DNA from: Hymenobacter guriensis
GTDB lineage: Bacteria > Bacteroidota > Bacteroidia > Cytophagales > Hymenobacteraceae
Direction: 5' to 3'
NCBI RefSeq assembly: GCF_015773195.1
Contig: NZ_JADWYK010000011.1
Coordinates: 1-64,000, forward strand
Length of the DNA stretch: 64,000 nucleotides
Shown here: positions 1-64,000 of the stretch, piece after piece
Numbering within the stretch: the stretch's first letter is position 1
Layout of the letters: every line of letters begins with the position of its first letter
The notes under the pieces: model-generated
The model's input: only the letters and a program-made list of their open reading frames with translations
Database searches by the model: none
Told to the model about the DNA's origin: nothing
Made by a program: the position numbers and the translations under genes

Positions 1-66
1 TTGGATGCGCATTTTCTGGCCTTCGTTCATATTGCCGCAACTATACTCTGGTTGCGCGACTGTTAA
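1..66 (+). CDS. C-terminal tail of a gene cut by the window edge, possibly an IS5-type transposase
   Basis: Frame 1 is open from the window edge to a TAA and encodes about 21 residues ending in HIAATILWLRDC. A hydrophobic stretch followed by a short basic/aromatic end resembles the C-termini of IS5-group DDE transposases, but the piece is too short to assign with confidence. If it is a transposase, the following roughly 100 bases before bshC would hold one end of the element; no inverted repeat can be tested without the other end. It could equally be the end of an unrelated gene or a chance frame. Confidence 0.3.
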   Translation: MDAHFLAFVHIAATILWLRDC

Positions 67-171
67 CACTTCCTAGTTAGAGAGGTATCGGAAGTTCTTG
101 AGCCTAGAGTCGATTGGTGCTCCAGCCGTTGCCTATCACAACAACAAAAATACCGACGCGTACTTCCTACC

Positions 172-1764
172 TTACTCTTCTTCCAGCACCGTAAACTCCA
201 GGGCCAGCGGGTCGAAAGCCTCCAGTAGCTGCGTAATAAACCCGGGATTGTTGATGAGGATGTTGAGGACGTTGTCCTGGCGCTCCTGCAGGTGGCCGCC
301 GGGCATGAGCTTGTCCTTGAGGGCCGTGAGCTGCCCGTAGGCGGTTTCGTGCTTGGCCTCGGCGGCCTTGCTCAGGCGCTTTTCCAACCCGGCCACAATG
401 CCCGTCACCTTCTGCTGCTCGGCGGCTACGGTGCGCACCAGGGTAGGGTCGAGACGCTGAGCCAAGTCGCTTATCTGCCGGAAGGCGGCGGCCAGCTGCT
501 CCTGCTGCTCCTGCAGGCTCACTTCCTCCTGGCCCAGACTGGCGCCTACCTGCTTTTTCAGCTCGGGCAGCGGCCGGAAAATGTCCGTAGCCGTGAGGCC
601 CAGCTTGCGCAGCTTGCCCGCGCTGGCCTTGCCTACGTACTGGGCCGAGTTGCGGGGCAGCAGAATAGGAAAGGGCACACCGTTTTCCTCGAACACGCCT
701 TTCAGCTGAAACCAGTACGCCACCTCGGCCCCGCCGCCAATGTAGCAGAGGTTGGGCAGCAGCAGCTCCTGGTACAAGGGCCGCAGCACCACATTGGGGC
801 TGAAGAACCCGGGGTGCGTCTGCGCCAGCTCCAACAGCTCCTGTTGGGTGTGGCAGCGGCTGGTGTTGCGCACGGTTATCTGCACGCAGTCCTGGGCCGC
901 GTCGTACTCCAGCCGCTCCCGCTTGCCGGTGTCGGTGAGAAAGAACAGGTTGAGGGGGCGCGAGTACACCTGGGGCTTATAGCCAGCCGCTTCCAACTGG
1001 GCATTTGCTTCCTGCACCGCACGGTTGGAAGCCTGCTCCCGGATTTCTTTTTCCAGCACTGGCACCAAAGCCTGCTTTAGGTCGGGTGCATCAGCATCCA
1101 GGCTCACCAGCCCCAGCTCCCCGAACAGGGTGTGGGTAAGGCGGCGGGTGGCCTCGCTCAGCGTCCCCGACTGCTCGTAGGCTTCGCGGAACGCGGCGGG
1201 CACGTCGGCGGGCAGCTGGTCGAGCAGCTCTTCCCGCAGGCCCGTTAGGGGCAGGCGACCTACCGGGCCGCCGGTTTCGGGGGCGTTCCACTCGTACTGC
1301 TTGCCAAACAGGCTGAAGTGGTTGATTTCGGCGAAGTCGTGGTCTTCGGTAGCCATCCAGTACACCGGCACAAAATCGTACTGCGGATACTGGGCTTTAA
1401 GCTGGCGGGCCAGCTTCACGGCCGTCACAATCTTGTAAATGAAGTACAGCGGCCCGGTGAGCAGGTTAAGCTGGTGGCCAGTGGTGATGGTGAATGTGGT
1501 TTCCTTTTCGAGCAGCGCGAGGTTGGCCTGCACGGCCGGGTGTACCTCGGGCAGGGCGGCGTACTGCTCCCGCAGCGCGGCCACCAGCCGCTGCCGGGCC
1601 TCGGGCGTATAGGATGCCTGCTTTTCCTTTATTTGGGCGGCAAACGCTTCCAGCGTGGGAAAGCGGTGATAGAAGGGCGTGAGGGCTTCTTGGCGGGCCA
1701 GGTAATCGGTGAGCAGCGGGGAAAACGCGCCGGTAGCGGCGTAGCTCAGAGTCGAAACAGACAT
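172..1764 (-). CDS. bshC: Putative cysteine ligase BshC, bacillithiol biosynthesis
   Basis: BshC is the cysteine-adding enzyme that finishes bacillithiol, the low-molecular-weight thiol of Firmicutes, many Bacteroidota and some other bacteria; it acts on glucosaminyl-malate in the cytoplasm. The 530-residue length is normal for the family. Typical landmarks are TTGHQLNLLTGP at residues 94-105 and WMATEDHD at 136-143, a nucleotide-binding-like core, and a helical, probably coiled-coil region near residues 420-480. The protein ends in an acidic tail (LEEE). It lies downstream of rimO on the same strand, but a strong hairpin between them suggests separate transcription. bshA and bshB are not in the window. 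Confidence 0.93.
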   Translation of the reverse strand: MSVSTLSYAATGAFSPLLTDYLARQEALTPFYHRFPTLEAFAAQIKEKQASYTPEARQRLVAALREQYAALPEVHPAVQANLALLEKETTFTITTGHQLNLLTGPLYFIYKIVTAVKLARQLKAQYPQYDFVPVYWMATEDHDFAEINHFSLFGKQYEWNAPETGGPVGRLPLTGLREELLDQLPADVPAAFREAYEQSGTLSEATRRLTHTLFGELGLVSLDADAPDLKQALVPVLEKEIREQASNRAVQEANAQLEAAGYKPQVYSRPLNLFFLTDTGKRERLEYDAAQDCVQITVRNTSRCHTQQELLELAQTHPGFFSPNVVLRPLYQELLLPNLCYIGGGAEVAYWFQLKGVFEENGVPFPILLPRNSAQYVGKASAGKLRKLGLTATDIFRPLPELKKQVGASLGQEEVSLQEQQEQLAAAFRQISDLAQRLDPTLVRTVAAEQQKVTGIVAGLEKRLSKAAEAKHETAYGQLTALKDKLMPGGHLQERQDNVLNILINNPGFITQLLEAFDPLALEFTVLEEE

Positions 1765-1825
1765 ACGGGAGGAAAGATATTCGGCTATAACCGGCCAGCC
1801 GTCACAAAGTAACTGGGTATTTTCA

Positions 1826-1979
1826 GTTGTCCGTTGTCCGTTGTTCGTTGCCAGCTACTAATCAGGCCGTTAAAAGCAGTAGCTCCCGGTACTTGAAGTA
1901 CTGGGAGCTACTGCAGAAAGCGTTGTGCCTTATCTATTCGCCACATCAGCCCGAAAACCGACAACGAGCAACGGACAAC
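1826..1979. repeat. Imperfect inverted repeat of a CCGTTGTC-type word between rimO and bshC
   Basis: The left arm (1833-1850) and right arm (1962-1979) are 18 bases each and pair with one mismatch. The left side also carries an extra copy of the same word, giving a stuttering GTTGTCCGTTGTCCGTTG pattern. The right arm ends at the base before the rimO stop codon. A second, tighter hairpin sits between the arms. It belongs to the set of word-like dyads described in the findings. Confidence 0.7.
1876..1914 (-). terminator. Hairpin terminator after rimO
   Basis: A 19-base-pair stem with one G-T pair and a one-base centre is followed on the minus strand by TTTTAA. It lies about 65 bases past the rimO stop and before bshC, nested inside a larger inverted repeat. 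Stem length and the U-run fit an intrinsic terminator. Confidence 0.7.
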
Positions 1980-3293
1980 TTACACCAGCTTGCCATACAG
2001 GTCGAAGTCGGAAGCCTCGGTGATTTGCACCTGGGCGAAGTCGCCGAGGCGCACGTAGGTGCCTTTGGTGGCGGGCACCAGCACTTCGTTGTCAACCTCC
2101 GGCGAGTCAAACTGGGTGCGGCCCACGAAGTAGCCGCTTTCCTTGCGGTCGAAGAGTACCTTGTAGGTCTGGCCTACTTTCGCCTCGTTCAGCTCCATCG
2201 AAATGCCTTGCTGCAGCTCCATGATCTGGTCGGCGCGGTCCTGCTTCACGTCGGCTGGCACATCGTCGGGTAGGGAGAAGGAGTGCGTGTTGTCCTCGTG
2301 GGAGTACGTGAAAATGCCCAGCCGGTCGAAGCGGGTTTCTTCCACGAAGTTGTAGAGGTCCTCGAAGTCTTGCTGGGTTTCGCCGGGGTGACCGGCAATG
2401 AGCGTGGTGCGCAGGGCAATGTTGGGCACGCGCTGGCGGATGGTGTCCACCAATTCCACGGTGCGCCGCTTGCTAATGCCGCGGCGCATGGTTTTCAGCA
2501 TATTGTCGGAAATATGCTGCAGGGGCATATCCAAGTACTTGCAGATGTTTTCCCGCTCGTTCATCACGTCCAGGGCGTCCATCGGGAACTGTGAGGGGTA
2601 GGCATACTGCAGCCGGATCCAGTCGATGCCATTCACGTCGGAGAGGTTGCGCATCAGGTCAGCCAGCTTCCGCTCGCCGTAGTGCTGCAAGCCGTAGTAG
2701 GTCAGGTCCTGGGCAATCAGAATCAGCTCCTTGGTGCCCATGCTGGCCAGACGCTTGGCTTCCTTCACCAAGTCTTCGATGGGCCGGTCCATGTGCTTGC
2801 CGCGCATGAGCGGGATAGCGCAGAACGAGCAGGGCCGGTTGCAGCCCTCGGCAATCTTGAAGTAGGCGTAGTGCGCGGGCGTGGTCAGCAGCCGCTCGCC
2901 CACCAGCTCGTGCATGTAATCGGCCTCCAGCTTCTTCATGAGCTGGGGCAGCTCCAGGGTACCAAAAAAGGCATCTACCTGCGGAATCTCCACCTCTAGG
3001 TCGTCCTTGTAGCGCTGCGACAGGCAGCCCGTCACGTAGAGCTTCTCCAGCTTGCCGGCTTCTTTTTCGTCGGCGTAGCGCAGAATGGTGTCGATGCTTT
3101 CCTGCTTGGCGTTGTCGATAAAGCCGCAGGTGTTGATGATGACGATATTGGCGTCGCTCGTGGCGGCTTCGTGCGTGACGTCGAAGTTATTAGCGCGCAA
3201 CTGCCCCATCAGCACCTCCGAGTCGACGAGGTTCTTGGAGCAGCCCAGGGTAATGACGTTGACTTTATTGGCCTGCTGGCTTCTTACTTTCAT
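1980..3293 (-). CDS. rimO: Ribosomal protein S12 methylthiotransferase RimO
   Basis: A radical-SAM enzyme that adds a methylthio group to the conserved aspartate of ribosomal protein S12. The N-terminal UPF0004 domain carries the auxiliary-cluster cysteines C18, C56 and C90. The radical-SAM CxxxCxxC motif is C151, C155, C158 (EGCNRPCSFCAIP). A TRAM RNA-binding domain occupies roughly residues 370-437. At 437 residues it has the usual length, and the first-cluster context (LGCSKNLVDSE) is typical of RimO rather than MiaB. An exact -7 promoter box lies 83 bases upstream. In related genomes rimO commonly follows ftsY; here an acyltransferase gene lies between them. Confidence 0.96.
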   Translation of the reverse strand: MKVRSQQANKVNVITLGCSKNLVDSEVLMGQLRANNFDVTHEAATSDANIVIINTCGFIDNAKQESIDTILRYADEKEAGKLEKLYVTGCLSQRYKDDLEVEIPQVDAFFGTLELPQLMKKLEADYMHELVGERLLTTPAHYAYFKIAEGCNRPCSFCAIPLMRGKHMDRPIEDLVKEAKRLASMGTKELILIAQDLTYYGLQHYGERKLADLMRNLSDVNGIDWIRLQYAYPSQFPMDALDVMNERENICKYLDMPLQHISDNMLKTMRRGISKRRTVELVDTIRQRVPNIALRTTLIAGHPGETQQDFEDLYNFVEETRFDRLGIFTYSHEDNTHSFSLPDDVPADVKQDRADQIMELQQGISMELNEAKVGQTYKVLFDRKESGYFVGRTQFDSPEVDNEVLVPATKGTYVRLGDFAQVQITEASDFDLYGKLV

Positions 3294-3375
3294 GCTGCGT
3301 GAGTTGGCGGGCGGGCGGACAATTTCTTAGAAGTGAGAAACTTGCCCGCCTGGAGCCGCGGCGAATTTAGGACCG

Positions 3376-3383
3376 CAAAGGTA
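3376..3383 (-). promoter_or_regulatory. Bacteroidota -7 box upstream of rimO
   Basis: The minus strand reads TACCTTTG, an exact match to TAnnTTTG, 83 bases before the rimO start. No good TTTG is seen at the expected 19-base spacing, so the call rests on the -7 box alone. Confidence 0.45.
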
Positions 3384-3457
3384 CGAACCCGGCAACGCCT
3401 TTTCCTACTCCGAACGTTCCTTTCGCTATGCGCAGCCGGCGTAGCACCGCTCAGGCT

Positions 3458-4609
3458 TTATAGCCCCCGCCCACCCGTGAGTATGCTATACACACCCGGT
3501 ACCAAACGCCGCAACACCGCCCCCAGCAGCACGGCCAAGAGTACAATAGCCAAGGGGAGCAGCAAGAACACCAGCAGGTTCTGGCCAGGCCAAGCGCGTA
3601 GGGCGGCCTCCGTGGCGTAATTGGCCAGCGGCACATGCAGCACATAAATCATGAAGGAGAAGCCCGTGAGCCAACCAAACCAAGGCCAGCGCATGGCGGC
3701 CCGCACCAAGCCGTCGGCGCCAAACCACATGACCAGCACGCCCAGAGCCTCTGCCGTTTTGTGTAGAAACAGCATCAGCAGGAAGGGCGGGTGCTCGAAG
3801 TAAAAGGCCAGCCAGGTTTTCACGGCCAGTAGCAGCACCTACACCGCCGCAAACAGCGCCAGCCGAAACCAGCGCGGGGGCGCCAGCACGTTGAACTCCG
3901 TTTTGCGGAGCCACACGCCCAGGGCGAAAAACACCAGCCCGGTCCCCTCAAACAGGGGCGGAATGCCAAACTCCGTAAACCACAGCAGGCCCGCAACGGA
4001 GAAATAAACCCAGGGCCCGCGCTCCACCGCCTTGCGAATCCACGGGTAAGCCAGGTTGTACACCAGCAGGCTCCGCAGAAACCATAGCTGAAAGGGCACC
4101 GGCACCAGCAGCCACCGCAGCAGCAGTTCCCCGGGACTATAGCCACTTACCAAGGCATTGCCGGGGCCGAAAATGCTTAGCTCGGCACTCAGCACCAGTT
4201 GGCGGGTAGCAGGATACTGCTCCAGCGCCCAGGTGAAGGCCAAGCCAAAAGTGCTCCATAGCAAATACGGCAGCAGCAGGGTACGCAGGCGCCGCTTCAC
4301 GCGCACCCGGTGCGGGGCGCTGGCGTCGTGGTGGGCAAATAGGTAGCCGGAAATAGCAAACAGAATGGGAATGCGGAAGCGCAGCAGCCCATTTGCCAGG
4401 AAGTACTGCACAAAAGTACCCGGTGAAAGGGCCTCGTCTACGGGCGTCCAGGGCTGCAGGTAGCGGGAGTGCAGGTTGTAGGCGTGCACGTACACCAGCA
4501 GCACCATAGCCACCAACGACCAAAGGCGGAGCTTCTGGCTAAGGAAGGAGTCGAGGGGAGCGGGTGCCAGGGCAGAAGCGGGAGGAGGTAGGGTAGAAAC
4601 AGGCTGCAT
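3458..4609 (-). pseudogene. Acyltransferase 3 family membrane protein interrupted by an in-frame TAG
   Basis: The reading frame runs from MQPVSTLPPP at 4609 to a TAG at 3839-3841 and resumes without any frame change in VLLLAVKTWLAFYFE to the end at 3458. The two parts (256 and 126 residues) together give about 383 residues, the usual length of OafA/WecH-type acyltransferase 3 proteins. These are multi-span inner-membrane enzymes that O-acylate sugars or lipids. Family features are the first-helix YVHAYN, the FRIPILFAISGYLFAHH segment and about ten hydrophobic helices. The TAG falls inside a helix between two halves that look intact, so the lesion is recent, a sequencing error, or read through. 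The GTG directly after it is a poor independent start. Confidence 0.85.
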
Positions 4610-4690
4610 ACCCGGTAGATGGCCGCTTACGGGAAAAGCGTTGCCTGTTTGGCAAATAATTCACCCAGTACGCTTTGCTTTAGGTCAGAT

Positions 4691-4730
4691 ACGACAAAGC
4701 CCCCGCATCTGCATGCAGGGGCTTCGTTGT
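4691..4730 (-). terminator. Hairpin downstream of ftsY
   Basis: Arms ACGACAAAGCCCC and GGGGCTTCGTTGT pair at 11 of 13 positions around a self-complementary GCATCTGCATGC-like loop. It is about 25 bases past the ftsY stop. The U-run on the minus strand is weak. Confidence 0.5.
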
Positions 4731-4754
4731 ATGGTATGGGCTGATTAGGCTGTG

Positions 4755-5732
4755 CTACTTCTTGAACAGCGAGTTCACAAACGTGTGCCGGTCAAACAGC
4801 TGCAGGTCGGTCATCTTCTCTCCTACCCCGATGTAGCGCACGGGCACCTGGAGTTGGTCGCTGATGCCGATAACTACGCCGCCTTTGGCCGTGCCGTCGA
4901 GCTTGGTAATGGCCAGGGCCGTCACTTCGGTGGCTTTGGTAAACTCCTTTGCCTGCAGGAAGGCATTCTGGCCGGTGCTGCCATCAAGCACCAGCAGCAC
5001 CTCGTGGGGCGCGTCGGGAATTACCTTCTGCATCACGCGCTTGATCTTGCTCAGTTCGTTCATCAGGTTCACCTTGTTGTGCAGGCGGCCGGCCGTGTCG
5101 ATGATAACCACGTCGGCGCCCAGCTCCACGCCTTTTTGCACCGCGTCGAAGGCTACGGCGGCCGGGTCGGTGTTCATGCCGTGCGAAATAACCGGCACGC
5201 CCACGCGCTGCCCCCAGATGATGAGCTGATCAACGGCAGCGGCCCGGAAGGTATCGGCGGCACCCAGCACCACCTTTTTGCCGGCGCTGTGAAAGCGGTG
5301 GGCCAGCTTACCGATGGTGGTGGTTTTGCCTACGCCGTTCACGCCCACCACCATAATCACGAAAGGCTGGCCGGGGCTGTCGGCGCGGTCGAGGATGGCG
5401 CGGGAGCCCGTAGCGCCGCTGTTGCGGTCCAGCAGCTCCACTATTTCCTCGCGCAGGATGCGGTCCAGCTCTGAGGTGCTCACGTACTTGTCGCGGGCCA
5501 CGCGTTTCTCGATGCGGTCAATCACCTTTACCGTGGTATCGATGCCCACATCGGCGTGCACCAGCAGGGTTTCGAGGTCGTCGAGCACGGCCTCGTCCAC
5601 GGTGCTTTTGCCCACCACGGCCTTGCTGAGCTGGTCGAAGAAGTTGGTTTTGGTTTTCTGCAGGCCCTCATCAAGCGCCTGCTGCTGTTCCTTGCTTTCC
5701 TTGTCCTTCTTGAAAAAATCGAAAAGTCCCAT
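4755..5732 (-). CDS. ftsY: Signal recognition particle receptor FtsY
   Basis: This GTPase docks the signal recognition particle, with its nascent chain, at the membrane translocon. At 325 residues it is the short form without a long acidic A domain, normal in this phylum. After a charged N-terminal stretch comes the helical N domain (about 30-110) and then the G domain: P-loop GVNGVGKTTT 130-139, DTFRAAA 160-166, DTAGR 212-216, TKLDG 276-280. It sits 197 bases downstream of the DUF4295 gene. It may be co-transcribed from the rpmG promoter, but a hairpin and a long dyad lie between, so this is uncertain. Confidence 0.97.
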   Translation of the reverse strand: MGLFDFFKKDKESKEQQQALDEGLQKTKTNFFDQLSKAVVGKSTVDEAVLDDLETLLVHADVGIDTTVKVIDRIEKRVARDKYVSTSELDRILREEIVELLDRNSGATGSRAILDRADSPGQPFVIMVVGVNGVGKTTTIGKLAHRFHSAGKKVVLGAADTFRAAAVDQLIIWGQRVGVPVISHGMNTDPAAVAFDAVQKGVELGADVVIIDTAGRLHNKVNLMNELSKIKRVMQKVIPDAPHEVLLVLDGSTGQNAFLQAKEFTKATEVTALAITKLDGTAKGGVVIGISDQLQVPVRYIGVGEKMTDLQLFDRHTFVNSLFKK

Positions 5733-5737
5733 GTGCT

Positions 5738-5850
5738 AGTGCGTAGTGCCTCGTTGTTGGTGCTTCGTGGTGAAAACGCTACCCAAGCAAGCATAAGCCC
5801 GCTTTTTGGACGTGTTAGTACGAAGCACCACCAACGAAGCGCCAAGCACT
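5738..5850. repeat. Imperfect inverted repeat upstream of ftsY
   Basis: Arms of 31 bases at 5738-5768 and 5820-5850 pair at 26 of 31 positions. Each is made of repeated GTGCTTCGT / TCGTTGTTGG-like words. The left arm begins six bases upstream of the ftsY start codon, so the structure lies in the ftsY leader. Confidence 0.7.
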
Positions 5851-5869
5851 ATAAAAACCCTTAACACGC

Positions 5870-5895
5870 AAAAAAGTCCCACGCTGGCGGGACTT
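5870..5895 (-). terminator. Hairpin terminator after the DUF4295 gene
   Basis: On the minus strand a 7-base-pair AAGTCCC/GGGACTT stem is followed by TTTTTTG, 35 bases past the DUF4295 stop. It could end the rpmG transcript before ftsY or act as an attenuator. Confidence 0.6.
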
Positions 5896-5929
5896 CTTCA
5901 CTTCGGTAGGAATGCCACGGGGGCCCGAA

Positions 5930-6091
5930 TTACTTAACGCCGGTGGCGAGGTAATCCTGCACTTTATCAACGGGCACCATTTCCTCGCGGAAGGTATAGG
6001 CACCGGTTTTCTCCGATTTCACGGCGCGAATCACCTTCGCCCAGTCTTTGCCGGTAGCCGTCTTCAGGGTTGCTACTACTTTCTTAGCCAT
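5930..6091 (-). CDS. DUF4295 family small basic protein
   Basis: A 53-residue basic protein starting MAKKVVATLKTATGKDWAKV and ending DYLATGVK. DUF4295 proteins are Bacteroidota-specific and are encoded next to rpmG. They are commonly regarded as ribosome-associated from this context and their composition, but no function is established here. The gene starts 8 bases after the rpmG stop, so the two form one unit. The length and the conserved KTGAYTFREEMV segment support a real gene. Confidence 0.9.
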   Translation of the reverse strand: MAKKVVATLKTATGKDWAKVIRAVKSEKTGAYTFREEMVPVDKVQDYLATGVK

Positions 6092-6099
6092 TGCTCAGG

Positions 6100-6282
6100 T
6101 TACTTAATTTCCTTGTGAACGGTCATCTTCCGGAGCACGTTGTTGAATTTCTTCAATTCAATACGCTCAGGCGTGTTCTTACGGTTCTTGGTGGTGATGT
6201 AGCGCGAGGTGCCCGGCTGCCCCGAGTTCTTATGCTCAGTGCATTCAAGGATTACCTGCACCCGGTTGCCTTTCTTTGCCAT
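6100..6282 (-). CDS. rpmG: 50S ribosomal protein L33
   Basis: This 60-residue protein of the large ribosomal subunit has the signature [20 protein letters not shown]. Of the zinc-ribbon cysteines seen in one L33 class only C14 remains, so it is the zinc-independent (C-minus) form. It is the first gene of a pair with the DUF4295 gene. A full-consensus promoter lies directly upstream. In many Bacteroidota rpmB precedes rpmG; here a peptidase gene and a long dyad separate them. Confidence 0.97.
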
Positions 6283-6310
6283 CTCGACGGGGTTTTTGGA
6301 TTAAGGACTG

Positions 6311-6341
6311 CAAAGGTAAGAGGCTTTTTGGAAATGTCAAA
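6311..6341 (-). promoter_or_regulatory. Full-consensus Bacteroidota promoter of rpmG
   Basis: The minus strand has TTTG (6338-6341), a spacer of exactly 19 bases, and TACCTTTG (6311-6318). This matches TTTG-N19-TAnnTTTG at every defined position. The -7 box ends 29 bases before the rpmG start codon. Confidence 0.8.
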
Positions 6342-6404
6342 CAGTTGACAGCTAAATGGCTGAATTGTTAGCGTATTAAATGGTTTGTTAGCTGCATAGG
6401 TATG

Positions 6405-6476
6405 TGGTCAAGTGGCTGCGTAGTTTGTCATAACAAGCGGTGCGAAACCACGATAAACTATGCAGCCACTCAACCA
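6405..6476. repeat. Imperfect inverted repeat between rpmG and the aminopeptidase gene
   Basis: Arms of 25 bases at 6405-6429 and 6452-6476 pair at 21 of 25 positions; all four mismatches would be G-T pairs in one transcript direction. The wider stretch 6345-6490 keeps repeating TTAAATGG and GCTGCATAG-like words. It lies just past the aminopeptidase stop codon. Confidence 0.65.
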
Positions 6477-6491
6477 GATAACCATTTAACA

Positions 6492-8135
6492 CTACAGCTT
6501 TGGCAGTTTGAAGTCGTCCAGTGCGCTCTTCTTAGCCATCATCTTCTCGATGTCGGCCACGGTGCGCGGTGCCTCAGCCGACAGGTTTTCCCAGCCCGTA
6601 GGGGTAATCAGCACGTCGTCTTCGATGCGCACGCCGATGTTCCACCATTTCTGGTCGCAGGGGCTGCCTTCGGGAATATAAATGCCGGGCTCCACGGTAA
6701 TGACCTGGTTGGCCGCCAGCGGGCCGTACGTGCCCCGGTCGTGCACATCGAGGCCCAGGTAGTGTGAGGTGCCGTGCGGGAAGTAACGACGGGCCTCTTC
6801 CGGCTTCTGAATAATGCCCAGCTTGATAAGGCCATCGGCAATGATTTGCTCGGCAGCTTTGTGCGGAGCCCGGAACTCGGCCCCGGGCTTGCAGGCCTGG
6901 AAAGCGGCTTCCTGAGCCGCCAGCACCAGCTCGTAGATCTGCCGCTGGGCCGGGCTGAACTTGCCGGAGGGCGGCACGGTGCGCGTCACGTCGGCGGTGT
7001 AGCCGTGGTATTCGGCGCCGCAGTCCATCAGCAGCAGGTCGTTTTTCACCTGGGGCTTATCGTTGGTGATGTAGTGCAGCACGCAGCCGTTGGCGCCGGC
7101 GCCCACAATGCTGGGGTAGCCCTCAAACTCGGCGCCGTATTTCTTGTATACGTACTCGTGCAGGCCCTGAATTTCCATTTCGCCCATATCGGGGCGCACG
7201 GCTTTCATTACCTCCTGCTGGCCCACGGTGCTGATGCGGATGGCTTTCCGCAGGTGCTGAAGCTCCTCTGGGGTTTTGGCTTGGCGCAGCACATCCAGCG
7301 CGTCGTTGAGGGCAGCATTATCGTAGCGGCTGCTGGGGCGGGCGGCCAGGGCCTTTTCCCGCTCAGCGTCGGTAGTGGCTTTCAGGTAGCCCTGCACGTA
7401 AGCATCCTGGGCCAGGGCGGGTATTTCCTTGCTTAGGTTTTCGAGGTAGCCTTTGATGTTGGCCGCGTTGCTTACGCCGTAGCGCTGCATGGTGCGGTAC
7501 AGCTCTACCTGCTTCGGGTTGAAATCATTGGGAATACCGGCCTGCTGCCGGAACGTGGCCACGAGGCTGAACAGGTCGGCGGGGTCGGTGGAATCGTCGC
7601 GCACGTCGGCGGGCAAATCGGTGAACAGCACCGTACCGAAGTCAGCCCACCGGATGCCGGCACCCGCAAACGTCTTATTATCGGCCGTGTACTGCAGCTT
7701 GAGTTGCTCTTTGGCCCCGGCGGCACCCAGGCGGCGGCCGGTCCACTGCTCGCGCTGGGGGTTGCGGGGCTGCACAAACAAGGCCTCGGTAATGCCCGCC
7801 TGCCCGCCCACCGTCTGGGGCTCCTTGAACAGTACCAGCATAGCCTCCGGCTCGTCGTAACCGGTCAGGTAAAACAGGTCGGGGCTTTGGTGGTACTGGA
7901 AGTCAACGTCGTTGGCGCGGTTGCGCACCGGCGCCGCAAACAGCACCGCCACCGACCGGGCCGGCATGGTCTGGCGTAGCAATTCGCGCCGCTGCTTATG
8001 AAAAGCGGGGTCCAGAAAATCGGCGGGGCGGTCGGGGCCGGCGGCGCGCTGGGCGGAAGCTACCGGCGCTGCGGCAGCAAACAGACTGGCAGCCAGCAGC
8101 AGCCGCACTGACGTGGAGAGTAGAGAGTGAGCCAT
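6492..8135 (-). CDS. Secreted Xaa-Pro aminopeptidase (M24B family)
   Basis: This metallopeptidase releases the N-terminal residue from peptides with proline in second place. A signal peptide of about 29 residues (ending VASAQ) points to export. An N-terminal creatinase/aminopeptidase P domain spans roughly residues 35-270, and a pita-bread catalytic domain follows. Metal ligands are visible in MDCGAEYHGYTADVTRT, HGTSHYLGLDVHD, EPGIYIP and GVRIEDD, all present. At 547 residues it is longer than cytosolic PepP, mainly because of the signal peptide and a C-terminal tail. It splits rpmB from rpmG, which usually adjoin, and probably has its own promoter. Confidence 0.93.
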   Translation of the reverse strand: MAHSLLSTSVRLLLAASLFAAAAPVASAQRAAGPDRPADFLDPAFHKQRRELLRQTMPARSVAVLFAAPVRNRANDVDFQYHQSPDLFYLTGYDEPEAMLVLFKEPQTVGGQAGITEALFVQPRNPQREQWTGRRLGAAGAKEQLKLQYTADNKTFAGAGIRWADFGTVLFTDLPADVRDDSTDPADLFSLVATFRQQAGIPNDFNPKQVELYRTMQRYGVSNAANIKGYLENLSKEIPALAQDAYVQGYLKATTDAEREKALAARPSSRYDNAALNDALDVLRQAKTPEELQHLRKAIRISTVGQQEVMKAVRPDMGEMEIQGLHEYVYKKYGAEFEGYPSIVGAGANGCVLHYITNDKPQVKNDLLLMDCGAEYHGYTADVTRTVPPSGKFSPAQRQIYELVLAAQEAAFQACKPGAEFRAPHKAAEQIIADGLIKLGIIQKPEEARRYFPHGTSHYLGLDVHDRGTYGPLAANQVITVEPGIYIPEGSPCDQKWWNIGVRIEDDVLITPTGWENLSAEAPRTVADIEKMMAKKSALDDFKLPKL

Positions 8136-8240
8136 AGTGAGGGCAAGGACAACTACCGGCCCCCGTCGTTGCGCGGAGGCGGTTCGCCGGGCGCAAGAAA
8201 GCGAAAAATTGCCCCACCAGAACTAGCTGACAACAACAAC

Positions 8241-8297
8241 GCGAAGCACCCGCAGAGTAGATTCCTTTATCAGGAAAAAACTCCGCGGGTGCTTCGC
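8241..8297 (-). terminator. Hairpin between rpmB and the aminopeptidase gene
   Basis: A perfect 13-base-pair stem (GCGAAGCACCCGC and its complement) encloses a 31-base loop, 42 bases past the rpmB stop. No U-run follows on the minus strand, so termination is inferred from position only. Confidence 0.45.
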
Positions 8298-8338
8298 GCT
8301 TGGTTAAGCTGCTTTATTTCTGCCGAAGGCAGAAGAAG

Positions 8339-8578
8339 CTAGTAAACGATGAAGCCCTGCTCTTTGGCCTTCTTCAGCACCGACATGATGCCGTTCTTGT
8401 TGATGGTGCGGATGGTGCTGGTAGCCACCTTCAGCGTCACCCAGGCGTCCTGCTCGGGGATGTAGAAACGCTTCTTCTGCAGGTTCGGGTAGAACTTGCG
8501 CTTGGTTTTGTTGTTGGCGTGCGAAACGTTGTTGCCTACGCGGGTACGCTTGCCGGTCAGATCACAAACTCGGGCCAT
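8339..8578 (-). CDS. rpmB: 50S ribosomal protein L28
   Basis: This 79-residue large-subunit protein starts [20 protein letters not shown], the classical L28 N-terminus. The frame is open further upstream, but this ATG is the family start, and the upstream extension would begin inside the promoter. C5 is the only cysteine of the zinc-binding set, so it is the zinc-independent form. It is transcribed alone from a near-consensus promoter about 45 bases upstream. Confidence 0.97.
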
Positions 8579-8620
8579 GATATCTAGGAACTTGAAGGTG
8601 TCAATACTGGAAAAGGGACG

Positions 8621-8651
8621 CAAATATCGGTATATCTTCGACAGTAACAAA
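8621..8651 (-). promoter_or_regulatory. Promoter of rpmB
   Basis: On the minus strand TTTG (8648-8651) is followed by exactly 19 bases and GATATTTG (8621-8628), seven of eight matches to the implied TAnnTTTG. It lies 42 bases before the rpmB ATG. Confidence 0.65.
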
Positions 8652-8701
8652 CCCACGGGCTGAAAAATAGCAGGTTAGCCGTTGAGGTGACAGGTAATAA
8701 G

Positions 8702-8784
8702 GTGACACGTGACAGGTAAAAAGTGACAGGCAATACCTATTGAAAGGCTTTTTCACCTGTTACTTATTACTTTTCACTTGTCAC
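8702..8784. repeat. Imperfect inverted repeat of a GTGACAGGT word overlapping the DUF5522 gene end
   Basis: Arms of 29 bases at 8702-8730 and 8756-8784 pair at 24 of 29 positions. GTGACAGGT-like words recur three to four times on the left side. The right arm contains the last codons and the stop (8767-8769) of the DUF5522 gene, so the repeat has supplied the protein's C-terminus. Confidence 0.7.
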
Positions 8785-8928
8785 TTTCTTTCGCCAGGGG
8801 CAGTGCCGGCAGCCGCTGCCGCAGCAGTAGCCGCGCCGCCGGTGGTACTGCTCGGTAAAGACCAGATAGCCTTCGGGCGTGTAGTAGAAGTCGCCGGGCT
8901 GCAGGGGTTGGGGCGTGGAGGCTGGCAT
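8767..8928 (-). CDS. DUF5522 family Cys-rich mini-protein
   Basis: A 53-residue protein with GDFYYTPEGYLVFTEQYH followed by RRGYCCGSGCRHCPW, the hallmark of DUF5522. Four cysteines and a histidine in the C-terminal third suggest a metal site, but the function is unknown. The last five residues (VTSEK) and the stop codon lie inside an intergenic inverted repeat, so the extreme C-terminus is probably not original. It is divergent from the AraC-type gene, whose predicted start is 88 bases away. Confidence 0.85.
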   Translation of the reverse strand: MPASTPQPLQPGDFYYTPEGYLVFTEQYHRRRGYCCGSGCRHCPWRKKVTSEK

Positions 8929-9016
8929 AGGAAACAGCCGCAAGATACACCCGAGGCCGGAGTTTACGGGAGGCCGTTTATCTTACGAAGCCTTTCGCCG
9001 CCTCTCCCGCTTTGCC

Positions 9017-9793
9017 ATGCAATACCAGGAATTTGCCCCCTCCCCCGCTCTGGCGCCGCTGGTTGTTCGCTACTGGCAGTTCCAGGTTCCTGAGTCTACC
9101 ACGCCACAGCCCGTTCAACACACGGTGCTGCCCGATGGCTGCGTTTCCCTGGTGTGGATGAAGCCGCATCCGCTGGCCCCGCCGGAAGTGGTTTGGGCCG
9201 GGCCGCGCACGCAGAATTTCCAGTTGATGGTATGGCCCGGCAGCACCTTCGCGGGTATCAGGTTTGTGCCGGGCATACCCTATGCTCTCTTTGGGCTGGA
9301 TATGGCGGCGCTGAAGAATGCGTCAGTGCCAGCCGCCCCCTGGCTGCAACAGTTCCCGGCTTTACGGGCGCTGGCAGACCAGCTGGCTACCACCCCTCTG
9401 CAGCCTACGGCCCTGGATGAGCTCCTGGCTGCCTGGCCGCCGGTGCCTACTGATCAGCTGACACAAAGCCTCGTCGCCAGGATCCTTACTACTCACGGCA
9501 AGGTGCGCATAAGCGAACTGGTGCAGGCGGCTCACCTCAGCGAGCGGCAGGTGCAGAAACGGTTCAAGCAGGCCGTAGGGCTTACCATGAAGGAGCTGGC
9601 CCGCATCCGGCGCCTACGGGCAACGGTCATTCAGCTGCTGCTGGCTAAAAACGAATACTTCGGCACCCTGGAAGAAGCCGGCTACTTTGATCAGGCTCAC
9701 TTCAGCCACGAGTTCACGCAAAGCGCCGGCACCTCGGTGCGGGCGTTTCAGAGCTACATCGAAGGCATAGAGCACACCGACGTAACCGCCTAG
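9017..9793 (+). CDS. AraC family transcriptional regulator
   Basis: The protein (258 residues from the chosen ATG, MQYQEFAPSPALAP) has an N-terminal sensor domain of the type found in many Bacteroidota AraC regulators. Conserved pieces are LVVRYWQF and HTVLPDGCVSLVW. The C-terminal AraC DNA-binding domain spans about residues 155-250, with two helix-turn-helix units (ISELVQAAHLSERQVQKRF and AGYFDQAHFSHEF). An ATG 34 codons upstream in the same frame would overlap the DUF5522 start and lacks family similarity. The ligand and targets are unknown; the divergent DUF5522 gene is one possible target. Confidence 0.9.
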   Translation: MQYQEFAPSPALAPLVVRYWQFQVPESTTPQPVQHTVLPDGCVSLVWMKPHPLAPPEVVWAGPRTQNFQLMVWPGSTFAGIRFVPGIPYALFGLDMAALKNASVPAAPWLQQFPALRALADQLATTPLQPTALDELLAAWPPVPTDQLTQSLVARILTTHGKVRISELVQAAHLSERQVQKRFKQAVGLTMKELARIRRLRATVIQLLLAKNEYFGTLEEAGYFDQAHFSHEFTQSAGTSVRAFQSYIEGIEHTDVTA

Positions 9794-9891
9794 GCTCACT
9801 GCTCTCGATTTCAAACGACGGTTTTTTACAAGCCTGACGGCATCGGTTGGTTGTAGTATTGTGGCCGGTTCTTCACATTTCTCTTTACTAC

Positions 9892-10425
9892 ATGCGCATT
9901 CTATTTCTCGTTTTGGCCGCTCTGTTGTTTGCATTGCCTTCCTGGGCGCAGTCGGCTGCGCCCACGGCCGCGGCCCGCTTGCAGCCTTTTCTATTTTTGG
10001 AAGGCGACTGGCAGGGCGAAGGCTGGATTCAGCTGGGGCCTAGTAAAAAGAGTGAGTTCGTTCAAACCGAAACCGTGCGGCGGAAGCTGGGCGGCAGCAT
10101 CCTGACGATTGAGGGCCTGGGCGTCGACAAAGCCAATCCGCAGCGCACTATTCATAATGCCTTTGCCACTATTGCTTACGATGCCGTTTCGGGTACGTAC
10201 CGGATGCGCGCCTACAGGGCTGATGGCGCTTATACCGACGCCCTGGCTACGCTCAACGCCGATGGTAGCATGACCTGGGGCTTCGAGTTCCCCGCTGCGG
10301 GTAAAGTGCGCTTTACTATTCGACTAAATGAACAGGGGCAGTGGCATGAGAAAGGCGAGTTTTCCCGCGACGGCGCCCAGTGGTATCAGAATTTTGAAAT
10401 GACCCTGCGGAAGGTCTCCAAATAA
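9892..10425 (+). CDS. Secreted DUF1579/lipocalin-like protein
   Basis: A 177-residue exported protein with a signal peptide of about 20 residues (MRILFLVLAALLFALPSWAQ). The mature part has the pattern of a single small beta-barrel: FLEGDWQGEG, an alternating-strand middle, GSMTWGFEFP, and a WYQNFEMTLRKV end. The GxW near the mature N-terminus is shared by lipocalin-like and DUF1579-type domains, which bind small hydrophobic molecules or heme in some relatives. No ligand can be named here. The gene stands alone and is followed by a strong terminator. Confidence 0.7.
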   Translation: MRILFLVLAALLFALPSWAQSAAPTAAARLQPFLFLEGDWQGEGWIQLGPSKKSEFVQTETVRRKLGGSILTIEGLGVDKANPQRTIHNAFATIAYDAVSGTYRMRAYRADGAYTDALATLNADGSMTWGFEFPAAGKVRFTIRLNEQGQWHEKGEFSRDGAQWYQNFEMTLRKVSK

Positions 10426-10461
10426 GGCCGTTGCCTGCCCGTATTTTCCAGCGCCCATTAG

Positions 10462-10490
10462 AGGCCGGGCACCCGAGGCCCGGCCTTTTT
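10462..10490 (+). terminator. Terminator after the beta-barrel protein gene
   Basis: A 9-base-pair GC-rich stem (AGGCCGGGC/GCCCGGCCT) with a 7-base loop is followed by TTTTT, 36 bases past the stop codon. Confidence 0.8.
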
Positions 10491-10493
10491 GCG

Positions 10494-10501
10494 TAGTTTT
10501 G
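10494..10501 (+). promoter_or_regulatory. -7 box upstream of rocD
   Basis: TAGTTTTG matches TAnnTTTG exactly and lies 35 bases before the rocD start, directly after the previous gene's terminator. No clear TTTG at 19-base spacing. Confidence 0.45.
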
Positions 10502-10536
10502 AGGCCACCCATTTTGCCCTTCTAACCCCACCTAGT

Positions 10537-11781
10537 ATGGACGCTACCGCCACTACCGCCGCCCGCAGCCAGGAGCTGATGGCCCTCGAAGACCGTTATG
10601 GTGCCCACAACTACCACCCGCTGCCCGTGGTGCTCAGCCGGGGCGAAGGCGCGTTTCTGTGGGATGTGGAGGGCAAGCGCTACTACGATTTTCTCTCGGC
10701 CTACTCGGCCGTCAACCAGGGCCACTGCCACCCGCGCATCATTGGGGCCCTCACCGAGCAGGCCCAGAAGCTCACCCTCACGTCCCGCGCTTTCTTCAAC
10801 GACCAGCTGGGGGCAGCCGAAAAGCAGCTGTGTGAGCTTTTCAACTACGACAAGGCCCTGCTGATGAACTCGGGCGCCGAAGCCGTGGAAACTGCCCTGA
10901 AGCTGGCCCGCAAGTGGGGCTACCAGGAGAAAGGCATTGCCCCCAACCAGGCCCGCATCATCGTGGCCGAGCACAACTTCCACGGGCGCACCACCGGCAT
11001 CATCTCCTTCAGCACCGACCCCGACTCTACCGGCGGCTTCGGTCCCTACGTGCCCGGCTATCAGGTGGTGCCCTACGACGACTTGGCCGCGCTGGAAGAA
11101 GCCGTGCAGGACCCGCACGTGTGCGGCTTTTTGGTGGAGCCTATTCAGGGTGAGGCCGGCGTGATGGTGCCGTCGGATGGCTACCTGGCTAAAGCGGCGG
11201 CCATCTGCAAGGCGCACAATGTGCTGTTTATTGCCGATGAAATCCAGACTGGCCTGGGCCGCACCGGGGAGCTGCTGGCCGTGTGCTACGAAGGCGTGCA
11301 CGCCGATATCTTGATTCTGGGTAAGGCCCTGAGTGGAGGCGTGCTGCCAGTGTCGGCGGTGATGGCCCGAAACGAAATCATGCTCACCATCCAGCCGGGC
11401 CAGCACGGCTCTACCTTCGGCGGCAACCCGCTGGCCTCGGTGGTGCTGCGCGCAGCTCTGGATGTACTGCTGGACGAGAAGCTGACCGAAAATGCCCGCG
11501 CCCTGGGGGAAGTGTTCCGGGAGCGGATGCGCCGCGTGCAGGCCAAGCGTCCCGAAGTGGTGGAGCTGGTTCGCGGCAAGGGTCTGCTGAACGCCGTTAT
11601 CATCAAACCCCACGCCGACGGCCGCACGGCCTGGGACGTGTGCGTAACGCTGATGGAGCGCGGGCTGCTGGCCAAGCCCACCCACGGCGACATCATCCGG
11701 TTTGCCCCACCCCTGGTCATCACCGAGGAGCAGCTGCACGCCGCCTGCGACATTATCGAGGAAGTGATTCTGGCATTCTAA
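10537..11781 (+). CDS. rocD: Ornithine aminotransferase
   Basis: A PLP enzyme that converts ornithine and 2-oxoglutarate to glutamate semialdehyde and glutamate, linking arginine and proline metabolism. At 414 residues the fold is a complete class III aminotransferase: HPRIIGAL near 65, [15 protein letters not shown] 111-125, NFHGRTTG 147-154, [13 protein letters not shown] 232-244 with the PLP-contacting aspartate, and the Schiff-base lysine K263 in [10 protein letters not shown]. The [13 protein letters not shown] start is characteristic of ornithine aminotransferases as opposed to acetylornithine aminotransferases. The gene is monocistronic, with a promoter box upstream and a long dyad right after the stop. 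Confidence 0.95.
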
Positions 11782-11786
11782 GGGTT

Positions 11787-11868
11787 CAGTTATTTGGTTT
11801 CCAGTTGTCCGTTGTCAGTGTTTGTATAAGAACTGCCTGACAACAGGCAACTGGAAATTAAATAACTG
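11787..11868. repeat. Inverted repeat directly after rocD
   Basis: Arms of 32 bases (11787-11818 and 11837-11868) pair at 28 of 32 positions around an 18-base loop. The arms contain CAGTTGTCCGTTGTCAG, the same word used in the rimO/bshC dyad. It begins five bases after the rocD stop and could act as a terminator, though it has no U-run. Confidence 0.75.
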
Positions 11869-11974
11869 AGTAGTTTCCCGGACTAAACATGGATTTAACT
11901 CAGGAAGTTAACTAGTTCACCGGGTAGCGGAACGGTTTGGGCGAAAAGGGTAGTTAGACAGCCGCAAAGCTGCG

Positions 11975-11982
11975 TAGCTTTG
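11975..11982 (+). promoter_or_regulatory. -7 box before the lipoprotein run
   Basis: TAGCTTTG fits TAnnTTTG exactly, 27 bases before the first lipoprotein start. The -33 region is not convincing. Confidence 0.4.
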
Positions 11983-12009
11983 TAAGGTCTTCACTGCTTT
12001 TCACTGGCT

Positions 12010-12216
12010 ATGTCAACTCGTTACTCGCTGCTTTTGTGCGCCTCCATTCTGATGCTGGGCAGCTGCCAGAGCTCCAAAACCGCTTTTCAGCGGCCTTCAG
12101 GCCAGGCCGTAGCCAGTACCACGGCTGTGATGATGCACGACTCGCAGGGCCCCGAGCCTACCCGCGTGCTGCTTTCCCCTGAACCAGCTCCGGCCGCCAA
12201 GCAGCTGGATAAGTAG
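12010..12216 (+). CDS. Small lipoprotein of the tandem CxSxxxAFQ group
   Basis: This 68-residue protein has a lipoprotein signal with lipobox MLGSC (acylated Cys about 19), followed by QSSKTAFQRPSGQAV and a short Pro/Ala-rich tail. It lacks the C-terminal membrane hairpin of the next genes, so it looks like a truncated or minimal member. The shared C-x-S-x-x-x-AFQ(F) mark after the lipobox links it to the three loci downstream. No function is known; it is probably anchored in the inner or outer membrane. Confidence 0.6.
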   Translation: MSTRYSLLLCASILMLGSCQSSKTAFQRPSGQAVASTTAVMMHDSQGPEPTRVLLSPEPAPAAKQLDK

Positions 12217-12346
12217 CTTTTTTTACTGAGCTTATAACAGCGCGCCGCGTTGGACTTTTTCGGGTCCGGCGCGGCGCGCCGGCGTTCGGCCCAACGAGGC
12301 GCGGGCGGGTTGCGTACCTTGGCGCCGTACTCTTCTCCCCTATTCT

Positions 12347-12889
12347 ATGCCTTGCACAGGTACTCGCCGGATGTGGCAGCGCGCCGGTTTCTTTGCCCTG
12401 CTACCCTTGCTGCTAATGGGCTGCCACAGCCAGCAGGCGGCTTTCTCGTTCCGGCCCGCCCCCCTAGCAGCCGTGGCGCCCGCTGGTATGCCGGATAGCC
12501 AGCCGGCCGCGCCGTTGCTGGAAGCTTCCGTGGCGCCGGCGGCGGCGCCTACCGTACGGCATTCCTTACCCGCCCGCCTGGTGTTGCCGCGTCGCGTGCT
12601 GGCCGCCCGGCCCGCTACTCCGGCCGTGCAGGCCGCTACCGCCACGGCGCGGCCGCAAAAAGCGCCGCACCGCAGACTGGCACCCACGGGCCGGGAGCAC
12701 GACACACTGCATCTGGTGCTAGGCGGATTGCTGGTGATTGGCGGAGTGCTGGCGGGGTTGCTGCTCGGCGGCTGGCTGGGCCTGGGCGTGGGCGCGCTGA
12801 TTGTGCTACTGGGCTATTACTTCCTGGTGATGGGCATCGGGGGCAGCCAAGCCTGGCGGGAAATCTTCCAGGAGTTCTTTAATATGTAG
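12347..12889 (+). CDS. Lipoprotein with C-terminal membrane hairpin, tandem copy 2
   Basis: 180 residues: N-terminal signal and lipobox LLLMGC, then HSQQAAFSFRPAP, an Ala/Pro-rich low-complexity linker (about 45-110), and two hydrophobic segments near 124-165 separated by a glycine-rich turn (GGWLGLGVGAL). The arrangement of lipid anchor, flexible linker and membrane hairpin recurs in the next gene and in the pseudogene. The protein family is not recognised. The gene ends one base before the next start, so the two are co-transcribed. Gene content is very GC-rich, unlike the next copy. Confidence 0.65.
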   Translation: MPCTGTRRMWQRAGFFALLPLLLMGCHSQQAAFSFRPAPLAAVAPAGMPDSQPAAPLLEASVAPAAAPTVRHSLPARLVLPRRVLAARPATPAVQAATATARPQKAPHRRLAPTGREHDTLHLVLGGLLVIGGVLAGLLLGGWLGLGVGALIVLLGYYFLVMGIGGSQAWREIFQEFFNM

Positions 12890-12890
12890 A

Positions 12891-13427
12891 ATGAAGAAAG
12901 AACTACCCTATTGGATATTGCTGGTTTTCGGGCTACTGATTGGTTGCCGGAGCGAGAAAGCAGCTTTTCAGCTTCGCCAGCCTCAGTTACTAGTAGCACA
13001 GATGGATACAACAGGCTCAGTGGAAGCTTATGCTTCCTTGACTACCGCTATTGACCCAGTTAGTGCTCTGCGACGAGGTATGTTTCCACGTGAACGGCTC
13101 AAGCAGTTGGCTTCTCATAGGCAGGTGCATTACAACCGCAGATTTACCGCTCGTATACGTCAAATAGCGGTACGACCCGCTCGTCTTCTAGCTTCCAAGG
13201 ATAACGTTCAACAGCGCCACTTGCCTGCACCAGGTAAAGCTGCTCCTGTGGAAATGAAAAAGCCAGCAAGCCTTGGGGAGGTTATTTTCGTGATCGGGTC
13301 ATGCCTAATGTTGTCAGGAATTATTGTTGGCTTGATAATCGGTGGCAGCACTGGATTTACAGTAGGTGCTAGCCTTGTTGGAATTGGCTTACTTATGGGA
13401 GCAGTTGCTTACGGAGGCATCAAGTAA
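12891..13427 (+). CDS. Lipoprotein with C-terminal membrane hairpin, tandem copy 3
   Basis: 178 residues with the same plan as the preceding gene: MKKELPYWILLVFGLLIGC signal/lipobox, then RSEKAAFQLRQPQLLVAQ, a basic linker (about 50-115), and two hydrophobic segments with IIGGSTGFTVGAS between them near 125-175. Its start is adjacent to the stop of copy 2. Base composition is clearly AT-richer than copy 2, so the paralogs did not arise by very recent duplication, or this copy was acquired separately. Function unknown. Confidence 0.65.
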   Translation: MKKELPYWILLVFGLLIGCRSEKAAFQLRQPQLLVAQMDTTGSVEAYASLTTAIDPVSALRRGMFPRERLKQLASHRQVHYNRRFTARIRQIAVRPARLLASKDNVQQRHLPAPGKAAPVEMKKPASLGEVIFVIGSCLMLSGIIVGLIIGGSTGFTVGASLVGIGLLMGAVAYGGIK

Positions 13428-13475
13428 CAGCCTTTATACCCGCACCCTTCGCAAGTACAAACCTAGCCCATTACC

Positions 13476-13993
13476 ATGTCGATGCCCCAGCCCCTTCGCA
13501 ATCAGGTAATGCTCGCTCTGTTTGTATGGCCGGGTGCCGGAGTCAACAAGCTCCTTTCCACTTTTACTCTACCAAACAGTCCGCTGCTACTGTCCAAGGC
13601 TCGGACAGCGCCACAAAGGTTGTGCAGGCTGCTCAAGAGCCTTCTGCGCAAGGTGCCTTACCGCCCTAATTCAGCGTGAATCAGCCCGTAGCTCAGGCGG
13701 CAAAGCCGCAGCTTCATTCGCTTCCCACGGGCCCGGTGGTTCCTACCATTGCGGCCAAACGTCATCAGCCAGCTTCCCGGGTAAAGCCAGTTCGTGCTAC
13801 CCCCACGCCAGGTTTTAGCGACCAGGTTGCATTCGTTCTGTTTGCCGTTACGGCAGGGCTCCTAATAGCTGTTGGAGTGCTAGTTTTGATTCTCATGAGC
13901 AGTTCGCTTGGTATTTTGCTCGGCATCCTTCTGCTAGCAGGAGGCATGTTCTGTAGCTTGATTGCAACAATTTTAAAAGTGGGGGTCCATTAA
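13476..13993 (+). pseudogene. Decayed fourth copy of the tandem lipoprotein
   Basis: The signal segment MSMPQPLRNQVMLALFVW is in one frame. The lipobox region then continues in another frame as AGCRSQQAPFHFYSTKQS, so there is a frameshift near 13523-13530. That second frame hits TAA at 13667-13669 after ALPP and continues in the same frame as FSVNQPVAQAAKPQ through a Pro-rich linker and two hydrophobic helices to a stop at 13993. All parts of the family are present in order, with two inactivating lesions. A GTG at 13676 could in theory start a 105-residue remnant without the lipobox. Confidence 0.75.
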
Positions 13994-14132
13994 TTATTCT
14001 TATTCACTTCACCCTTAAACGACTGATGTTGGACTCTCTGGGGCGGCGTAAAATAGTAACGATCAAAACAAGCAGAGGCCCCGCGCTGCCGAGTGGCAAG
14101 GCAGGCCTCCGTTATTCTGATTATCAGCCAGC

Positions 14133-14450
14133 CTAGGAAGTAGGGCGGCCGGCGTGGGAGGTGCTGTCGTTGGGCTGGTTGTTGCGGAACTCCTTGTCGG
14201 AGCTGTCAGCGCCCCGCTCGTCGGAAGGAGCGGCGTGGGAGCCCTGGGGGCTGTGGCTTTCCGAGTCGAACTTGCCTTTCTTGGCGCCGCCGCTGTGGCC
14301 TTCCCGGCTCGGCACGTTCTCGCCGCGGGTGTTGGTAGCGTCGCCGGCTACGGGGCCTTCGTGCGGGCCCGAGGGCTGGCCGCTTACGCCGGGTGCTTTT
14401 TTGCCGGTTTCGGCACTGTTGGGCGAGTTATCCGTTTTCTTATTTGCCAT
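14133..14450 (-). CDS. Small disordered hydrophilic protein
   Basis: A 105-residue protein from ATG (MANKKTDNSPNSAETGKKAP), almost entirely Gly, Ser, Asp, Glu, Lys, Asn and Pro, with no hydrophobic core, signal or membrane segment. Such proteins are common in environmental Bacteroidota and are sometimes stress-related, but no family or function is identifiable. The frame is open upstream to 14603, yet the upstream part is Cys/Trp-rich and unlike the rest, so the later ATG is preferred. It is flanked by about 140 and 290 bases of apparently empty sequence. Confidence 0.6.
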   Translation of the reverse strand: MANKKTDNSPNSAETGKKAPGVSGQPSGPHEGPVAGDATNTRGENVPSREGHSGGAKKGKFDSESHSPQGSHAAPSDERGADSSDKEFRNNQPNDSTSHAGRPTS

Positions 14451-14742
14451 GGTTGTAGGTAGATTAGGTTGAGCACCTACCCGAAACAATTGTTGCGGGT
14501 AAGCTGCCCTATTGTACGGCCGGCACGTTCCGCAGGATAAGGCCCAGCTTAGGCCGGAACAGGAAAAGAAGCCGTATTGGCTGGCGCTGAGAAATGAAAC
14601 CACTCTTGGGAATCTTGCTGCTGACTTGCTGGAGTGTAGGCCAAACTGCCGCTATAGTACTCCCCGCTGGCAGTTATAACTCCCGCCCGCAACCTTACCT
14701 TCGCCCCGGTTGTTCTCTCCCGTCTTACCAATTGTAACGTCC

Positions 14743-15735
14743 ATGCCGAATCTGCCAACGCACCGGCCCCGCCGCAACCGCAAGTCCGAGGTTATCCGGG
14801 ATATGGTGCAGGAAACCCGCCTCACCACCCACGATTTTATTTACCCCGTTTTCCTGATTGAAGGCCAGAACCAGGAGCTGCCCATCCACTCCATGCCGGG
14901 CATCAGCCGCTTTTCCGCCGACCTGCTCATTGATGAAATCGGGCGGTGCGTGGAGCTGGGTGTGAAGGCCTTTGCGCCGTTTCCCAGCATCAACGACGCG
15001 CTGAAAGACCGGCTGGCCCGCGAATCGGCCAACCCCGAGGGGCTGTACCTGAAAACCGTGGCCGACATCAAGCGCCAATTTCCGGATATTGTGTTGATGA
15101 CCGACGTAGCCATGGACCCCTACTCTTCCGATGGGCACGATGGGGTAGTGGATGCTGAGTCGGGCGAAATCCTGAACGACGCTACCCTGGAGGTGCTCGG
15201 CCAGATGGCGCTGGCTCAGGCCCGCGCCGGGGCTGACATCATCGGACCCTCCGACATGATGGACGGCCGCGTGGCCTGGATCCGGGAGGTGCTCGACCAG
15301 AACGCGTTCAGCCACGTGAGCATCATGAGCTACACGGCCAAGTACGCCTCGGCTTTCTACGGTCCCTTCCGCGACGCCCTGGATTCAGCCCCTAAGAAAG
15401 GCGACAAGAAAAGCTACCAGATGAACCCAGCCAACCGCCGTGAGGCCCTGCGCGAGCTGGCCCTCGACGAAGCCGAAGGCGCCGACATGGTGATGGTGAA
15501 GCCCGCCCTGAGCTACCTCGACGTGATTCACGACGTGAAAACGCACACCAACCTGCCCGTTACGGCTTATAACGTATCGGGCGAGTACGCCATGGTGAAG
15601 GCCGCCGCCCAGAACGGCTGGCTCGACGGGGAGCGGACGATGATGGAAGTGCTGACCAGCATCAAGCGCGCCGGCGCCGACGCCATTCTCACGTACTTCG
15701 CCAAAGAAGCCGCGGCTGTACTGCGCCGGGGGTAA
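14743..15735 (+). CDS. hemB: Delta-aminolevulinic acid dehydratase (porphobilinogen synthase)
   Basis: Condenses two 5-aminolevulinate molecules to porphobilinogen, the second step of the common tetrapyrrole pathway. At 330 residues it is full length. The two active-site lysines are K200 (SYTAKYASAFYGPFR) and K253 (MVMVKPALSYLD). The segment at 121-134, DVAMDPYSSDGHDG, has aspartates where zinc-type enzymes have cysteines, placing it in the Asp-rich, zinc-independent (magnesium-type) group. The start at MPNLPTHRPRR is chosen over an in-frame ATG 11 codons upstream. No other hem genes are nearby, and a terminator follows about 160 bases on. Confidence 0.96.
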   Translation: MPNLPTHRPRRNRKSEVIRDMVQETRLTTHDFIYPVFLIEGQNQELPIHSMPGISRFSADLLIDEIGRCVELGVKAFAPFPSINDALKDRLARESANPEGLYLKTVADIKRQFPDIVLMTDVAMDPYSSDGHDGVVDAESGEILNDATLEVLGQMALAQARAGADIIGPSDMMDGRVAWIREVLDQNAFSHVSIMSYTAKYASAFYGPFRDALDSAPKKGDKKSYQMNPANRREALRELALDEAEGADMVMVKPALSYLDVIHDVKTHTNLPVTAYNVSGEYAMVKAAAQNGWLDGERTMMEVLTSIKRAGADAILTYFAKEAAAVLRRG

Positions 15736-15895
15736 GCGTCTTAGCAGTATCCTATTTTAAATCATTCCAGCCGAAAGTCGCAGAGGGAAGAATCCGGCTC
15801 ACTTCCGAGAAGGCACAGAGAAGGCACTCCGAACCCAGTGTACTTCCAGCTGCCAGCCAACAGCCCGGATAAATACTACTTCGTTGATTTAGCGC

Positions 15896-15927
15896 AAGCC
15901 CGCTGGCATTTCGTCGGCGGGCTTTTT
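15896..15927 (+). terminator. Terminator downstream of hemB
   Basis: AAGCCCGC/GCGGGCTT stem with a 13-base loop and a T5 run on the plus strand. It also lies just past the stop of the convergent small membrane protein gene. Confidence 0.6.
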
Positions 15928-15948
15928 GCTGCCCGCAAACGGCCTAAC

Positions 15949-16401
15949 TTATGCCTTTGAAGTAGCCGTTGGATTACGCTCTGGCCCAATTCGATGGTTG
16001 AAGCCAACAAGCAACCCGATGAGTGGTGCTACATATACTGCGTAAGCAAGAGCAGAACTCCAGAACTGAGGATTTTCTATCCTCACACATAGAAGCAGGG
16101 TTGTAAGGCCAGCAATGAACCCAAATACCCCTCGCAAGAACTGTTTCAAGAGCAGACTTTCTCTGTCTGTCTCTTTCAGGTATTTATAGCCCGTTGATAC
16201 AACGCCTACAGAAAAGGACATACAGCCAATGATTGTTGCGGCCAAACCGGACTCAACTAGCCCAACCTGCTTACCAACAAGCACACTTAGTAACCCAACG
16301 AATAGAGCCGTTGCAACCACTCCTGCAAATCCGTATGCCAGAGCAACAAGCGTTTCCTCCATTGCCAAAAGCAGTACATTGATCTTCTCCGATTTCGCCA
16401 T
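15949..16401 (-). CDS. Small multi-span membrane protein of unknown function
   Basis: About 150 residues from the ATG (MAKSEKINVLLLAMEETLVA), with four hydrophobic helices at roughly 20-45, 52-75, 95-115 and 122-145. A basic segment, STGYKYLKETDRESLLLKQF, lies between the second and third. Upstream in frame only a TTG would extend it by 16 residues. Codon use is noticeably less GC-rich than in neighbouring genes, suggesting later acquisition. No family is recognised. It is convergent with hemB. Confidence 0.6.
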   Translation of the reverse strand: MAKSEKINVLLLAMEETLVALAYGFAGVVATALFVGLLSVLVGKQVGLVESGLAATIIGCMSFSVGVVSTGYKYLKETDRESLLLKQFLRGVFGFIAGLTTLLLCVRIENPQFWSSALAYAVYVAPLIGLLVGFNHRIGPERNPTATSKA

Positions 16402-16515
16402 GTTTTCTGAAGCTATGGATAGGCCAATATACGCGTATGGGTGAGTCAAACATTAGCCGTTGCTAGCACCTGGTGCAAAGGCAACGACACTTCATAACAG
16501 AAATGAAAGTGGCTG

Positions 16516-17910
16516 CTACTTTGCAAACGGCCACCGGCCAAGCCTCCGGCTCCAGAGCAGGAATACCACGGTGCCCAGGCCCATCATGAGCACGGCCCCC
16601 AGCTGGAAGGGCAGTACCCGGCCCGGCAACCCGGCCCAGCCGAGCGGAATGCCATCCTGAATGCTGTAGAACATCCAGAGCCACACGGCCACGGCCACGA
16701 TGACGGGCAACGGGTAAAGCGGCATCCGGAACGGCAGGCCCGCGGTGCCCCGGCGTCGGCGCAACAGCACCAGCCCTACGGCCTGGCCCACAAACTGCAC
16801 CAGGATGCGCATGGCAAGAATGGCGCTGATGACTTCGCCCAGCTTAAAGAGCAGACTGAACACAAAGCCCAGCCCGCCGAGCAGTAGCAGCGACACGTGC
16901 GGAAACTGCTTGGTAGGGTGGGTACGGGCGAAAATTGGCAGGAACTCCCCATCGGCGGCGGCGGCGTAGGGAATGCGCGAGTAGCCCAGCAGCACGGCAA
17001 ACAGGGAGGCAAACGCCACCCACAGCACTAGGGCCGTGGCGGCTTTGGCGGCGGCGGCTCCGTAGAGCTTCTCCACGAACGTACTTACAATGAACTCCGA
17101 ATGCTGGGCATCCTGCCAGTGAATAACCGAGCCCACGCTCCAGTTGAGCAGCAGGTAAAGGGCCATAATGCCTAGAATGCTCAGGAAAATGCTGCGCGGG
17201 ATGAGCTTGTGCGGCTCCTTTACCTCGCCGCCCAGGTGGCAGACGTTGTAGTAGCCCAGGTAGCTGTAGATGGTCTTCACGGCGGCCTGCCCCATGGCGG
17301 CCGAGAGCAGCACGCCCGGCAAGGCCGAAAACCCACCCTCCGGCAGCCAGGCTACCGCGTGCTCGGCGTGGGTGACGCCCCCGAAAATCAGCCAGCCCAT
17401 GAGGCCCAGCACGCCTACCCAGAGCATCACGCCCAGCTTGCCAATGGCCTCGATGCGGCGGTAGAGCAGGGCAATGAGCAGCAGCACCACCACGCCCGAC
17501 ACCAGCTTGGGCTGCCACCACTCTGTGAGCGGCACGAGGTAGCCAAAGTATTGCGCAAAGCCGATGGCACCCGAAGCCACCACCAGCGGAGCCTGAATCA
17601 GCGTCTGCCACACGTAGAGGAAAGACAGCAGCCGGCCCCAGGTATGCTCGCCGTAGGCCAGCTTGAGAAAGCGGTAGGAGCCGCCAGCCTCAGGGTAGGC
17701 CGCGCCCAGCTCGCTCCAGATCAATCCGTCTACCAGGCTCAGGCCCGCGCCTACCAGCCAGGCCAACAAAAAGTTTGGCCCCATGAAGCCCATGACCAGC
17801 GGCAGCGTGACAAACGGCCCGATGCCCACCATGTCAATCATGTTGAGGGCAGTGGCTTGCAGCAAACCCAGGCGACGGTGAAGCGGAGCAGAAGTAGCGG
17901 TTTGACTCAT
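16516..17910 (-). CDS. APC superfamily amino-acid permease
   Basis: A 464-residue inner-membrane transporter with about 12 hydrophobic helices. The first helices contain the APC signature: ALNMIDMVGIGPFVTLPLVM with the unwound glycine region, then GAGLSLVDGLIWSELGAAYP and EAGGSYRFLKLAYG. This resembles the amino acid-polyamine-organocation families that take up amino acids in symport with protons or exchange them. Substrate cannot be told from sequence. The ATG of MSQTATSAPLHRRLG is preferred to an in-frame ATG 47 codons upstream, whose extension is not hydrophobic. It is divergent from the CDF transporter gene. Confidence 0.88.
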   Translation of the reverse strand: MSQTATSAPLHRRLGLLQATALNMIDMVGIGPFVTLPLVMGFMGPNFLLAWLVGAGLSLVDGLIWSELGAAYPEAGGSYRFLKLAYGEHTWGRLLSFLYVWQTLIQAPLVVASGAIGFAQYFGYLVPLTEWWQPKLVSGVVVLLLIALLYRRIEAIGKLGVMLWVGVLGLMGWLIFGGVTHAEHAVAWLPEGGFSALPGVLLSAAMGQAAVKTIYSYLGYYNVCHLGGEVKEPHKLIPRSIFLSILGIMALYLLLNWSVGSVIHWQDAQHSEFIVSTFVEKLYGAAAAKAATALVLWVAFASLFAVLLGYSRIPYAAAADGEFLPIFARTHPTKQFPHVSLLLLGGLGFVFSLLFKLGEVISAILAMRILVQFVGQAVGLVLLRRRRGTAGLPFRMPLYPLPVIVAVAVWLWMFYSIQDGIPLGWAGLPGRVLPFQLGAVLMMGLGTVVFLLWSRRLGRWPFAK

Positions 17911-18080
17911 AGGGCAGACGCCATACGGAAAAAGAAAACGGGACAGGAGAACGTGGGCGTAAAAGCCGGGGGAAGGTAAAAGGTTTGCATCCGGCGGCTT
18001 ACCTTTCGGCGAATGCGTAAGCCCGCCTTCATCCTTTAGGAGTTGGCCCACGTATCCATCGGCTGACTTTATTTCCCTCT

Positions 18081-19022
18081 ATGGCAAACCCCAACTCTTC
18101 AAAATCCGCGCTGTACGGCGGTCTGGTAGCCAACATTGGCATTGCGCTCAGCAAGTTTGTAGCGGCGTATTTCACCCGCAGCTCGGCTATGCTCTCGGAA
18201 GGCATTCACTCCCTGGTCGACAGCGGCAACGCCATTCTGCTGCTTTACGGCGTAAGCCAGAGCCAGAAGCCCGCCGATGCCCGCCACCCGTTTGGCCGCT
18301 CTAAGGAGCTGTATTTCTGGGGACTGATAGTGGCCGTGCTGATTTTTGCCATTGGCGGCGGCATGTCGTTCTACGAGGGCATCAAGCACATCGAGCACCC
18401 CGAGCCCCTTACCGACCCGCTCTGGAACTACGTGGTGCTGGGCATTGCCATTGGCTTCGAGGGTTGGGCCTGCTGGCTGGCGGTGAAGGCCCTGATGCAG
18501 CAGAACACACACGATAAAGCGGGCTTCTGGACGATTCTGCGCCAAAGCAAGGACCCGGCGGTATTTGCTTCGGTGCTCGAAAACCTGGCGGCCCTGCTCG
18601 GCCTGGCCATTGCGCTGCTGGGCGTGTATTTCGGCCATGCGTTCAACAACCCTTACCTCGATGGCGCGGCCTCTATTGCCATTGGCTTGCTGCTGATGCT
18701 GGTGGCCGTGTTTCTGGTGAGCCGCACCAAGGGCCTGCTGGTGGGCGAAGGCGTGGATGAGGAAACCCTGGCGGGCCTGCAGGAAATTGCCCGCAGCCAG
18801 CCCAACGTGGAGCACATCCGGCCCCCGCTCACCATGTACCTGGGCCCCCAGGACGTGATGATGGCCCTGGACGTAGAGTTTCGGGACGAGCTGACAGCCG
18901 TGGAAGTAGAACAGGCCATCGACCACCTTCAGGACGCCATCAAAGCCAGGTATCCGTACGTGCAGCGCATTTTTGTGGAGGCTAAGGCGGTATCGGCCCG
19001 GCAGCGGCAAAGCCAGCACTAG
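18081..19022 (+). CDS. Cation diffusion facilitator (CDF) family metal transporter
   Basis: A 313-residue inner-membrane antiporter expected to export divalent metals such as zinc. It has six hydrophobic helices followed by a cytoplasmic domain (about 215-305). The helix-2 site reads SEGIHSLVDSGN, with the H-x3-D metal pair. The helix-5 site reads ASVLENLAALLGL, with Glu in place of the usual His/Asp pair, as in the SLC30A9-like branch of the family. HPFGRSKELYFWGL after helix 2 is also typical of that branch. Metal specificity is therefore uncertain. The 170-base gap to the divergent permease gene holds promoters for both. Confidence 0.92.
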   Translation: MANPNSSKSALYGGLVANIGIALSKFVAAYFTRSSAMLSEGIHSLVDSGNAILLLYGVSQSQKPADARHPFGRSKELYFWGLIVAVLIFAIGGGMSFYEGIKHIEHPEPLTDPLWNYVVLGIAIGFEGWACWLAVKALMQQNTHDKAGFWTILRQSKDPAVFASVLENLAALLGLAIALLGVYFGHAFNNPYLDGAASIAIGLLLMLVAVFLVSRTKGLLVGEGVDEETLAGLQEIARSQPNVEHIRPPLTMYLGPQDVMMALDVEFRDELTAVEVEQAIDHLQDAIKARYPYVQRIFVEAKAVSARQRQSQH

Positions 19023-19131
19023 CTCCCCTGTCAGGCTCAGCGCCTTAACCTTAGGAGCCTTTTTGGGGTACACGTCAGCGGAAACCCGCGCCAGGCCGGA
19101 GCGGGTAGCATCATTCACCTAATCCGTGACT

Positions 19132-20343
19132 ATGTCGGTTGCTACGCTTACTCACAACCCCTTTCGCTCTTTCTGGATGGCCGGCTACGAATGCACCGAC
19201 CAGCAGAACTGCTTTGGCCACCGCGTCGATTTTCTGCCGCTGACGGGCCATTTGCAGCTTATCGAGCAGGATTACCAGGATTTGCAGTCGTTTGGGCTGG
19301 GCACCGTGCGCGAGGGAATCCGCTGGAGCCAGGTGGAGAAAACCCCGTACCAGTACGACTGGAGCACCGTGGCCGCTATGTTGGCGGCCGGCCAGCGCAA
19401 CGGCATTCAGCAGGTCTGGGACCTGTGCCACTTCGGCTACCCCGACGACCTGACGCCCCTGCACCCCATGTTCGCGCGGCGTTTTGCGGCTTTGTGCCGG
19501 GCCTTTGTGGCCTTCTACCGCAGCCTGCGGCCCGACGATGAGCTGATTGTGACGCCCATCAACGAAGTGAGCTTTATGAGCTGGCTGGGCGGCGACGCGC
19601 GGGGCACCGTGCCCTACTGCGTGGGCCAGGGCTGGGAAGTGAAGTACGGGCTGATGCGTGCCTATATCGAGGGTGTGGCCGCCCTGCGTGAGGCCGACCC
19701 CACGGTGCGCATCATGACCACCGAGCCGCTTATTCATATTGTGCCGCCGCTGAACGCCAGCCGCACCGAAAAGCAGCGGGCCAAAGAATTCACCGAGCAC
19801 CAGTTTCAGGCCGTGGATATGCTTTGCGGCCGCATGTGCCCCGAGCTGGGCGGCAAGCCCGAGTACCTGGATATTCTGGGCTTCAACTACTACTACAACA
19901 ACCAGTGGGAAATGCACACCCACCACCGCCTCAACTGGGTGAATGAGCCCTACGACCCGCGCTGGAAACCCATGAGTGCCCTGCTGCGGATGGCTTACAA
20001 GCGCTACCACAAGCCCATCGTGCTCAGCGAAACCAGCCACCCCGGCATGGACCGCCCTTCCTGGATGCAGATGGTAGGCGAGGAATGTGAAAAGCTCCTG
20101 CGGAAGGGCGTGCCACTCTGGGGCGTGTGCCTCTACCCCATCCTCGACCGCCCCGACTGGGACCACCTCGACCGGGACTGGCACCGTTCCGGCCTCTGGG
20201 ATGCCGTGCTGCGCCCCGACGGCCCGCCCGTGCGGGTACTGCACGAGCCCTACGCCGAAGCCCTGCGCGACGCCCAGGCCCTGGTAGAACCTCTGCTGGC
20301 ATCTGCCCCCTCCACGGCATCCTTTAGCGTTTCCGCCTTGTAA
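19132..20343 (+). CDS. Glycoside hydrolase family 1-like protein
   Basis: A 403-residue (beta/alpha)8-barrel protein resembling clan GH-A. The putative acid/base glutamate lies in TPINEVSFMSW after strand 4 and the putative nucleophile in PIVLSETSHPG after strand 7. RWSQVEKTPYQYDW and WDLCHFGYPDDLTP fit the early barrel strands. There is no signal peptide, so it is probably cytoplasmic. The substrate is unknown; it is shorter than standard GH1 beta-glucosidases. A GTG two codons upstream is possible. The phospholipase D-like gene starts 11 bases after the stop, so the two are likely co-transcribed. A distant paralog lies at 54.6-56.0 kb. Confidence 0.8.
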   Translation: MSVATLTHNPFRSFWMAGYECTDQQNCFGHRVDFLPLTGHLQLIEQDYQDLQSFGLGTVREGIRWSQVEKTPYQYDWSTVAAMLAAGQRNGIQQVWDLCHFGYPDDLTPLHPMFARRFAALCRAFVAFYRSLRPDDELIVTPINEVSFMSWLGGDARGTVPYCVGQGWEVKYGLMRAYIEGVAALREADPTVRIMTTEPLIHIVPPLNASRTEKQRAKEFTEHQFQAVDMLCGRMCPELGGKPEYLDILGFNYYYNNQWEMHTHHRLNWVNEPYDPRWKPMSALLRMAYKRYHKPIVLSETSHPGMDRPSWMQMVGEECEKLLRKGVPLWGVCLYPILDRPDWDHLDRDWHRSGLWDAVLRPDGPPVRVLHEPYAEALRDAQALVEPLLASAPSTASFSVSAL

Positions 20344-20354
20344 TCTGTCGTCGT

Positions 20355-21077
20355 ATGGCTGACTCTTCCCACCAGCTGCTCACGCTGTTCCGCCAGTCGT
20401 TTGCCGACAACACCCTGTCGCAGGAGGAAGCCAGCCGGCTGCGGGCCCAACTGGCGGCCCACGGACAGCACGGCAATGCGCTGGACGAGCTACGCCATCA
20501 GCTGTTTGCCGTAGTGCGGGAGCGGTTCAACACCCTGCCCGATAAAGCGGCCATCGACTGGCTGGAGGCGGCCGGCGCCCTGCTGATGCCCTCCGCCGGG
20601 GCCTCGGCTACGCACACCGAAGTGTATTTCAGCCCGCTGGACAACTGCGCCGATGCCATTCGGCGCTTTGTTCAGCGGGCCGCGCACACGCTTGATGTGT
20701 GCGTGTTTACCATTTCCGATGACCGGATTACGGATGCCCTGCTGGCCGCGCACCGCCGGGGCGTGCACCTGCGCCTGCTCACCGACAACGAGAAGCTCTA
20801 CGACAAAGGCTCTGACATCCGTCAGCTGCACGCGGCTGGTATTGCCGTGCACGTCGATGCCACCGCCAACCACATGCACCACAAGTTTGCCGTAGCCGAT
20901 AACCGCTCCGTGCTGACGGGCAGCTACAACTGGACCCGCTCGGCCTCGCTCTACAACCACGAGAACCTGCTCATCACCGACGACCCGAAAGTTATTCGCA
21001 GCTACCAGCTGGAGTTTGAGCGCCTCTGGACCGAGCTGCCGCTGATGCCGCCCCTAGTAGGTAAAAACTTGGCATAA
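20355..21077 (+). CDS. Phospholipase D-like nuclease domain protein
   Basis: A 240-residue protein with one HKD catalytic motif: H175-x-K177 with D182, in HMHHKFAVADNRSVLTGSYN. The spacing and the GSYNWTRSA end match the single-HKD subgroup that includes Nuc endonuclease and mitochondrial cardiolipin hydrolase, which work as dimers. An N-terminal helical region (about 1-75) precedes the PLD fold. No signal peptide is present, so a cytoplasmic phosphodiesterase acting on nucleic acid is more likely than a secreted lipase, but the substrate is unproven. Closely spaced behind the GH1-like gene. Confidence 0.85.
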   Translation: MADSSHQLLTLFRQSFADNTLSQEEASRLRAQLAAHGQHGNALDELRHQLFAVVRERFNTLPDKAAIDWLEAAGALLMPSAGASATHTEVYFSPLDNCADAIRRFVQRAAHTLDVCVFTISDDRITDALLAAHRRGVHLRLLTDNEKLYDKGSDIRQLHAAGIAVHVDATANHMHHKFAVADNRSVLTGSYNWTRSASLYNHENLLITDDPKVIRSYQLEFERLWTELPLMPPLVGKNLA

Positions 21078-21132
21078 TAGCCGCAAAAGAGCGAACTTCG
21101 GCCGGCTGCTTGCCTGTAGCGCGCTTTTTGAT

Positions 21133-21633
21133 ATGACGACTATTGCCTGTGCTTCGTTGGCTTCGCCGGCCGGCCTGCTGGAGCTACGCGGCTCTGATGC
21201 GGGCCTGCTGGCCGTAGAGTTTGTGCGGCTGCCCACTGAGCCGGCAGCTTCTACCCCACCCGGTGCGGTGGCCAGCTGCCTGAAACCAGCTTACGAGCAG
21301 CTGCGGGCGTACTTCGGCCGTGAGCTGCGCGACTTTCAGCTGACCTACGACCCGAGCCTGGGCACGGAGTTTCAGCGGCAGGTGTGGCAGCAGCTCACGT
21401 ATATTCCCTACGGCCAGACGGTGTCTTATCTCACCGTGGCTCACCGGCTGGGCAACCCGCAGGCGGTACGGGCCGTGGGCGCGGCCAATGGGCAGAATCC
21501 GCTGGCTATTGTGGTGCCCTGCCACCGCGTCATCGGAGCCAACGGCCGCCTGACGGGCTACGCCGGGGGCCTGGGTCGCAAAAAGTGGCTGCTGGACTTT
21601 GAGCAGCCGCCCCGCCAGACCACGCTGTTTTAG
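21133..21633 (+). CDS. ogt: Methylated-DNA-[protein]-cysteine S-methyltransferase
   Basis: Repairs O6-methylguanine by transferring the methyl group to its own cysteine, C130 in IVVPCHRVIG. At 166 residues it has the short Ogt layout: an RNase-H-like N-terminal domain (about 1-75) and the C-terminal DNA-binding/transfer domain with FQRQVWQQLTYIPYGQTVSY and GYAGGLGRKKWLLDFE. All expected residues are present. It is a single gene between the PLD-like and TPR genes, on the same strand, with about 55 and 100 bases to its neighbours. Confidence 0.95.
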   Translation: MTTIACASLASPAGLLELRGSDAGLLAVEFVRLPTEPAASTPPGAVASCLKPAYEQLRAYFGRELRDFQLTYDPSLGTEFQRQVWQQLTYIPYGQTVSYLTVAHRLGNPQAVRAVGAANGQNPLAIVVPCHRVIGANGRLTGYAGGLGRKKWLLDFEQPPRQTTLF

Positions 21634-21651
21634 GTTGTTGTAGTGCGCCGG

Positions 21652-21679
21652 TTTGCTCTTTTTTCAGGTAGTATATTTG
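21652..21679 (+). promoter_or_regulatory. Promoter of the TPR protein gene
   Basis: TATATTTG (21672-21679) matches TAnnTTTG exactly. A TTTG lies 16 bases before it (21652-21655), three short of the ideal spacing. The box is 55 bases before the start codon. Confidence 0.5.
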
Positions 21680-21734
21680 TCGGAACACCCTGGGAGCTTG
21701 CAACCTTCCGGCCGGTTTCCTGACCTGTATTCTC

Positions 21735-22466
21735 ATGAAAAACTATTTGCTAGGCGGCGCGCTGTTGCTGGCCGCATTGCTGCCCCTCACGCCGGCCTCG
21801 GCGCAGAAAGTCAAGATCAAGCAAAAAGCCGGGGCCGCCCCCATACCCGACGCCGCCCGGCGCATGCTGCCTTTGTATGGCGGCGTATCAACTGCCGAGG
21901 CCGAGCGGCTGGCGGGGCCGGCTATTCTGGCCGATGCCACCCGCAGCTTCGCGTCGCGGGCCGAGGCCAGCCGGTTTTTCTCGGATAAGGGCTTTGAGTA
22001 CCTACAGGAAAACCAGCCCGACACCGCTATGTACCGCTTCAACCTGGCCTGGGCCCTGGACCCACGCAACCCCGATGCATTCCGCGGGCAGGCCGTGGTG
22101 CTCAGCCAGCGCGAGGCCGCGCCAACCGAAATTCTGCCGCTGCTGCAGCAAGGTCTTGTCCTTGCGCCCGACAACGCGGCGCTGCTGGGCGACCTGGGCA
22201 CGCTGCAGCTGCTGCAGTTCAACACCAGCAAAAAGAAGCGCGACCTGACCGATGCCGTAACCACGTTGGAGCGCGCCGTGCAGTTCCAGCCGGCTAATGC
22301 CAGTGCCTGGAGCCAGCTGGCCCGGGCTTATTACCACCAGGAAAAATATCCTCAAGCCTGGGAAGCCGTGCACAACACCCAGAAGTACAACATGGCGATG
22401 CTGGATTTCGGCTTGATCAGTGAACTGCTCGCCAAGCAGCCCGACCCGCAGGGCAAATTCAAATAA
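21735..22466 (+). CDS. Exported tetratricopeptide-repeat protein
   Basis: 243 residues with a signal peptide of about 22 residues (ending PASAQ). TPR-like helices follow: GFEYLQENQPDTAMYRFNLAWALDP, then units around 115-150 and 155-215 (ASAWSQLARAYYHQEKYPQA). Two or three repeats are recognisable; they usually form protein-binding scaffolds in the periplasm or at the outer membrane. Partner unknown. The next gene encodes a small outer-membrane barrel on the same strand, which may be functionally linked, although a hairpin lies between. Confidence 0.8.
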   Translation: MKNYLLGGALLLAALLPLTPASAQKVKIKQKAGAAPIPDAARRMLPLYGGVSTAEAERLAGPAILADATRSFASRAEASRFFSDKGFEYLQENQPDTAMYRFNLAWALDPRNPDAFRGQAVVLSQREAAPTEILPLLQQGLVLAPDNAALLGDLGTLQLLQFNTSKKKRDLTDAVTTLERAVQFQPANASAWSQLARAYYHQEKYPQAWEAVHNTQKYNMAMLDFGLISELLAKQPDPQGKFK

Positions 22467-22497
22467 AAGCTCCAGGTCGGCGTTGCGCAACGACAAA

Positions 22498-22521
22498 GGC
22501 CCGGCCGGCGTATGCCGGGCC
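22498..22521 (+). terminator. GC-rich hairpin after the TPR gene
   Basis: Perfect 8-base-pair GGCCCGGC/GCCGGGCC stem with an 8-base loop, 31 bases past the stop. There is no U-run. An in-frame ATG of the next gene (22512) lies inside this hairpin, which argues against its use as a start. Confidence 0.5.
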
Positions 22522-22541
22522 ATTACCATGCGTTTCTGCCC

Positions 22542-23273
22542 GTGAATTTCCGTTTTCTTCTGGCCGCTTCGCTGGCCACCGTTGTTTGCACTGCCGCTGA
22601 AGTTCAGGCTCAAACCTCCCCGCGCGGCAAGCGCTACTATAGCCACCAGGCTCGGCCTTACTACCGGGGACCGGTGCGGCTTACCTTCGGGGGCGGTATT
22701 TCCTACTATAACGGTGACCTGACCGGCTCCCTGGGCGAAAACTTTATCGGGCCGGCTATCAGTGTGGGCGCTATCTACAAGCTGTACCCGGGCCTGCAGG
22801 TAGGCGGCGAGTTTACGTATTTTCAGGTGGGAGCCAAAGACCAGTTGGCCTCGCGCGGACTCGCGTTTCGGGGGCGCAATGCTTCTCTTATTGCCCAGGG
22901 ACGCCTGACGGTGCCCGGTCCCGGCGACTTTGCCGATGGTCCCGGCGGGCCGGCTACGCTTAAACCGTATCTGCGCTTTGGCGTGGGCGCCTTGCTGTAC
23001 AGTCCGGAGTCGTACCACGGCACCGAGCGGCCTACCAACGACACGCAGTTCGACTCACCGGAGCGCAACGACTACCCCGCAACGGCCCTGATTGCGCCGG
23101 TAGGGCTGGGGCTGATGGTGCGGGCCTCCCGCCGCGTGGGCATCTCGGCCGAGGGCACTTACTTCTTCACCACCACCGACCACCTCGACGACGTGAGCCG
23201 GCGGGCCAACCCCAACCGCAACGACGGTTACGGCCTGCTTGAACTGAAAGTAGAGTATGCGCTCCGGCCCTGA
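22542..23273 (+). CDS. Small outer-membrane beta-barrel protein
   Basis: About 243 residues from a GTG, giving a normal signal peptide (VNFRFLLAASLATVVCTAAEVQAQ). An ATG ten codons upstream is in frame but inside a hairpin. The mature protein alternates polar and hydrophobic residues with many glycines, starts RLTFGGGISYYNGDL and ends YGLLELKVEYALRP, with a terminal aromatic strand as in eight- to ten-stranded barrels of the OMP_b-brl type. Likely an outer-membrane structural or assembly protein; no specific role can be assigned. Confidence 0.8.
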   Translation: MNFRFLLAASLATVVCTAAEVQAQTSPRGKRYYSHQARPYYRGPVRLTFGGGISYYNGDLTGSLGENFIGPAISVGAIYKLYPGLQVGGEFTYFQVGAKDQLASRGLAFRGRNASLIAQGRLTVPGPGDFADGPGGPATLKPYLRFGVGALLYSPESYHGTERPTNDTQFDSPERNDYPATALIAPVGLGLMVRASRRVGISAEGTYFFTTTDHLDDVSRRANPNRNDGYGLLELKVEYALRP

Positions 23274-23304
23274 AACCTAGCTCAACTTTAATAGCAAACA
23301 AATA

Positions 23305-23337
23305 AAAAGGCCCGTCGCAAAGTGCGACGGGCCTTTT
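23305..23337. terminator. Bidirectional terminator between convergent genes
   Basis: A perfect 14-base-pair stem (AAAAGGCCCGTCGC and complement) with a 5-base loop has A-runs and T-runs on both sides. It serves the barrel gene and the convergent M4 peptidase gene. Confidence 0.9.
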
Positions 23338-23359
23338 GTATTTTGGGGCAATCAGCTGG

Positions 23360-25360
23360 CTACTTCTTTTCGAAGCGCTGACGGAAAGTTTCCGTGCCGT
23401 CGCTGGCCGATACGATGTACAGACCCTGCGCCAGACGGCTGATGTCCAGTGTGCCGTTGTCGTTGTAGCGGGCACTAGTTACGCTTGCGCCGCGCATGTC
23501 AACAACCCGCACGTTGCTCAGTGTACCAGCATGACGCAGCGAGAGAGTCAGCTCATTCGTGGCCGGTACTGGGAATACATCTAGGCCTTTAGTAGCAGCC
23601 ACGATACCGGTATTGACGGCAGGCGCCGAAGTAGTGCCGGAAGCCGTTAGAGCAGCCGCTGAGCCTACGCCTACTGCATACCAGGCATTGGTTACCGAGG
23701 TTACCTGCGTAGAGCCGGCACCATATAGGTCGGTAGCGGCCTGAATGCTGGCCGTGCGAGCATTGGCGTAGGTAGAAGAAGCCGTCAGGTATACGCTTTC
23801 CGTGCGGAAGGCAATTTTAGCGGCAGCATCCATGCCAAGGCCTGTTACCGAGAAGCTCTGGCCTTTTTCGTTGGTGCCGGTTTTGCCCTGGGCAATCAGG
23901 TAGAACCAGTAGTTGAGCACGCCCGAGTTCGTGTGCACCCCGCCGTTGTCGGAAGTACCTGCGTACCACTTCAGTCCTTTGTAGTAAGCAGGCTGGCCCA
24001 GGGAATTAGGGTCGCTCATGGAGCGCAGGGCAGCTTGCTGCTTGTCGATTTCCTCGCCGATGAGCCAGGTGTTCTTAGCCTTCACGCCCCCAGACGTAGC
24101 GCCCAGGTTCGACACGGCATAGGCCTCTACAGCAGCACCCCAGATGTCGGAGAAGCCTTCGTTCATGGCCCCTGACTCGTTCGAGTAGACCAGGTTAGCC
24201 GTCTTCTCGCACACCGCGTGTCCGATTTCGTGGCCGCATACGTCCAGCGAGGTCAGCGGACGGAAGCGCGTAGCCCCGTCGCCATAGGTCATTACTGAGC
24301 CATTCCAGTAGGCATTTTCGTAGCTGCGGCCGTAGTGCACGTAGCTCTTGATTTTGGCACCGGCGTTGTCGTAGGAGTTACGGCCGTGCACGTTTTTCCA
24401 GTAGTCGTAAGTGGCCTGGGCACCAAAGTGCGCGTCGCCGGCTACGTTGTCGTAGGTTGAGTTATTGTATTCAGCGGCCGTCCAGTTGTTGTCAGCATCA
24501 ATGAAATCTACGGCGCGGCCATACTGCTGACCTTTTTTCATGTTGTAGGTTTCAATACCGAGGCCGCGCGTCAGCTCCCGCAGGCGGTAGCCGCCGGTAG
24601 CCGTTTCATCGGCCAGGGAACGGGTACCGCTGTAGGCCGTAGCAAATGTACCAGTAGCGCCGGCGTGCTTGATAATATCGTTTTTCAGAACAATTTCACC
24701 CGAACGGGCATCTACATAGATGAAGGCCCGGCTAACGGGCGCCTGGGCGTACACGTCAAACTTGTAAGCCAGGGTAGGCTTACCAGCAGTAGCGCCTTTG
24801 CCCAGCTCGTTGCGCACGATTACCAGCTCCCCTTTAGGCTTATAGCTGGCCTTGGAGTTGTTGGTTTCTTTCCGCAGATACGCTTCTTCCTCGGCATCCT
24901 GCCACATAAACTTGTCGGCTCCTACAAACGCAGTAGCCCGGGCCAAAGCCTGTGACTCCGACAGAGCAGGCGAAGTGCTTACTTTTTCCAGCCCACGTTC
25001 CAGGCGGCCGTTGATTACCTCAACAGCGCCCTGACGAGCGTGCAGCATGTAAGCACCGTGCTCTACTTTATAACCTTTGTAAAACTGCTGGTACCGCTCG
25101 TTCACGAAACCCAGCTCATCCTGGTTGCTCTGGCTGCGCACCAGCGACTCTTCTTTCAGCAGGCCTAGCTGCTCGCGGAACATTTGTTGAGCCTCGGCAG
25201 CCTTATATGCCTGGCCGGGGGCGAAGGAAATCAATTCTGGCTGTCCATCAGCCGACGTTAGGCGTTGCTTTACCCGTCCGTTGCTTTGGGCCTGAGCGGC
25301 AGACACAGAAACTAATCCGCCAAGCGCAAGCAAGGCTGCTACTGAGTACTTCTTTTGCAT
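23360..25360 (-). CDS. Secreted M4 (thermolysin-type) metallopeptidase with T9SS tail
   Basis: 666 residues: signal peptide (about 1-24, ending AAQAQ), an FTP/PepSY-type propeptide to about 215, the M4 catalytic domain with zinc motif HEIGH 377-381 and the downstream glutamate in NEGFSDIWGA, the helical M4 C-terminal domain to about 565, and a type A T9SS sorting domain over the last 75 residues (GLDVFPVPATNELTLSL, RGASVTSARYNDNG). Family members are neutral endopeptidases activated by propeptide removal; this one should cross the outer membrane by T9SS. It is a paralog of the next gene, with near-identical wording through much of the catalytic domain. Confidence 0.95.
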   Translation of the reverse strand: MQKKYSVAALLALGGLVSVSAAQAQSNGRVKQRLTSADGQPELISFAPGQAYKAAEAQQMFREQLGLLKEESLVRSQSNQDELGFVNERYQQFYKGYKVEHGAYMLHARQGAVEVINGRLERGLEKVSTSPALSESQALARATAFVGADKFMWQDAEEEAYLRKETNNSKASYKPKGELVIVRNELGKGATAGKPTLAYKFDVYAQAPVSRAFIYVDARSGEIVLKNDIIKHAGATGTFATAYSGTRSLADETATGGYRLRELTRGLGIETYNMKKGQQYGRAVDFIDADNNWTAAEYNNSTYDNVAGDAHFGAQATYDYWKNVHGRNSYDNAGAKIKSYVHYGRSYENAYWNGSVMTYGDGATRFRPLTSLDVCGHEIGHAVCEKTANLVYSNESGAMNEGFSDIWGAAVEAYAVSNLGATSGGVKAKNTWLIGEEIDKQQAALRSMSDPNSLGQPAYYKGLKWYAGTSDNGGVHTNSGVLNYWFYLIAQGKTGTNEKGQSFSVTGLGMDAAAKIAFRTESVYLTASSTYANARTASIQAATDLYGAGSTQVTSVTNAWYAVGVGSAAALTASGTTSAPAVNTGIVAATKGLDVFPVPATNELTLSLRHAGTLSNVRVVDMRGASVTSARYNDNGTLDISRLAQGLYIVSASDGTETFRQRFEKK

Positions 25361-25675
25361 GTTGAGAGGAGGTTGGGGTGATGAAAATGAATTAACCAGT
25401 CCAATTCGCCAGTAAGAGAGCTAACGATTGTTCGGGCATACAATATAGCAATAAACTTTAATGGAAATTTAATGTCTCATGCTTTTCACTGCTATTTTTT
25501 CAACGAAATCCTATCCTTACTGCAAAGTGCTTGAATAAGACAGCCTATGGTTGAATTCTTTCGGAGTGCTTGAGTTTTGCTGAGGCTTAACGCTGTGAAG
25601 TTGTATCCTACTAAGCCAAAGAAGGCCCGGCGCTGAGCACCGGGCCTTCTTTGGCTTAGTAGGGTTAACTATTCC
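25361..25675. other. 315-base gap between the two M4 peptidase genes
   Basis: Markedly AT-rich next to the 23.4-25.4 kb gene, as expected for its promoter and leader; a TATATTG near 25443 on the minus strand resembles a -7 box with one base missing. The other end holds the long perfect hairpin at 25607-25663. No open frame of note. Confidence 0.5.
25607..25663. terminator. Perfect 24-base-pair hairpin after the second M4 gene
   Basis: Arms 25607-25630 and 25640-25663 are exactly complementary over 24 bases with a 9-base loop. The core AAGAAGGCCCGG / CCGGGCCTTCTT with T-runs works as a terminator in both directions. It lies 13 bases past the stop of the 25.7-28.1 kb peptidase gene. It is the longest perfect inverted repeat I found in the window. 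Confidence 0.85.
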
Positions 25676-28108
25676 CTATTGCTTCACGAAGCGCGTGTGG
25701 AAGGTTTTCTGCCCGTCGCTTATCGACAGCATGTATACCCCTTTGGCCAGGCCACTTACGTTCAGCGTGCCGTTGTCGTTGTAGCGGGCACCGCCTACGG
25801 AAGCCCCGCGCAGGTCAACCACTTTCACGCTGGCTACCTTGGCGCCACCGGGCAGAGAGATGCGTACTACATCGGAAGCCGGGTTGGGATACAGCTCTAG
25901 GCCGCGGCCCTCTTCTTTGCCGATAATCTGGTTGGCAGAAGAACCAGCGCTGGCAGCAGCAATGGCGGCACCGCCCGTGATGTTCACGGAGTAGTCTTCG
26001 GTTTCGCCGTAGCTGTAGCTGTTGCAGCTGGTCGTGGCCGAGGCGTCGCTCATGAGCACCCGCAGACGAGTGAGGCCCGACTTAGCCGTGGCGGGAACCG
26101 TGAACGTGCCGCTCAAAGTACCGCTGCTCGAAGAAGAGCCGGACACTACCAGTTCGCCGCTATCGGTGAAGTCGCCATCCTGGTTGTAGTCGATGTATAC
26201 TTTCCAGTATTCGGTGTAAGCCGTGGAAGCGAAGCCAGCGCTGAAGCTAATGGTCTGCGAAGAACCAGCGGCAATGGAGGTGCTGGTAGCCGTGCCGTCG
26301 TAGTAGCCGGCGTCTTTGCTGGAAGTGCGGGCAATGGAGCCCAGCTTCACGTAGTCAATCCACTCGTACGATACGTTCGAGCCTTTCGAAGCGCAATACG
26401 TGCCGGTAGTGGGCGGAGGCGTAGTGCCGCCGCCGCTGTAAGCAGCGCCAACCCCTACGGCATACCAGGCGTTGGTCACGGCCTGCTCCTGGGTGGAGCC
26501 GGCACCGAACAGGTCTTTAGCCGCCTGAATGGAGCCCGTGCGGGCAGCGGCGTAGTTGGACGAAGACGTGAGGTACACGCTTTCGGTGCGGAAAGCAATT
26601 TTAGCGGCGTTGGTGATGCCCAGAGCAGCTACCGAGAAGCTCAGGCCTTTTTCGTTGGTGCCGGTTTTGCCCTGCGAAATCAGGTAGAACCAGTAGTTGA
26701 GTACGCCCGAGTTGGTGTGTACACCGCCGTTATCGGCCGTACCGGTAGCCCAGTAGGTACCTTTGTAGTAAGCGGGCTGGCCCTGCGAGTTAGGATTGCT
26801 CATGGAGCGCAGCGCCGCCTGCTGCTTGTCGATTTCTTCGCCGATCAGCCAGGTGTCCTTGGCTTTCACGCCGCCGGAAGTAGCGCCCAGATTCGATACG
26901 GCATACGACTCTACGGCAGCACCCCAGATATCGGAGAAGCCTTCATTCATCGCGCCCGACTCATTGGAGTAGACCAGGTTAGCCGTTTTCTCGCACACTG
27001 CGTGGCCGATTTCGTGGGCGCATACGTCCAGCGAGGTCAGCGGGCGGAAGCGCGTGGCGCCGTCGCCGTAGGTCATGCGTGTGCCGTCCCAGTAGGCGTT
27101 TTCGTAGCCAGCACCGCCGGGCGCGTCATCAAAGTGCACGTAGCTCTTGATTTTGGCGCCGGCATTGTCGTAGGAGTTACGGCCATGCACGTTTTTCCAG
27201 TAATCGTAGGTGGCCTGGGCGCCGAAGTGGGCGTCGCCGGCTACGTTGTCGAAGTTGGCGTTGTTGTACTCCGTCCAGCTGTTGTCAGCATCGGTAAAGT
27301 CGACGGCAGCGGTGTAGCTGTTGCTCTTTTTGCAGTTGTAGGTTTCGATGCCGAGGCCGCGGGTTACCTCACGCAGGCGGTATGTTGTGCCGGTGTAGTC
27401 GTCGGCAATGGAGCGGGAGCCGCTGTAAGCCGTGGCAAACGTGCCGGTAGCCGCCGTGTGCTTGATGATGTCGTTCTTGAACACCACGTCGCCCGAGCGG
27501 GCATCTACGTAGATGAAGGCCCGGCTGATGGGCGCCTGGGCGTAGATGTTGAATTTGTAAGCCAGCGTGGGCTTGCCGGCCGTGGCACCTTTGCCCAGCT
27601 CGTTGCGCACAATCACCAGCTCACCTTTGGGAGCGAAGCTCTGGTCATCCTGCCACATGTACTTTTTGGCGCCTACAAAGGAAATGGCGCGGGCCAGGGC
27701 CTGGGCTTCGCTGAGGGCGGGCGTGGTGTTCACGCGCTCCATCCCACGCTCCAGGCGGCCGTTGATCAGCTGTACTTCGCCCTGGCGGGCATGCAGCAGA
27801 TAGTCGCCGTTTTCAACTTTGTAGCCTTTGTAGTACTGCTGGTACCGCTCGTTGACAAAGCCCAACTCGTCTTTTTCGGTCTGGCGACGTACCAGGGTTT
27901 CGTCCTTCAGCAGGCCCAACTGCTCGCGGAACATTTTGTCGGCGTCGGCCGCTTTGTAGCCTTTACCTTCCGCAAAGCTGATCATTTCGTGCTGCCCATC
28001 GGCCGCTGTGATGCGCTGCTTTACTTGAACGCCATTCTGGGCCTGAGCTGGAGCGAACATGGCGCTGCCAAGCACCAGCAGTGCTACTGCCGGGTAATTC
28101 TTTTGCAT
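25676..28108 (-). CDS. Secreted M4 metallopeptidase with GEVED domain and T9SS tail
   Basis: 810 residues with the same order as its neighbour: signal peptide (about 1-23), FTP/PepSY propeptide, M4 catalytic domain with HEIGH 365-369 and NEGFSDIWGA, and helical domain to about 565. After a Pro/Thr linker (TTPPPTTGTYC) it gains a GEVED-type beta-sandwich (about 575-715: ISFSAGFASTAYTEYW, YIDYNQDGDFTDSGELV, SYGETEDYSV). A type A T9SS sorting domain (last 80 residues, GLELYPNPASDVVRISL) follows. The extra domain is the main difference between the paralogs and may bind substrate or surface material. Expected to be an extracellular endopeptidase. Confidence 0.95.
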   Translation of the reverse strand: MQKNYPAVALLVLGSAMFAPAQAQNGVQVKQRITAADGQHEMISFAEGKGYKAADADKMFREQLGLLKDETLVRRQTEKDELGFVNERYQQYYKGYKVENGDYLLHARQGEVQLINGRLERGMERVNTTPALSEAQALARAISFVGAKKYMWQDDQSFAPKGELVIVRNELGKGATAGKPTLAYKFNIYAQAPISRAFIYVDARSGDVVFKNDIIKHTAATGTFATAYSGSRSIADDYTGTTYRLREVTRGLGIETYNCKKSNSYTAAVDFTDADNSWTEYNNANFDNVAGDAHFGAQATYDYWKNVHGRNSYDNAGAKIKSYVHFDDAPGGAGYENAYWDGTRMTYGDGATRFRPLTSLDVCAHEIGHAVCEKTANLVYSNESGAMNEGFSDIWGAAVESYAVSNLGATSGGVKAKDTWLIGEEIDKQQAALRSMSNPNSQGQPAYYKGTYWATGTADNGGVHTNSGVLNYWFYLISQGKTGTNEKGLSFSVAALGITNAAKIAFRTESVYLTSSSNYAAARTGSIQAAKDLFGAGSTQEQAVTNAWYAVGVGAAYSGGGTTPPPTTGTYCASKGSNVSYEWIDYVKLGSIARTSSKDAGYYDGTATSTSIAAGSSQTISFSAGFASTAYTEYWKVYIDYNQDGDFTDSGELVVSGSSSSSGTLSGTFTVPATAKSGLTRLRVLMSDASATTSCNSYSYGETEDYSVNITGGAAIAAASAGSSANQIIGKEEGRGLELYPNPASDVVRISLPGGAKVASVKVVDLRGASVGGARYNDNGTLNVSGLAKGVYMLSISDGQKTFHTRFVKQ

Positions 28109-28386
28109 AATGGGGTTGGTTGGGGTGGTGTGAAAATGATTTCAGCCAAGTGCCTGAAGCGAGAGAGGTTGCTTTTAACAGATTGGCGACCCAAACTATC
28201 AATAATTGGGATAACTTGTATCTATAGGTTAAAATTTTGTTAAAATTTTATTTATCCAAGCTCCTACTACAAACTTGACAATTACCTGATTTCGGGGGCA
28301 AATCTGTATTTTGTTCTAAAACAAACGGACGTAAGCCTCGCTTTAATACAAATTCTTTCTTTTAACATTTCGTCACAAATTTTTCG

Positions 28387-29166
28387 ATGCACAGTCCTAT
28401 AGATTCGCGTTGGAGCCTTACGGGTAAGCTCGCCCTCGTCACCGGCGCCTCCAAAGGCATAGGGGCGGCGGTGGCCCAGGAACTGCTGCAGCTGGGCGTT
28501 ACCGTGTTGGCCGTAGCCCGGCAGCCCGAGACCCTGCAGCACCAGGTACAGCACTGGCAGCAGCAAGGCCTGCCCGCTCACGCCATTGCCGCCGACGTCA
28601 GCCAGGCAGCGGGGAGGGCCGCCGTGCTGGAAGCCACCGGAAAGCTCGGGCAGCAGTTGCATATCCTGGTCAATAATGTGGGTACCAATATCCGCAAGCC
28701 CACCACCGCGTATTCCCCGGCCGAATACCAGCAGCTGATGGCTACCAACCTGGAATCGGTGTTTGGCCTTTGCCAGGGCGCGCACCCGCTGCTGAAGGCC
28801 GCCGGAGGAGCCAGCATCGTGAATGTGGCCTCAGTAGCCGGGCTGATTGCGCTCCGCACCGGCTCCATCTACGGCATGACCAAAGCCGCCATGACCCAGC
28901 TGGGCCGCAACCTGGCCGTGGAATGGGCCGCCGACGGCATCCGGGTGAATACGGTGGCGCCGTGGTACATCCGTACGCCCCTGGCCGAAACCGTGCTGCA
29001 AAACCCCGAGTACCTGGCCGAAGTAGTGAGCCGCACGCCTATGCGCCGGGTGGGCGAGCCGGAGGAAGTAAGCGCCGCCGTGGCATTTCTGTGTATGCCG
29101 GCGGCCAGCTACATCACGGGCCAGTGCCTGAGCGTAGATGGTGGCTTTCTGGTAAACGGGTTTTGA
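28387..29166 (+). CDS. Short-chain dehydrogenase/reductase
   Basis: 259 residues, classical SDR. The NAD(P) motif is [10 protein letters not shown] at about 20-29, the NNVGTN segment at about 97, the catalytic serine in VNVASVAG, and Y-x3-K in [12 protein letters not shown]. The C-terminal SVDGGF is typical. The basic residues after TGASKGIG and the general wording ([11 protein letters not shown]) resemble tropinone-reductase-like oxidoreductases, but the substrate cannot be inferred. It is divergent from the M4 gene across an AT-rich 278-base gap and followed by the composite repeat at 29.2-29.35 kb. Confidence 0.9.
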
Positions 29167-29169
29167 CTG

Positions 29170-29193
29170 GCTGCATGGCTGCATGGCTGCATG
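29170..29193 (+). repeat. Three tandem copies of an 8-base word after the SDR gene
   Basis: GCTGCATG occurs three times head to tail, starting a few bases after the SDR stop and running into the left arm of the inverted repeat that follows. Confidence 0.8.
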
Positions 29194-29195
29194 GC

Positions 29196-29354
29196 TGTCA
29201 TTGCGAGCAGTGCGAAGCAATCCGTCCTGAACAAAACCAGCCCCGCCCTTCTAACACAAAGCCCCTGACGTCAGCGTGGACGTCAGGGGCTTTTCACATT
29301 TCAGGGCTTTCTACGTTGCCCAGGACGGATTGCTTCGCACTACTCGCAATGACA
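29196..29354. repeat. Inverted pair of 34-base ATTGCGAG...GAAGCAATC elements
   Basis: The left copy (29196-29229) and right copy (29321-29354) are reverse complements with one mismatch. The core CATTGCGAG..GAAGCAATC is a word seen dispersed in many unrelated bacterial genomes (established observation, recalled rather than searched). The pair encloses a terminator hairpin, so the whole 159-base unit looks like a repeat cassette between the convergent SDR and ATP-grasp genes. Confidence 0.85.
29258..29293. terminator. Bidirectional terminator inside the repeat cassette
   Basis: A perfect 15-base-pair AAAGCCCCTGACGTC stem with a 6-base loop and T-runs outward, between convergent genes. Confidence 0.85.
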
Positions 29355-29391
29355 GATATTCAACCACTTATCCAGAAAATCAGGCAACCAT

Positions 29392-30267
29392 TTAACCTCG
29401 CAGCGCCTGCTCGTAGCGGGACCAGGAGGCGTCATCCGTTTCCAGATACAGGAAGGGCTCTATCAGCTCCAGCTCCATCAGCAGAAACTGCCCGTCTACC
29501 TCTACCCCATCCACGCGGGCGTAGAGGCAGCCGGGCGCGAACCGGCGTACGATGTCGTCGGCAACCGGGCGGATATGGGCGGGGGCAGGGTACGGCTCGA
29601 TGCCGCCGCCGAGGTAGTGCTGCACCCGGAAGTCGCCGGCCTTGGGGGTTTTCAGCACGCAATGGCTGAACTGCCCACCCAGGTACACCAACGACCATTC
29701 GCCCTGCGTCTGAATCTGAGGCAGAAACGGCTGAGCCAGGAAATCCTCTTCAGTTAGCAGCTTCTGCAGGAAATCGGCTTGGGCCATGGCTTCGGCAGCG
29801 GTAAGGGCAAAGGTGTTTTTGGCGCCACCGCTCACCGCCGGCTTAATGATGAGCTGCCCGGGCTGGCCCAGTGCCGCAAACAACGCGTCCACGTTCAGCT
29901 TGCTGCCCCGCGCCAGCCATTGCGAAGGCACTACGGGCACACCAGCTTCGGCCATTTCCAGCAGGTAGCGCTTATCGGCGTTCCAGCGCACCACAGAAAT
30001 GGGGTTCAGCAGCTGCACGCCCAATCTATCCAGACGCGTGAGCCAGGCGTAGAACTCGGCTATGCGGTCGAAATAGTCCCAGGGCGACTTGAGGATTACG
30101 GCTTCATACTGCTCCCAGCCCACTGCCGCATCCGACCAAATTTCGATGCTGACCTGGTGGCCGCGGCTAGTTAAATAGTTTGCCAGCAGCGTGTCTTCAT
30201 CCGCTACCGTATCGGCCGCGTATTGGGAGCTTAAGCGGCCTTCGTAGGAAACCAGGGCAATATTCAC
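29392..30267 (-). CDS. ATP-grasp superfamily protein
   Basis: 291 residues with an ATP-grasp fold: N-terminal domain with IALVSYEGRLSSQYAAD, the central ATP-binding region (DKRYLLEMAEAGVPVVPSQW, then QLIIKPAVSGGAKNTF), and the C-terminal metal-binding segment (YARVDGVEVDGQFLLMELELIEP). The last motif is the Asp/Glu-x-Glu cluster that holds magnesium. The wording is close to the group annotated as glutathione synthetase-like or cycloserine DcsG-like ligases, which join a carboxylate to an amine or thiol with ATP. The substrate is unknown. It sits 21 bases downstream of the M20 gene, so co-expression is likely. Confidence 0.85.
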   Translation of the reverse strand: MNIALVSYEGRLSSQYAADTVADEDTLLANYLTSRGHQVSIEIWSDAAVGWEQYEAVILKSPWDYFDRIAEFYAWLTRLDRLGVQLLNPISVVRWNADKRYLLEMAEAGVPVVPSQWLARGSKLNVDALFAALGQPGQLIIKPAVSGGAKNTFALTAAEAMAQADFLQKLLTEEDFLAQPFLPQIQTQGEWSLVYLGGQFSHCVLKTPKAGDFRVQHYLGGGIEPYPAPAHIRPVADDIVRRFAPGCLYARVDGVEVDGQFLLMELELIEPFLYLETDDASWSRYEQALRG

Positions 30268-30288
30268 AGAGAAGAAAGGTAAGCGGCG

Positions 30289-31602
30289 CTAGGGTTTGGC
30301 CGACAGGTAATCGACGGCTAAGGTAGTGAGGGTACGCACACCCAGCGTGAGGCCGCTTTCATCAATGAAAAAGCTGGCCGTGTGGTGCGGGGCCGTGTCG
30401 GCGGCGTTTTTGCCCTGGGGCATGCCGCCCACGAACACGAACAGGCCGGGCACTTTTTCCTGGAAGAAAGCAAAGTCCTCGGCTCCGGTTACAGCTTTTT
30501 GCAGTACCACCGGGCCCGTACCGGCCGCCCGGCGCAGGCTGGGCAGCATCTGGGCGGTCAGGCGCGGGTCGTTGTAGGTCACGGGCGCGTAGTTTTCGAT
30601 GTTCACTTCGGCTGTGGCCCCGCTGCTGGCGGCAATGCTGGTGGCGGTGCGGCGCACGGCTTCCCAGATTTTCTGCTGCATTTCCTTGCTGAAGGTGCGG
30701 ATAGTGCCCGTCAGCTCCACCTGCTCGGGAATGATGTTGTTGCGCACCCCGCCATGAATCATACCCACCGTCAGCACGGCCGCATCCTCGGTGAGCTGGG
30801 TCTGTCGGCTGATGATGGTTTGCAGGCCCATGACAATCTGAGCGGCCGTTACGACCGGATCCACGCTCAGCCAGGGGTAGGCCCCGTGCGCCGACTTGCC
30901 CTTCACCACAATCTTAAACACGTCGGAAGAAGCCATTTCGCCCTCGGGGCGGTACTTGAGCGTGCCTACTTCCGTCTGGGCGTTGATGTGCACCCCGAAG
31001 ATGGCGTCTACCTTCGGGTTTTCGAGCACGCCTTCCTTCACCATGAGGCGGGCCCCACCTTCCTCTCCCGGCAGGGAGCCTTCCTCAGCCGGCTGGAAGA
31101 TAAATTTCACGGTGCCGCGCAGGTCCTGGCGCAGGTCGGTGAGCACGCGGGCGGCACCCAGCAGCATGGCCACATGGGTGTCGTGCCCGCAGGCATGCAT
31201 CACCCCCACTGCCTGGCCGTTGTAGGTGGCAGTGGCCCGGGAGGCAAAAGGCAGGTTGGTGTTTTCCGTAACGGGCAGGGCGTCCATATCGGCGCGCAAA
31301 GCCACCACGGGGCCGGGCCGGCCGCCGCGCAGCAGCGCCACCACGCCGGTGCGGGCCACCCCGGTTTGCACCTCCAGGCCCAGGCGGCGCAGCTCGGCGG
31401 CCACCAGGGCGGCAGTGCGGGTTTCCTGATTGCCCAGTTCGGGGTGCTCGTGCAGGTCGCGGCGCCAGGCTATTACCTGCTGCTCCTGCTGGGAAGCCAG
31501 CCGGGCAATGCGGGCATCCAGGGCCGTAGCCTTTTGCGCTAGCACGTCAGGCGCACTGCTCAGCAGCAGGCCCAGGGCCAGTATTGAGGCTGGTGTTTTC
31601 AT
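30289..31602 (-). CDS. Secreted M20 family amidohydrolase
   Basis: 437 residues with a signal peptide of about 23 (ending DVLAQ). The catalytic domain has RADMDALPV, the metal-binding HACGHDTHVAMLLGAA, FQPAEEGSLPGEEGGA with the general-base glutamates, FGVHINAQ, and a dimerisation lid domain (about 210-330). This matches the carboxypeptidase Ss1/IAA-amino acid hydrolase-like (M20D) enzymes that cleave N-acyl or N-carbamoyl amino acids. Export suggests it acts on peptides or conjugates in the periplasm. It precedes the ATP-grasp gene on the same strand. Confidence 0.93.
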   Translation of the reverse strand: MKTPASILALGLLLSSAPDVLAQKATALDARIARLASQQEQQVIAWRRDLHEHPELGNQETRTAALVAAELRRLGLEVQTGVARTGVVALLRGGRPGPVVALRADMDALPVTENTNLPFASRATATYNGQAVGVMHACGHDTHVAMLLGAARVLTDLRQDLRGTVKFIFQPAEEGSLPGEEGGARLMVKEGVLENPKVDAIFGVHINAQTEVGTLKYRPEGEMASSDVFKIVVKGKSAHGAYPWLSVDPVVTAAQIVMGLQTIISRQTQLTEDAAVLTVGMIHGGVRNNIIPEQVELTGTIRTFSKEMQQKIWEAVRRTATSIAASSGATAEVNIENYAPVTYNDPRLTAQMLPSLRRAAGTGPVVLQKAVTGAEDFAFFQEKVPGLFVFVGGMPQGKNAADTAPHHTASFFIDESGLTLGVRTLTTLAVDYLSAKP

Positions 31603-31772
31603 AGCTCTTGCGGTGAAATCGACTGCGGAAGGTACAAGGCAGCACCCCTTCGGCCAAACCTATCCTACCCTGTTTTCCAGCTTTCAGGCTTGAACTCTTT
31701 CTACTTTGCGCACCTTCTGCTGCTAACCAGTATATTTAGAGGCACACGATACGGCTGATGGGTAATTCGCGC

Positions 31773-32549
31773 ATGAAAAGGCAGTGGCAGTTTCTGGGAA
31801 TGGGCTTACTCGCGCTGGGGCTTACCGCCGCGCAGGACCTAGTGAGCGGGCGGCTGGTGCCCTTTCGGCGGGGCGACAAGTGGGGCTATGCCGACCACAG
31901 CCGCCGCGTGGTGCTGCCGCTGCAGTATGAGGAGGCTGGTCCGTTTGTGGAAGAAGTGGCCTGGGTGCGCCAGAATGGGCTATATGGCTATATCGATGGG
32001 GGCGGCAACCCCATCACGCCCGTGCACTTCTCCAAAGCCTCCACCTTTTACAAAGGCCGCGCTACCGTCACGCTTCGGGGCGAAACTTTCGATATAGACG
32101 CCATCGGCAGCCGCCTGACGTCACCGCCCGAGGCCGCGCCGGAGGAAGATTACCTTTCCCTGGGCGACGTGGTGCGGCGACAGGGCAAGCTGGGTTTCCG
32201 CTTCACGGTGGGCTCGGCGGTGGTACCGGCCGAGTACGACGAAATCCGGGAAGACTACCGGCAGCTGCTGTTTGTGCGCCAGGGCGCCAAGTGGGGCGTG
32301 CTCAACCGCAAGGGCAAAATCACCCTCCCCCTGGAACTGGACACCATCGTGGCTTCTCCTCTCAACGACTTCCGCTTTCCCATTGCCCGGCAGCAAGGCC
32401 GCTACGGCTACCTCAACGCCGAGGGCCGCTGGCTGGTGGCGCCCAAATACCGCCTGGCTGAGCCTTTCATCGGCGACGTGGCCCGCGTGGAAACTCCCGA
32501 CGGCCGCGCCGGCTACATCGACAGCAGCGGCAAGGAGTTCTTCGAGTAA
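31773..32549 (+). CDS. WG-repeat protein
   Basis: About 258 residues (an ATG five codons upstream is also possible). The N-terminus, MKRQWQFLGMGLLALGLTAAQD, is signal-like. Five or so WG repeats follow: KWGYADHSRRVVLPLQYEEA, LYGYIDGGGNPITPVHF, a diverged one near 135-165, KWGVLNRKGKITLPLELD, RYGYLNAEGRWLVAPKY and AGYIDSSGKEFFE. WG repeats form beta-propeller-like or solenoid surfaces of unknown partner. Probably periplasmic. A terminator follows 28 bases past the stop. Confidence 0.8.
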   Translation: MKRQWQFLGMGLLALGLTAAQDLVSGRLVPFRRGDKWGYADHSRRVVLPLQYEEAGPFVEEVAWVRQNGLYGYIDGGGNPITPVHFSKASTFYKGRATVTLRGETFDIDAIGSRLTSPPEAAPEEDYLSLGDVVRRQGKLGFRFTVGSAVVPAEYDEIREDYRQLLFVRQGAKWGVLNRKGKITLPLELDTIVASPLNDFRFPIARQQGRYGYLNAEGRWLVAPKYRLAEPFIGDVARVETPDGRAGYIDSSGKEFFE

Positions 32550-32577
32550 GCACCGGCTTTCCTGCTACTTATATACT

Positions 32578-32621
32578 GCCCGGTTGCCGGTACGCGTTAC
32601 CTTCCGGCAACCGGGCTTTTT
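32578..32621 (+). terminator. Terminator after the WG-repeat gene
   Basis: A perfect 13-base-pair stem (GCCCGGTTGCCGG and complement) with a 13-base loop, followed by TTTTT. The first Cys-rich TonB-domain gene starts 13 bases later. Confidence 0.85.
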
Positions 32622-32633
32622 AGTTATTCATCT

Positions 32634-33455
32634 ATGCTGGACTTACCTATCCTGAACGTACAGCTCCGCGCCTGCCACGAGGATTGGCAGCAGATGACAC
32701 CCACGGAACAGGGCCGCCACTGTGCCAACTGCAATCGTGAGGTGTTCGACTTCACCAACGCCACTCAAGCTGACTTAGAAGCAGCCCGCGCAACTTCCCC
32801 CGATGGTCGCCTGTGCGGTCGGTTTCGGGTGGGGCAGCTGGCCGCACCACCGAAGCTACGGCCCCGACTGCGGCGGTTTCTGGTTTCGTTAGTGCTGGTG
32901 TGCGGGCTGGGACTGTCGGCGCGAGAAGCGGTGGCGCAGGTTCGGAAGAAGGTCCATTCAGCAGTAATAAACTCCAAGGCATCAACAAATCATAAAACAA
33001 ATTCGACTTCTTCTACGAGCAGGAGAACAAGCGAGGATGATTTTCCTGAATCACCTATTTCCTCAGAGCTAATCCTTTTAGGTGGAATTGGGTCGGAATC
33101 CTCCAGCGTCTTTGAACAAGATTCTACCAACTATAATGCTGTCTTTACCTATGCGGAGCAGATGCCGCAGTTTCGAGAGGGGGGTCATCAAGGCGCCCTC
33201 CAGTTTCTGCAGCAGCACCTGCGCTGGCCACCCAACACGAGCATGCTGGACGCAGAAGGCCGCGTGTTCGTTAACTTTATCGTGGGCACCGACGGTAAGC
33301 TGCGCGAATTCAAGGTACTGAAAGGCCTTCACCCTCTACTCGACGCCGAAGCCCTGCGCGTGGTCCAGCTTCTGAATGGTCACTATGAGCCCGGCCGGCA
33401 GAGCGGCCGGGCAGTGGAAGTCTACTACACCATCCCCGTCACCTTTCAGCGCTAG
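32634..33455 (+). CDS. Cys-rich N-domain / TonB C-domain protein, copy 1
   Basis: 273 residues. The N-terminal 65 residues carry C14, C30, C33 and C61 with H15 and H29 (ACHEDWQQM, GRHCANC, GRLCGRF), suggesting a small metal-binding domain. A basic stretch leads into one membrane span (FLVSLVLVCGLGLSAREAV, about 82-100). A low-complexity Ser/Thr/Lys linker follows, then a TonB C-terminal domain (about 175-273: PQFREGGHQGALQFLQQ, GRVFVNFIVGTDGKL, VVQLLNGHYEPG). TonB domains contact outer-membrane partners; the N-domain would face the cytoplasm. First of three tandem paralogs. Confidence 0.85.
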   Translation: MLDLPILNVQLRACHEDWQQMTPTEQGRHCANCNREVFDFTNATQADLEAARATSPDGRLCGRFRVGQLAAPPKLRPRLRRFLVSLVLVCGLGLSAREAVAQVRKKVHSAVINSKASTNHKTNSTSSTSRRTSEDDFPESPISSELILLGGIGSESSSVFEQDSTNYNAVFTYAEQMPQFREGGHQGALQFLQQHLRWPPNTSMLDAEGRVFVNFIVGTDGKLREFKVLKGLHPLLDAEALRVVQLLNGHYEPGRQSGRAVEVYYTIPVTFQR

Positions 33456-33459
33456 TCCA

Positions 33460-34167
33460 GTGGTTAGTCTACATCCCTGCCACATCGACTGGCAGCACGA
33501 CCACCGGGTAGGCCCGCACTGTGCCGTGTACCATCGCATGGTAGTTGATTTAACCAATTCTACTCAGAAGATATTAAACGTCGCCGCGCCGAATGGCCGC
33601 CTTTGCGGCCGGTTTCGGGCGGAGCAGCTGGCCAGGCCGCCGAAATTGCGCCGCCGATTGCGGCCGTTTGTAATTGTGTTGATGCTGGTCTGCGGGTTGG
33701 GGCTGTCGGCGCGGGAAGCAGTAGGACAGTTTCTGCCCCGCACGGAACAGGCCATAATCGGAATTAGAACTATTACTGATGTTTCAGCGGCTGCGCTGGG
33801 TTTAAAGATTGCACCATCCGCTTCGCAGAGGCAGGCGAAGCTATTGGTTAGCTGCATTCTTGAGCCCATGCCATCTTTTCCAGGCGGGCAAGATTCTCTG
33901 GTAGCTTATCTGAGAAGAAATCTGCATTACCCCGTCTCTAATACAGCCGAATGCACATTATTCATTGGCTTCGTTATCACGAAAACCGGACACCTCACGC
34001 AGGCCAAGGTGTTGAAAGGAGTCAGCCCCGCTCTGGAAGCAGAAGCGCTGCGTGTGGTGCAGAAAATGCCCCGCTGGGTGCAGCCGCCACGGCCTACCCC
34101 GATAGAGGTAAGGTATACGCTGCCCATCACCTTCGCCTCAGCTCAACAAGCTCCCGAAAAGCGTTAA
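33460..34167 (+). CDS. Cys-rich N-domain / TonB C-domain protein, copy 2 (degenerate N-domain)
   Basis: 235 residues from a GTG four bases after the previous stop; the only other starts are far upstream inside copy 1. The N-domain is shortened and altered: CHIDWQ lacks the leading LPILNVQL segment, and the HCAVYHRMV stretch has lost the second cysteine of the CxxC pair, while NGRLCGRF remains. The membrane span (LMLVCGLGLSAREAVGQ) and TonB C-domain (PSFPGGQDSLVAYLRRN, CTLFIGFVITKTGHL, PITFASAQ) are intact. The middle is AT-richer than copies 1 and 3. It may be drifting towards loss or a changed function. Confidence 0.75.
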   Translation: MVSLHPCHIDWQHDHRVGPHCAVYHRMVVDLTNSTQKILNVAAPNGRLCGRFRAEQLARPPKLRRRLRPFVIVLMLVCGLGLSAREAVGQFLPRTEQAIIGIRTITDVSAAALGLKIAPSASQRQAKLLVSCILEPMPSFPGGQDSLVAYLRRNLHYPVSNTAECTLFIGFVITKTGHLTQAKVLKGVSPALEAEALRVVQKMPRWVQPPRPTPIEVRYTLPITFASAQQAPEKR

Positions 34168-34172
34168 CATCT

Positions 34173-34958
34173 ATGCTGAACTTACCTATCCTGAATGTAC
34201 AGCTCCGCACTTGCCACGCAGATTGGCAACAGATGACACCTACGGAACAAGGTCGTCACTGCGCCGTGTGCCAGCGCACGGTTATCGACTTTACCGCCGC
34301 CGCTCAAGCTGACCTAGAAAATGCCCGCGCCGCCGCGCCGGATGGCCGCGTGTGCGGTCGGTTTCGGGCGGAGCAGCTGGCCGCACCACCGAAGCTGCGG
34401 CTCCGGCTGCGGCGGTTTCTGGTAGCGCTGGTGCTGGTGTGCGGGCTGGGACTGTCGGCGCGGGAAGCGGTGGCGCAAGTGAAGCCGGTGCTGCGGGATA
34501 ATGCTGCTATGAATTCTACGATGGACGAGGTATGGTTAGCTCCCTTGGTCCAGGCGGATGAGCTAAGACAGGCAGCTAGTAAGCCCGCCGAGAAGACGTT
34601 TCTAGGGTATATAGAGCAAATGCCTGTCTTTAGAGGAGGAATGGAAAGGCTGCCAGAAATTATCCGTCAAAACAACCACTTTCCGGTTGGCATAGATTCT
34701 ATAAAAGGGAAGGTATTCGTCTCCTTTACCATCAACGAACAAGGCCGCGTCGTCAAACCTGTAATAACCAAAGGCCTGCACCCGAAACTGGATGCCGAAG
34801 CGTTGCGACTGGTGCAACTGCTGGATGGCGAGTGGTCGGCAGGCAGCCAGAACGGCCGGCCGGTTCCGGTGCAGTTCACGCTGCCCATCATCTTTGACTC
34901 AACGCCAGGGAACCCTGTACTATCCGGGAAGAAATCAGCTAAACGCGCCCGACGGTAG
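34173..34958 (+). CDS. Cys-rich N-domain / TonB C-domain protein, copy 3
   Basis: 261 residues starting MLNLPILNVQLRTCHADWQQ, nearly the same as copy 1 over the first 100 residues, including all four cysteines (CHADWQ, GRHCAVC, GRVCGRF), the LAAPPKLR segment and the LVLVCGLGLSAREAVAQ span. The DNA around the start codon (CATCTATGCTG) is also shared with copy 1. The linker diverges; the TonB C-domain (PVFRGGMERLPEIIRQ, GKVFVSFTINEQGRV, FTLPIIFDS) closes the protein. It starts 5 bases after copy 2, so the three form one transcription unit. Confidence 0.85.
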   Translation: MLNLPILNVQLRTCHADWQQMTPTEQGRHCAVCQRTVIDFTAAAQADLENARAAAPDGRVCGRFRAEQLAAPPKLRLRLRRFLVALVLVCGLGLSAREAVAQVKPVLRDNAAMNSTMDEVWLAPLVQADELRQAASKPAEKTFLGYIEQMPVFRGGMERLPEIIRQNNHFPVGIDSIKGKVFVSFTINEQGRVVKPVITKGLHPKLDAEALRLVQLLDGEWSAGSQNGRPVPVQFTLPIIFDSTPGNPVLSGKKSAKRARR

Positions 34959-35021
34959 CCTTCTACCCAAAACCTTTCTATTTTACCCGCCCCATCAGTC
35001 ATCTAACCTCCGCGCCCGCCC

Positions 35022-36578
35022 ATGATTTTCACGCCCAGCCCCATGTTGCTCAAGCTGCTTTACACCCGCGGCAGCCTCCACAACACCCCCGAAGGCGTGG
35101 CCTTCAGCATCAAAAACCGCCTCGATACGGTGCGCATCACCCGCATCGACCATGTGCAGGTTGACGGCGTGAAGATTGGGGTGGAGCAGATTGCGCTGGA
35201 CCTGGGTGAGGGCGACGTGCGGCCCGCCACTACCTTCAACGCCGACAGTGCCGGCTACACGCTGCCGGTGGGCCAGGCCGCCACGTTCCATCTGGCCACC
35301 GAGCACCTCAAAGAAGGTATTCACACGGTGCGGGTGCAGTTCTCAGCCGACCCATTCGGCGACCTGACCGTGGAGGTGGAAGACGCCATTGCCCAGCAGC
35401 ACGAAAATAAAACCCGCATTCCGCGCCAGGACCAAGACGACTATTCCGAGGCCGCCATTCAGGCCCGGCAGCGCTTCGCCGAGGAGTTTTCGGGCCAGGA
35501 GTTCAAGCACCTCAAGCACTATTCCTTCGATGCCCACGATTTGCAGGGCAACTGCGAGCATTTCACGGGCGTGGCCCAGATTCCGGTAGGGCTGGCCGGC
35601 CCGCTGCGCGTGAACGGGGAGCACGCCCAGGGCGACTTCCTCATCCCCATGGCTACCACCGAGGGCACCCTGGTCGCCAGCTACAACCGCGGCATGCAGG
35701 TGCTCAACCTCTGCGGCGGCGTCAAGTGCACCGTCGTCGGCGACGCCATGCAGCGCGCCCCGGTGTTCGTGTTCGATGATGCCCGCGGCGCCCGGGACTT
35801 TGGCAAGTGGGTGGAAGCTGAAATCGATAAGATCCGGCCCGAGGCCGAAAGCACTTCCCGCGTAGCCAAGCTCCAGTACATCGACACGTACCTGAGCAAC
35901 AAGTTCGCTTACCTGCGCTTCAACTTCTCTACCGGCGACGCCGCCGGCCAGAACATGGTAGGCCGCGCCACGTTTGCGGCCTGCTCCTGGATTCTGGAGA
36001 ACTACAAGGGCGCACCCATCCGCCACTTCTACCTCGAATCCAACTTCGCCACCGACAAAAAGGCCTCGCAGATCAACGTGATGCGCACCCGCGGCAAGCG
36101 CGTGGTGGCCGAGGCTATAGTCAAGCGCGACGTGCTGCAGCAGCGCATGCGCGTGACGCCCGAGCAGCTGGCCTACCACGGGCAGGTAAGCAACGTGGGC
36201 GCGTTTATCTCCGGGGCTAACAACAACGGCGCGCATTCAGCCAACGGCATCACGGCCATGTTCATCGCCACCGGTCAGGACGTGGCCAACGTGTCGGAGT
36301 CGTCGGCGGGCATCCTGTACTCCGAAATCACGCCCGAGGGCGACCTGTACATCAGCATCACCATTCCTTCGCTCATCGTGGCTACCCACGGCGGCGGCAC
36401 GGGCTTGGCTACCCAGAACGAGTGCCTGCGCATGCTGGGCTGCGTGGGCCGGGGCACCGTCAATAAATTCGCCGAGATAGTAGCTGGCGTGGTGCTGGCC
36501 GGGGAGCTGAGCCTGGGCTCCGCCATCAGCTCCTCCGACTGGGTGAGCAGCCACGAGCAGTACGGCCGCAACCGGTGA
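35022..36578 (+). CDS. Class I HMG-CoA reductase with an N-terminal extension
   Basis: Reduces HMG-CoA to mevalonate, the committed step of the mevalonate route to isoprenoids. Residues from about 165 on align with class I (eukaryote/archaea-type) enzymes: catalytic glutamate in CEHFTGVAQIPVG (E179), PMATTEG 209-215, GDAAGQNM 305-312 with D306, the lysine pair in TDKKASQIN (K346/K347), GANNNGAHSANG, and a near-terminal histidine (H511) in SSHEQYGRNR. The first 130 or so residues are a beta-rich region not found in the minimal catalytic core and not recognised. No other mevalonate genes are adjacent. An ATG at 35043 is a possible alternative start. Confidence 0.9.
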   Translation: MIFTPSPMLLKLLYTRGSLHNTPEGVAFSIKNRLDTVRITRIDHVQVDGVKIGVEQIALDLGEGDVRPATTFNADSAGYTLPVGQAATFHLATEHLKEGIHTVRVQFSADPFGDLTVEVEDAIAQQHENKTRIPRQDQDDYSEAAIQARQRFAEEFSGQEFKHLKHYSFDAHDLQGNCEHFTGVAQIPVGLAGPLRVNGEHAQGDFLIPMATTEGTLVASYNRGMQVLNLCGGVKCTVVGDAMQRAPVFVFDDARGARDFGKWVEAEIDKIRPEAESTSRVAKLQYIDTYLSNKFAYLRFNFSTGDAAGQNMVGRATFAACSWILENYKGAPIRHFYLESNFATDKKASQINVMRTRGKRVVAEAIVKRDVLQQRMRVTPEQLAYHGQVSNVGAFISGANNNGAHSANGITAMFIATGQDVANVSESSAGILYSEITPEGDLYISITIPSLIVATHGGGTGLATQNECLRMLGCVGRGTVNKFAEIVAGVVLAGELSLGSAISSSDWVSSHEQYGRNR

Positions 36579-36673
36579 GATGGTGATTTAGCGACTCAGT
36601 AAGTTGACGTTCTATCCGCGCATGCGGCGCCAGCAAAACGACAGAACTTACTAAGTCGCTAAATCACCATCTC
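36577..36673. repeat. 29-base inverted repeat overlapping the HMG-CoA reductase stop codon
   Basis: Arms 36577-36605 and 36645-36673 pair with one mismatch around a 39-base loop. The left arm starts on the second base of the TGA stop; the right arm ends 5 bases before the convergent lipoprotein gene's stop. The words TTTAGCGACT and TAAGTT make up the arms. It may terminate both genes. Confidence 0.8.
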
Positions 36674-36677
36674 ACCT

Positions 36678-37217
36678 TTACAGCGGGTCGGCGGTTACTT
36701 TGAAGCGGCTTTCCTCCTTCACCGTGATTTCGCGGGTGGTAGCCTGGCGCACGGAGGCTTCGGTGTAGAGCGTGTAGTTCGGGGCCTTGATGTACTTGTC
36801 CAGCTTGGCGTTGGTCGACTTCAGCTCGATGGTCGTGACGCCGCGCGGTACATCGTCCAGCTGGGCCATTACCACTTTGTCGTTCTGGTCGGTACCAATG
36901 GAGATTTTGATGCTCTTCAGAAAGTCGAAGTTCTCGGTGTCCGGGTCGGTGATGGTGAGCGTGAGCTTGCTCAGCGTTACGTCTTTCACCAGGTCGGCTT
37001 TCGTGTTGTTGTTGCTGAAGGACTCGGAGGCCTTGTTGGTCACGGGCACCGGTAGGGTCAGCGTCACGGGCAGGCCACCGGCCAGCGGCGTGGCCGGAAT
37101 CTTGAAGTCCTGCGTGTCGGAAATTTCGAATGTGAGCAGGTCGTTGATTTTATCACAGCTGAATGTGATGAGGGCCAGCACCATTAGGAAGGCGGCCGAA
37201 GCAAAAGATTTTTTCAT
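36678..37217 (-). CDS. Lipoprotein of unknown function
   Basis: 179 residues with a lipoprotein signal (MKKSFASAAFLMVLALITFSC, acylated Cys about 21). The mature part begins DKINDLLTFEISDTQDFKIP and then alternates short strands (KLTLTITDPDTENFDFLKSI, KVVMAQLDDV), looking like an all-beta periplasmic or surface domain. No catalytic motif. Similar beta-sandwich lipoproteins are widespread in Bacteroidota and of unknown role. It is convergent with the HMG-CoA reductase gene and follows hmgA at about 75 bases, on the same strand. Confidence 0.75.
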   Translation of the reverse strand: MKKSFASAAFLMVLALITFSCDKINDLLTFEISDTQDFKIPATPLAGGLPVTLTLPVPVTNKASESFSNNNTKADLVKDVTLSKLTLTITDPDTENFDFLKSIKISIGTDQNDKVVMAQLDDVPRGVTTIELKSTNAKLDKYIKAPNYTLYTEASVRQATTREITVKEESRFKVTADPL

Positions 37218-37292
37218 GGAGTTAAAAGCAAGTAAGGGGAAGCTAATAAACGCCGTTGCCGCTTATTTGGTACAGGTTATTCGAGAAAACCG

Positions 37293-38501
37293 TTAGTCCA
37301 TCATATCTGCCGCGCGGGGCGCCTCGTGCACGAAGCCGGGGTTCCAACTCATGGGGTACTTTTCGTCGAGGTAGGGCAGGGCGGTTTCGGTGAGGTAGAG
37401 CGGGCGGAAGGTGTCTACCATCACGGCCAGCTCGTGGGTTTCCTTTTTGCCGATGCTGGCCTCTACAGTCCCTGGATGCGGACCGTGGGGCAGACCGCTG
37501 GGGTGCACCGTAAACGAGGCCAGGTCCACGCCCTTGCGCGACATGAAATTGCCGGCCACGTAGTACAGCACCTCGTCGGAGTCCACATTGGAGTGGTTGT
37601 AGGGCGCCGGAATGCTGAGCGGGTGGTAGTCGAACAAACGCGGCACAAAGGAGCAGATGACGAAGTTGTGCGCCTCAAAGTGCTGGTGTACGGGAGGCGG
37701 CTGGTGGATACGTCCCGTAATCGGCTCGAAGTCGTGGATGCTAGTAGCGTAAGGGAAGAAGTATCCGTCCCAGCCTACCACGTCGAAGGGTGAGTGGGCA
37801 TACACCAGCTCGTGCAGAAAGCCTTCCTTCTTCACCTTCACCACGTACTCGCCCGACTCGCGCTCGGGGTCCTGCACCAGCTCGTGGGGCGGCCGGATGT
37901 CCCGCTCGCAGTAGGGCGAGTGTTCCAGCAGCTGCCCGAAGTGGTTGCGGTAGCGGCGGCAGGTTTCGACGGGGCTGAACGACTCGATAACGAGCAGGCG
38001 TACCGGGCCTTCCTCAAAGTGGAACTGGTGAATGATGGTGCGCGGAATCACCACGTAGTCGCCGGGCTCGAAGGCCACGATGCCCAGCTGGCTCCACAGC
38101 TCACCCCGGCCCTCGTGCACGAAAATCACCTCGTCGGCCAGGGCATTTTTGTAGTAGTAGTCCATACGCCGCTCCGTGGGGCTGCAGATACTCAGCATCA
38201 CATCAGCGTTACCAAGCATGGTCTGGCGGGCCTGCAGGTAGTCGCCGCCGGTGCTGGTCTGGGCCAAGGTGCGCAGGTGACTGGGCTGCAGGGCCCGGTC
38301 TTTCAGCAGCCTGGGGGCGTAGGGTTGCGGTTCGCCCACGCGCCGGATTTCGGTGGGCGCGTGCTGATGGTAGAGGAGCGACGATACGCCCGAAAAGCCC
38401 AGCGTACCTACCAGCTGCTCGTGGTAGAGGGTGCCGTCGGGCTGGCGGAACTGGGTGTGGCGCTTGCGCGGAATCTGGCCAAGGCGGTGATAGTAAGGCA
38501 T
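37293..38501 (-). CDS. hmgA: Homogentisate 1,2-dioxygenase
   Basis: Opens the aromatic ring of homogentisate with O2 using a non-heme iron, giving maleylacetoacetate in tyrosine breakdown. At 402 residues the whole cupin-fold protein is present: EVIFVHEGRGELWSQLGI and GDYVVIPRTIIHQFHF in the first cupin, and RIHQPPPVHQHFEAHNFVIC and MVDTFRPL in the second, with the expected iron-binding His/Glu/His residues. It is in the bacterial branch rather than the 440-residue eukaryotic type. Fumarylacetoacetase, maleylacetoacetate isomerase and HPPD genes are not beside it. Confidence 0.93.
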   Translation of the reverse strand: MPYYHRLGQIPRKRHTQFRQPDGTLYHEQLVGTLGFSGVSSLLYHQHAPTEIRRVGEPQPYAPRLLKDRALQPSHLRTLAQTSTGGDYLQARQTMLGNADVMLSICSPTERRMDYYYKNALADEVIFVHEGRGELWSQLGIVAFEPGDYVVIPRTIIHQFHFEEGPVRLLVIESFSPVETCRRYRNHFGQLLEHSPYCERDIRPPHELVQDPERESGEYVVKVKKEGFLHELVYAHSPFDVVGWDGYFFPYATSIHDFEPITGRIHQPPPVHQHFEAHNFVICSFVPRLFDYHPLSIPAPYNHSNVDSDEVLYYVAGNFMSRKGVDLASFTVHPSGLPHGPHPGTVEASIGKKETHELAVMVDTFRPLYLTETALPYLDEKYPMSWNPGFVHEAPRAADMMD

Positions 38502-38668
38502 AGCGGGCGGGTGGGATGGGTGCGAAAATTAGTGCCTAAATATACGGGCCCGCCCGCATCCCGGCGGCCCTCACTGCTTGCTCCTCCAGGTCGACGCTGA
38601 ATACCTCAGTAAAAAGCCCCATCCGGCCAAAGCAGGATGAGGCTTCTGAGACAAAGAAAAAGCCGCCG

Positions 38669-40360
38669 TTAGTTTCCCGACAGATCCTGGGCTAGGAGGG
38701 CACGGCCGTCGGCTACGGCTTTCAAGGCCGCTTGCAGTTCGGCGTCGCGGCTGTTGAGCACCTGGTAATAAGCGGTTTTGCCGTAGGCGCTGCGGGCTAT
38801 ATGAGCTTTCAGTTGGTTGCTCAGCAGCGGGGCACACTGCCGCAGGGCTGTTTCGTCCAGCGCAATACCATCCTGCTCGGCCCGGTCGGCCAGCTCGGCC
38901 AGCTGCGCCGGGCTGATCTGAAACGACTCCTGAAACTGCTCAAAGCGGAGGGCCTCCAGCTCGGCCTTATGGCTTTGGAAGAATTGCAGGGCGTACTCGC
39001 GCACCAGATTCTGGCTTTGCAGGCGGGCGTAGTACGGGGCCAGCGTGGCCTGGTCGCGGGCCACAAATACGTCGGGAGAAATGCCGCCGCCGCCGTACAC
39101 CACGCGGCCGTGGGCGGTGTGGTAGCGCAGGGCGTCATCCACGTGGATGCTGTCGGCGTGCTGCAGCTCGCCCTGGCGCTGGCGGTTGCGCAGCTCCTGG
39201 GAGTAGGCCGCCGGGCCCTCGGCGTACGATTTCTGAATACAGCGCCCCGAAGGCGTGTAGTAGCGCGCAATGGTCAGCCGCAGCTCCGAGCCGTCGTTGA
39301 GGACCACCGGCTGCTGCACCAGGCCTTTGCCAAAGGTGCGGCGGCCCACCAGCAGGGCGCGGTCGTGGTCCTGCAGGGCGCCGGCTACCACTTCGGCCGC
39401 CGAGGCGCTGCCCTCATCAATGAGCACCACCAGCTGGCCTTCCTCAAACTCGCCGTTCACGCGCGAAAACGTCTGGGTATCAAACTGGTCATCCTTGCCC
39501 TCGGTGTAAACCAGCTTGCGGGTACCGGCTATAAACTCGTCGGCGAGCTTGGTGGCCCGGTCGAGGTAGCCGCCGGGGTTGCCGCGCAAATCCAGCACCA
39601 GCTTGGTCATGCCCTGGCGGTTCAGGTCGCCGAGGGCCTGTTTGAACTCGTCGTAGGTGCCGCTGGCAAAGCGGCTGATTTTGATGTAACCGGTGGTTTC
39701 ATTCAGCAGGTAGGCCGCGTCAACCGACGTGTTGGGAATGCGCTGGCGGGGCACGCTCAGCAGCAGGGGCTTGCTGCCGGGCCGCCGCAGCACCTGCAGC
39801 TGCACCCGGCTGCCGGCCGGGCCGCGCAGCTTGCCAAACATCTGCGTTATGGTGATGTGGCGCCCCGAAACCGGCTGGTTGTTGACGGCCAGAATACGGT
39901 CGCCGGGCTGCAGGCCGGCCTGCTCGGCGGGGCCGCCGCCCAGGGGCGCTATTACCGTCACGGTGTCGCGAAACAGGTTGAATTCTACCCCGATACCATC
40001 GTAGTCGCTCTGCAGAAAAGCCGCCGACTGCTCCCGCTCCCGCGCCGGAATAAAGGTGGAGTGTGGATCGAGGCGCTCCAGCATGCGCGCAATGGCGTAG
40101 TCCGACAGCGCCTCCACGTCCACGGAGTCCACGTACTCTTCGTCTACGTGGCTGAGCACCTCCTTGAAGCGCAGGTAGCCCCGGAGCGTGCCTTCAGGGT
40201 TCTGGCGGGAAGCCTGAAACCGCCCGGCTCCCAGCAGCACCCCACACATCAGCGTGGCCCCCAGTAGCAATGGCTGACGCCACCGCCCAAAAGCAGCCGA
40301 TGCCGGTTTTGCAGATCCAGGAAAAACCACTTGAGTGAAACGAGTAAAAAGTCCTGCCAT
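38669..40360 (-). CDS. S41 family C-terminal processing protease
   Basis: 563 residues from ATG (a TTG 11 codons upstream is less likely). One N-terminal membrane anchor (about 30-47) puts the rest in the periplasm. A PDZ domain (about 115-200, with SDYDGIGVEFNLF and GPAEQAGLQPGDRI) precedes the S41 core: catalytic serine in DEGSASAAE (318-320) and lysine K345 in FGKGLVQ. YYTPSGRCIQKSY follows. Such Ctp proteases trim C-termini or degrade exported proteins and regulate cell-wall enzymes. A roughly 190-residue C-terminal region has the helical DUF-type tail usual in this phylum. Confidence 0.93.
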   Translation of the reverse strand: MAGLFTRFTQVVFPGSAKPASAAFGRWRQPLLLGATLMCGVLLGAGRFQASRQNPEGTLRGYLRFKEVLSHVDEEYVDSVDVEALSDYAIARMLERLDPHSTFIPAREREQSAAFLQSDYDGIGVEFNLFRDTVTVIAPLGGGPAEQAGLQPGDRILAVNNQPVSGRHITITQMFGKLRGPAGSRVQLQVLRRPGSKPLLLSVPRQRIPNTSVDAAYLLNETTGYIKISRFASGTYDEFKQALGDLNRQGMTKLVLDLRGNPGGYLDRATKLADEFIAGTRKLVYTEGKDDQFDTQTFSRVNGEFEEGQLVVLIDEGSASAAEVVAGALQDHDRALLVGRRTFGKGLVQQPVVLNDGSELRLTIARYYTPSGRCIQKSYAEGPAAYSQELRNRQRQGELQHADSIHVDDALRYHTAHGRVVYGGGGISPDVFVARDQATLAPYYARLQSQNLVREYALQFFQSHKAELEALRFEQFQESFQISPAQLAELADRAEQDGIALDETALRQCAPLLSNQLKAHIARSAYGKTAYYQVLNSRDAELQAALKAVADGRALLAQDLSGN

Positions 40361-40390
40361 GTAAGCCAGTTGCGGGAAGCGGATAAGACT

Positions 40391-40398
40391 CAAAGCTA
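40391..40398 (-). promoter_or_regulatory. -7 box of the S41 protease gene
   Basis: The minus strand reads TAGCTTTG, exact for TAnnTTTG, 31 bases before the ATG. No TTTG at the right spacing. Confidence 0.4.
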
Positions 40399-40658
40399 CT
40401 GAAACTTTTCCGGGATTTGGCGCTTATATACGCCTTTTTGTATTTGCCATTCAATTAATACTATTCCATATGCTTTTCGCGCAACTATACTTACACATAG
40501 CTTTTGTATTCAGCTGCTTACCCTCTATTCAGAGCTACAATTACAACTCAGCAAGTTGTAGCGAATATGACTATTCCCATCATCTGGCACACGCATCCTG
40601 CTGACTTGCTGGTCTGGCGCGCGCGGAAGCACATTGGGCGCGGTTCGGGGGTGTGTCG

Positions 40659-40666
40659 TATCTTTG
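40659..40666 (+). promoter_or_regulatory. -7 box of ruvX-def
   Basis: TATCTTTG matches TAnnTTTG exactly, 56 bases before the ruvX start. An ATTG lies 22 bases upstream, a little further than ideal. Confidence 0.45.
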
Positions 40667-40721
40667 AGCTGATTTTCCGGCGGTAGTGCTGCCGCTTCTC
40701 CTTTCTTCCGCCGTTTTGCCC

Positions 40722-41132
40722 ATGGGCCGCATTCTTGCTATTGACTATGGCCACAAACGCGTAGGGTTGGCCGTGACGGACCCGCTTCAGATCATAGCCA
40801 CACCCCTGGAAACGGTGCACAGCCAGGAGTTGCTGGCCTACGTAAAGGCCTATCACCAGCGCGAGCCGCTGGCGGCGCTGGTAGTGGGTATGCCCCGCAC
40901 ACTCAGCAATGAGGCCACCGATGCCACCAGCGCCGCCGTGGGCCTGGTGCGCACGCTCCGCCGCGAATTGCCGGAAGTGCCCGTGCACGAAATCGACGAG
41001 CGGTTTACTACCCGGATGGCCCACGCGGCTTTGCTGGCGGGTGGCCTCTCCAAGAAAGACCGGCGCGACAAAGCCACCGTCGATAGGGTGTCGGCTACGC
41101 TCATTTTGCAATCTTTTCTGAATTCCCGATGA
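40722..41132 (+). CDS. ruvX: Holliday junction resolvase-like protein RuvX/YqgF
   Basis: A 136-residue RNase H-fold protein starting MGRILAIDYGHKRVGLAVTD, the YqgF signature. Further family parts are VVGMPRTLSNEATDATSAA, the DERFTTRMA segment and DKATVDRVSATLILQSFL. YqgF is implicated in 16S rRNA 5'-end maturation and in Holliday-junction processing. The frame extends 12 codons upstream, but this ATG is the family start. The last four bases overlap the start of def (ATGA), so the two are translationally coupled. Confidence 0.95.
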   Translation: MGRILAIDYGHKRVGLAVTDPLQIIATPLETVHSQELLAYVKAYHQREPLAALVVGMPRTLSNEATDATSAAVGLVRTLRRELPEVPVHEIDERFTTRMAHAALLAGGLSKKDRRDKATVDRVSATLILQSFLNSR

Positions 41133-41728
41133 TTTACCCTATTGTAGCCTTTGGCGACCCGGTGCTGAAAGCCCGCGCCAAGGATATTCCCGCTGACTTT
41201 TCGCCTGAGGAGCTAAAAAAGCTCATTGGCGACATGTACGACACCATGTACTACGCCCACGGCGTAGGCCTGGCCGCCCCCCAGATTGGCCGGAGCGTGC
41301 GCCTGTTCGTTATCGACTCGGCCCCCATGGTGGACGACGAAGATGAGGAAACCGGGGAGCCGAAGCCGGGGGCCGAAACCGGCATCAAGCGGGCCTTCAT
41401 CAACCCGAAGATGGTAAGCGAAACCGGCGAGGAATGGGGCTTCGAGGAAGGCTGTTTGAGCATTCCGGGCGTGCGCGAAATGGTGTACCGCCACCCCACC
41501 ATTGTGCTGCGCTACGAGGACGAAAACCGCCAGGCGCACGAGGAAACCTTCACGGGCATGACGGCCCGCGTGATTCAGCACGAGTACGACCATCTGGAAG
41601 GCGTGCTGTTTACGGATTACGTGTCGGGCCTGAAAAAGCAGCTGCTGAAAGGCAAGCTGGCCCGCATCAGCAAAGGTGACGTGAAGGCCGACTACCGGAT
41701 GAAGTTTGCCGGCCAGGGCGGGCGGTAA
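41129..41728 (+). CDS. def: Peptide deformylase
   Basis: Removes the formyl group from nascent protein N-termini using Fe2+/Zn2+. The three family motifs are present: GVGLAAPQIG, EEGCLSIPGVR with the metal cysteine, and QHEYDHLEGVLF with both metal histidines and the catalytic glutamate. At 199 residues it is slightly long because of an acidic, Pro/Gly-rich insertion (DDEDEETGEPKPGAETG, about 71-87) between the first two motifs, common in Bacteroidota. It overlaps ruvX by four bases, a usual gene pair in the phylum. Confidence 0.97.
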   Translation: MIYPIVAFGDPVLKARAKDIPADFSPEELKKLIGDMYDTMYYAHGVGLAAPQIGRSVRLFVIDSAPMVDDEDEETGEPKPGAETGIKRAFINPKMVSETGEEWGFEEGCLSIPGVREMVYRHPTIVLRYEDENRQAHEETFTGMTARVIQHEYDHLEGVLFTDYVSGLKKQLLKGKLARISKGDVKADYRMKFAGQGGR

Positions 41729-41824
41729 GTTTCTGAGGGCGCGGCTTTTTCGGCAGCCCGATATTTTGCAGATTGCCTGGCTTCCACTCCCGGAGGCCAG
41801 GCTTTTTGTTTGCACGCCGTTTAT

Positions 41825-42814
41825 ATGATGCCGCGAAATTTTCGTCGTTGGGCAGTGCTGGCGCTGATGGTGCTGGGTCTGCTGCTGCCCCAGCGGCCGC
41901 AGGCCTGGGGCTTTTTCGGGCACCGCACCATCAACCGACTGGCTGTGTACACACTGCCACCCGAGCTGCTGGGCTTCTACAAAAGTAACATCGACTACCT
42001 CACCGAAAACGCCACCCGCCCCGACTCGCGCCGCTCCGTGGTGCCTGAGGAAGCCCCGCGCCACTACATCGACCTGGATGTGTACGGCGACAGCGCTGCC
42101 TACAAGCTCCCGCACAGCTACGCCGACGCCGTGGCCCGCTACAGCCTCGATACGCTCCAGCGCCACGGTATTGTGCCCTGGCACGTGGTGGTGATGAAAA
42201 ACCGCCTTACCGAAGCTTTCCGCAGCCGCAACGCCGACCGGATTCTCAGCGTGTCGGCCGACCTGGGGCACTACGTGGCCGATGCCTGCGTGCCGCTGCA
42301 TACCACCCACAACTACAACGGGCAGCTCACGGGGCAGCGCGGCATTCATGGCCTCTGGGAAAGCCGCCTGCCGGAGCTGCTGGCCTCGGGCTACGACTTT
42401 TTCACGGGACCGGCTCCCTACATCGAGCGGCCAACGGCTACTATCTGGGCCACCGTCACGCGCTCCAGCAACGCCGTTGATTCGGTGCTGCGCTTTGAGA
42501 AGGAGCTGACGGCTAAGTTTCCCGACGACAAAAAGTACACTTTTGAGCAGCGCGGCAACGCTACCGTGCGCACCTATTCCCGCGAGTTCAGCCGGGAGTA
42601 CCACCAGCGCCTGAACGGGCAGGTGGAGCGGCAGATGCGCCTGGCCGTGCGGCTGGTGGGAGCCTTCTGGTACACAGCCTGGGTGGATGCCGGCCAGCCC
42701 GATTTGCGCAACATGCCCCGCACCGTCTCGGCCGACGAGCAGCAGCGCCTGGCCCGCGAAACCGAGCAGCTCCAGCAGGCACCCGCCACCAACGCCCCCG
42801 GCCACACGGACTAA
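41825..42814 (+). CDS. Exported zinc-dependent phospholipase C / S1-P1 nuclease-like protein
   Basis: About 329 residues with a signal peptide (LALMVLGLLLPQRPQAW). The mature protein begins WGFFGHRTINRLAVY, placing a Trp at its N-terminus as in this family, where the N-terminal amino group and His help bind zinc. Other likely zinc ligands are in HYIDLD, ADLGHYVADACVPLHTTHNY and HGLWES. The H-x3-D pattern GHYVAD is shared by bacterial phospholipase C and plant/fungal S1-P1 nucleases, so the substrate (phosphodiester of lipid or nucleic acid) is open. The ATG at 41825 is followed by a second ATG, either of which could start. Confidence 0.8.
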   Translation: MMPRNFRRWAVLALMVLGLLLPQRPQAWGFFGHRTINRLAVYTLPPELLGFYKSNIDYLTENATRPDSRRSVVPEEAPRHYIDLDVYGDSAAYKLPHSYADAVARYSLDTLQRHGIVPWHVVVMKNRLTEAFRSRNADRILSVSADLGHYVADACVPLHTTHNYNGQLTGQRGIHGLWESRLPELLASGYDFFTGPAPYIERPTATIWATVTRSSNAVDSVLRFEKELTAKFPDDKKYTFEQRGNATVRTYSREFSREYHQRLNGQVERQMRLAVRLVGAFWYTAWVDAGQPDLRNMPRTVSADEQQRLARETEQLQQAPATNAPGHTD

Positions 42815-42902
42815 GTAAACAGCTGTCTTTATCCCGTCTGGCTATGTTCTATCTTCACTGCCAATAAATCAATCCTGCTTTTTCTACTCTTAGCGCCTAT
42901 CG

Positions 42903-43217
42903 ATGGAACAGCACCCTTACCTCAGCCCCCAGAATTCCAGCGGCCGGCCGCCCAAAAACTGGTTGATTGAATCCATTCTGGTGACGGTCTTCTGCTTCCT
43001 ACCGTGTGGGCTACTCGGCGTCATCAATGCCACGGAAGTAAATAGCCGCTGGGCCGCCGGCGACTACGAAGGGGCCCGCTCAGCGGCGGACAAAGCGGCA
43101 CGCTGGACTAAAATCGGCTTTTTTATTTGGCTAATTATTTCGGCGGTCGGCTTGGCGTTTTTCCTGTATGTGCTCACCCAAAACGAATCATTCCGGCTGC
43201 TGCTTAATCCCCAATAA
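42903..43217 (+). CDS. CD225/dispanin family membrane protein, copy 1
   Basis: 104 residues: a Pro-rich N-terminus (SSGRPPKNWLIES), a first hydrophobic segment (ILVTVFCFLPCGLLGVINA), the hallmark loop VNSRWAAGDYEGARSAADKA ARWTKIG, and a second helix (FFIWLIISAVGLAFFLYVL). This is the two-span layout of the dispanin family, known in animals through antiviral IFITM proteins that stiffen membranes. The bacterial role is unknown. A second copy lies 550 bases downstream, with a DUF486 gene between. Confidence 0.88.
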   Translation: MEQHPYLSPQNSSGRPPKNWLIESILVTVFCFLPCGLLGVINATEVNSRWAAGDYEGARSAADKAARWTKIGFFIWLIISAVGLAFFLYVLTQNESFRLLLNPQ

Positions 43218-43281
43218 CAGCGGGTAGCCGAAAGCTGCCCGGGCTGATTCCAAACTCGTGGTGGGTACTTACCTTAGTGCT

Positions 43282-43653
43282 ATGAAAAGCCTGCTGACCC
43301 TGGTGCTGCTCTCGGTTTCCAACCTGTTTATGACGTTTGCCTGGTACGGGCACCTGCAGTTCAAGAAGCTGCCGTGGTTCAGCAAGCTGGGGCTGGTGGG
43401 CATTGTGCTGGTGAGCTGGGGACTGGCTTTCTTCGAGTATGTGTTTCAGGTGCCGGCTAACCGCATCGGATTTGAGGAGAATGGCGGCCCTTTCAGCCTG
43501 TTTCAGCTCAAAGTTATTCAGGAAGTGTTGTCCCTGACGGTGTTTACGCTGTGCGCGGTGTACGTCTTCAAAACCGAAAAGCTGGGCTGGAACCACCTGC
43601 TGGGTTTTGGGCTGCTGGTGGCCGCGGTGTACGTGATATTCCGGAAGTGGTGA
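43282..43653 (+). CDS. DUF486 (DMT-like) small membrane protein
   Basis: 123 residues from ATG (MKSLLTLVLLSVSNLFMTFA; a GTG eight codons upstream is possible). Four hydrophobic helices: 5-22, 33-52, 75-97 and 100-118. The segments WYGHLQFK, EYVFQVPANRIGFEENGG and FSLFQLKVIQEVLSL are the DUF486 fingerprint; family members are EmrE-sized and related to drug/metabolite transporters, with no defined substrate. It lies between the two CD225 genes on the same strand. Confidence 0.9.
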   Translation: MKSLLTLVLLSVSNLFMTFAWYGHLQFKKLPWFSKLGLVGIVLVSWGLAFFEYVFQVPANRIGFEENGGPFSLFQLKVIQEVLSLTVFTLCAVYVFKTEKLGWNHLLGFGLLVAAVYVIFRKW

Positions 43654-43766
43654 AACCCGGCTCGACTATTATCGGGCCGCACGGCGGAAAAATGCTGGTT
43701 TTGCCCGGATAATTTCTATGTTTAACCCCGACAATCATTTTCTCCCCCTTTTTCTATTCTCTTTGC

Positions 43767-44078
43767 ATGGAGCAGACCTACAATTCCACCATGAATACCT
43801 CGCCCGCGGGCGGCCCGCCACCCAAAAACTGGCTGGTAGAATCTATCCTGGTCACCATCTTCTGCTGCCTTCCCTTCGGAATTGTAGGCATCATCAACGC
43901 CGCCAATGTAAACTCCAGCATAGCCCGGGGTGACTACGCTGGGGCACTGGACGCTTCCCAGAAAGCCGGCAAATGGACGAAAATCGGGTTTTTCGTCGGG
44001 CTGGGAGGCATTGTACTGTACATCCTCTTCATGTTCGTGTTCGGTGGCTTGGCTATGATGAACGCCGCCTCTCAATAA
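43767..44078 (+). CDS. CD225/dispanin family membrane protein, copy 2
   Basis: 103 residues and clearly paralogous to the copy upstream: GGPPPKNWLVESILVTIFC, CLPFGIVGIINAANVNSSIA, RGDYAGALDASQKAGKWTKI and a second helix (GFFVGLGGIVLYILFMFVFG). It ends in a short Ala/Ser tail instead of the charged tail of copy 1. It stops 13 bases before the DUF2752 gene, so those two are probably translated from one mRNA. Confidence 0.88.
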   Translation: MEQTYNSTMNTSPAGGPPPKNWLVESILVTIFCCLPFGIVGIINAANVNSSIARGDYAGALDASQKAGKWTKIGFFVGLGGIVLYILFMFVFGGLAMMNAASQ

Positions 44079-44091
44079 TCCGCTTTTCAGC

Positions 44092-44505
44092 GTGCCATTC
44101 ACTTCCCGCAGCAGGGCCAGCGTACTGAGCCTCGGCATACTTGCCGGGCTGGCGCTGGCCCTGTTGTATTTCCGCCTCGACCCGGCCCACTACCCTTTTC
44201 CGCGCTGCCCCGTCAACTGGCTGACTGGCTGGTACTGCCCGGGCTGCGGCACGCAGCGGGCCTTGCACGCCTTGCTGCACGGGCAGCTGGTGCGGGCCGC
44301 CGGTCTCAACCTGCTGGCCGTAGCGTGCGTGCCGCTGCTGCTGCTGGGTGGCCTGCTCGAAGTCCAAGCCTTTCTGCGGCCGCAAAGCCGGCACGTCTCC
44401 TGGCTTTACCAACCCTGGCTGGGCTGGACGGTAGTTGGCAGTACCCTGTTATTTACAGCCCTGCGCAACACGCCTACTCCGCTGGGCTCGTGGCTGGCTC
44501 CGTAG
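44092..44505 (+). CDS. DUF2752 family membrane protein
   Basis: 137 residues from a GTG, with three hydrophobic segments (about 11-25, 62-83 and 107-123). The family signature is FPRCPVNWLTGWYCPGCGTQ followed by RALHALLHGQL; the CPGCGTQRA stretch is invariant in the family and could bind metal or form a disulphide. Function is unknown. In this and related genomes it sits next to CD225-type genes, which suggests a shared membrane role, but that is inference from position. Confidence 0.88.
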   Translation: MPFTSRSRASVLSLGILAGLALALLYFRLDPAHYPFPRCPVNWLTGWYCPGCGTQRALHALLHGQLVRAAGLNLLAVACVPLLLLGGLLEVQAFLRPQSRHVSWLYQPWLGWTVVGSTLLFTALRNTPTPLGSWLAP

Positions 44506-44720
44506 GCGCCTGCCTATGGTCATAAAGACGCGCAGCCAACGTAAAACCCGCTTTTCGGGCTTGTATGCAAGGCTGAGCAAGCTCGTCTCTAAGACTGCTC
44601 TGCCTTTTTCTGAGTCTCCTCGGGGCTTGCTGGTTGCGGCTGATAAGATTGGCCTCTTCAACCTCTTGCAGGCGCTTGCGTAGGAAACGCGCTGCCCACC
44701 CCGGGCGGCTTCCCTTTCCT

Positions 44721-47057
44721 ATGCCCAGAAAACTCTACTCCTGGCTGAGCGGCTTGCTCGTGCTGCTCTGCATTTCTACCACCCACGCGCAGAAAGTGGG
44801 CCTGGTGCTCAGCGGCGGCGGCGCCAAAGGGCTAGCCCACGTGGGCGTGCTGAAGGTGCTGGAGAAAAACCGCATCCCCATCGACTACATTGTGGGCACC
44901 AGCATGGGCGCCATTGTGGGCGCTATGTACGCCTCGGGCTACTCGCCGGAGGAAATTGAGAAGATTGTGCTTAGCCAAGCGTTTCAGGACTGGGTGGCCA
45001 ACCGCCCGCTCAACGGCAAAGTCTACAACTACTTCGAAACCGACGACAGTCCCGCGGCCCTGCACCTGGGCCTGGCCATCGACAGCAAGTTCAAGACGCG
45101 CATCACGCCGCGCCTGATTAACGATGCCACCCTCAACTACCAGCTGGCCACTATGCTGGCCCCCGCCGGCGCCATTGCTGACTATGACTTCGACCGGCTG
45201 CTGGTGCCCTACCGGGCCGTGGCGTCCGAGGTGTTCACGCGTAAGCGCGTGGTGCAGCGCAGCGGCTCCCTGGCCGATGCCGTGCGCAACTCCATGGCTT
45301 TTCCGCTGGCGTTCCGCCCCATCCGGCAGACGGATGGCCGCTACCTCTTCGACGGGGCTGTAGTAGACAACTTCCCGACCGGCGTGATGAAGGAGGAATT
45401 CAAGCCCGATATTATGATTGGGGTGAACGTGGGCGACGTGGCCTACAAGCAGTACCCCAAGGATAAGGACGACCAGCTGCTGACCGGCACGCTCGTTTTC
45501 CTGGGCTCCAACGTGGCCGATACGCTGTCGGTAGGGCCCAACGGCATTTTCATTCAGCCCGAGCTGGAAGGCTATGGAGCTGGCGACTTCAACCGCGCCA
45601 AGAAGCTGGTGAACCTGGGGGAAACTGCTGCCGAAGCCAAGCTAGCTTTGATGCTGCGCCGCATTCCGCGCCGCGAGGATACGCTGGCCCTGCAGCAGCG
45701 CCGCCGGGCTTTTCAGGAACGCGCCCCCCGTCCCGATTTCAAGCAGGTGAACGTGCAGGGCCTGCCCACCGAGCAGCAGGCCTTTGTGCGGCGCTTTTTC
45801 CGGCGCACCGGCACCAGCTACACGCCCTCTGATATCGAGGAAGGCTATTTCACGTTGGTAGACAACGACTTTTTTTCCAACGTGTACCCGCGGGTGATGT
45901 ACGACAAGGAGAAAAAAGGCTATGTGCTGAGCGTGGATGCTCGCCAGGCCAACAACCTCACCGCCGATCTGGGCGTGCTGCTTTCCACCCGCTCCATGAG
46001 CAACTTTTACCTGGGCGGCTCCTTCCGCTACCTCAACCGCTACCTCTACACGGTGCAGGCCAATGCTACTGTGGGGCGCTTCTACAACGGAGCCCACGCG
46101 GCATTCCGCGTCAGTGTGCCGGGCCGGTTTCCGCTCTACATCCAGCCCCAGCTTACGTTCAACAACTTCAACTACCAGGACACCGGGGGCCTGCTGGGTA
46201 CCAACACCGAAACCACCCAGATTCAGCAGCGCGACCTGATAACCAACGTGCAGATTGGCATCAGCCCCAACTACCGCAGCCGCTACATCATCACGGCCGG
46301 AGCCTTCACCAACCGCGACCGGTTCGCTAATACCGACCAGCTTAGCTCCGACGCCAGCCTCGACCAGAGTAGCCTCAGCGGCTTCACGGTCGCGCTGCGC
46401 TTCGAGCGCAACTCCCAGAACCGCCGCCAGTATGCGACCAGCGGCCGCCGCGTGGAGTTTGGCCTGCGGGGAGTATCGGGGGTGGAAAACTACGACCCCG
46501 GCACCACGGCCATCGACATAGAGGGCCGCAAGAAGAATCACCAGTGGCTGCGGGGCAGTGCATTTATTGAGCAGTTTTTCACGCTGAATAAAGCCGATAC
46601 CGTAGGCGCCCGCACTAAGTCCTGGGGCTTCACCACCGAGCTGGTAGCTACCTCCCAGGGGCGCTTTGCCACCTACCGCTCCTCGCTCACCGCTTCGCCC
46701 GCTTTCCTGCCCCTGCCCGACTCCCGCACCCTGTTCCTGGACCGCTACCGGGGCACGGCCTACGCCGCCGGTGGACTGCACTACGTGCAGGCGCTGTTTG
46801 GGCCCGTGGAGTGGCGGACGTCGGTATACGCGCACGTGCTGGTGCGCCCCTGGGGCCGCGACCCTAACAACACTTTGCTTGCCAAACGCGAGAACACCAT
46901 TTCCCGGCCCTACCTCACGGCCATGACGGGCCTTACTTACCAAACGCCGGTAGGACCGGCGTCGCTGCAGTTTATCACCTACGATGAGCGGGAGCACCGC
47001 TTCGGCGTGTTTGCCCACATCGGCTACGTACTGTTCCGCGACCGGTCGTTGGATTAA
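44721..47057 (+). CDS. Patatin-like phospholipase with POTRA and BamA-type barrel (type Vd-like)
   Basis: 778 residues from [11 protein letters not shown] (the frame extends 29 residues upstream, but that part is basic and not signal-like). Signal peptide about 1-23. Patatin domain to about 330: oxyanion GGGAKG 32-37, nucleophile S61 in GTSMG, catalytic aspartate D211 in [14 protein letters not shown]-like segment (about 350-440) and a BamA/Omp85-type barrel to the C-terminus follow. This is the layout of PlpD-type autotransporter phospholipases, which act on membrane lipids at the cell surface or periplasm. All catalytic residues are present. Confidence 0.93.
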
Positions 47058-47065
47058 GTTATCCG

Positions 47066-47121
47066 TTGCCCGTCGCCAGGGCAATCCTGATTAGCTGAAA
47101 TGAGTAACTGACAACGGGCAA
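47066..47121. repeat. Weak inverted repeat of a TTGCCCGT word after the patatin gene
   Basis: Arms 47066-47079 and 47108-47121 pair at 12 of 14 positions. The word resembles the CCGTTGTC word of the dyads at 1.8 and 11.8 kb. It lies between the convergent patatin and aquaporin genes. Confidence 0.45.
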
Positions 47122-47133
47122 TAGAGAATCGAC

Positions 47134-47967
47134 TTACTCTGGGTGCTGCGTAGGATAGTGCGGAGGCTCCTCCCCCATCGTGTGAGGCGAGGCGGGACTG
47201 GGGCCACAGCCGGCCAGCACGGCGCATTCCAGGTCTTCACCGTGATACAGGTACCGGAAGAGCACCGTAGCCAGCCACATGGCCAGCGGCGGCGCCACCC
47301 AATACAGCCACAGCCCCTGGTAGCTGCCGGCGGCCAGCGCCGTGCCTAGGGAGCGGGCCGGATTCAGGCTCATGCCCGAATAGGGCGCCTCGACCACAAT
47401 GTATACAGCCAGCAGCAGCCCCATCACCACGCCCGTCCAGCGCTTGAGCCGGCGCGAATGCAGCGCCACCAGCAGCACTACCATCAGCAGAAACGAAATA
47501 CCAAACTCCGCCCAAAACGCTACCAACGGCCCCTGTGGCCCCGGCTCAGTAACGGTGAAGTTCACGGCCGGGTGAGCATACCAGTGGCCCATAGTCCCGC
47601 GCAGCAGCTGCGCGGCTCCTATAGCCCCCGTCAGCTGAGCCAATACATACCACACGGCATCAGAGGTACGCAGCTTGCCCAGCTGCCAGAAAGCCAGCGT
47701 CACGGCGGGGTTGATGTGGGCGCCGGAGCGTTTGCCCCAGGGGCTGTACACGATACCCATAATCACCAGCGCCATGCCCAGGCCCATCAGGGCGCGGCGC
47801 GCCACCGGCTGCGCGGGCAGCCACGGCGCCAGCGGCGACGCGGGATGCTCCAGCAGCACCGTCAGCAAACCCGCGCATAGCACGAAGCAGGCCAGCCCCG
47901 CCGCCTCGGCCAGGTAATAGGGCCAGTGACGACGGAAAGCAACGCGCAGATGGGCCGCAAATGGCAT
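47134..47967 (-). CDS. MIP/aquaporin family channel
   Basis: 277 residues from ATG (a TTG eleven codons upstream is possible) with six hydrophobic segments. Both pore motifs are present: INPAVTLAFW at about 99 and LNPARSLGTAL at about 205. The cytoplasmic C-terminus is His/Pro-rich. Such channels pass water or small uncharged solutes such as glycerol. Selectivity residues cannot be fixed by eye; there are no glycerol-utilisation genes nearby. Convergent with the patatin gene. Confidence 0.88.
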   Translation of the reverse strand: MPFAAHLRVAFRRHWPYYLAEAAGLACFVLCAGLLTVLLEHPASPLAPWLPAQPVARRALMGLGMALVIMGIVYSPWGKRSGAHINPAVTLAFWQLGKLRTSDAVWYVLAQLTGAIGAAQLLRGTMGHWYAHPAVNFTVTEPGPQGPLVAFWAEFGISFLLMVVLLVALHSRRLKRWTGVVMGLLLAVYIVVEAPYSGMSLNPARSLGTALAAGSYQGLWLYWVAPPLAMWLATVLFRYLYHGEDLECAVLAGCGPSPASPHTMGEEPPHYPTQHPE

Positions 47968-48056
47968 AGGCACCTGATTCGGGAAAGCAGCCTTATACAA
48001 CGCGCCGCCGGATGACCGGTTGCTACGGTTGAGCTACCTGCCCGGCCCGAGAGCTG

Positions 48057-50066
48057 CTACGGCTGCACCAGAATCAGGGCTGAGGAGGCGGGCACTTCTA
48101 CCGTCGCACTCGCCCCGGCGACTTCCAGCGGCCGGATGCCTTTCGGGTTGATTTCGTCGCCGGCCAGCACCACGGAGTACTTGCCTCCGGGCACAGGCAG
48201 GGTAGCCGGTTGGCGGTTGCCGTTGAAAAGCACCGTAATCGTGTTCCACTCATCGCCGCCGGCGTGGTCTTTCAGGCGGTAGCCGATGGTATTGGCCGGC
48301 ACGTTGGGCAGGAATTCCAAATGCTCCTGAATGGCAGCCTGCGAAGGTAGGCGAAAGGCCGGGTGGGCGCGGCGTAGGGCAATCAGCTGGCGGTAGAACT
48401 CGAACACCCGCGCGTATTGGGCTTTGCGGCCCCAGTCCAGCTGATTCACGGCGTCGGGCTCATTGAAGGAGTTGTGCGAGCCGCCCTTGGTGCGCAGAAA
48501 CTCGTCGCCGATGGGCAAAAACGGCACGCCCTGCGACGTAAACACGATGACGTTGCTAAGCAAATCCATCTTCACGCGCTCCGCCTCCGGCACGCCGGGG
48601 TTGGCGGCGGCCAGCTTGTCCCAGAGCACCATATCGTCGTGGCAGGCCACGTAGTTGATGGTTTGGGCCGGAGAATTGGCCCAGGGTGCTTTGGAGTAGT
48701 TCACCTTGGTATAGTCGAGCTGCGGGTGCCGGGTGGCGGCCACGATGCCGAACTTCACACTTTCTTCCAGGCCCGGCTGGCCGCTGGCAAAGCCCGGCTC
48801 GGTCTGGCGGGCGAAGTGGCCCTTCACGCCGTCGCGCAGCTCATCGGAGAAGGCAGCTATGCGGTCCAGCTTGCCCACGTTGGCTTTCAGGGCCCGCTCG
48901 GCGTCGGGCACGGGCGAGCTGCCAGCCGTCCACCCTTCCCCGTACACAAAGATGGAGTGGTCGATTTCATCCAGGGCCACCCGCACGGACCGCATGGTGC
49001 GCAAATCCAGCACGCCCATCAGGTCAAACCGAAACCCATCCACGTGGTAGTGCCGCGCCCAGTACGCCACCGACTCCACGATGAGCTTGCGCACCATGGG
49101 CCGCTCGGAGGCCACTTCGTTGCCGCAGGCCGCTGCGTCGGACAGTGAGCCATCGGCGCGGTGACGGTAGTAGTAGCCGGGCACCAGCTGCTCGAAGGAT
49201 GAGCGCGCCGCGTCGGCGGTGTGGTTGTACACCACGTCCAGCACCAGGCGCAGGCCGCGGCGGTGCAGCTTCTGCACCACCTGTTTCAGCTCCAGGATGC
49301 GGGCAACGGGGTCGGCAGGGTCGGAAGAGTAGGAGCCCTCAGGCACGGTGTAGTGCAGCGGGTCGTAGCCCCAGTTAAAGCGGTTGGCCGCCAGCTGGCT
49401 TTCGTCGATGGAAGCAAAGTCGTTGGTGGGCAGCAGGTGCAGGTGCGTAATGCCCAGCTCCGAAAGGTGGTCGAGACCGGTTTTCACCCCACCGGGGCCC
49501 GTGGTTCCCAGCTCCGCCAGCGCCAGGTACTTGCCCTTGTTGCGCAGGCCCGACTCCGGGTGCATGGATACGTCGCGCACGTGCATTTCCCCAATCACCA
49601 CATCGGTAGGCTGGCGCAGCTTGGGGCGAAGGTCGTCGTCCCACTCGGCGGGACTCACGGTGGCGGGGTCGAGCAGGGCGCCGCGCTTTCCATTCAATCC
49701 TACAGCGTGCACGTAGGGGTCAGGCACTTCGGCCAGCTGCCGGCCCTGGATAGTGGCCTGCACCACATAAAAGCGGCCCGCCGGGTGAGCCGGCAGCGTG
49801 TACGTCCAGGTGCCGCCGGCCGCTTTCTGCATGGGATACTCGGCCACTGGCTCGCCGCCCGTGCCTGCGGCGTAGAGCTTGAGCTGGAGCTTTTCTGCGG
49901 TAGGCGCCCACACCCGCAGCCGCGCCTGCCCGCGCACAAAGGTCAGGCCCAAGTCAGGGCCGTCATAAGTGGGAAGGGCAGCGTAGGAATCGATGGGTAG
50001 GGCGGTGCGGCAGGTGCTGAGCGAGCCTAAGGACAACAGAAGGAGGCAAATCGAGCGGAACTTCAT
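48057..50066 (-). CDS. pulA: Type I pullulanase (lipoprotein)
   Basis: 669 residues from ATG. A lipoprotein signal (lipobox SLSTC, Cys about 19) suggests anchoring in the envelope. The order is a CBM48-like beta-sandwich (about 40-130: FVRGQARLRVWAPTAEKLQL), the GH13 barrel (about 150-560) and a C-terminal beta-domain. The pullulanase-I fingerprint YNHTA, catalytic aspartate in GFRFDLMGVLD and glutamate in VYGEGW are present, as is ACHDDMVLWDKL. The enzyme cuts alpha-1,6 links in pullulan or glycogen. It stands alone, without SusC/SusD partners. Confidence 0.95.
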   Translation of the reverse strand: MKFRSICLLLLSLGSLSTCRTALPIDSYAALPTYDGPDLGLTFVRGQARLRVWAPTAEKLQLKLYAAGTGGEPVAEYPMQKAAGGTWTYTLPAHPAGRFYVVQATIQGRQLAEVPDPYVHAVGLNGKRGALLDPATVSPAEWDDDLRPKLRQPTDVVIGEMHVRDVSMHPESGLRNKGKYLALAELGTTGPGGVKTGLDHLSELGITHLHLLPTNDFASIDESQLAANRFNWGYDPLHYTVPEGSYSSDPADPVARILELKQVVQKLHRRGLRLVLDVVYNHTADAARSSFEQLVPGYYYRHRADGSLSDAAACGNEVASERPMVRKLIVESVAYWARHYHVDGFRFDLMGVLDLRTMRSVRVALDEIDHSIFVYGEGWTAGSSPVPDAERALKANVGKLDRIAAFSDELRDGVKGHFARQTEPGFASGQPGLEESVKFGIVAATRHPQLDYTKVNYSKAPWANSPAQTINYVACHDDMVLWDKLAAANPGVPEAERVKMDLLSNVIVFTSQGVPFLPIGDEFLRTKGGSHNSFNEPDAVNQLDWGRKAQYARVFEFYRQLIALRRAHPAFRLPSQAAIQEHLEFLPNVPANTIGYRLKDHAGGDEWNTITVLFNGNRQPATLPVPGGKYSVVLAGDEINPKGIRPLEVAGASATVEVPASSALILVQP

Positions 50067-50130
50067 AGCAAACAAAAAGTGGCTGACGAAGGTCGGCTTT
50101 TCGCGCTGCTATTCCATGCGCCGACGGCAC

Positions 50131-50865
50131 CTATTCCAGTCCTTGGGCAAACGCGCGCAGCAACCGGGCTACCTCATCAGGAGCCTCATACGGCAGCAAA
50201 TGCCCCGCCCCGCTGATAATTTCCAGGTGCGTAGCGGCCGGCAGCAGAGGCAGCGTCTCCAGCCCGTGCACCGACGGCGACATCACCGCATCGGCATCAC
50301 CCGCCAGAATCGTGCAGGGCACATTGATGGCCCACAGCCGGTCGGCAATATTCTCGCGGCTCCCGTGTAGCAGCCACGCCTCCCAAGCCTCCTGACTACT
50401 GCGGAGGTTGTCGGTTACTATTTGCTGCTGCCACGCCTGAGGCAACGGGCGGGCGGTAATCTTGCGCAGTGTGTTTTCGGCGGCGGCCTTCTGGCCCCAG
50501 GCCCGCATACTGGCTTGTCGGTCCTTATCGGTCATGGGCTCTGGCGTAGGGGGCGAAGGGCTGAGCAGCGCCACGCCAGCCAACCCGGGAAGGCGCCGTG
50601 CGGCCAGGGCCAGGGCTATTTTTCCGCCCATGCTGTGGCCCACCAGCACGTAGCGCCCTACAGGCTGCTGTTGGATAAATAGAGCTACCTCGTCGGCGTA
50701 GTTATCCACGGAGTAACCGACGCGCGGAGCCGGGGCCGTGCCAAAGCCCCCAAGGTCAGGAGTAAGAAAGGCATATTCGGAGCCAAGGACATCAGCAACT
50801 GGCCGAAAGGCATGACCGGCGCCAGCCCAGTAATGCAGGCCAATAAAGGAGAGTGCGTGCGACAT
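50131..50865 (-). CDS. Alpha/beta hydrolase
   Basis: 244 residues in a compact alpha/beta-hydrolase fold. The oxyanion region reads FIGLHYWAGAGHAF, the nucleophile elbow is LVGHSMGGK (Ser about 94), the acid is in LAGDADAVMS, and the base histidine in ISGAGHLLPYEAPDEV. The overall look (short lid, GHLLPYEAP) is close to carboxylesterase or MhpC/BioH-like enzymes, but the substrate is unknown. It is transcribed away from nothing recognisable; the pullulanase gene starts downstream on the same strand after about 65 bases, so co-transcription is possible. Confidence 0.9.
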   Translation of the reverse strand: MSHALSFIGLHYWAGAGHAFRPVADVLGSEYAFLTPDLGGFGTAPAPRVGYSVDNYADEVALFIQQQPVGRYVLVGHSMGGKIALALAARRLPGLAGVALLSPSPPTPEPMTDKDRQASMRAWGQKAAAENTLRKITARPLPQAWQQQIVTDNLRSSQEAWEAWLLHGSRENIADRLWAINVPCTILAGDADAVMSPSVHGLETLPLLPAATHLEIISGAGHLLPYEAPDEVARLLRAFAQGLE

Positions 50866-50945
50866 AACTGCCTTGTACGGCAGAAGCCCTATACGTAGCC
50901 TCCTACTTTACCGGCAGCCCGTTGCTAAGTCGCCTGAAACTTCAC

Positions 50946-51401
50946 TTATAGAGCATTTACCGCTTGCTGAGCCCGAAAAGTACGCGTAAATCCATCGAAT
51001 ACGTCTTCGCGGAGCACCAGCTCACCGTTCGATAGTTTCTCGATGATGTAGCGCATATCCGGCCGCGCCGCCCCTGGGTTGATGGTAATGATGTCGCGCT
51101 GGTCGTGGTACAACAGCGTGGTTTCGATGGCGCGGGCGTAGGTGGTGCGCCGGGTTTCCTGGCCGTTTACGTACTCTACTAGGGTGCCATCGGCTTTGAA
51201 CTGCAAGGTAAGCTGGTAGCCCGGAGCGGGCGTCTGGCCCTGCCCGCTTAGTCCGCCTTCGTCGGCTACCCACACCCACTGCGTACGCAGGGCGGCGGGG
51301 TCTTCGTCGACCACCACGGCTGGGGCAAGGTCGGTTTTCTGGCAGTTGGCAGTGAGTGTGAGAAGCAGGCCGAATGCGGCGGTGCGCCAAAAGGTGTACA
51401 T
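50946..51401 (-). CDS. Small lipoprotein, lipocalin-like
   Basis: 151 residues with a lipoprotein signal (lipobox LTANC, Cys about 20). The mature part is beta-rich: TQWVWVADEGGLSG, YQLTLQFKADGTLVEYVNG, TLLYHDQRDIITINP, YIIEKLSNGELVLREDVFDG. The W near the mature start and the strand order fit a lipocalin-like fold common among Bacteroidota lipoproteins. No binding partner can be named. Bounded on the upstream side by a 190-base gap with a terminator for the convergent-side M16 unit. Confidence 0.75.
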   Translation of the reverse strand: MYTFWRTAAFGLLLTLTANCQKTDLAPAVVVDEDPAALRTQWVWVADEGGLSGQGQTPAPGYQLTLQFKADGTLVEYVNGQETRRTTYARAIETTLLYHDQRDIITINPGAARPDMRYIIEKLSNGELVLREDVFDGFTRTFRAQQAVNAL

Positions 51402-51540
51402 CGGGCAGGTAAGTTTGAGTTGGTAGAAAGGACGGAAAGATGCGCGAGCAGCAGCATCCGACTATAAGAGCATAACCAACGGCGGAGCGTTGCATGATCT
51501 GCTAAGGTTACGCTTTGCTCCGGCAACTTGATGACACAAA

Positions 51541-51570
51541 AAAGCCACCCGGCGTGTACCGGGTGGCTTT
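51541..51570 (-). terminator. Terminator after the M16 peptidase pair
   Basis: A perfect 12-base-pair AAAGCCACCCGG stem with a 6-base loop; on the minus strand it runs into TTTTTT. It is 23 bases past the stop of the second M16 gene. Confidence 0.85.
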
Positions 51571-51592
51571 GCAGCAACAAGTCAGCTACACG

Positions 51593-53080
51593 TTACAGTG
51601 CCTTCTTGCGGGAGGCCTGGAACTTCTTGATCTGAGGGTCGATGATTTTCTTGTCGCCCACGACCACAATGGTCATGGCCTCGGGACGCACATACTTGCG
51701 GGCGGTTTCGCTCACTTGCTCAGGCGTCACAGCGTTGATGTTCTTTACCTGCTCGGTGAGGTAAGAATCAGGCAGGCCGTGCAGCTCCAGGGTGTTGAGC
51801 TGGCCGATGATGCCGCCGGGCGTGGAGTTGCGCAGCACAAACATGCCCGACTCGTAGTTCTGGATGCCTTTCAGCTCCTCGGCCGTGGGAGGAGTTTTCT
51901 GCAGGCGCTCAATCTCATACACAATTTCCTTAAGCGAGTTGCCGGTTTCCTGGGTGGTCACGTCGGCGTTCTGGCTCCAGTTGCCGGTGCGGTAGTGCGT
52001 TTCGAGGTAGCTGTAGGGCGAGTAGGTGTAGCCCTTGTCTTCCCGAATGTTGCGCGTGATGCGCGAGCCAAACGAGCCGCCCAGCAGGGAGTTCATCACC
52101 CGCGTCCGAATAAAGTCGGGGTGCGAGGGGTCCACAGTGGGCAGGCCGATGATGATGGTCGACTGCGGGGCGTTGGGCCGGTCGAGGGTGGTGATGTCGG
52201 GACGCGTCTGGGACTTGGCAATTTCGATGTGCGGGGCCGGGCCTTTGGGCATGCTCACCCAGGCTTTGGTAATGGCCTCGCGCACGGCGGCGTTGTCGAA
52301 CTTGCCGGCTACAAACACGGCCGTGCGCTGGGCGCCGAACTGCGTCTGGTAGAAGTTCTTCACCTGCGCCAGCGTGAGGGCATCAATTTCGGCGTCGGAA
52401 GGAATGGGCCGGCCGTAGGGGTGCGTGCCGTAAAGCGCGGCTGTGAACTTCTGGCGGGCCTGGGTGCCGGGCTGGGCGCGGGCCAGGGCCATCTGGCGCT
52501 TGAAGTCGGCTTTCACGCGGGCAAACTCACTTTCGGGCAGCGTGGGGTGTAGCACCACATCGGCCAGCACCGCCGACAGCTCGGGGGCAAACTCGCTCAG
52601 GCAGGAAGCATAAATCTGGGTCTGGTCCATGCCCACCGACACGCTCAGGTCGCCACCCATGCGGGCTACCTTGTCGGCCAGCTGCTGGGCTGAGAGCGTG
52701 GCGGTGCCTTCGCTGAGCAGCTTGCCCAGCAAATCGGCTACACCTACCTGACCGGCTTCCTCGTGCACGTTGCCGGCCTGAATAGCCACCATCATCGTCA
52801 CTTTGGGCACCTGGCCGTAAGGCACCAGCTTCGCCTTCAGCCCGTTGGAAAGCGTGAATTCTTCTTTAGCGGGCAGCGCGAAGTCGCGCGGGGTGCCGCC
52901 GGTAGGCGGGGTTTCGCGGGGCGTGGTGGCTACCGGCGCAGTCGCCGGAGTTGCCGCCGGTTTGGCGGGCGCCGCACCGGTAGTTTTGGTTTTGACCTTG
53001 ACTTTCGTCTGGGCCAGGGCGGCCGGGGCGGCGGCCGAAGCCAGGGCCACGCAGAGCAGCCCGTTTACTAGGATTTTCAT
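51593..53080 (-). CDS. M16 family protein, non-catalytic partner
   Basis: 495 residues with a signal peptide (ending ALAQ) and a long Lys/Ala/Pro/Thr linker (about 25-67). Two M16-type halves follow (FTLSNGLKAKLVPYGQVPKV; NVHEEAGQVGVADLLGKLL). The zinc motif HxxEH of active M16 enzymes is replaced by ADLLGKLLSE, so it cannot bind zinc in the usual way; the second half has RIREDKGYTYSPYS, the substrate-binding R/Y motif. It pairs with the active subunit encoded 12 bases upstream, as in the heterodimeric M16B proteases. Confidence 0.92.
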   Translation of the reverse strand: MKILVNGLLCVALASAAAPAALAQTKVKVKTKTTGAAPAKPAATPATAPVATTPRETPPTGGTPRDFALPAKEEFTLSNGLKAKLVPYGQVPKVTMMVAIQAGNVHEEAGQVGVADLLGKLLSEGTATLSAQQLADKVARMGGDLSVSVGMDQTQIYASCLSEFAPELSAVLADVVLHPTLPESEFARVKADFKRQMALARAQPGTQARQKFTAALYGTHPYGRPIPSDAEIDALTLAQVKNFYQTQFGAQRTAVFVAGKFDNAAVREAITKAWVSMPKGPAPHIEIAKSQTRPDITTLDRPNAPQSTIIIGLPTVDPSHPDFIRTRVMNSLLGGSFGSRITRNIREDKGYTYSPYSYLETHYRTGNWSQNADVTTQETGNSLKEIVYEIERLQKTPPTAEELKGIQNYESGMFVLRNSTPGGIIGQLNTLELHGLPDSYLTEQVKNINAVTPEQVSETARKYVRPEAMTIVVVGDKKIIDPQIKKFQASRKKAL

Positions 53081-53092
53081 GGCGTGGTTAGG

Positions 53093-54523
53093 TTAGCTTT
53101 TGGCCAGCGGGTTAACGATGAGCAAGGTGCGGTTGGTAGGCCGCAGGTACTCCTGCACGGCGCGCTGCATCACAGCGGGGGTTACTTTGCGGAACTCCGC
53201 CTCCAGCTCGTTGATGCGGGCGGGGTTATTATCAAACAAGGCAAACGACGCCAGCATATCGGCCCGGCCGAAGCCGGAAAGCTGGTCGTAGAGGTTGGAG
53301 CGCAGCTTTACTACGGCCAGGTCCAGGGTATTTTGGTCGATACCATCCTTCGCCAAGCGGCTGATTTCCTGATCGAGCACACTCACCACGGAGTCGGATT
53401 TTACGGTGTTGTCGTACACCAGGTCGCCCATCCACAGCATGGGGCCGGAGTAGTTGAAGGCGTTGCCAAGGTAGTTGATGCCCCCGCTCACGTTGTCGGT
53501 GAGGCCGCGCTTCTGCACCATGGCCTGGTAGAGGCGGGAGTCCTTGCCCTGCAACATAATCTGGTCGAGCAGGATGAGGGCGTAGTACTCCGGCGTGTTG
53601 CGGTCGGGCATGTGGTAGGCGAAGGCCAGAGCCGGCTTGGTGGCCAGCTTGTCGTCCTTGGTGAAGCGCTGTTCCTTTTCCTGCCGGGGCTCCGTAATGT
53701 CGGGCTTGGGCGGCTGGGTAGCGGCCGGAATGTTGGCGAAGTACTTTTCTATCCAGGCTTTGGCCTCGGCGGGCTCAAAGTCGCCCGTAATGGCCAGGGC
53801 CGCGTTGTTGGGCGCGTAGTAGGTTTTGAAGAAGGCCTGCGCGTCGGGCAGGGTAGCGGCGTCCAGGTCCTTCAGGTCGCCGTAGAAGTTGTGGGCGTTG
53901 TTCCAGTTTTTGTTGGCGTACTGGGGCATATCCAGCCACGGGAAGCCGCCGTAGGGCTGGTTGAGCACGTTCACGCGCACCTCGTTTTTCACTACGCCCT
54001 GCTGGTTGGTCAGGCTGGCCTGGTTGATGGCAAGGCCGCGCATCCGGTCGGCTTCGGCCCAGAGCATAGTTTCGAGCTTATGGGCGGGCACTATCTCGAA
54101 GTAGTTGGTGAAGTCGAAGCGGGTAGAGCCGTTGAGCGTGCCGCCGTTTTTCTGCACTAGCTGGATGAACTCCATCTTGCCCAGGTTCTGGGAACCTTGG
54201 AACATGAGGTGCTCAAACAAGTGGGCGTAGCCCGTCCGGTCGCGGGGCTCGTTGCGGAAGCCTACGTTGTAGTAGGCCGCCACCGTAGCCGTGGGCGCGG
54301 TATGGTCGGGCGAGAGGACCACCTTCAGGCCGTTGGGCAAGGTGTAGTACTCCACCGGAATCTGGAACGATGAGGCCGCCGGAGCCGCTGGTGTAGCTGC
54401 CGCCACCGGCGTTGGAGCGGGGGTATTCACAACGGATGCAGCCTTGGGGCTGCACGCGCCCAGCACAGCCAGCAGGGCTGCCGTGCCCCATACCGACCCA
54501 CGGTCGGATATGCGTGTTTTCAT
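53093..54523 (-). CDS. M16 family zinc peptidase, catalytic partner
   Basis: 476 residues with a lipoprotein-type signal (GACSPKAAS). The inverted zinc motif is HLFEHLMFQGS (about 111-121) with the distal glutamate in WAEADRM. The first M16 domain ends near 260, and a second, R/Y-poor domain follows. It forms a two-gene unit with the next gene (12-base gap) whose product supplies the R/Y motif. M16B pairs degrade peptides in the periplasm. This protein's Cys anchor suggests membrane attachment of the complex. Confidence 0.93.
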   Translation of the reverse strand: MKTRISDRGSVWGTAALLAVLGACSPKAASVVNTPAPTPVAAATPAAPAASSFQIPVEYYTLPNGLKVVLSPDHTAPTATVAAYYNVGFRNEPRDRTGYAHLFEHLMFQGSQNLGKMEFIQLVQKNGGTLNGSTRFDFTNYFEIVPAHKLETMLWAEADRMRGLAINQASLTNQQGVVKNEVRVNVLNQPYGGFPWLDMPQYANKNWNNAHNFYGDLKDLDAATLPDAQAFFKTYYAPNNAALAITGDFEPAEAKAWIEKYFANIPAATQPPKPDITEPRQEKEQRFTKDDKLATKPALAFAYHMPDRNTPEYYALILLDQIMLQGKDSRLYQAMVQKRGLTDNVSGGINYLGNAFNYSGPMLWMGDLVYDNTVKSDSVVSVLDQEISRLAKDGIDQNTLDLAVVKLRSNLYDQLSGFGRADMLASFALFDNNPARINELEAEFRKVTPAVMQRAVQEYLRPTNRTLLIVNPLAKS

Positions 54524-54615
54524 AGAAGAAAGGTTAGGGTGAACGATGCGTGGAAACTGGTCCTCAACCTACAAAATCTTCTACAAACGACCGGTAGTAT
54601 CCTACCTGTTAGGGT

Positions 54616-55950
54616 CTACTTCTCCACTTTGAGCGTGGCGGGGCGGCCGGTTAGCTCAAACATTTCGCCGTGGGGCACCATGGTTATCTGCCCAAACTCC
54701 CGAATCATCATCTTGTAGCTCTCCCCCACCGGCCGGATTTTACGGTCGAGGTCGTAGAGGCCGCAGGGGTTCACGGAGAGGCGCTTTTCGGCCAGACTGA
54801 TGTCCCAGTCGAGCTGATCCAGGAGGCTATACCACGTGAAGCCCACCACCGGCACGCCGTCCTGGCGGATGCGCTGCACGTTCACCCACTGCTTCCAGAG
54901 CCAGCACTCGGCATCTTTGGCGTTGAAGGTGTTGGTTTCGGTGTGCATGACGGGCTTGCGGTACCGCTCGTAGTACTGCTTGGTCATGGTGTACCAGCCC
55001 AGCACGTCCTCGGCCGCGCACCAGTTGCCATCGGGCTTGATAATCCGCTCATTGCGGCCGTAGTAGTCGTTGCCCATGATCTGGTAGCCGGGCGGCTCCC
55101 CGGCCATAAACCACTCCAGCTCGTCGCGTGTCAGGCCGTTGTCGAGGCAATAGAGCAGCACTTCCGAGTCGATAGTGTGGGCGTAGAGCAGGTCGAGGGA
55201 GAGAAACCGCAACTTGTTTTGCAACCGGATTTCGGGGCTTTGCACGGCGCGCATCTCGTGGATGTACTCCGCCGACTCACTTTGCACAATCACGCAGTCG
55301 GGCCGGTGCTTGGCTATCTGCTGGTTGCCCATGATGCTGGCCGCCGTAATGTGCTTCATAGCCGTGATGAAGGCGCGGTCGTCCTTGAGTTGCTCGTTCC
55401 AGATACCATCTTTTGCCGAGGCCCGGGCCGTCACGTAAATTTCGTTGACGGGCGTGTAGAACCGCACCCAGGGGTAGCGCCGGGCCACCGCCCCGCAGTA
55501 CTCGGCGAAATGCACCGGCAGCTCGGGGTTCTGAAAGTTGCCCACCCAATCGGGCACGCCAAAGTGCATCAGATCCAGAATGGGCGTGATGCCCAGGCGC
55601 CGGATTTCGGCCATGGCCTTATCGGCAAACTCCCAGTCGAACTGGCCAGGAGCTTTATGGATAAGGTAATAGGGCAGATTGTAGCGCAACACCTTCAGGC
55701 CCAGCTCCCGCACCAGCGCCAAGTCCTCCTGGTAGCGATTGTAGTGGTCGGTTTCGGCCAGCAAGTCGCGTCGGATGGTGCCATTGGCAATAGTAGGATA
55801 CGAGCATTCGATGCCGGTGGCAAACATAAAGTTGCCGGGCAAATTGGTGGGCAGCCCCGAGCCGTCGTGTCCTGCCGCCCCACCGTACTCGTCGCCCTCA
55901 TAAGAGCCGTGGCCGAAGTGCTGCTTGATATGGGAAAGAAAGGATTTCAT
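54616..55950 (-). CDS. Glycoside hydrolase family 1-like protein, second copy
   Basis: 444 residues, no signal peptide, with a Gly-rich N-terminus (about 1-38) and then a clan GH-A-like barrel: NFMFATGIECSYPTIANG, VRELGLKVLRYNLPYYLI, LDLMHFGVPDWV. The acid/base is in YTPVNEIYVTARAS and the nucleophile in PVMHTETNTFN; TWYSLLDQLDWDISL matches the late barrel. It shares its plan with the gene at 19-20 kb but only distantly. It starts 14 bases after the GMC oxidoreductase stop, so it probably belongs to the same transcript. Substrate unknown. Confidence 0.82.
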   Translation of the reverse strand: MKSFLSHIKQHFGHGSYEGDEYGGAAGHDGSGLPTNLPGNFMFATGIECSYPTIANGTIRRDLLAETDHYNRYQEDLALVRELGLKVLRYNLPYYLIHKAPGQFDWEFADKAMAEIRRLGITPILDLMHFGVPDWVGNFQNPELPVHFAEYCGAVARRYPWVRFYTPVNEIYVTARASAKDGIWNEQLKDDRAFITAMKHITAASIMGNQQIAKHRPDCVIVQSESAEYIHEMRAVQSPEIRLQNKLRFLSLDLLYAHTIDSEVLLYCLDNGLTRDELEWFMAGEPPGYQIMGNDYYGRNERIIKPDGNWCAAEDVLGWYTMTKQYYERYRKPVMHTETNTFNAKDAECWLWKQWVNVQRIRQDGVPVVGFTWYSLLDQLDWDISLAEKRLSVNPCGLYDLDRKIRPVGESYKMMIREFGQITMVPHGEMFELTGRPATLKVEK

Positions 55951-55964
55951 ACTGGGGCTGTTAG

Positions 55965-57644
55965 CTACCGCAGGCTGGCCAGAAACTTGTCGGCGGTGCG
56001 CAGGCTGAGGGCCATGATGGTAAGGGCCGGATTAACGCTGAGGGCGCTAGGAAACACGGAGTTGTCGCAGATGTAGAGGTTGGGCACGTCGAAGGCCCGG
56101 CCATCGGAGTTAACTACCGCGTCGTCGCCACTCAGGCCCATGCGTGCCGTGCCTATCACGTGGGCGTACCGCTCGAAGGCCCAGATGTCGGTGGCCCCGG
56201 CGGCTTCCCAGATCTGGCGCATCAGCTGCTCGGCGTGGCGGTTCATGCGCTGCTCGTTTTCCTGGGCCGTGAAGTGCAGACGTGGCTTGGGCAAGCCGCG
56301 CGCATCTTTCTCCTCGCTAAGCTCTAGGAAGTTGGCTTTGTGCGGCAGGCAGTCACCCAGGATGTTGATGCCGGCCACGTGGTTGTAGTTGCGCATGTAG
56401 TCGCGCAGGGCCTGCCCCCAGAGCTTGCGCTGGCGCACCATCTGAGTGGCAAACGTGACGGGCATCACGCCGATGCTCTGTAGCAAGTAGCCGCCCGCGA
56501 AGTCGGCGTTTTTGGGCCGGTGGGTGTCTTCGGAAATCAAGCCGCCCGGAATGCCTTTATAGGGGCGAATGTCTTCCGGGAACGTGCCCCATACCTGCAT
56601 GCCTGGGTGGGCCATGAAGTTCTTGCCCACGTGGCCGCTGCTGAGGGCCAGCTCGTTGAGCATGAGCAGGCGGGGCGTTTCTACGGCTCCGGCGCACAAA
56701 AACAGGTGGCGGCAAAGCTGGCGTACTGTCTGGCCGTGCTGCTCGTACACCACGCCCGTCACCCGGCCGGCGGCATCTCGCTCAATCTCCGTCACAAAGG
56801 CATCGGCCCTGATTTCGGCCCCATAGCTTTCGGCTAGGGGCAGAAAGGTGACGTCCATGCTGGCCTTGGCTCCGCGGTTGCAGCCGGCCTGGCAGAAGCC
56901 CCGGTTGGTGCAGGCTTCGCGCCAGCCTATTCCCTCCTGGTAATAGCGCGCCGACAGCGCCGCATTGGCCGCCGGTGAAGTCTGAATTCCTAGTTGTGCA
57001 CAGGCCCGCTGCATGAGCTGGGCCGCGCCGTTCAGGGGAAGCGGCGCCAATGGGTAGCCTTTGCGGCGGCCCGGGTTCCAGGGGTACGGCGTAGGCCCGC
57101 TGATGCCCAGGAAGTGTTCCAGCTCCTCATAGTAAGGCTCCAGTTCCTCGATGCCAAACGGCCAGTCGACGCCCTGGCCGAAGTCGCGGTGCAGGGTGAG
57201 GTCGTCGGCGTGGGCGCGGGGCGTGTAGGCAGTATAGTGCAGGGTGGAGCCGCCCACGCCGGTCCCAGAGTTGTTTTTGCCGAAGGCCACCGGGTTCTGT
57301 CCTGCCGACAGCCGCTCGTCGTTCCAGAACAGGAAGTTTTGGGCTTTTTCGTCGGTGGCGTAGTCGCGGGTCGGGTCGCGGCGGGGTCCGGCTTCCAGGG
57401 CCACCACTTTTAGGCCCGCCATGGCGAGGCGCGCCAGCAGCGGGGCCCCGCCCGCACCCGTGCCAATCACCACGCAGTCTACTATCTCCGTTAACTCAGG
57501 CAGCGGCGCGGGCTGTTCCAGTTCAGTTGGAGCTGTGGCTGGGGCGGCTTCGTTTTCGGCCAGAATAGCCTGCAACAGCGGGTCCTGAATTTCCGGCTTC
57601 ACCGGGTTCAAGACGCCTTCTTCCAGTACTTCTTCGTCGGGCAT
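55965..57644 (-). CDS. GMC oxidoreductase, FAD-dependent sugar/alcohol dehydrogenase large subunit
   Basis: 559 residues from ATG; longer frames reach back into the neighbouring gene. FAD motif GTGAGG 61-66 and GPRRDP, KNNSGTGVGGSTLHYTAY, and a late GMC signature HVIGTARMG / LYICDNSVFPSALSVNPALT. Three cysteines, C245-x5-C251-x3-C255 (CTNRGFCQAGC), repeat the spacing of the 3Fe-4S-binding cysteines in bacterial FAD glucose dehydrogenase. Together with the small subunit upstream this suggests a two- or three-part dehydrogenase of sugars or sugar acids. No signal peptide or cytochrome partner is encoded here. Confidence 0.88.
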   Translation of the reverse strand: MPDEEVLEEGVLNPVKPEIQDPLLQAILAENEAAPATAPTELEQPAPLPELTEIVDCVVIGTGAGGAPLLARLAMAGLKVVALEAGPRRDPTRDYATDEKAQNFLFWNDERLSAGQNPVAFGKNNSGTGVGGSTLHYTAYTPRAHADDLTLHRDFGQGVDWPFGIEELEPYYEELEHFLGISGPTPYPWNPGRRKGYPLAPLPLNGAAQLMQRACAQLGIQTSPAANAALSARYYQEGIGWREACTNRGFCQAGCNRGAKASMDVTFLPLAESYGAEIRADAFVTEIERDAAGRVTGVVYEQHGQTVRQLCRHLFLCAGAVETPRLLMLNELALSSGHVGKNFMAHPGMQVWGTFPEDIRPYKGIPGGLISEDTHRPKNADFAGGYLLQSIGVMPVTFATQMVRQRKLWGQALRDYMRNYNHVAGINILGDCLPHKANFLELSEEKDARGLPKPRLHFTAQENEQRMNRHAEQLMRQIWEAAGATDIWAFERYAHVIGTARMGLSGDDAVVNSDGRAFDVPNLYICDNSVFPSALSVNPALTIMALSLRTADKFLASLR

Positions 57645-57672
57645 GAGGGGTTCAATTAGTACGTAGTAAGTA

Positions 57673-58272
57673 TCACTTACTAACTGGTTTCGGCTCCCGA
57701 TCTTCTCGTTCGTTGAGGCCAATACGCTGCCAGCCCGGCACATCGGCCATGCCCACATAGCCGATTTCTTCCTGGACCAGCGGATGGGCGTAGTAGTTTT
57801 CGGTTAGCTCCGCCAGCAAATCCTCGAAAAAACGGTTTTGCGGAACGGTATTCCAGTTGTCGCCCAGCGCGGTGCCAGCGGCCACTTGCTTCAGCACTGC
57901 ATCTTGCTCAGCCTCACTCAGGTCTATAAACAGCTGCTGAAACTGCGCCTGTGCCGCTTGGTTGATGCCACCTAGCCCCAGCCGGAAGGCTTCCCGGTCG
58001 GGCGGCATAGCGTCATAGCGCCAACCGTCGGCCAAGCCTGCGGCCAGTCGTTTGTCAATGCCCGGCGCCAGCGCTATGGGCTCGTCTCGTTCCGGCTGCG
58101 GGAAGATGCGGGCCGCCACGGCTTCCAATAAGGCATACGTGGCAGGGTCAAAAAACTGCGGCTCGTAGCCAGTGGTTGAAACCAACCGGGCTTCCAGCGC
58201 TGCGCGAGTAGCGGGCGTTACGAGGTCGGTGGAGAGTAGGGCGCGCACGGTGCCTGCGGGATACTGCGGCAT
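57673..58272 (-). CDS. Gluconate 2-dehydrogenase subunit 3 family protein
   Basis: 199 residues: NTVPQNRFFEDLLAELTENYYAHPL and EEIGYVGMADVPGWQRIG are typical of the small subunit of gluconate/glucose dehydrogenases. FFDPATYALLEAVAARIFP near residues 40-58 is the other conserved region. In characterised systems this subunit carries the Tat signal that exports the complex; here the N-terminus (MPQYPAGTVRALLSTDL) has no signal. It lies 28 bases upstream of the GMC gene in the same unit. Confidence 0.88.
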   Translation of the reverse strand: MPQYPAGTVRALLSTDLVTPATRAALEARLVSTTGYEPQFFDPATYALLEAVAARIFPQPERDEPIALAPGIDKRLAAGLADGWRYDAMPPDREAFRLGLGGINQAAQAQFQQLFIDLSEAEQDAVLKQVAAGTALGDNWNTVPQNRFFEDLLAELTENYYAHPLVQEEIGYVGMADVPGWQRIGLNEREDREPKPVSK

Positions 58273-58348
58273 AGCAAAGAATAGTCAGCGGTAAGGACGA
58301 GCTTCTACAGTACCACCACGCTGGTTTAAAAGTTATTATATGGGCAAA

Positions 58349-58383
58349 AAGAAGTGCCTTTTCTCTTCGAAAAAGCACTTCTT
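58349..58383 (-). terminator. Terminator after the Lys-rich SDR gene
   Basis: A 9-base-pair AAGAAGTGC/GCACTTCTT stem continues into a TTTT/AAAA inner pair; on the minus strand it is followed by TTTTT. It is 24 bases past the SDR stop. Confidence 0.8.
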
Positions 58384-58406
58384 CTCAAGGCTAGCAAACT
58401 CGTAGG

Positions 58407-59390
58407 CTACTGGTCGCTGCTCAGCTTTCCGCCCGTGACGTGCACCAGGGAGCCGGTCATGAACGAGCCATCCTGGGAGGCCAGTAGCACGTAGGCCGGA
58501 GCCAGCTCCTCGGGCTGCCCGGGGCGGGCCAGCGCTACCTCGTAGCCGAACTTTTCGATTTCCTCCTGTGGCATGGTGCCGGGGATGTTGGGCGTCCAGA
58601 CCGGGCCGGGCACCACGCAGTTCACCCGGATGCCCCGCTCGCCCAGGTGCGTAGCCAGGCTTTTGGTGAAGGCATGAATGGCCGACTTGGTGGCCGTGTA
58701 ATCAATAAGCAGCGGGTTGCCGGTGAGGCCCACAATGCTGCCGGTGTTGATGATGCAGTCATCCTTGGTGAAGTGCGGCACGGCGGCCTGGGCCATCCAG
58801 ATATAGCCCAGGATGTTGGTATCGAAGGTGCGGCGAATCTGCTCTTCGGGAATGTCCTCAAACTTCTCCTGCGCCATCTGAAATGCCGCGTTGTTGACCA
58901 AGATGTTCAGCCCGCCTAGCTCGGCGCGGGTGCGGCGCACGGCCTGCCGACACTGCTCCGGGTCACGCACATCCAGCTGGAGCAGCAGGCACCGGCGCTG
59001 CTGGGCTTCTACCAGGCGCTTGGTTTCTTCGGCATCTACCTGGTTTTCGTTGAAAAGCACGGCCACGTGGGCCCCTTCCATGGCAAAAGCTACGGCCACG
59101 GCCCGACCAATTCCGGAGTCAGCCCCGGTGATAAGGGCAATCTTGTCCTGAAGCTTGCCGGCTGCCCGGTAGGTGCTGAAGTTCATGCCTGGTTGCAGCT
59201 TCATATCGGCTTGTTTGGCCGGATACGGCAGCTTCTGAGCGTTCTGCTTCATGTCCTTGGCGGTAGGGCGCTTCACGGGCTTGGGCGCTTCGGCCGAAGT
59301 CTTAGCGGCTTTTTTAGCGGCGGGCGTAGCGGCCGTTTTCGCGGGGCTGGCCGCGGTGGGCATCTTTGGGGAAGGTTTCTTGGCAGCCAT
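58407..59390 (-). CDS. SDR oxidoreductase with Lys/Ala-rich N-terminal tail
   Basis: 327 residues. The C-terminal 250 form a classical SDR: TGADSGIGRA near 89, LDVRDPEQC, NNAAFQMAQ, SIVGLTGNP with the catalytic serine region, and YTATKSAIHAF for Y-x3-K. The wording of the QAD region (LPYPAKQADMKLQPG) and active site is that of the general-stress SDRs related to B. subtilis YdaD/YhdF. The first 55 residues are almost only Ala, Lys, Pro, Thr and Ser, like the tails of histone H1-like proteins. The substrate is unknown. Confidence 0.9.
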   Translation of the reverse strand: MAAKKPSPKMPTAASPAKTAATPAAKKAAKTSAEAPKPVKRPTAKDMKQNAQKLPYPAKQADMKLQPGMNFSTYRAAGKLQDKIALITGADSGIGRAVAVAFAMEGAHVAVLFNENQVDAEETKRLVEAQQRRCLLLQLDVRDPEQCRQAVRRTRAELGGLNILVNNAAFQMAQEKFEDIPEEQIRRTFDTNILGYIWMAQAAVPHFTKDDCIINTGSIVGLTGNPLLIDYTATKSAIHAFTKSLATHLGERGIRVNCVVPGPVWTPNIPGTMPQEEIEKFGYEVALARPGQPEELAPAYVLLASQDGSFMTGSLVHVTGGKLSSDQ

Positions 59391-59711
59391 TGGAGCGCAG
59401 TCAGAGTGTATAGCTCAACCATACGCAGAAACCGGGCGGGCAGTCGGGCGGGGAAAGGCGGAAAGCCCGCATTTTTTCAGGAGCGCATAGGCCTCGGCCC
59501 AAAGGCAAACGCGGGGCGCTCCTACCCCTGCGCTTCTGCCCCCCCGGCCAAGCCTAGGGCGAAACGACATAGGCTTGGCAGGGTGCGTAAAGAGAACTAC
59601 AGGCACATAGCCCCCCGCACTCCTCAGTGGCTGGCAGCCAGTCATATCAGAAAAAGGCCCCTCCTGCCGGAGCAGAAAGGGCCTTTTGCCGTTGCCTGCC
59701 TAGTGCAACTG
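59391..59711. other. 321-base intergenic region without genes
   Basis: Separates the stress-type SDR and the ene-reductase gene, both on the minus strand. It contains the ene-reductase terminator and, presumably, the SDR promoter, for which no consensus box is seen. A 76-codon frame on the minus strand has no protein-like features and is not called. Confidence 0.5.
59652..59687 (-). terminator. Terminator after the ene-reductase gene
   Basis: AAAAGGCCC/GGGCCTTTT stem enclosing a smaller CTCC/GGAG hairpin, with T-runs. It is 25 bases past the stop. Confidence 0.75.
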
Positions 59712-60842
59712 CTAGTTGCTGTACACATCATTGGCCTGCGAGACTTTCGCCTCTGCCAACGAAGGGTAGTCGATGTAGCCTTTGTCGCCGGGCACGTAGA
59801 AGGTGCTGTAATCGGGCGTGTTCAGGGCAGCCCCCTGCTGGAAACGCTCCACCAGATCGGGGTTGGCAATGAAGGGCACCCCGAAGGCAATCAGGTCGGC
59901 CTCGTTGCCGGCCAGGGCTTCTTCGGCCGTTTCCTGGGTGTAGCCGCCATTCAGGATAAACGTGCCCTGGAAGATTTTGCGCAGGTGCGCCGCCACGGCA
60001 GGTACGCCCGGCGCGGCAGCCATGGGGTGACCGGGGCGGGCTTCCACCACGTGCACGTAGGCCAGCCCGAAGCGGTTGAGCTGCTCGGTCACGTAGCTGA
60101 ACGTTGCTACCGGGTCGGAGTCCTTGATGCTGCTGCTGCCCTGAGGCGCGAAGCGGATACCTACGCGGGCGGCCCCAAGCTCATCTACCACGGCCTGCAC
60201 CACTTCCAGCACGAAGCGGGCGCGGTTTTCTACGCTGCCGCCATACTCGTCGGTGCGCTGGTTAGCGCCGTCCTGTAGAAACTGGTCGAGCAGATAGCCG
60301 TTGGCACCGTGGATTTCCGCTCCATCGAAGCCGGCACGCTTGGCATTGCGGGCCGCCTGACGGAACTGGTTTACCACTCCCGGAATTTCGTCCAGCTCCA
60401 GCGCCCGGGGCGTGGGCACTTCCTCGAACCCCTGGCCGGTAAAGGCTTTTGCCCCTTCAGGTTTAATGGCCGAGGGAGCTACCGGTAGCTCGCCGCCGTG
60501 GAAAGCCGGGTGCGAAACGCGGCCCACATGCCAGAGCTGAATAAAAATGCGTCCACCCGCCGCGTGTACGGCGTCGGTTACTTTTTTCCAGGCTGCTACC
60601 TGCGCTTCGGTATGAATACCGGGGGTGTTGATGTAGCCCACACCCTGGGCAGATACCTGGGCTCCTTCCGTGATGATGAGGCCCGCAGTAGCGCGCTGCA
60701 CGTAGTATTCCACCGTCGAGTCGGTAGGTACGTTTTCGGGGTTGGTAGCCCGGCTGCGTGTCATCGGGGCCATTACCATGCGATTGGGCAGTTGGGTGGC
60801 ACCTAGCTGGAAGGGCGTAAATAATTGGGTTGTCTGGGTCAT
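59712..60842 (-). CDS. Old Yellow Enzyme family ene-reductase
   Basis: 376 residues from ATG (MTQTTQLFTPFQLGATQLPN). FMN-dependent reduction of activated C=C bonds with NAD(P)H. Family parts: LPNRMVMAPMTRSRA at the N-terminus, IFIQLWHVGRVSHP, GFDGAEIHGANGYLLDQFLQ with the catalytic H-x-x-N, the FMN-contacting RIGIRFAPQG region and the late VAAHLRKIFQ / NGGYTQETAEEAL. The residue pattern is that of the NemA/classical class. A perfect palindrome lies 69 bases upstream. It reads away from the tRNA genes. Confidence 0.93.
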   Translation of the reverse strand: MTQTTQLFTPFQLGATQLPNRMVMAPMTRSRATNPENVPTDSTVEYYVQRATAGLIITEGAQVSAQGVGYINTPGIHTEAQVAAWKKVTDAVHAAGGRIFIQLWHVGRVSHPAFHGGELPVAPSAIKPEGAKAFTGQGFEEVPTPRALELDEIPGVVNQFRQAARNAKRAGFDGAEIHGANGYLLDQFLQDGANQRTDEYGGSVENRARFVLEVVQAVVDELGAARVGIRFAPQGSSSIKDSDPVATFSYVTEQLNRFGLAYVHVVEARPGHPMAAAPGVPAVAAHLRKIFQGTFILNGGYTQETAEEALAGNEADLIAFGVPFIANPDLVERFQQGAALNTPDYSTFYVPGDKGYIDYPSLAEAKVSQANDVYSN

Positions 60843-60910
60843 GAGAAAAGTAGCGTGTATCAAGCCCGAGCGTGCCGGCTTGTTGGTTGGAAAGTCAGTT
60901 GCCAGTAACC

Positions 60911-60924
60911 CGTGTAGCTACACG
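60911..60924. promoter_or_regulatory. Palindrome upstream of the ene-reductase gene
   Basis: CGTGTAGCTACACG is a perfect 14-base palindrome, 69 bases before the start. Ene-reductase genes are often controlled by TetR-type repressors that bind such sites, but no regulator gene is adjacent, so the assignment is speculative. Confidence 0.3.
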
Positions 60925-60996
60925 AATGTTTTCAGGTCAACCGCTTTCTTTTCACTACGACTACTTTTTGCGTCTACCTCTGGTAGTTCTACCAAC

Positions 60997-61033
60997 AAAA
61001 AAGCCCTGTATTGCAGCAATACAGGGCTTTTTT
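60997..61033. terminator. Terminator after tRNA-Leu
   Basis: A perfect 17-base-pair stem including A6/T6 flanks, with a 3-base loop; strong in both directions. It follows the tRNA-Leu 3' end by two bases on the minus strand. Confidence 0.92.
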
Positions 61034-61035
61034 TG

Positions 61036-61118
61036 TACCAGAGACGGGACTCGAACCCGTACGTCCGTGAAGACAAGGGATTTTAAGTCCCTCGTGGCTA
61101 CCATTACACCACTCTGGC
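61036..61118 (-). tRNA. tRNA-Leu (anticodon TAA)
   Basis: 83 bases. Acceptor stem GCCAGAG/CTCTGGT, D-arm GTGG...CCAC, anticodon stem AGGGA/TCCCT with loop CTTAAAA (anticodon at 61083-61085), a class II variable arm (GTC...GAC stem) and a T-arm ACGGG TTCGAGT CCCGT. CCA is not encoded. It reads UUA/UUG leucine codons. A promoter directly upstream overlaps the terminator of tRNA-Gly. Confidence 0.95.
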
Positions 61119-61136
61119 CTGAGCAGCGGCGCTGCA

Positions 61137-61167
61137 CAAAAATAAAAAAGGACGCTGCGTGGGCAAC
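61137..61167 (-). promoter_or_regulatory. Promoter of tRNA-Leu overlapping the tRNA-Gly terminator
   Basis: On the minus strand GTTG (61164-61167), 19 bases, then TATTTTTG (61137-61144), an exact -7 box and 3/4 of the -33 box. The -7 box ends 18 bases before the tRNA. The spacer and -33 box lie inside the hairpin at 61144-61177. Confidence 0.65.
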
Positions 61168-61177
61168 GTCCTTTTTT
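61144..61177 (-). terminator. Hairpin between tRNA-Gly and tRNA-Leu
   Basis: A perfect 11-base-pair AAAAAAGGACG/CGTCCTTTTTT stem with a 12-base loop, starting one base from the encoded CCA of tRNA-Gly. It should terminate the tRNA-Gly transcript. Confidence 0.75.
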
Positions 61178-61253
61178 TGGAGCGGGAGACGAGGTTCGAA
61201 CTCGCGACCTCGACCTTGGCAAGGTCGCGCTCTACCAACTGAGCTACTCTCGC
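61178..61253 (-). tRNA. tRNA-Gly (anticodon GCC)
   Basis: 76 bases including an encoded CCA. D-loop, anticodon arm CGACC TTGCCAA GGTCG (anticodon 61218-61220) and T-arm with GTTCGAA are regular. The acceptor stem is GCGAGAG/CTCCCGC, giving an A4-C69 mismatch where most tRNA-Gly(GCC) have G-C; otherwise canonical. A promoter with a perfect -7 box is upstream. Confidence 0.93.
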
Positions 61254-61289
61254 TTGTCATCTAGGCGCCGTAGTGGCGTTTTGATGTGA

Positions 61290-61320
61290 CAAAGGTACAA
61301 CGTCTTTTCTTTCTGTCAAG
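61290..61320 (-). promoter_or_regulatory. Promoter of tRNA-Gly
   Basis: On the minus strand CTTG (61317-61320), exactly 19 bases, then TACCTTTG (61290-61297): an exact -7 box and 3/4 of the -33 box, 37 bases upstream of the mature tRNA. Confidence 0.75.
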
Positions 61321-61490
61321 CCTGCGCCCCGAAAAAAGTGCTTATTTCCCGCCATGACCGGCGTTTTTTGCTCATTTTCAGGGAGAAAATTTTCATCGCC
61401 TTCACCCATCCGCAACCTGACAGCATCCGGATCAGATCGAAAATCAATAGTAAACGGCTATGAAACCGGCTTCTTTCGGCCAGACGACAA

Positions 61491-64000
61491 CTACTTCCCG
61501 CTGGTGGCTAGCTTCAGCTCATTGAGTTTTAGCAAGGCCTCAATTGGGGTGAGTGTGTTCACATCCAGCTTCTGCAGCAGCTCCCGCACGCGCTCCAGGG
61601 CCGGGTCGGCGGGCTCGAACATGCTGAGCTGCAAGCTCGGGCGCGGAGCATTGTGGACCGCCGCCGCGGGCTGAGCCTTGGGGCCGCGGTGGGCAGACTC
61701 TGGGGCCGCGTGACCGTTCAGCGGCACTACTTTACCCGTGGGCTCATCATCCAGGCCGGCCAGCACTTCGTCGAACTCCGTGGGCTCGTCGGTATCCAGG
61801 CCCGTAGAGGTGCGCTCCTGCTCCAGGTGGTGCATGATTTCGTTGGCGCGCAACACCACGGAGGTAGGCATGCCGGCCATGCGGGCTACATGGATGCCGA
61901 AGCTGTGCTCCGAGCCCCCTTCGCGCAGCTTGCGCAAAAACAGAATGCGGCCATCGGCTTCCTTCACGGCCACGTTGTAGTTGCGCACCCGCGGGCAGTC
62001 GTCGGCCAGCTGGTTGAGCTCGTGGTAGTGGGTGGCGAAGAGCGTTTTAGCGCGGGCCTTGGGTGAGTTGTGCAGGTGCTCCACAATGGCCCAGGCGATG
62101 CTGATGCCGTCGTAGGTGCTGGTGCCCCGCCCAATCTCGTCCATCAGTACCAGGCTGCGGTCGGAGAGGTTGTTGAGGATGCTGGCCGTTTCCGTCATCT
62201 CCACCATAAAGGTGCTTTCGCCCTTGCTCAGATTGTCGGAAGCGCCTACGCGGGTAAAAATCTTGTCGATGACGCCCACGTGGGCCGCATCGGCGGGCAC
62301 AAAGGAGCCGATCTGGGCCAAGAGCACAATCAGGGCCGTCTGGCGCAGCAGGGCCGATTTGCCAGCCATGTTGGGGCCGGTTATCACCACAATCTGCTGA
62401 TCTTCCTGGTCTAGGCGGATGTCGTTGGGAATGTACTGCTCGCCGGGGGGCAGCTGGCGCTCAATCACGGGGTGGCGGCCGGCAGTGATGTCGAGCGTGG
62501 TGCTGTCGTCCACTACCGGCTTCACGTAGCGGTGCTGGCGGGCTGTGGCCGCGAATGAGGCCAGGCAGTCGGCCACCCCGATGGCGCGGGCGTTCTGCTG
62601 AATCTGGGCCACATATTCGGCCGCAAACAGCACCAGGTCGTTGTAGATGTTCTGCTCGATAACGAACAGGCGCTCCTCGGCGTGCAGGATCTTTTCCTCG
62701 TAGGTTTTCAGCTCCTCGGTGATATAGCGCTCCGCATTCACCAGGGTCTGCTTTCGAATCCACGACGCGGGCACCTTGTCTTTGTGCGCGTTCGTCACTT
62801 CCAGGTAGTAGCCGAACACTTTGTTGTAGGCCACTTTCAGTGACGAAATGCCGGTTTCCTGCACGGCCCGCTGCTGGAGCTGGAAGAGGTAGTCCTTGCC
62901 CGAAAACGCCATGGCCCGTAGCTCATCCAGCTCCTGGTCCACGCCGTCGTTGAGCACGCCGCCCTGGTTGGTAAGGATGGGGGCATCGGGCCGGATCTTG
63001 GCCTGGATTTCGTCGCGCAGGGCGGCGCAGGGGTTGAGCTGATCGGCCAGCTTCTGCAGGGCCCGGATGCCCGAGGCGGCCAATTCCGCCCGAATAGGTC
63101 CGATAGCGTCGAGGGCGCGGGCCAACTGCGTAAGCTCGCGCGGATTGATGCGGCGCACGGCCACCTTGGAAATAAGCCGCTCCAGGTCGCCGATCTGGCG
63201 CAGGTGCTGGAGCAGGTTTTCCAGCAGCTCGGGCGTCTGCAGCAGGGCTTCCACCGTATCGAGGCGGCGCTGAATCTGAGCGGGTTCCTTGAGGGGCAGC
63301 ACCACCCATTTGCGCAGCAGGCGGGCCCCCATCGGCGTCACCGTCTGGTCGAGAATGTCGATGAGAGGTACGCCGCCGGGGTGCTGGGCCTGCACCAGCT
63401 CCAGGTTGCGCACCGTAAACCGGTCGAGCCACACGTACTTGTCTTCCTCCAGGCGCCCGATGCTGCCGATATGGCCCACGTCGGTGTGCTTGGTTTCGGC
63501 CAGGTAGTGCAGGATGCAGCCCGCGGCCGTGATGCCCTCGCGCAGCCCGTCGATGCCGAAGCCCTTGAGCGACGTGGTATTGAAGTGACGCGTAAGCTGG
63601 TCGTGGCCGTAGTCGAAGCCGAACACCCACTCATCCAGGGCAAAATGGCAGAAGTCGGGGCCGAAGTTTTCCTCGAACTCACGGCGGCTTTTTTTGCAGA
63701 ACAGCACCTCGGCCGGCTGGAAGTTCTGCAGCAGCTTACCCAGGTAGTCGATGGTGCCCTGGGCCACCAGAAACTCGCCGGTGCTGATATCCAGAAAGCT
63801 TATGCCGGCTTCCTGCTTGCCGAAATGCACGGCGCAGAGGTAGTTGTTGCTTTTGCGCTCCAGCACGTTGTCGTGCAGGCTCACGCCGGGCGTGACAAGC
63901 TCCGTGATGCCGCGCTTGACGAGGCCTTTGGCCAGTTTAGGGTCTTCGAGCTGGTCGCAGATGGCCACGCGCTGGCCGGCACGCACCAGCTTGGGCAGGT
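61491..64000 (-). CDS. mutS: DNA mismatch repair protein MutS (N-terminus outside the window)
   Basis: Recognises mismatches and recruits MutL. The visible 835 residues start inside domain I ([19 protein letters not shown]), so about 30-40 N-terminal residues, including the mismatch-contacting Phe-x-Glu motif, are beyond the edge. Connector, core/lever and clamp domains follow, then the ABC ATPase: Walker [14 protein letters not shown], the [20 protein letters not shown] signature region, Walker [13 protein letters not shown], and the HYHELNQL histidine switch. A C-terminal helix-turn-helix/dimerisation part (about residues 780-835) is present. It is transcribed towards the tRNA genes, 237 bases away. 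Confidence 0.97.

Follow-up and report, generated by a model that had tools for sequence, protein, structure and literature searches.

An apparently undescribed four-cysteine domain and a predicted cleavable signal as a proposed conserved leader on tandem TonB_C proteins of Hymenobacter guriensis and on other Bacteroidota proteins

Three adjacent genes in a 64,000-nucleotide stretch of a Hymenobacter guriensis contig (NZ_JADWYK010000011.1, positions 1 to 64,000, called the window here) encode proteins in which a cysteine-containing domain precedes a hydrophobic segment and a TonB C-terminal domain. This arrangement raises the question of whether the segment is a lasting membrane span that ties a cytoplasmic sensor to a TonB-type output, or an export signal at which the two halves are separated. 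The genes lie head to tail, with gaps of 4 bases between copies 1 and 2 and 5 bases between copies 2 and 3; the starts of copy 2 (GTG) and copy 3 (ATG) were chosen by homology and by these gaps of 4-5 bases. The features are as follows.

32634..33455, plus strand: copy 1, 273 aa, with a four-cysteine N-domain, a signal-like segment, a 73-residue linker containing two prolines, and TonB_C
32634..32843, plus strand: copy 1 N-domain, residues about 1-70, with Cys14, 30, 33 and 61
32877..32936, plus strand: copy 1 hydrophobic segment, ending AVA; Q102 (32937-32939) is the predicted +1 residue
33216..33446, plus strand: copy 1 TonB_C domain, Pfam match
33460..34167, plus strand: copy 2, 235 aa, GTG start, with a shortened N-domain (Tyr in place of the third Cys), a signal-like segment and TonB_C
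33667..33726, plus strand: copy 2 hydrophobic segment, ending AVG and followed by Q (33727-33729)
33940..34134, plus strand: copy 2 TonB_C domain, Pfam match
34173..34958, plus strand: copy 3, 261 aa, with an intact four-cysteine N-domain, a signal-like segment and TonB_C
34173..34382, plus strand: copy 3 N-domain; residues 1-76 modelled alone give a mean pLDDT of 82 and a pTM of 0.66
34416..34475, plus strand: copy 3 hydrophobic segment, ending AVA; Q102 (34476-34478) is the predicted +1 residue
34701..34898, plus strand: copy 3 TonB_C domain, Pfam match; the model matches solved TonB C-domains

A sequence-only reading of this locus had described three tandem genes joining the motif series CHxDW, GRHCxxC and GRxCGRFR to a TonB C-domain, and this description holds. 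The first motif reads CHEDW, CHIDW and CHADW in copies 1, 2 and 3, the second GRHCANC, GPHCAVY and GRHCAVC, and the third GRLCGRFR, GRLCGRFR and GRVCGRFR, while TonB_C (Pfam PF03544) matches all three proteins with E-values of 6.7e-13, 2.1e-9 and 3.9e-11, respectively. Copy 2 has indeed lost one cysteine, carrying tyrosine at the third position, and the start of its N-domain is shortened; the starts of copies 1 and 3, said to be near-identical, share just 80% identity over the N-domain. Upstream of the array, an inverted repeat rich in GC, with a run of T after it, was recognized by eye at 32578-32616, ending 17 bases 5′ of the copy 1 start. This stem, of which the promoter scan reports a shorter version, leaves scant space for a copy 1 promoter; the scan returned 2 matches against 1.5 expected.

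The N-domain sits at the N terminus of its proteins, with at most 15 residues between the upstream Met and the domain start in 91/94 rows found by profile search. All four cysteines are kept in 89/92 profile-found members (90/94 rows when two duplicates are included) and in 123/124 named-locus rows (124/125 rows aligned), so that conservation in homologues, one of the checks proposed for the domain, is almost invariant for these residues. Among the profile-found rows the third cysteine is substituted only in window copy 2, with a gap at this position in two others. His15 of the CHxDW motif is kept in just 38/94 profile-found rows; the domain, first taken to be Cys/His-rich, is therefore better described as a four-cysteine domain, and a Cys/His metal site was rejected. 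The four cysteines would probably hold one zinc.

The N-domains of copies 1 to 3 have no Pfam or NCBIfam match, tallies covering 125 relatives include no convincing model from either library, and 89 N-domains searched alone against Pfam likewise returned no convincing model; weak matches of these lone domains, among them FYVE, Maf and DUF6487 (best E listed, 9e-4), were attributed to chance. In the full-length model of copy 3 the N-domain is confident, with block pLDDT values of 87-96 over residues 11-70, and residues 1-76 modelled alone form three short strands and two helices, for which Foldseek found no match in the PDB. A PDB sequence search for a known fold gave only TonB matches, belonging to the C-domain, and high-mobility-group matches that were taken as chance. 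Structure prediction, which had been suggested as a check for a zinc site, here bears on the fold of the N-domain, and the zinc site is putative. Taken from sequence searches, this appears to be a four-cysteine domain absent from the curated libraries searched and apparently undescribed.

The profile search, with the host genome counted, places the N-domain in 53/395 Bacteroidota genomes and 24/170 genera. A pattern scan of species genomes had 264/351 matches confirmed, and the 80 kept carry Bacteroidota names, as judged by reading. The 94 profile-found rows contain two duplicates, and counts were repeated on 92 members and on sets thinned to leaders less than 60% identical; the odds given to the hypotheses below are the same after the recount without duplicates. 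Six further N-domain rows, in which fewer than 60 residues follow the domain, were left out. The host genome holds a second tandem triple on contig C27 (L009, 113463-115700) in which CarboxypepD_reg-like parts replace TonB_C; the signal of its third copy ends in LLTGC, a possible lipobox. A locus of Hymenobacter gummosus (L054, 2620-7232) has six tandem N-domain genes, and in the pairs examined there, divergence is much greater after the signal than before it. At loci L014, L031 and L199, N-domain genes are apparently broken by a stop after the domain or soon past the signal, suggesting that the family is sometimes lost.

A list of the C-terminal parts fused to the N-domain, another check proposed at the outset, shows CarboxypepD_reg-like parts to be commonest, followed by TonB_C and a few T9SS-tailed or Plug-like proteins. 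Pfam matches among 125 named-locus proteins comprise CarbopepD_reg_2 in 78, TonB_C in 26, T9SS tails in 5 and Plug in 2, and among 36 other proteins, including the three copies of the window, CarbopepD_reg_2 in 17, TonB_C in 13, T9SS tails in 2 and Plug in 2. The N-domain is mostly fused to non-TonB parts. Six lipobox members (L056, L070, L095, L083, L093 and L120) have mature parts without a known domain, in whose low-complexity sequence strings of the IMGDT, TMGMI and LKGKV types recur, which could represent a docking motif or eroded CarboxypepD strands.

Between the N-domain and these parts lies the hydrophobic segment. In the profile-found rows with enough sequence (94), the best 11-residue stretch past the domain has a mean hydropathy of at least 1.3, a value obtained by picking the best 11-mer and with no chance control. 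The nine residues leading into the segment hold on average 2.29 Lys+Arg against 0.11 Asp+Glu, a bias that agrees with the cytoplasmic placement first proposed and from which the N-domain is predicted to be very probably cytoplasmic. The uncharged run of the segment is short (median 15 residues), and in the window copies the segment ends in AxA|Q (copies 1 and 3) or AxG|Q (copy 2). According to PMC5837995, most Bacteroidetes proteins cut by signal peptidase I have Gln at +1, and this Q-rule is likewise given in PMC10653852. All three copies show the features expected of such substrates, namely a basic N-in flank, a short h-region, small residues at -3 and -1, and Gln at +1, and none of the three has a lipobox.

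The same features extend to the family. A crude site of either the xAxQ or the lipobox type occurs in 78/92 profile-found members against 22.7 expected from shuffles, in 40/52 against 14.0 after thinning to leaders less than 60% identical, in 80/94 against 23.8 without deduplication, and in 146/161 against 49.1 in the first set of proteins. A PROSITE-like lipobox was matched by 35/92 profile-found members against 0.9 expected (thinned, 12/52 against 0.5). The rows without a lipobox have Gln in the searched region in 56/58 cases, and in these 56 Ala is the commonest residue at -1 (27/56), with Ala or Val at -3 in 31/56; 14/92 members match neither crude motif, most of which were judged signal-like by eye. 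Distinct profile-found TonB_C members have a lipobox in 18/23 cases, mostly close relatives (3/5 after thinning), and the TonB domain of these members would be on a lipoprotein. The T9SS-tailed cargo also fits a genuine signal, since T9SS substrates are exported first by a Sec signal peptide, as stated in PMC12618676. The single membrane span described from the sequence alone therefore stands as a single hydrophobic segment, but probably not as a lasting anchor, because its short run and signal peptidase site predict cleavage. The segment is very likely a cleavable Sec signal, with cleavage strongly predicted, and given its shortness and its terminal signal peptidase I site or lipobox, the two halves of these proteins are probably separated.

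Comparison of the copies points to the same boundary. DNA identity between copies 1 and 3 is 75-92% over the first 306 bases and 35-65% beyond them (the last 6-base bin being ignored); base 306 belongs to the codon of the predicted +1 Gln, so that the likeness spans the N-domain and signal and ends at the predicted cleavage site. The reverse pattern is seen between copy 3 and the single copy of Hymenobacter sp. BT18 (L041), with 76-88% identity over the leader and 92-100% over most of the remainder, falling to 71-80% at the very end. Both patterns fit a leader swapped or gene-converted between tandem copies, and gene conversion among such copies would explain part of the cassette pattern. In all 82 within-locus pairs compared, the two N-domains resemble each other more than the mature parts do (medians 0.67 vs 0.28), and in pairs with the same cargo type the leader is closer than the mature part in 47/47, with fewer synonymous differences in the leader in 42 of these 47; such pairs have loci in common and so lack independence, and because N-domain similarity was the basis on which the loci were retrieved, the sample is biased towards a conserved N-domain. 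Identity in the leader gene across seven species (21 pairs) is 88% for the signal segment, 72% for the N-domain and 46% for the TonB part, whereas a neighbouring secreted M20 gene of the same seven species has the opposite pattern, with 47% in the signal and 82% in the mature part; M20 starts were set by rule and were usable in 7/13 loci, with 6 and the window used. A low-resolution FastTree of the domain (67 columns, 219 rows), to be taken as a hint only, needs at least 7 changes between TonB_C and CarboxypepD and at least 18 changes of signal type. From these comparisons the N-domain and signal appear to behave as one conserved cassette, behind which cargo may be swapped at the predicted cleavage site.

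Membership among classical TonB transducers can be judged from several features. The ExbB family has three matches in the genome, all on other contigs than that of the window (C2), in agreement with the earlier statement that none is adjacent; no ExbB partner was found near the window copies, and an unlinked one could still exist. The classical TonB helix carries a Ser/His motif and is followed by a proline-rich periplasmic linker; the hydrophobic segments of copies 1 to 3 contain no His, and the linker of copy 1, the only one counted, has just the two prolines listed above. On these grounds, together with the predicted cleavage, the copies were rejected as classical TonB transducers. They do share the TonB_C sequence and predicted fold with classical TonB, and the best Foldseek matches of the copy 3 model are solved TonB C-domains (E 3.5e-4), and the TonB_C fold is taken as real despite the rejected membership. 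Elsewhere in the host genome, the TonB-like L121 and L128 lie about 2-3 kb from an ExbB-family gene and have a longer helix without AxAQ, and about eleven TonB_C proteins (a count by reading) have plain cleavable signals, mostly ending xAQ. The latter have a signal followed by TonB_C as in the window but lack the four-cysteine N-domain, and by sequence the window copies resemble such exported TonB_C proteins with an extra domain placed before the signal.

We propose that the N-domain, with its about 70 residues, four almost invariant cysteines and probable zinc, forms one leader module with the hydrophobic segment, an explanation to which we assign a probability of about 0.5. The N-domain would stay in the cytosol while the segment enters the Sec translocon as a signal peptide; in the window copies signal peptidase I would then cut at AxA|Q, and in other members signal peptidase II at the lipobox, as is strongly predicted. 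The exported part, TonB_C here and CarboxypepD_reg, Plug-like or T9SS-tailed parts elsewhere, would be delivered to the periplasm, the outer membrane or the cell surface. Most likely, the leader would recruit a dedicated factor, cytosolic or membrane-bound, by which export is targeted or timed, and this would account for a conserved leader in front of diverging, swapped cargo; by analogy, the chances are about even that recruitment before cleavage is its main role.

Such a leader would be a longer counterpart of the extended signal peptide region (ESPR) of autotransporters and two-partner secretion proteins, which, in PMC2805444, is an N-terminal extension of about 25 residues before an ordinary-looking Sec signal. 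The window family likewise has, by sequence, an N-terminal extension before a predicted cleavable signal, but differs in its length of about 70 residues, in its predicted folded, four-cysteine nature, in also standing before lipoboxes, and in its cargo of CarboxypepD_reg, TonB_C and others. Among the open-access papers listed on TonB, CarboxypepD_reg, long signal peptides and zinc, none describes this domain, and no paper was found for the four N-domain motif strings or for internal signal peptides and lipoboxes. Long leaders are known from autotransporters; none with a four-cysteine domain of this size, or standing before a lipobox, turned up in this literature.

Gene neighbours point to lineage-specific company. 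No conserved operon partner across lineages was found among the 97/155 immediate neighbours run against Pfam, and no partner was inferred because the tables hold no neighbour gene that recurs from one lineage to another. In Hymenobacter, a WG-repeat gene recurs upstream and HMG-CoA reductase downstream of the TonB type, and CrtC-like genes recur beside the CarboxypepD_reg type. Glutamine cyclotransferase recurs beside some Flavobacteriia members and accounts for 11/97 scanned neighbours; it (PF05096) was confirmed just upstream at L065, L069, L073, L104 and L115. A link to the predicted Gln mature N-terminus is tempting, but may be plain synteny.

The leader might also act after cleavage rather than before it. 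Each export event would then leave a folded zinc-type domain as a separate small protein, membrane-held or released as a messenger, again with a cleavable Sec signal of the peptidase I or lipoprotein kind and with cargo swapped at the cleavage site. The cut leader of about 100 residues, oriented N-in, would stay in the inner membrane until an S2P/RseP protease frees the four-cysteine domain, as in FecR. PMC10470546 describes RseP as acting on single-span type II proteins that have first been cut on the periplasmic side, as well as on remnant signal peptides and small membrane proteins (about 50-100 residues). In PMC8144685, FecR has a cytosolic stretch, about 85 residues long, that is freed by RseP and acts with FecI; it is similar in length to the N-domain and likewise followed by one N-in span. 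Genes of the S2P family and for signal peptidase II are present in the host genome, and a leader so strongly conserved would be consistent with a role after the cut. The FecR periplasmic part is linked to TonB-dependent receptors. The comparison weakens, however, in that no FecR or anti-sigma family appears among the Pfam matches listed, cleavage by signal peptidase is predicted, and no ECF sigma factor lies nearby: the contig of the window carries 0 of the genome's 25 Sigma70_r2 matches, and on contig C27 about 129 kb separates the second array from the closest one. Remnant signal peptides are, as a rule, simply broken down, and the messenger would need an as yet hypothetical effector, so that a messenger role is a tentative, rather unlikely reading.

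The uncleaved transmembrane sensor first proposed for this locus, in which the metal or redox state of the four cysteines is relayed by a single span to a TonB domain in the periplasm, is improbable. Its one N-in span and conserved cysteines are present, and the hydrophobic segment is very conserved within Hymenobacter, which is also what would be expected of an uncleaved helix with a fixed partner. Signal peptidase sites are nevertheless far above chance, a lipobox is found in most of the profile-found TonB_C members, cargo is mostly not TonB, and the uncharged runs are short; it is the lipobox and T9SS members that such a sensor accommodates least well. Of the metal- or redox-dependent envelope signalling suggested from the sequence, what survives is a conserved, very probably cytoplasmic cysteine module outside classical TonB; a stable chain from cytoplasmic sensor through span to TonB output is not supported, given the short segment and predicted cleavage. 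A cytosolic export gate, in which the zinc-bound or oxidised N-domain folds and delays translocation and the apo or reduced form lets the signal enter, is very unlikely, since although the conserved cysteine pattern stands directly before the signal and is common to signal peptidase I and II cargo, no metal or redox family recurs among the neighbours in the listed part of the Pfam tally (25/74 families, 97/155 immediate neighbours) and copy 2 is retained without one of its cysteines.

Returning to the proposed leader module, a folded domain before a cleavable signal or lipobox occupies a place where one would hardly be expected, and this domain spans many Bacteroidota genera. If the predicted cleavage is true, many TonB and CarboxypepD_reg 'membrane proteins' would instead be exported cargo and a separate leader protein.
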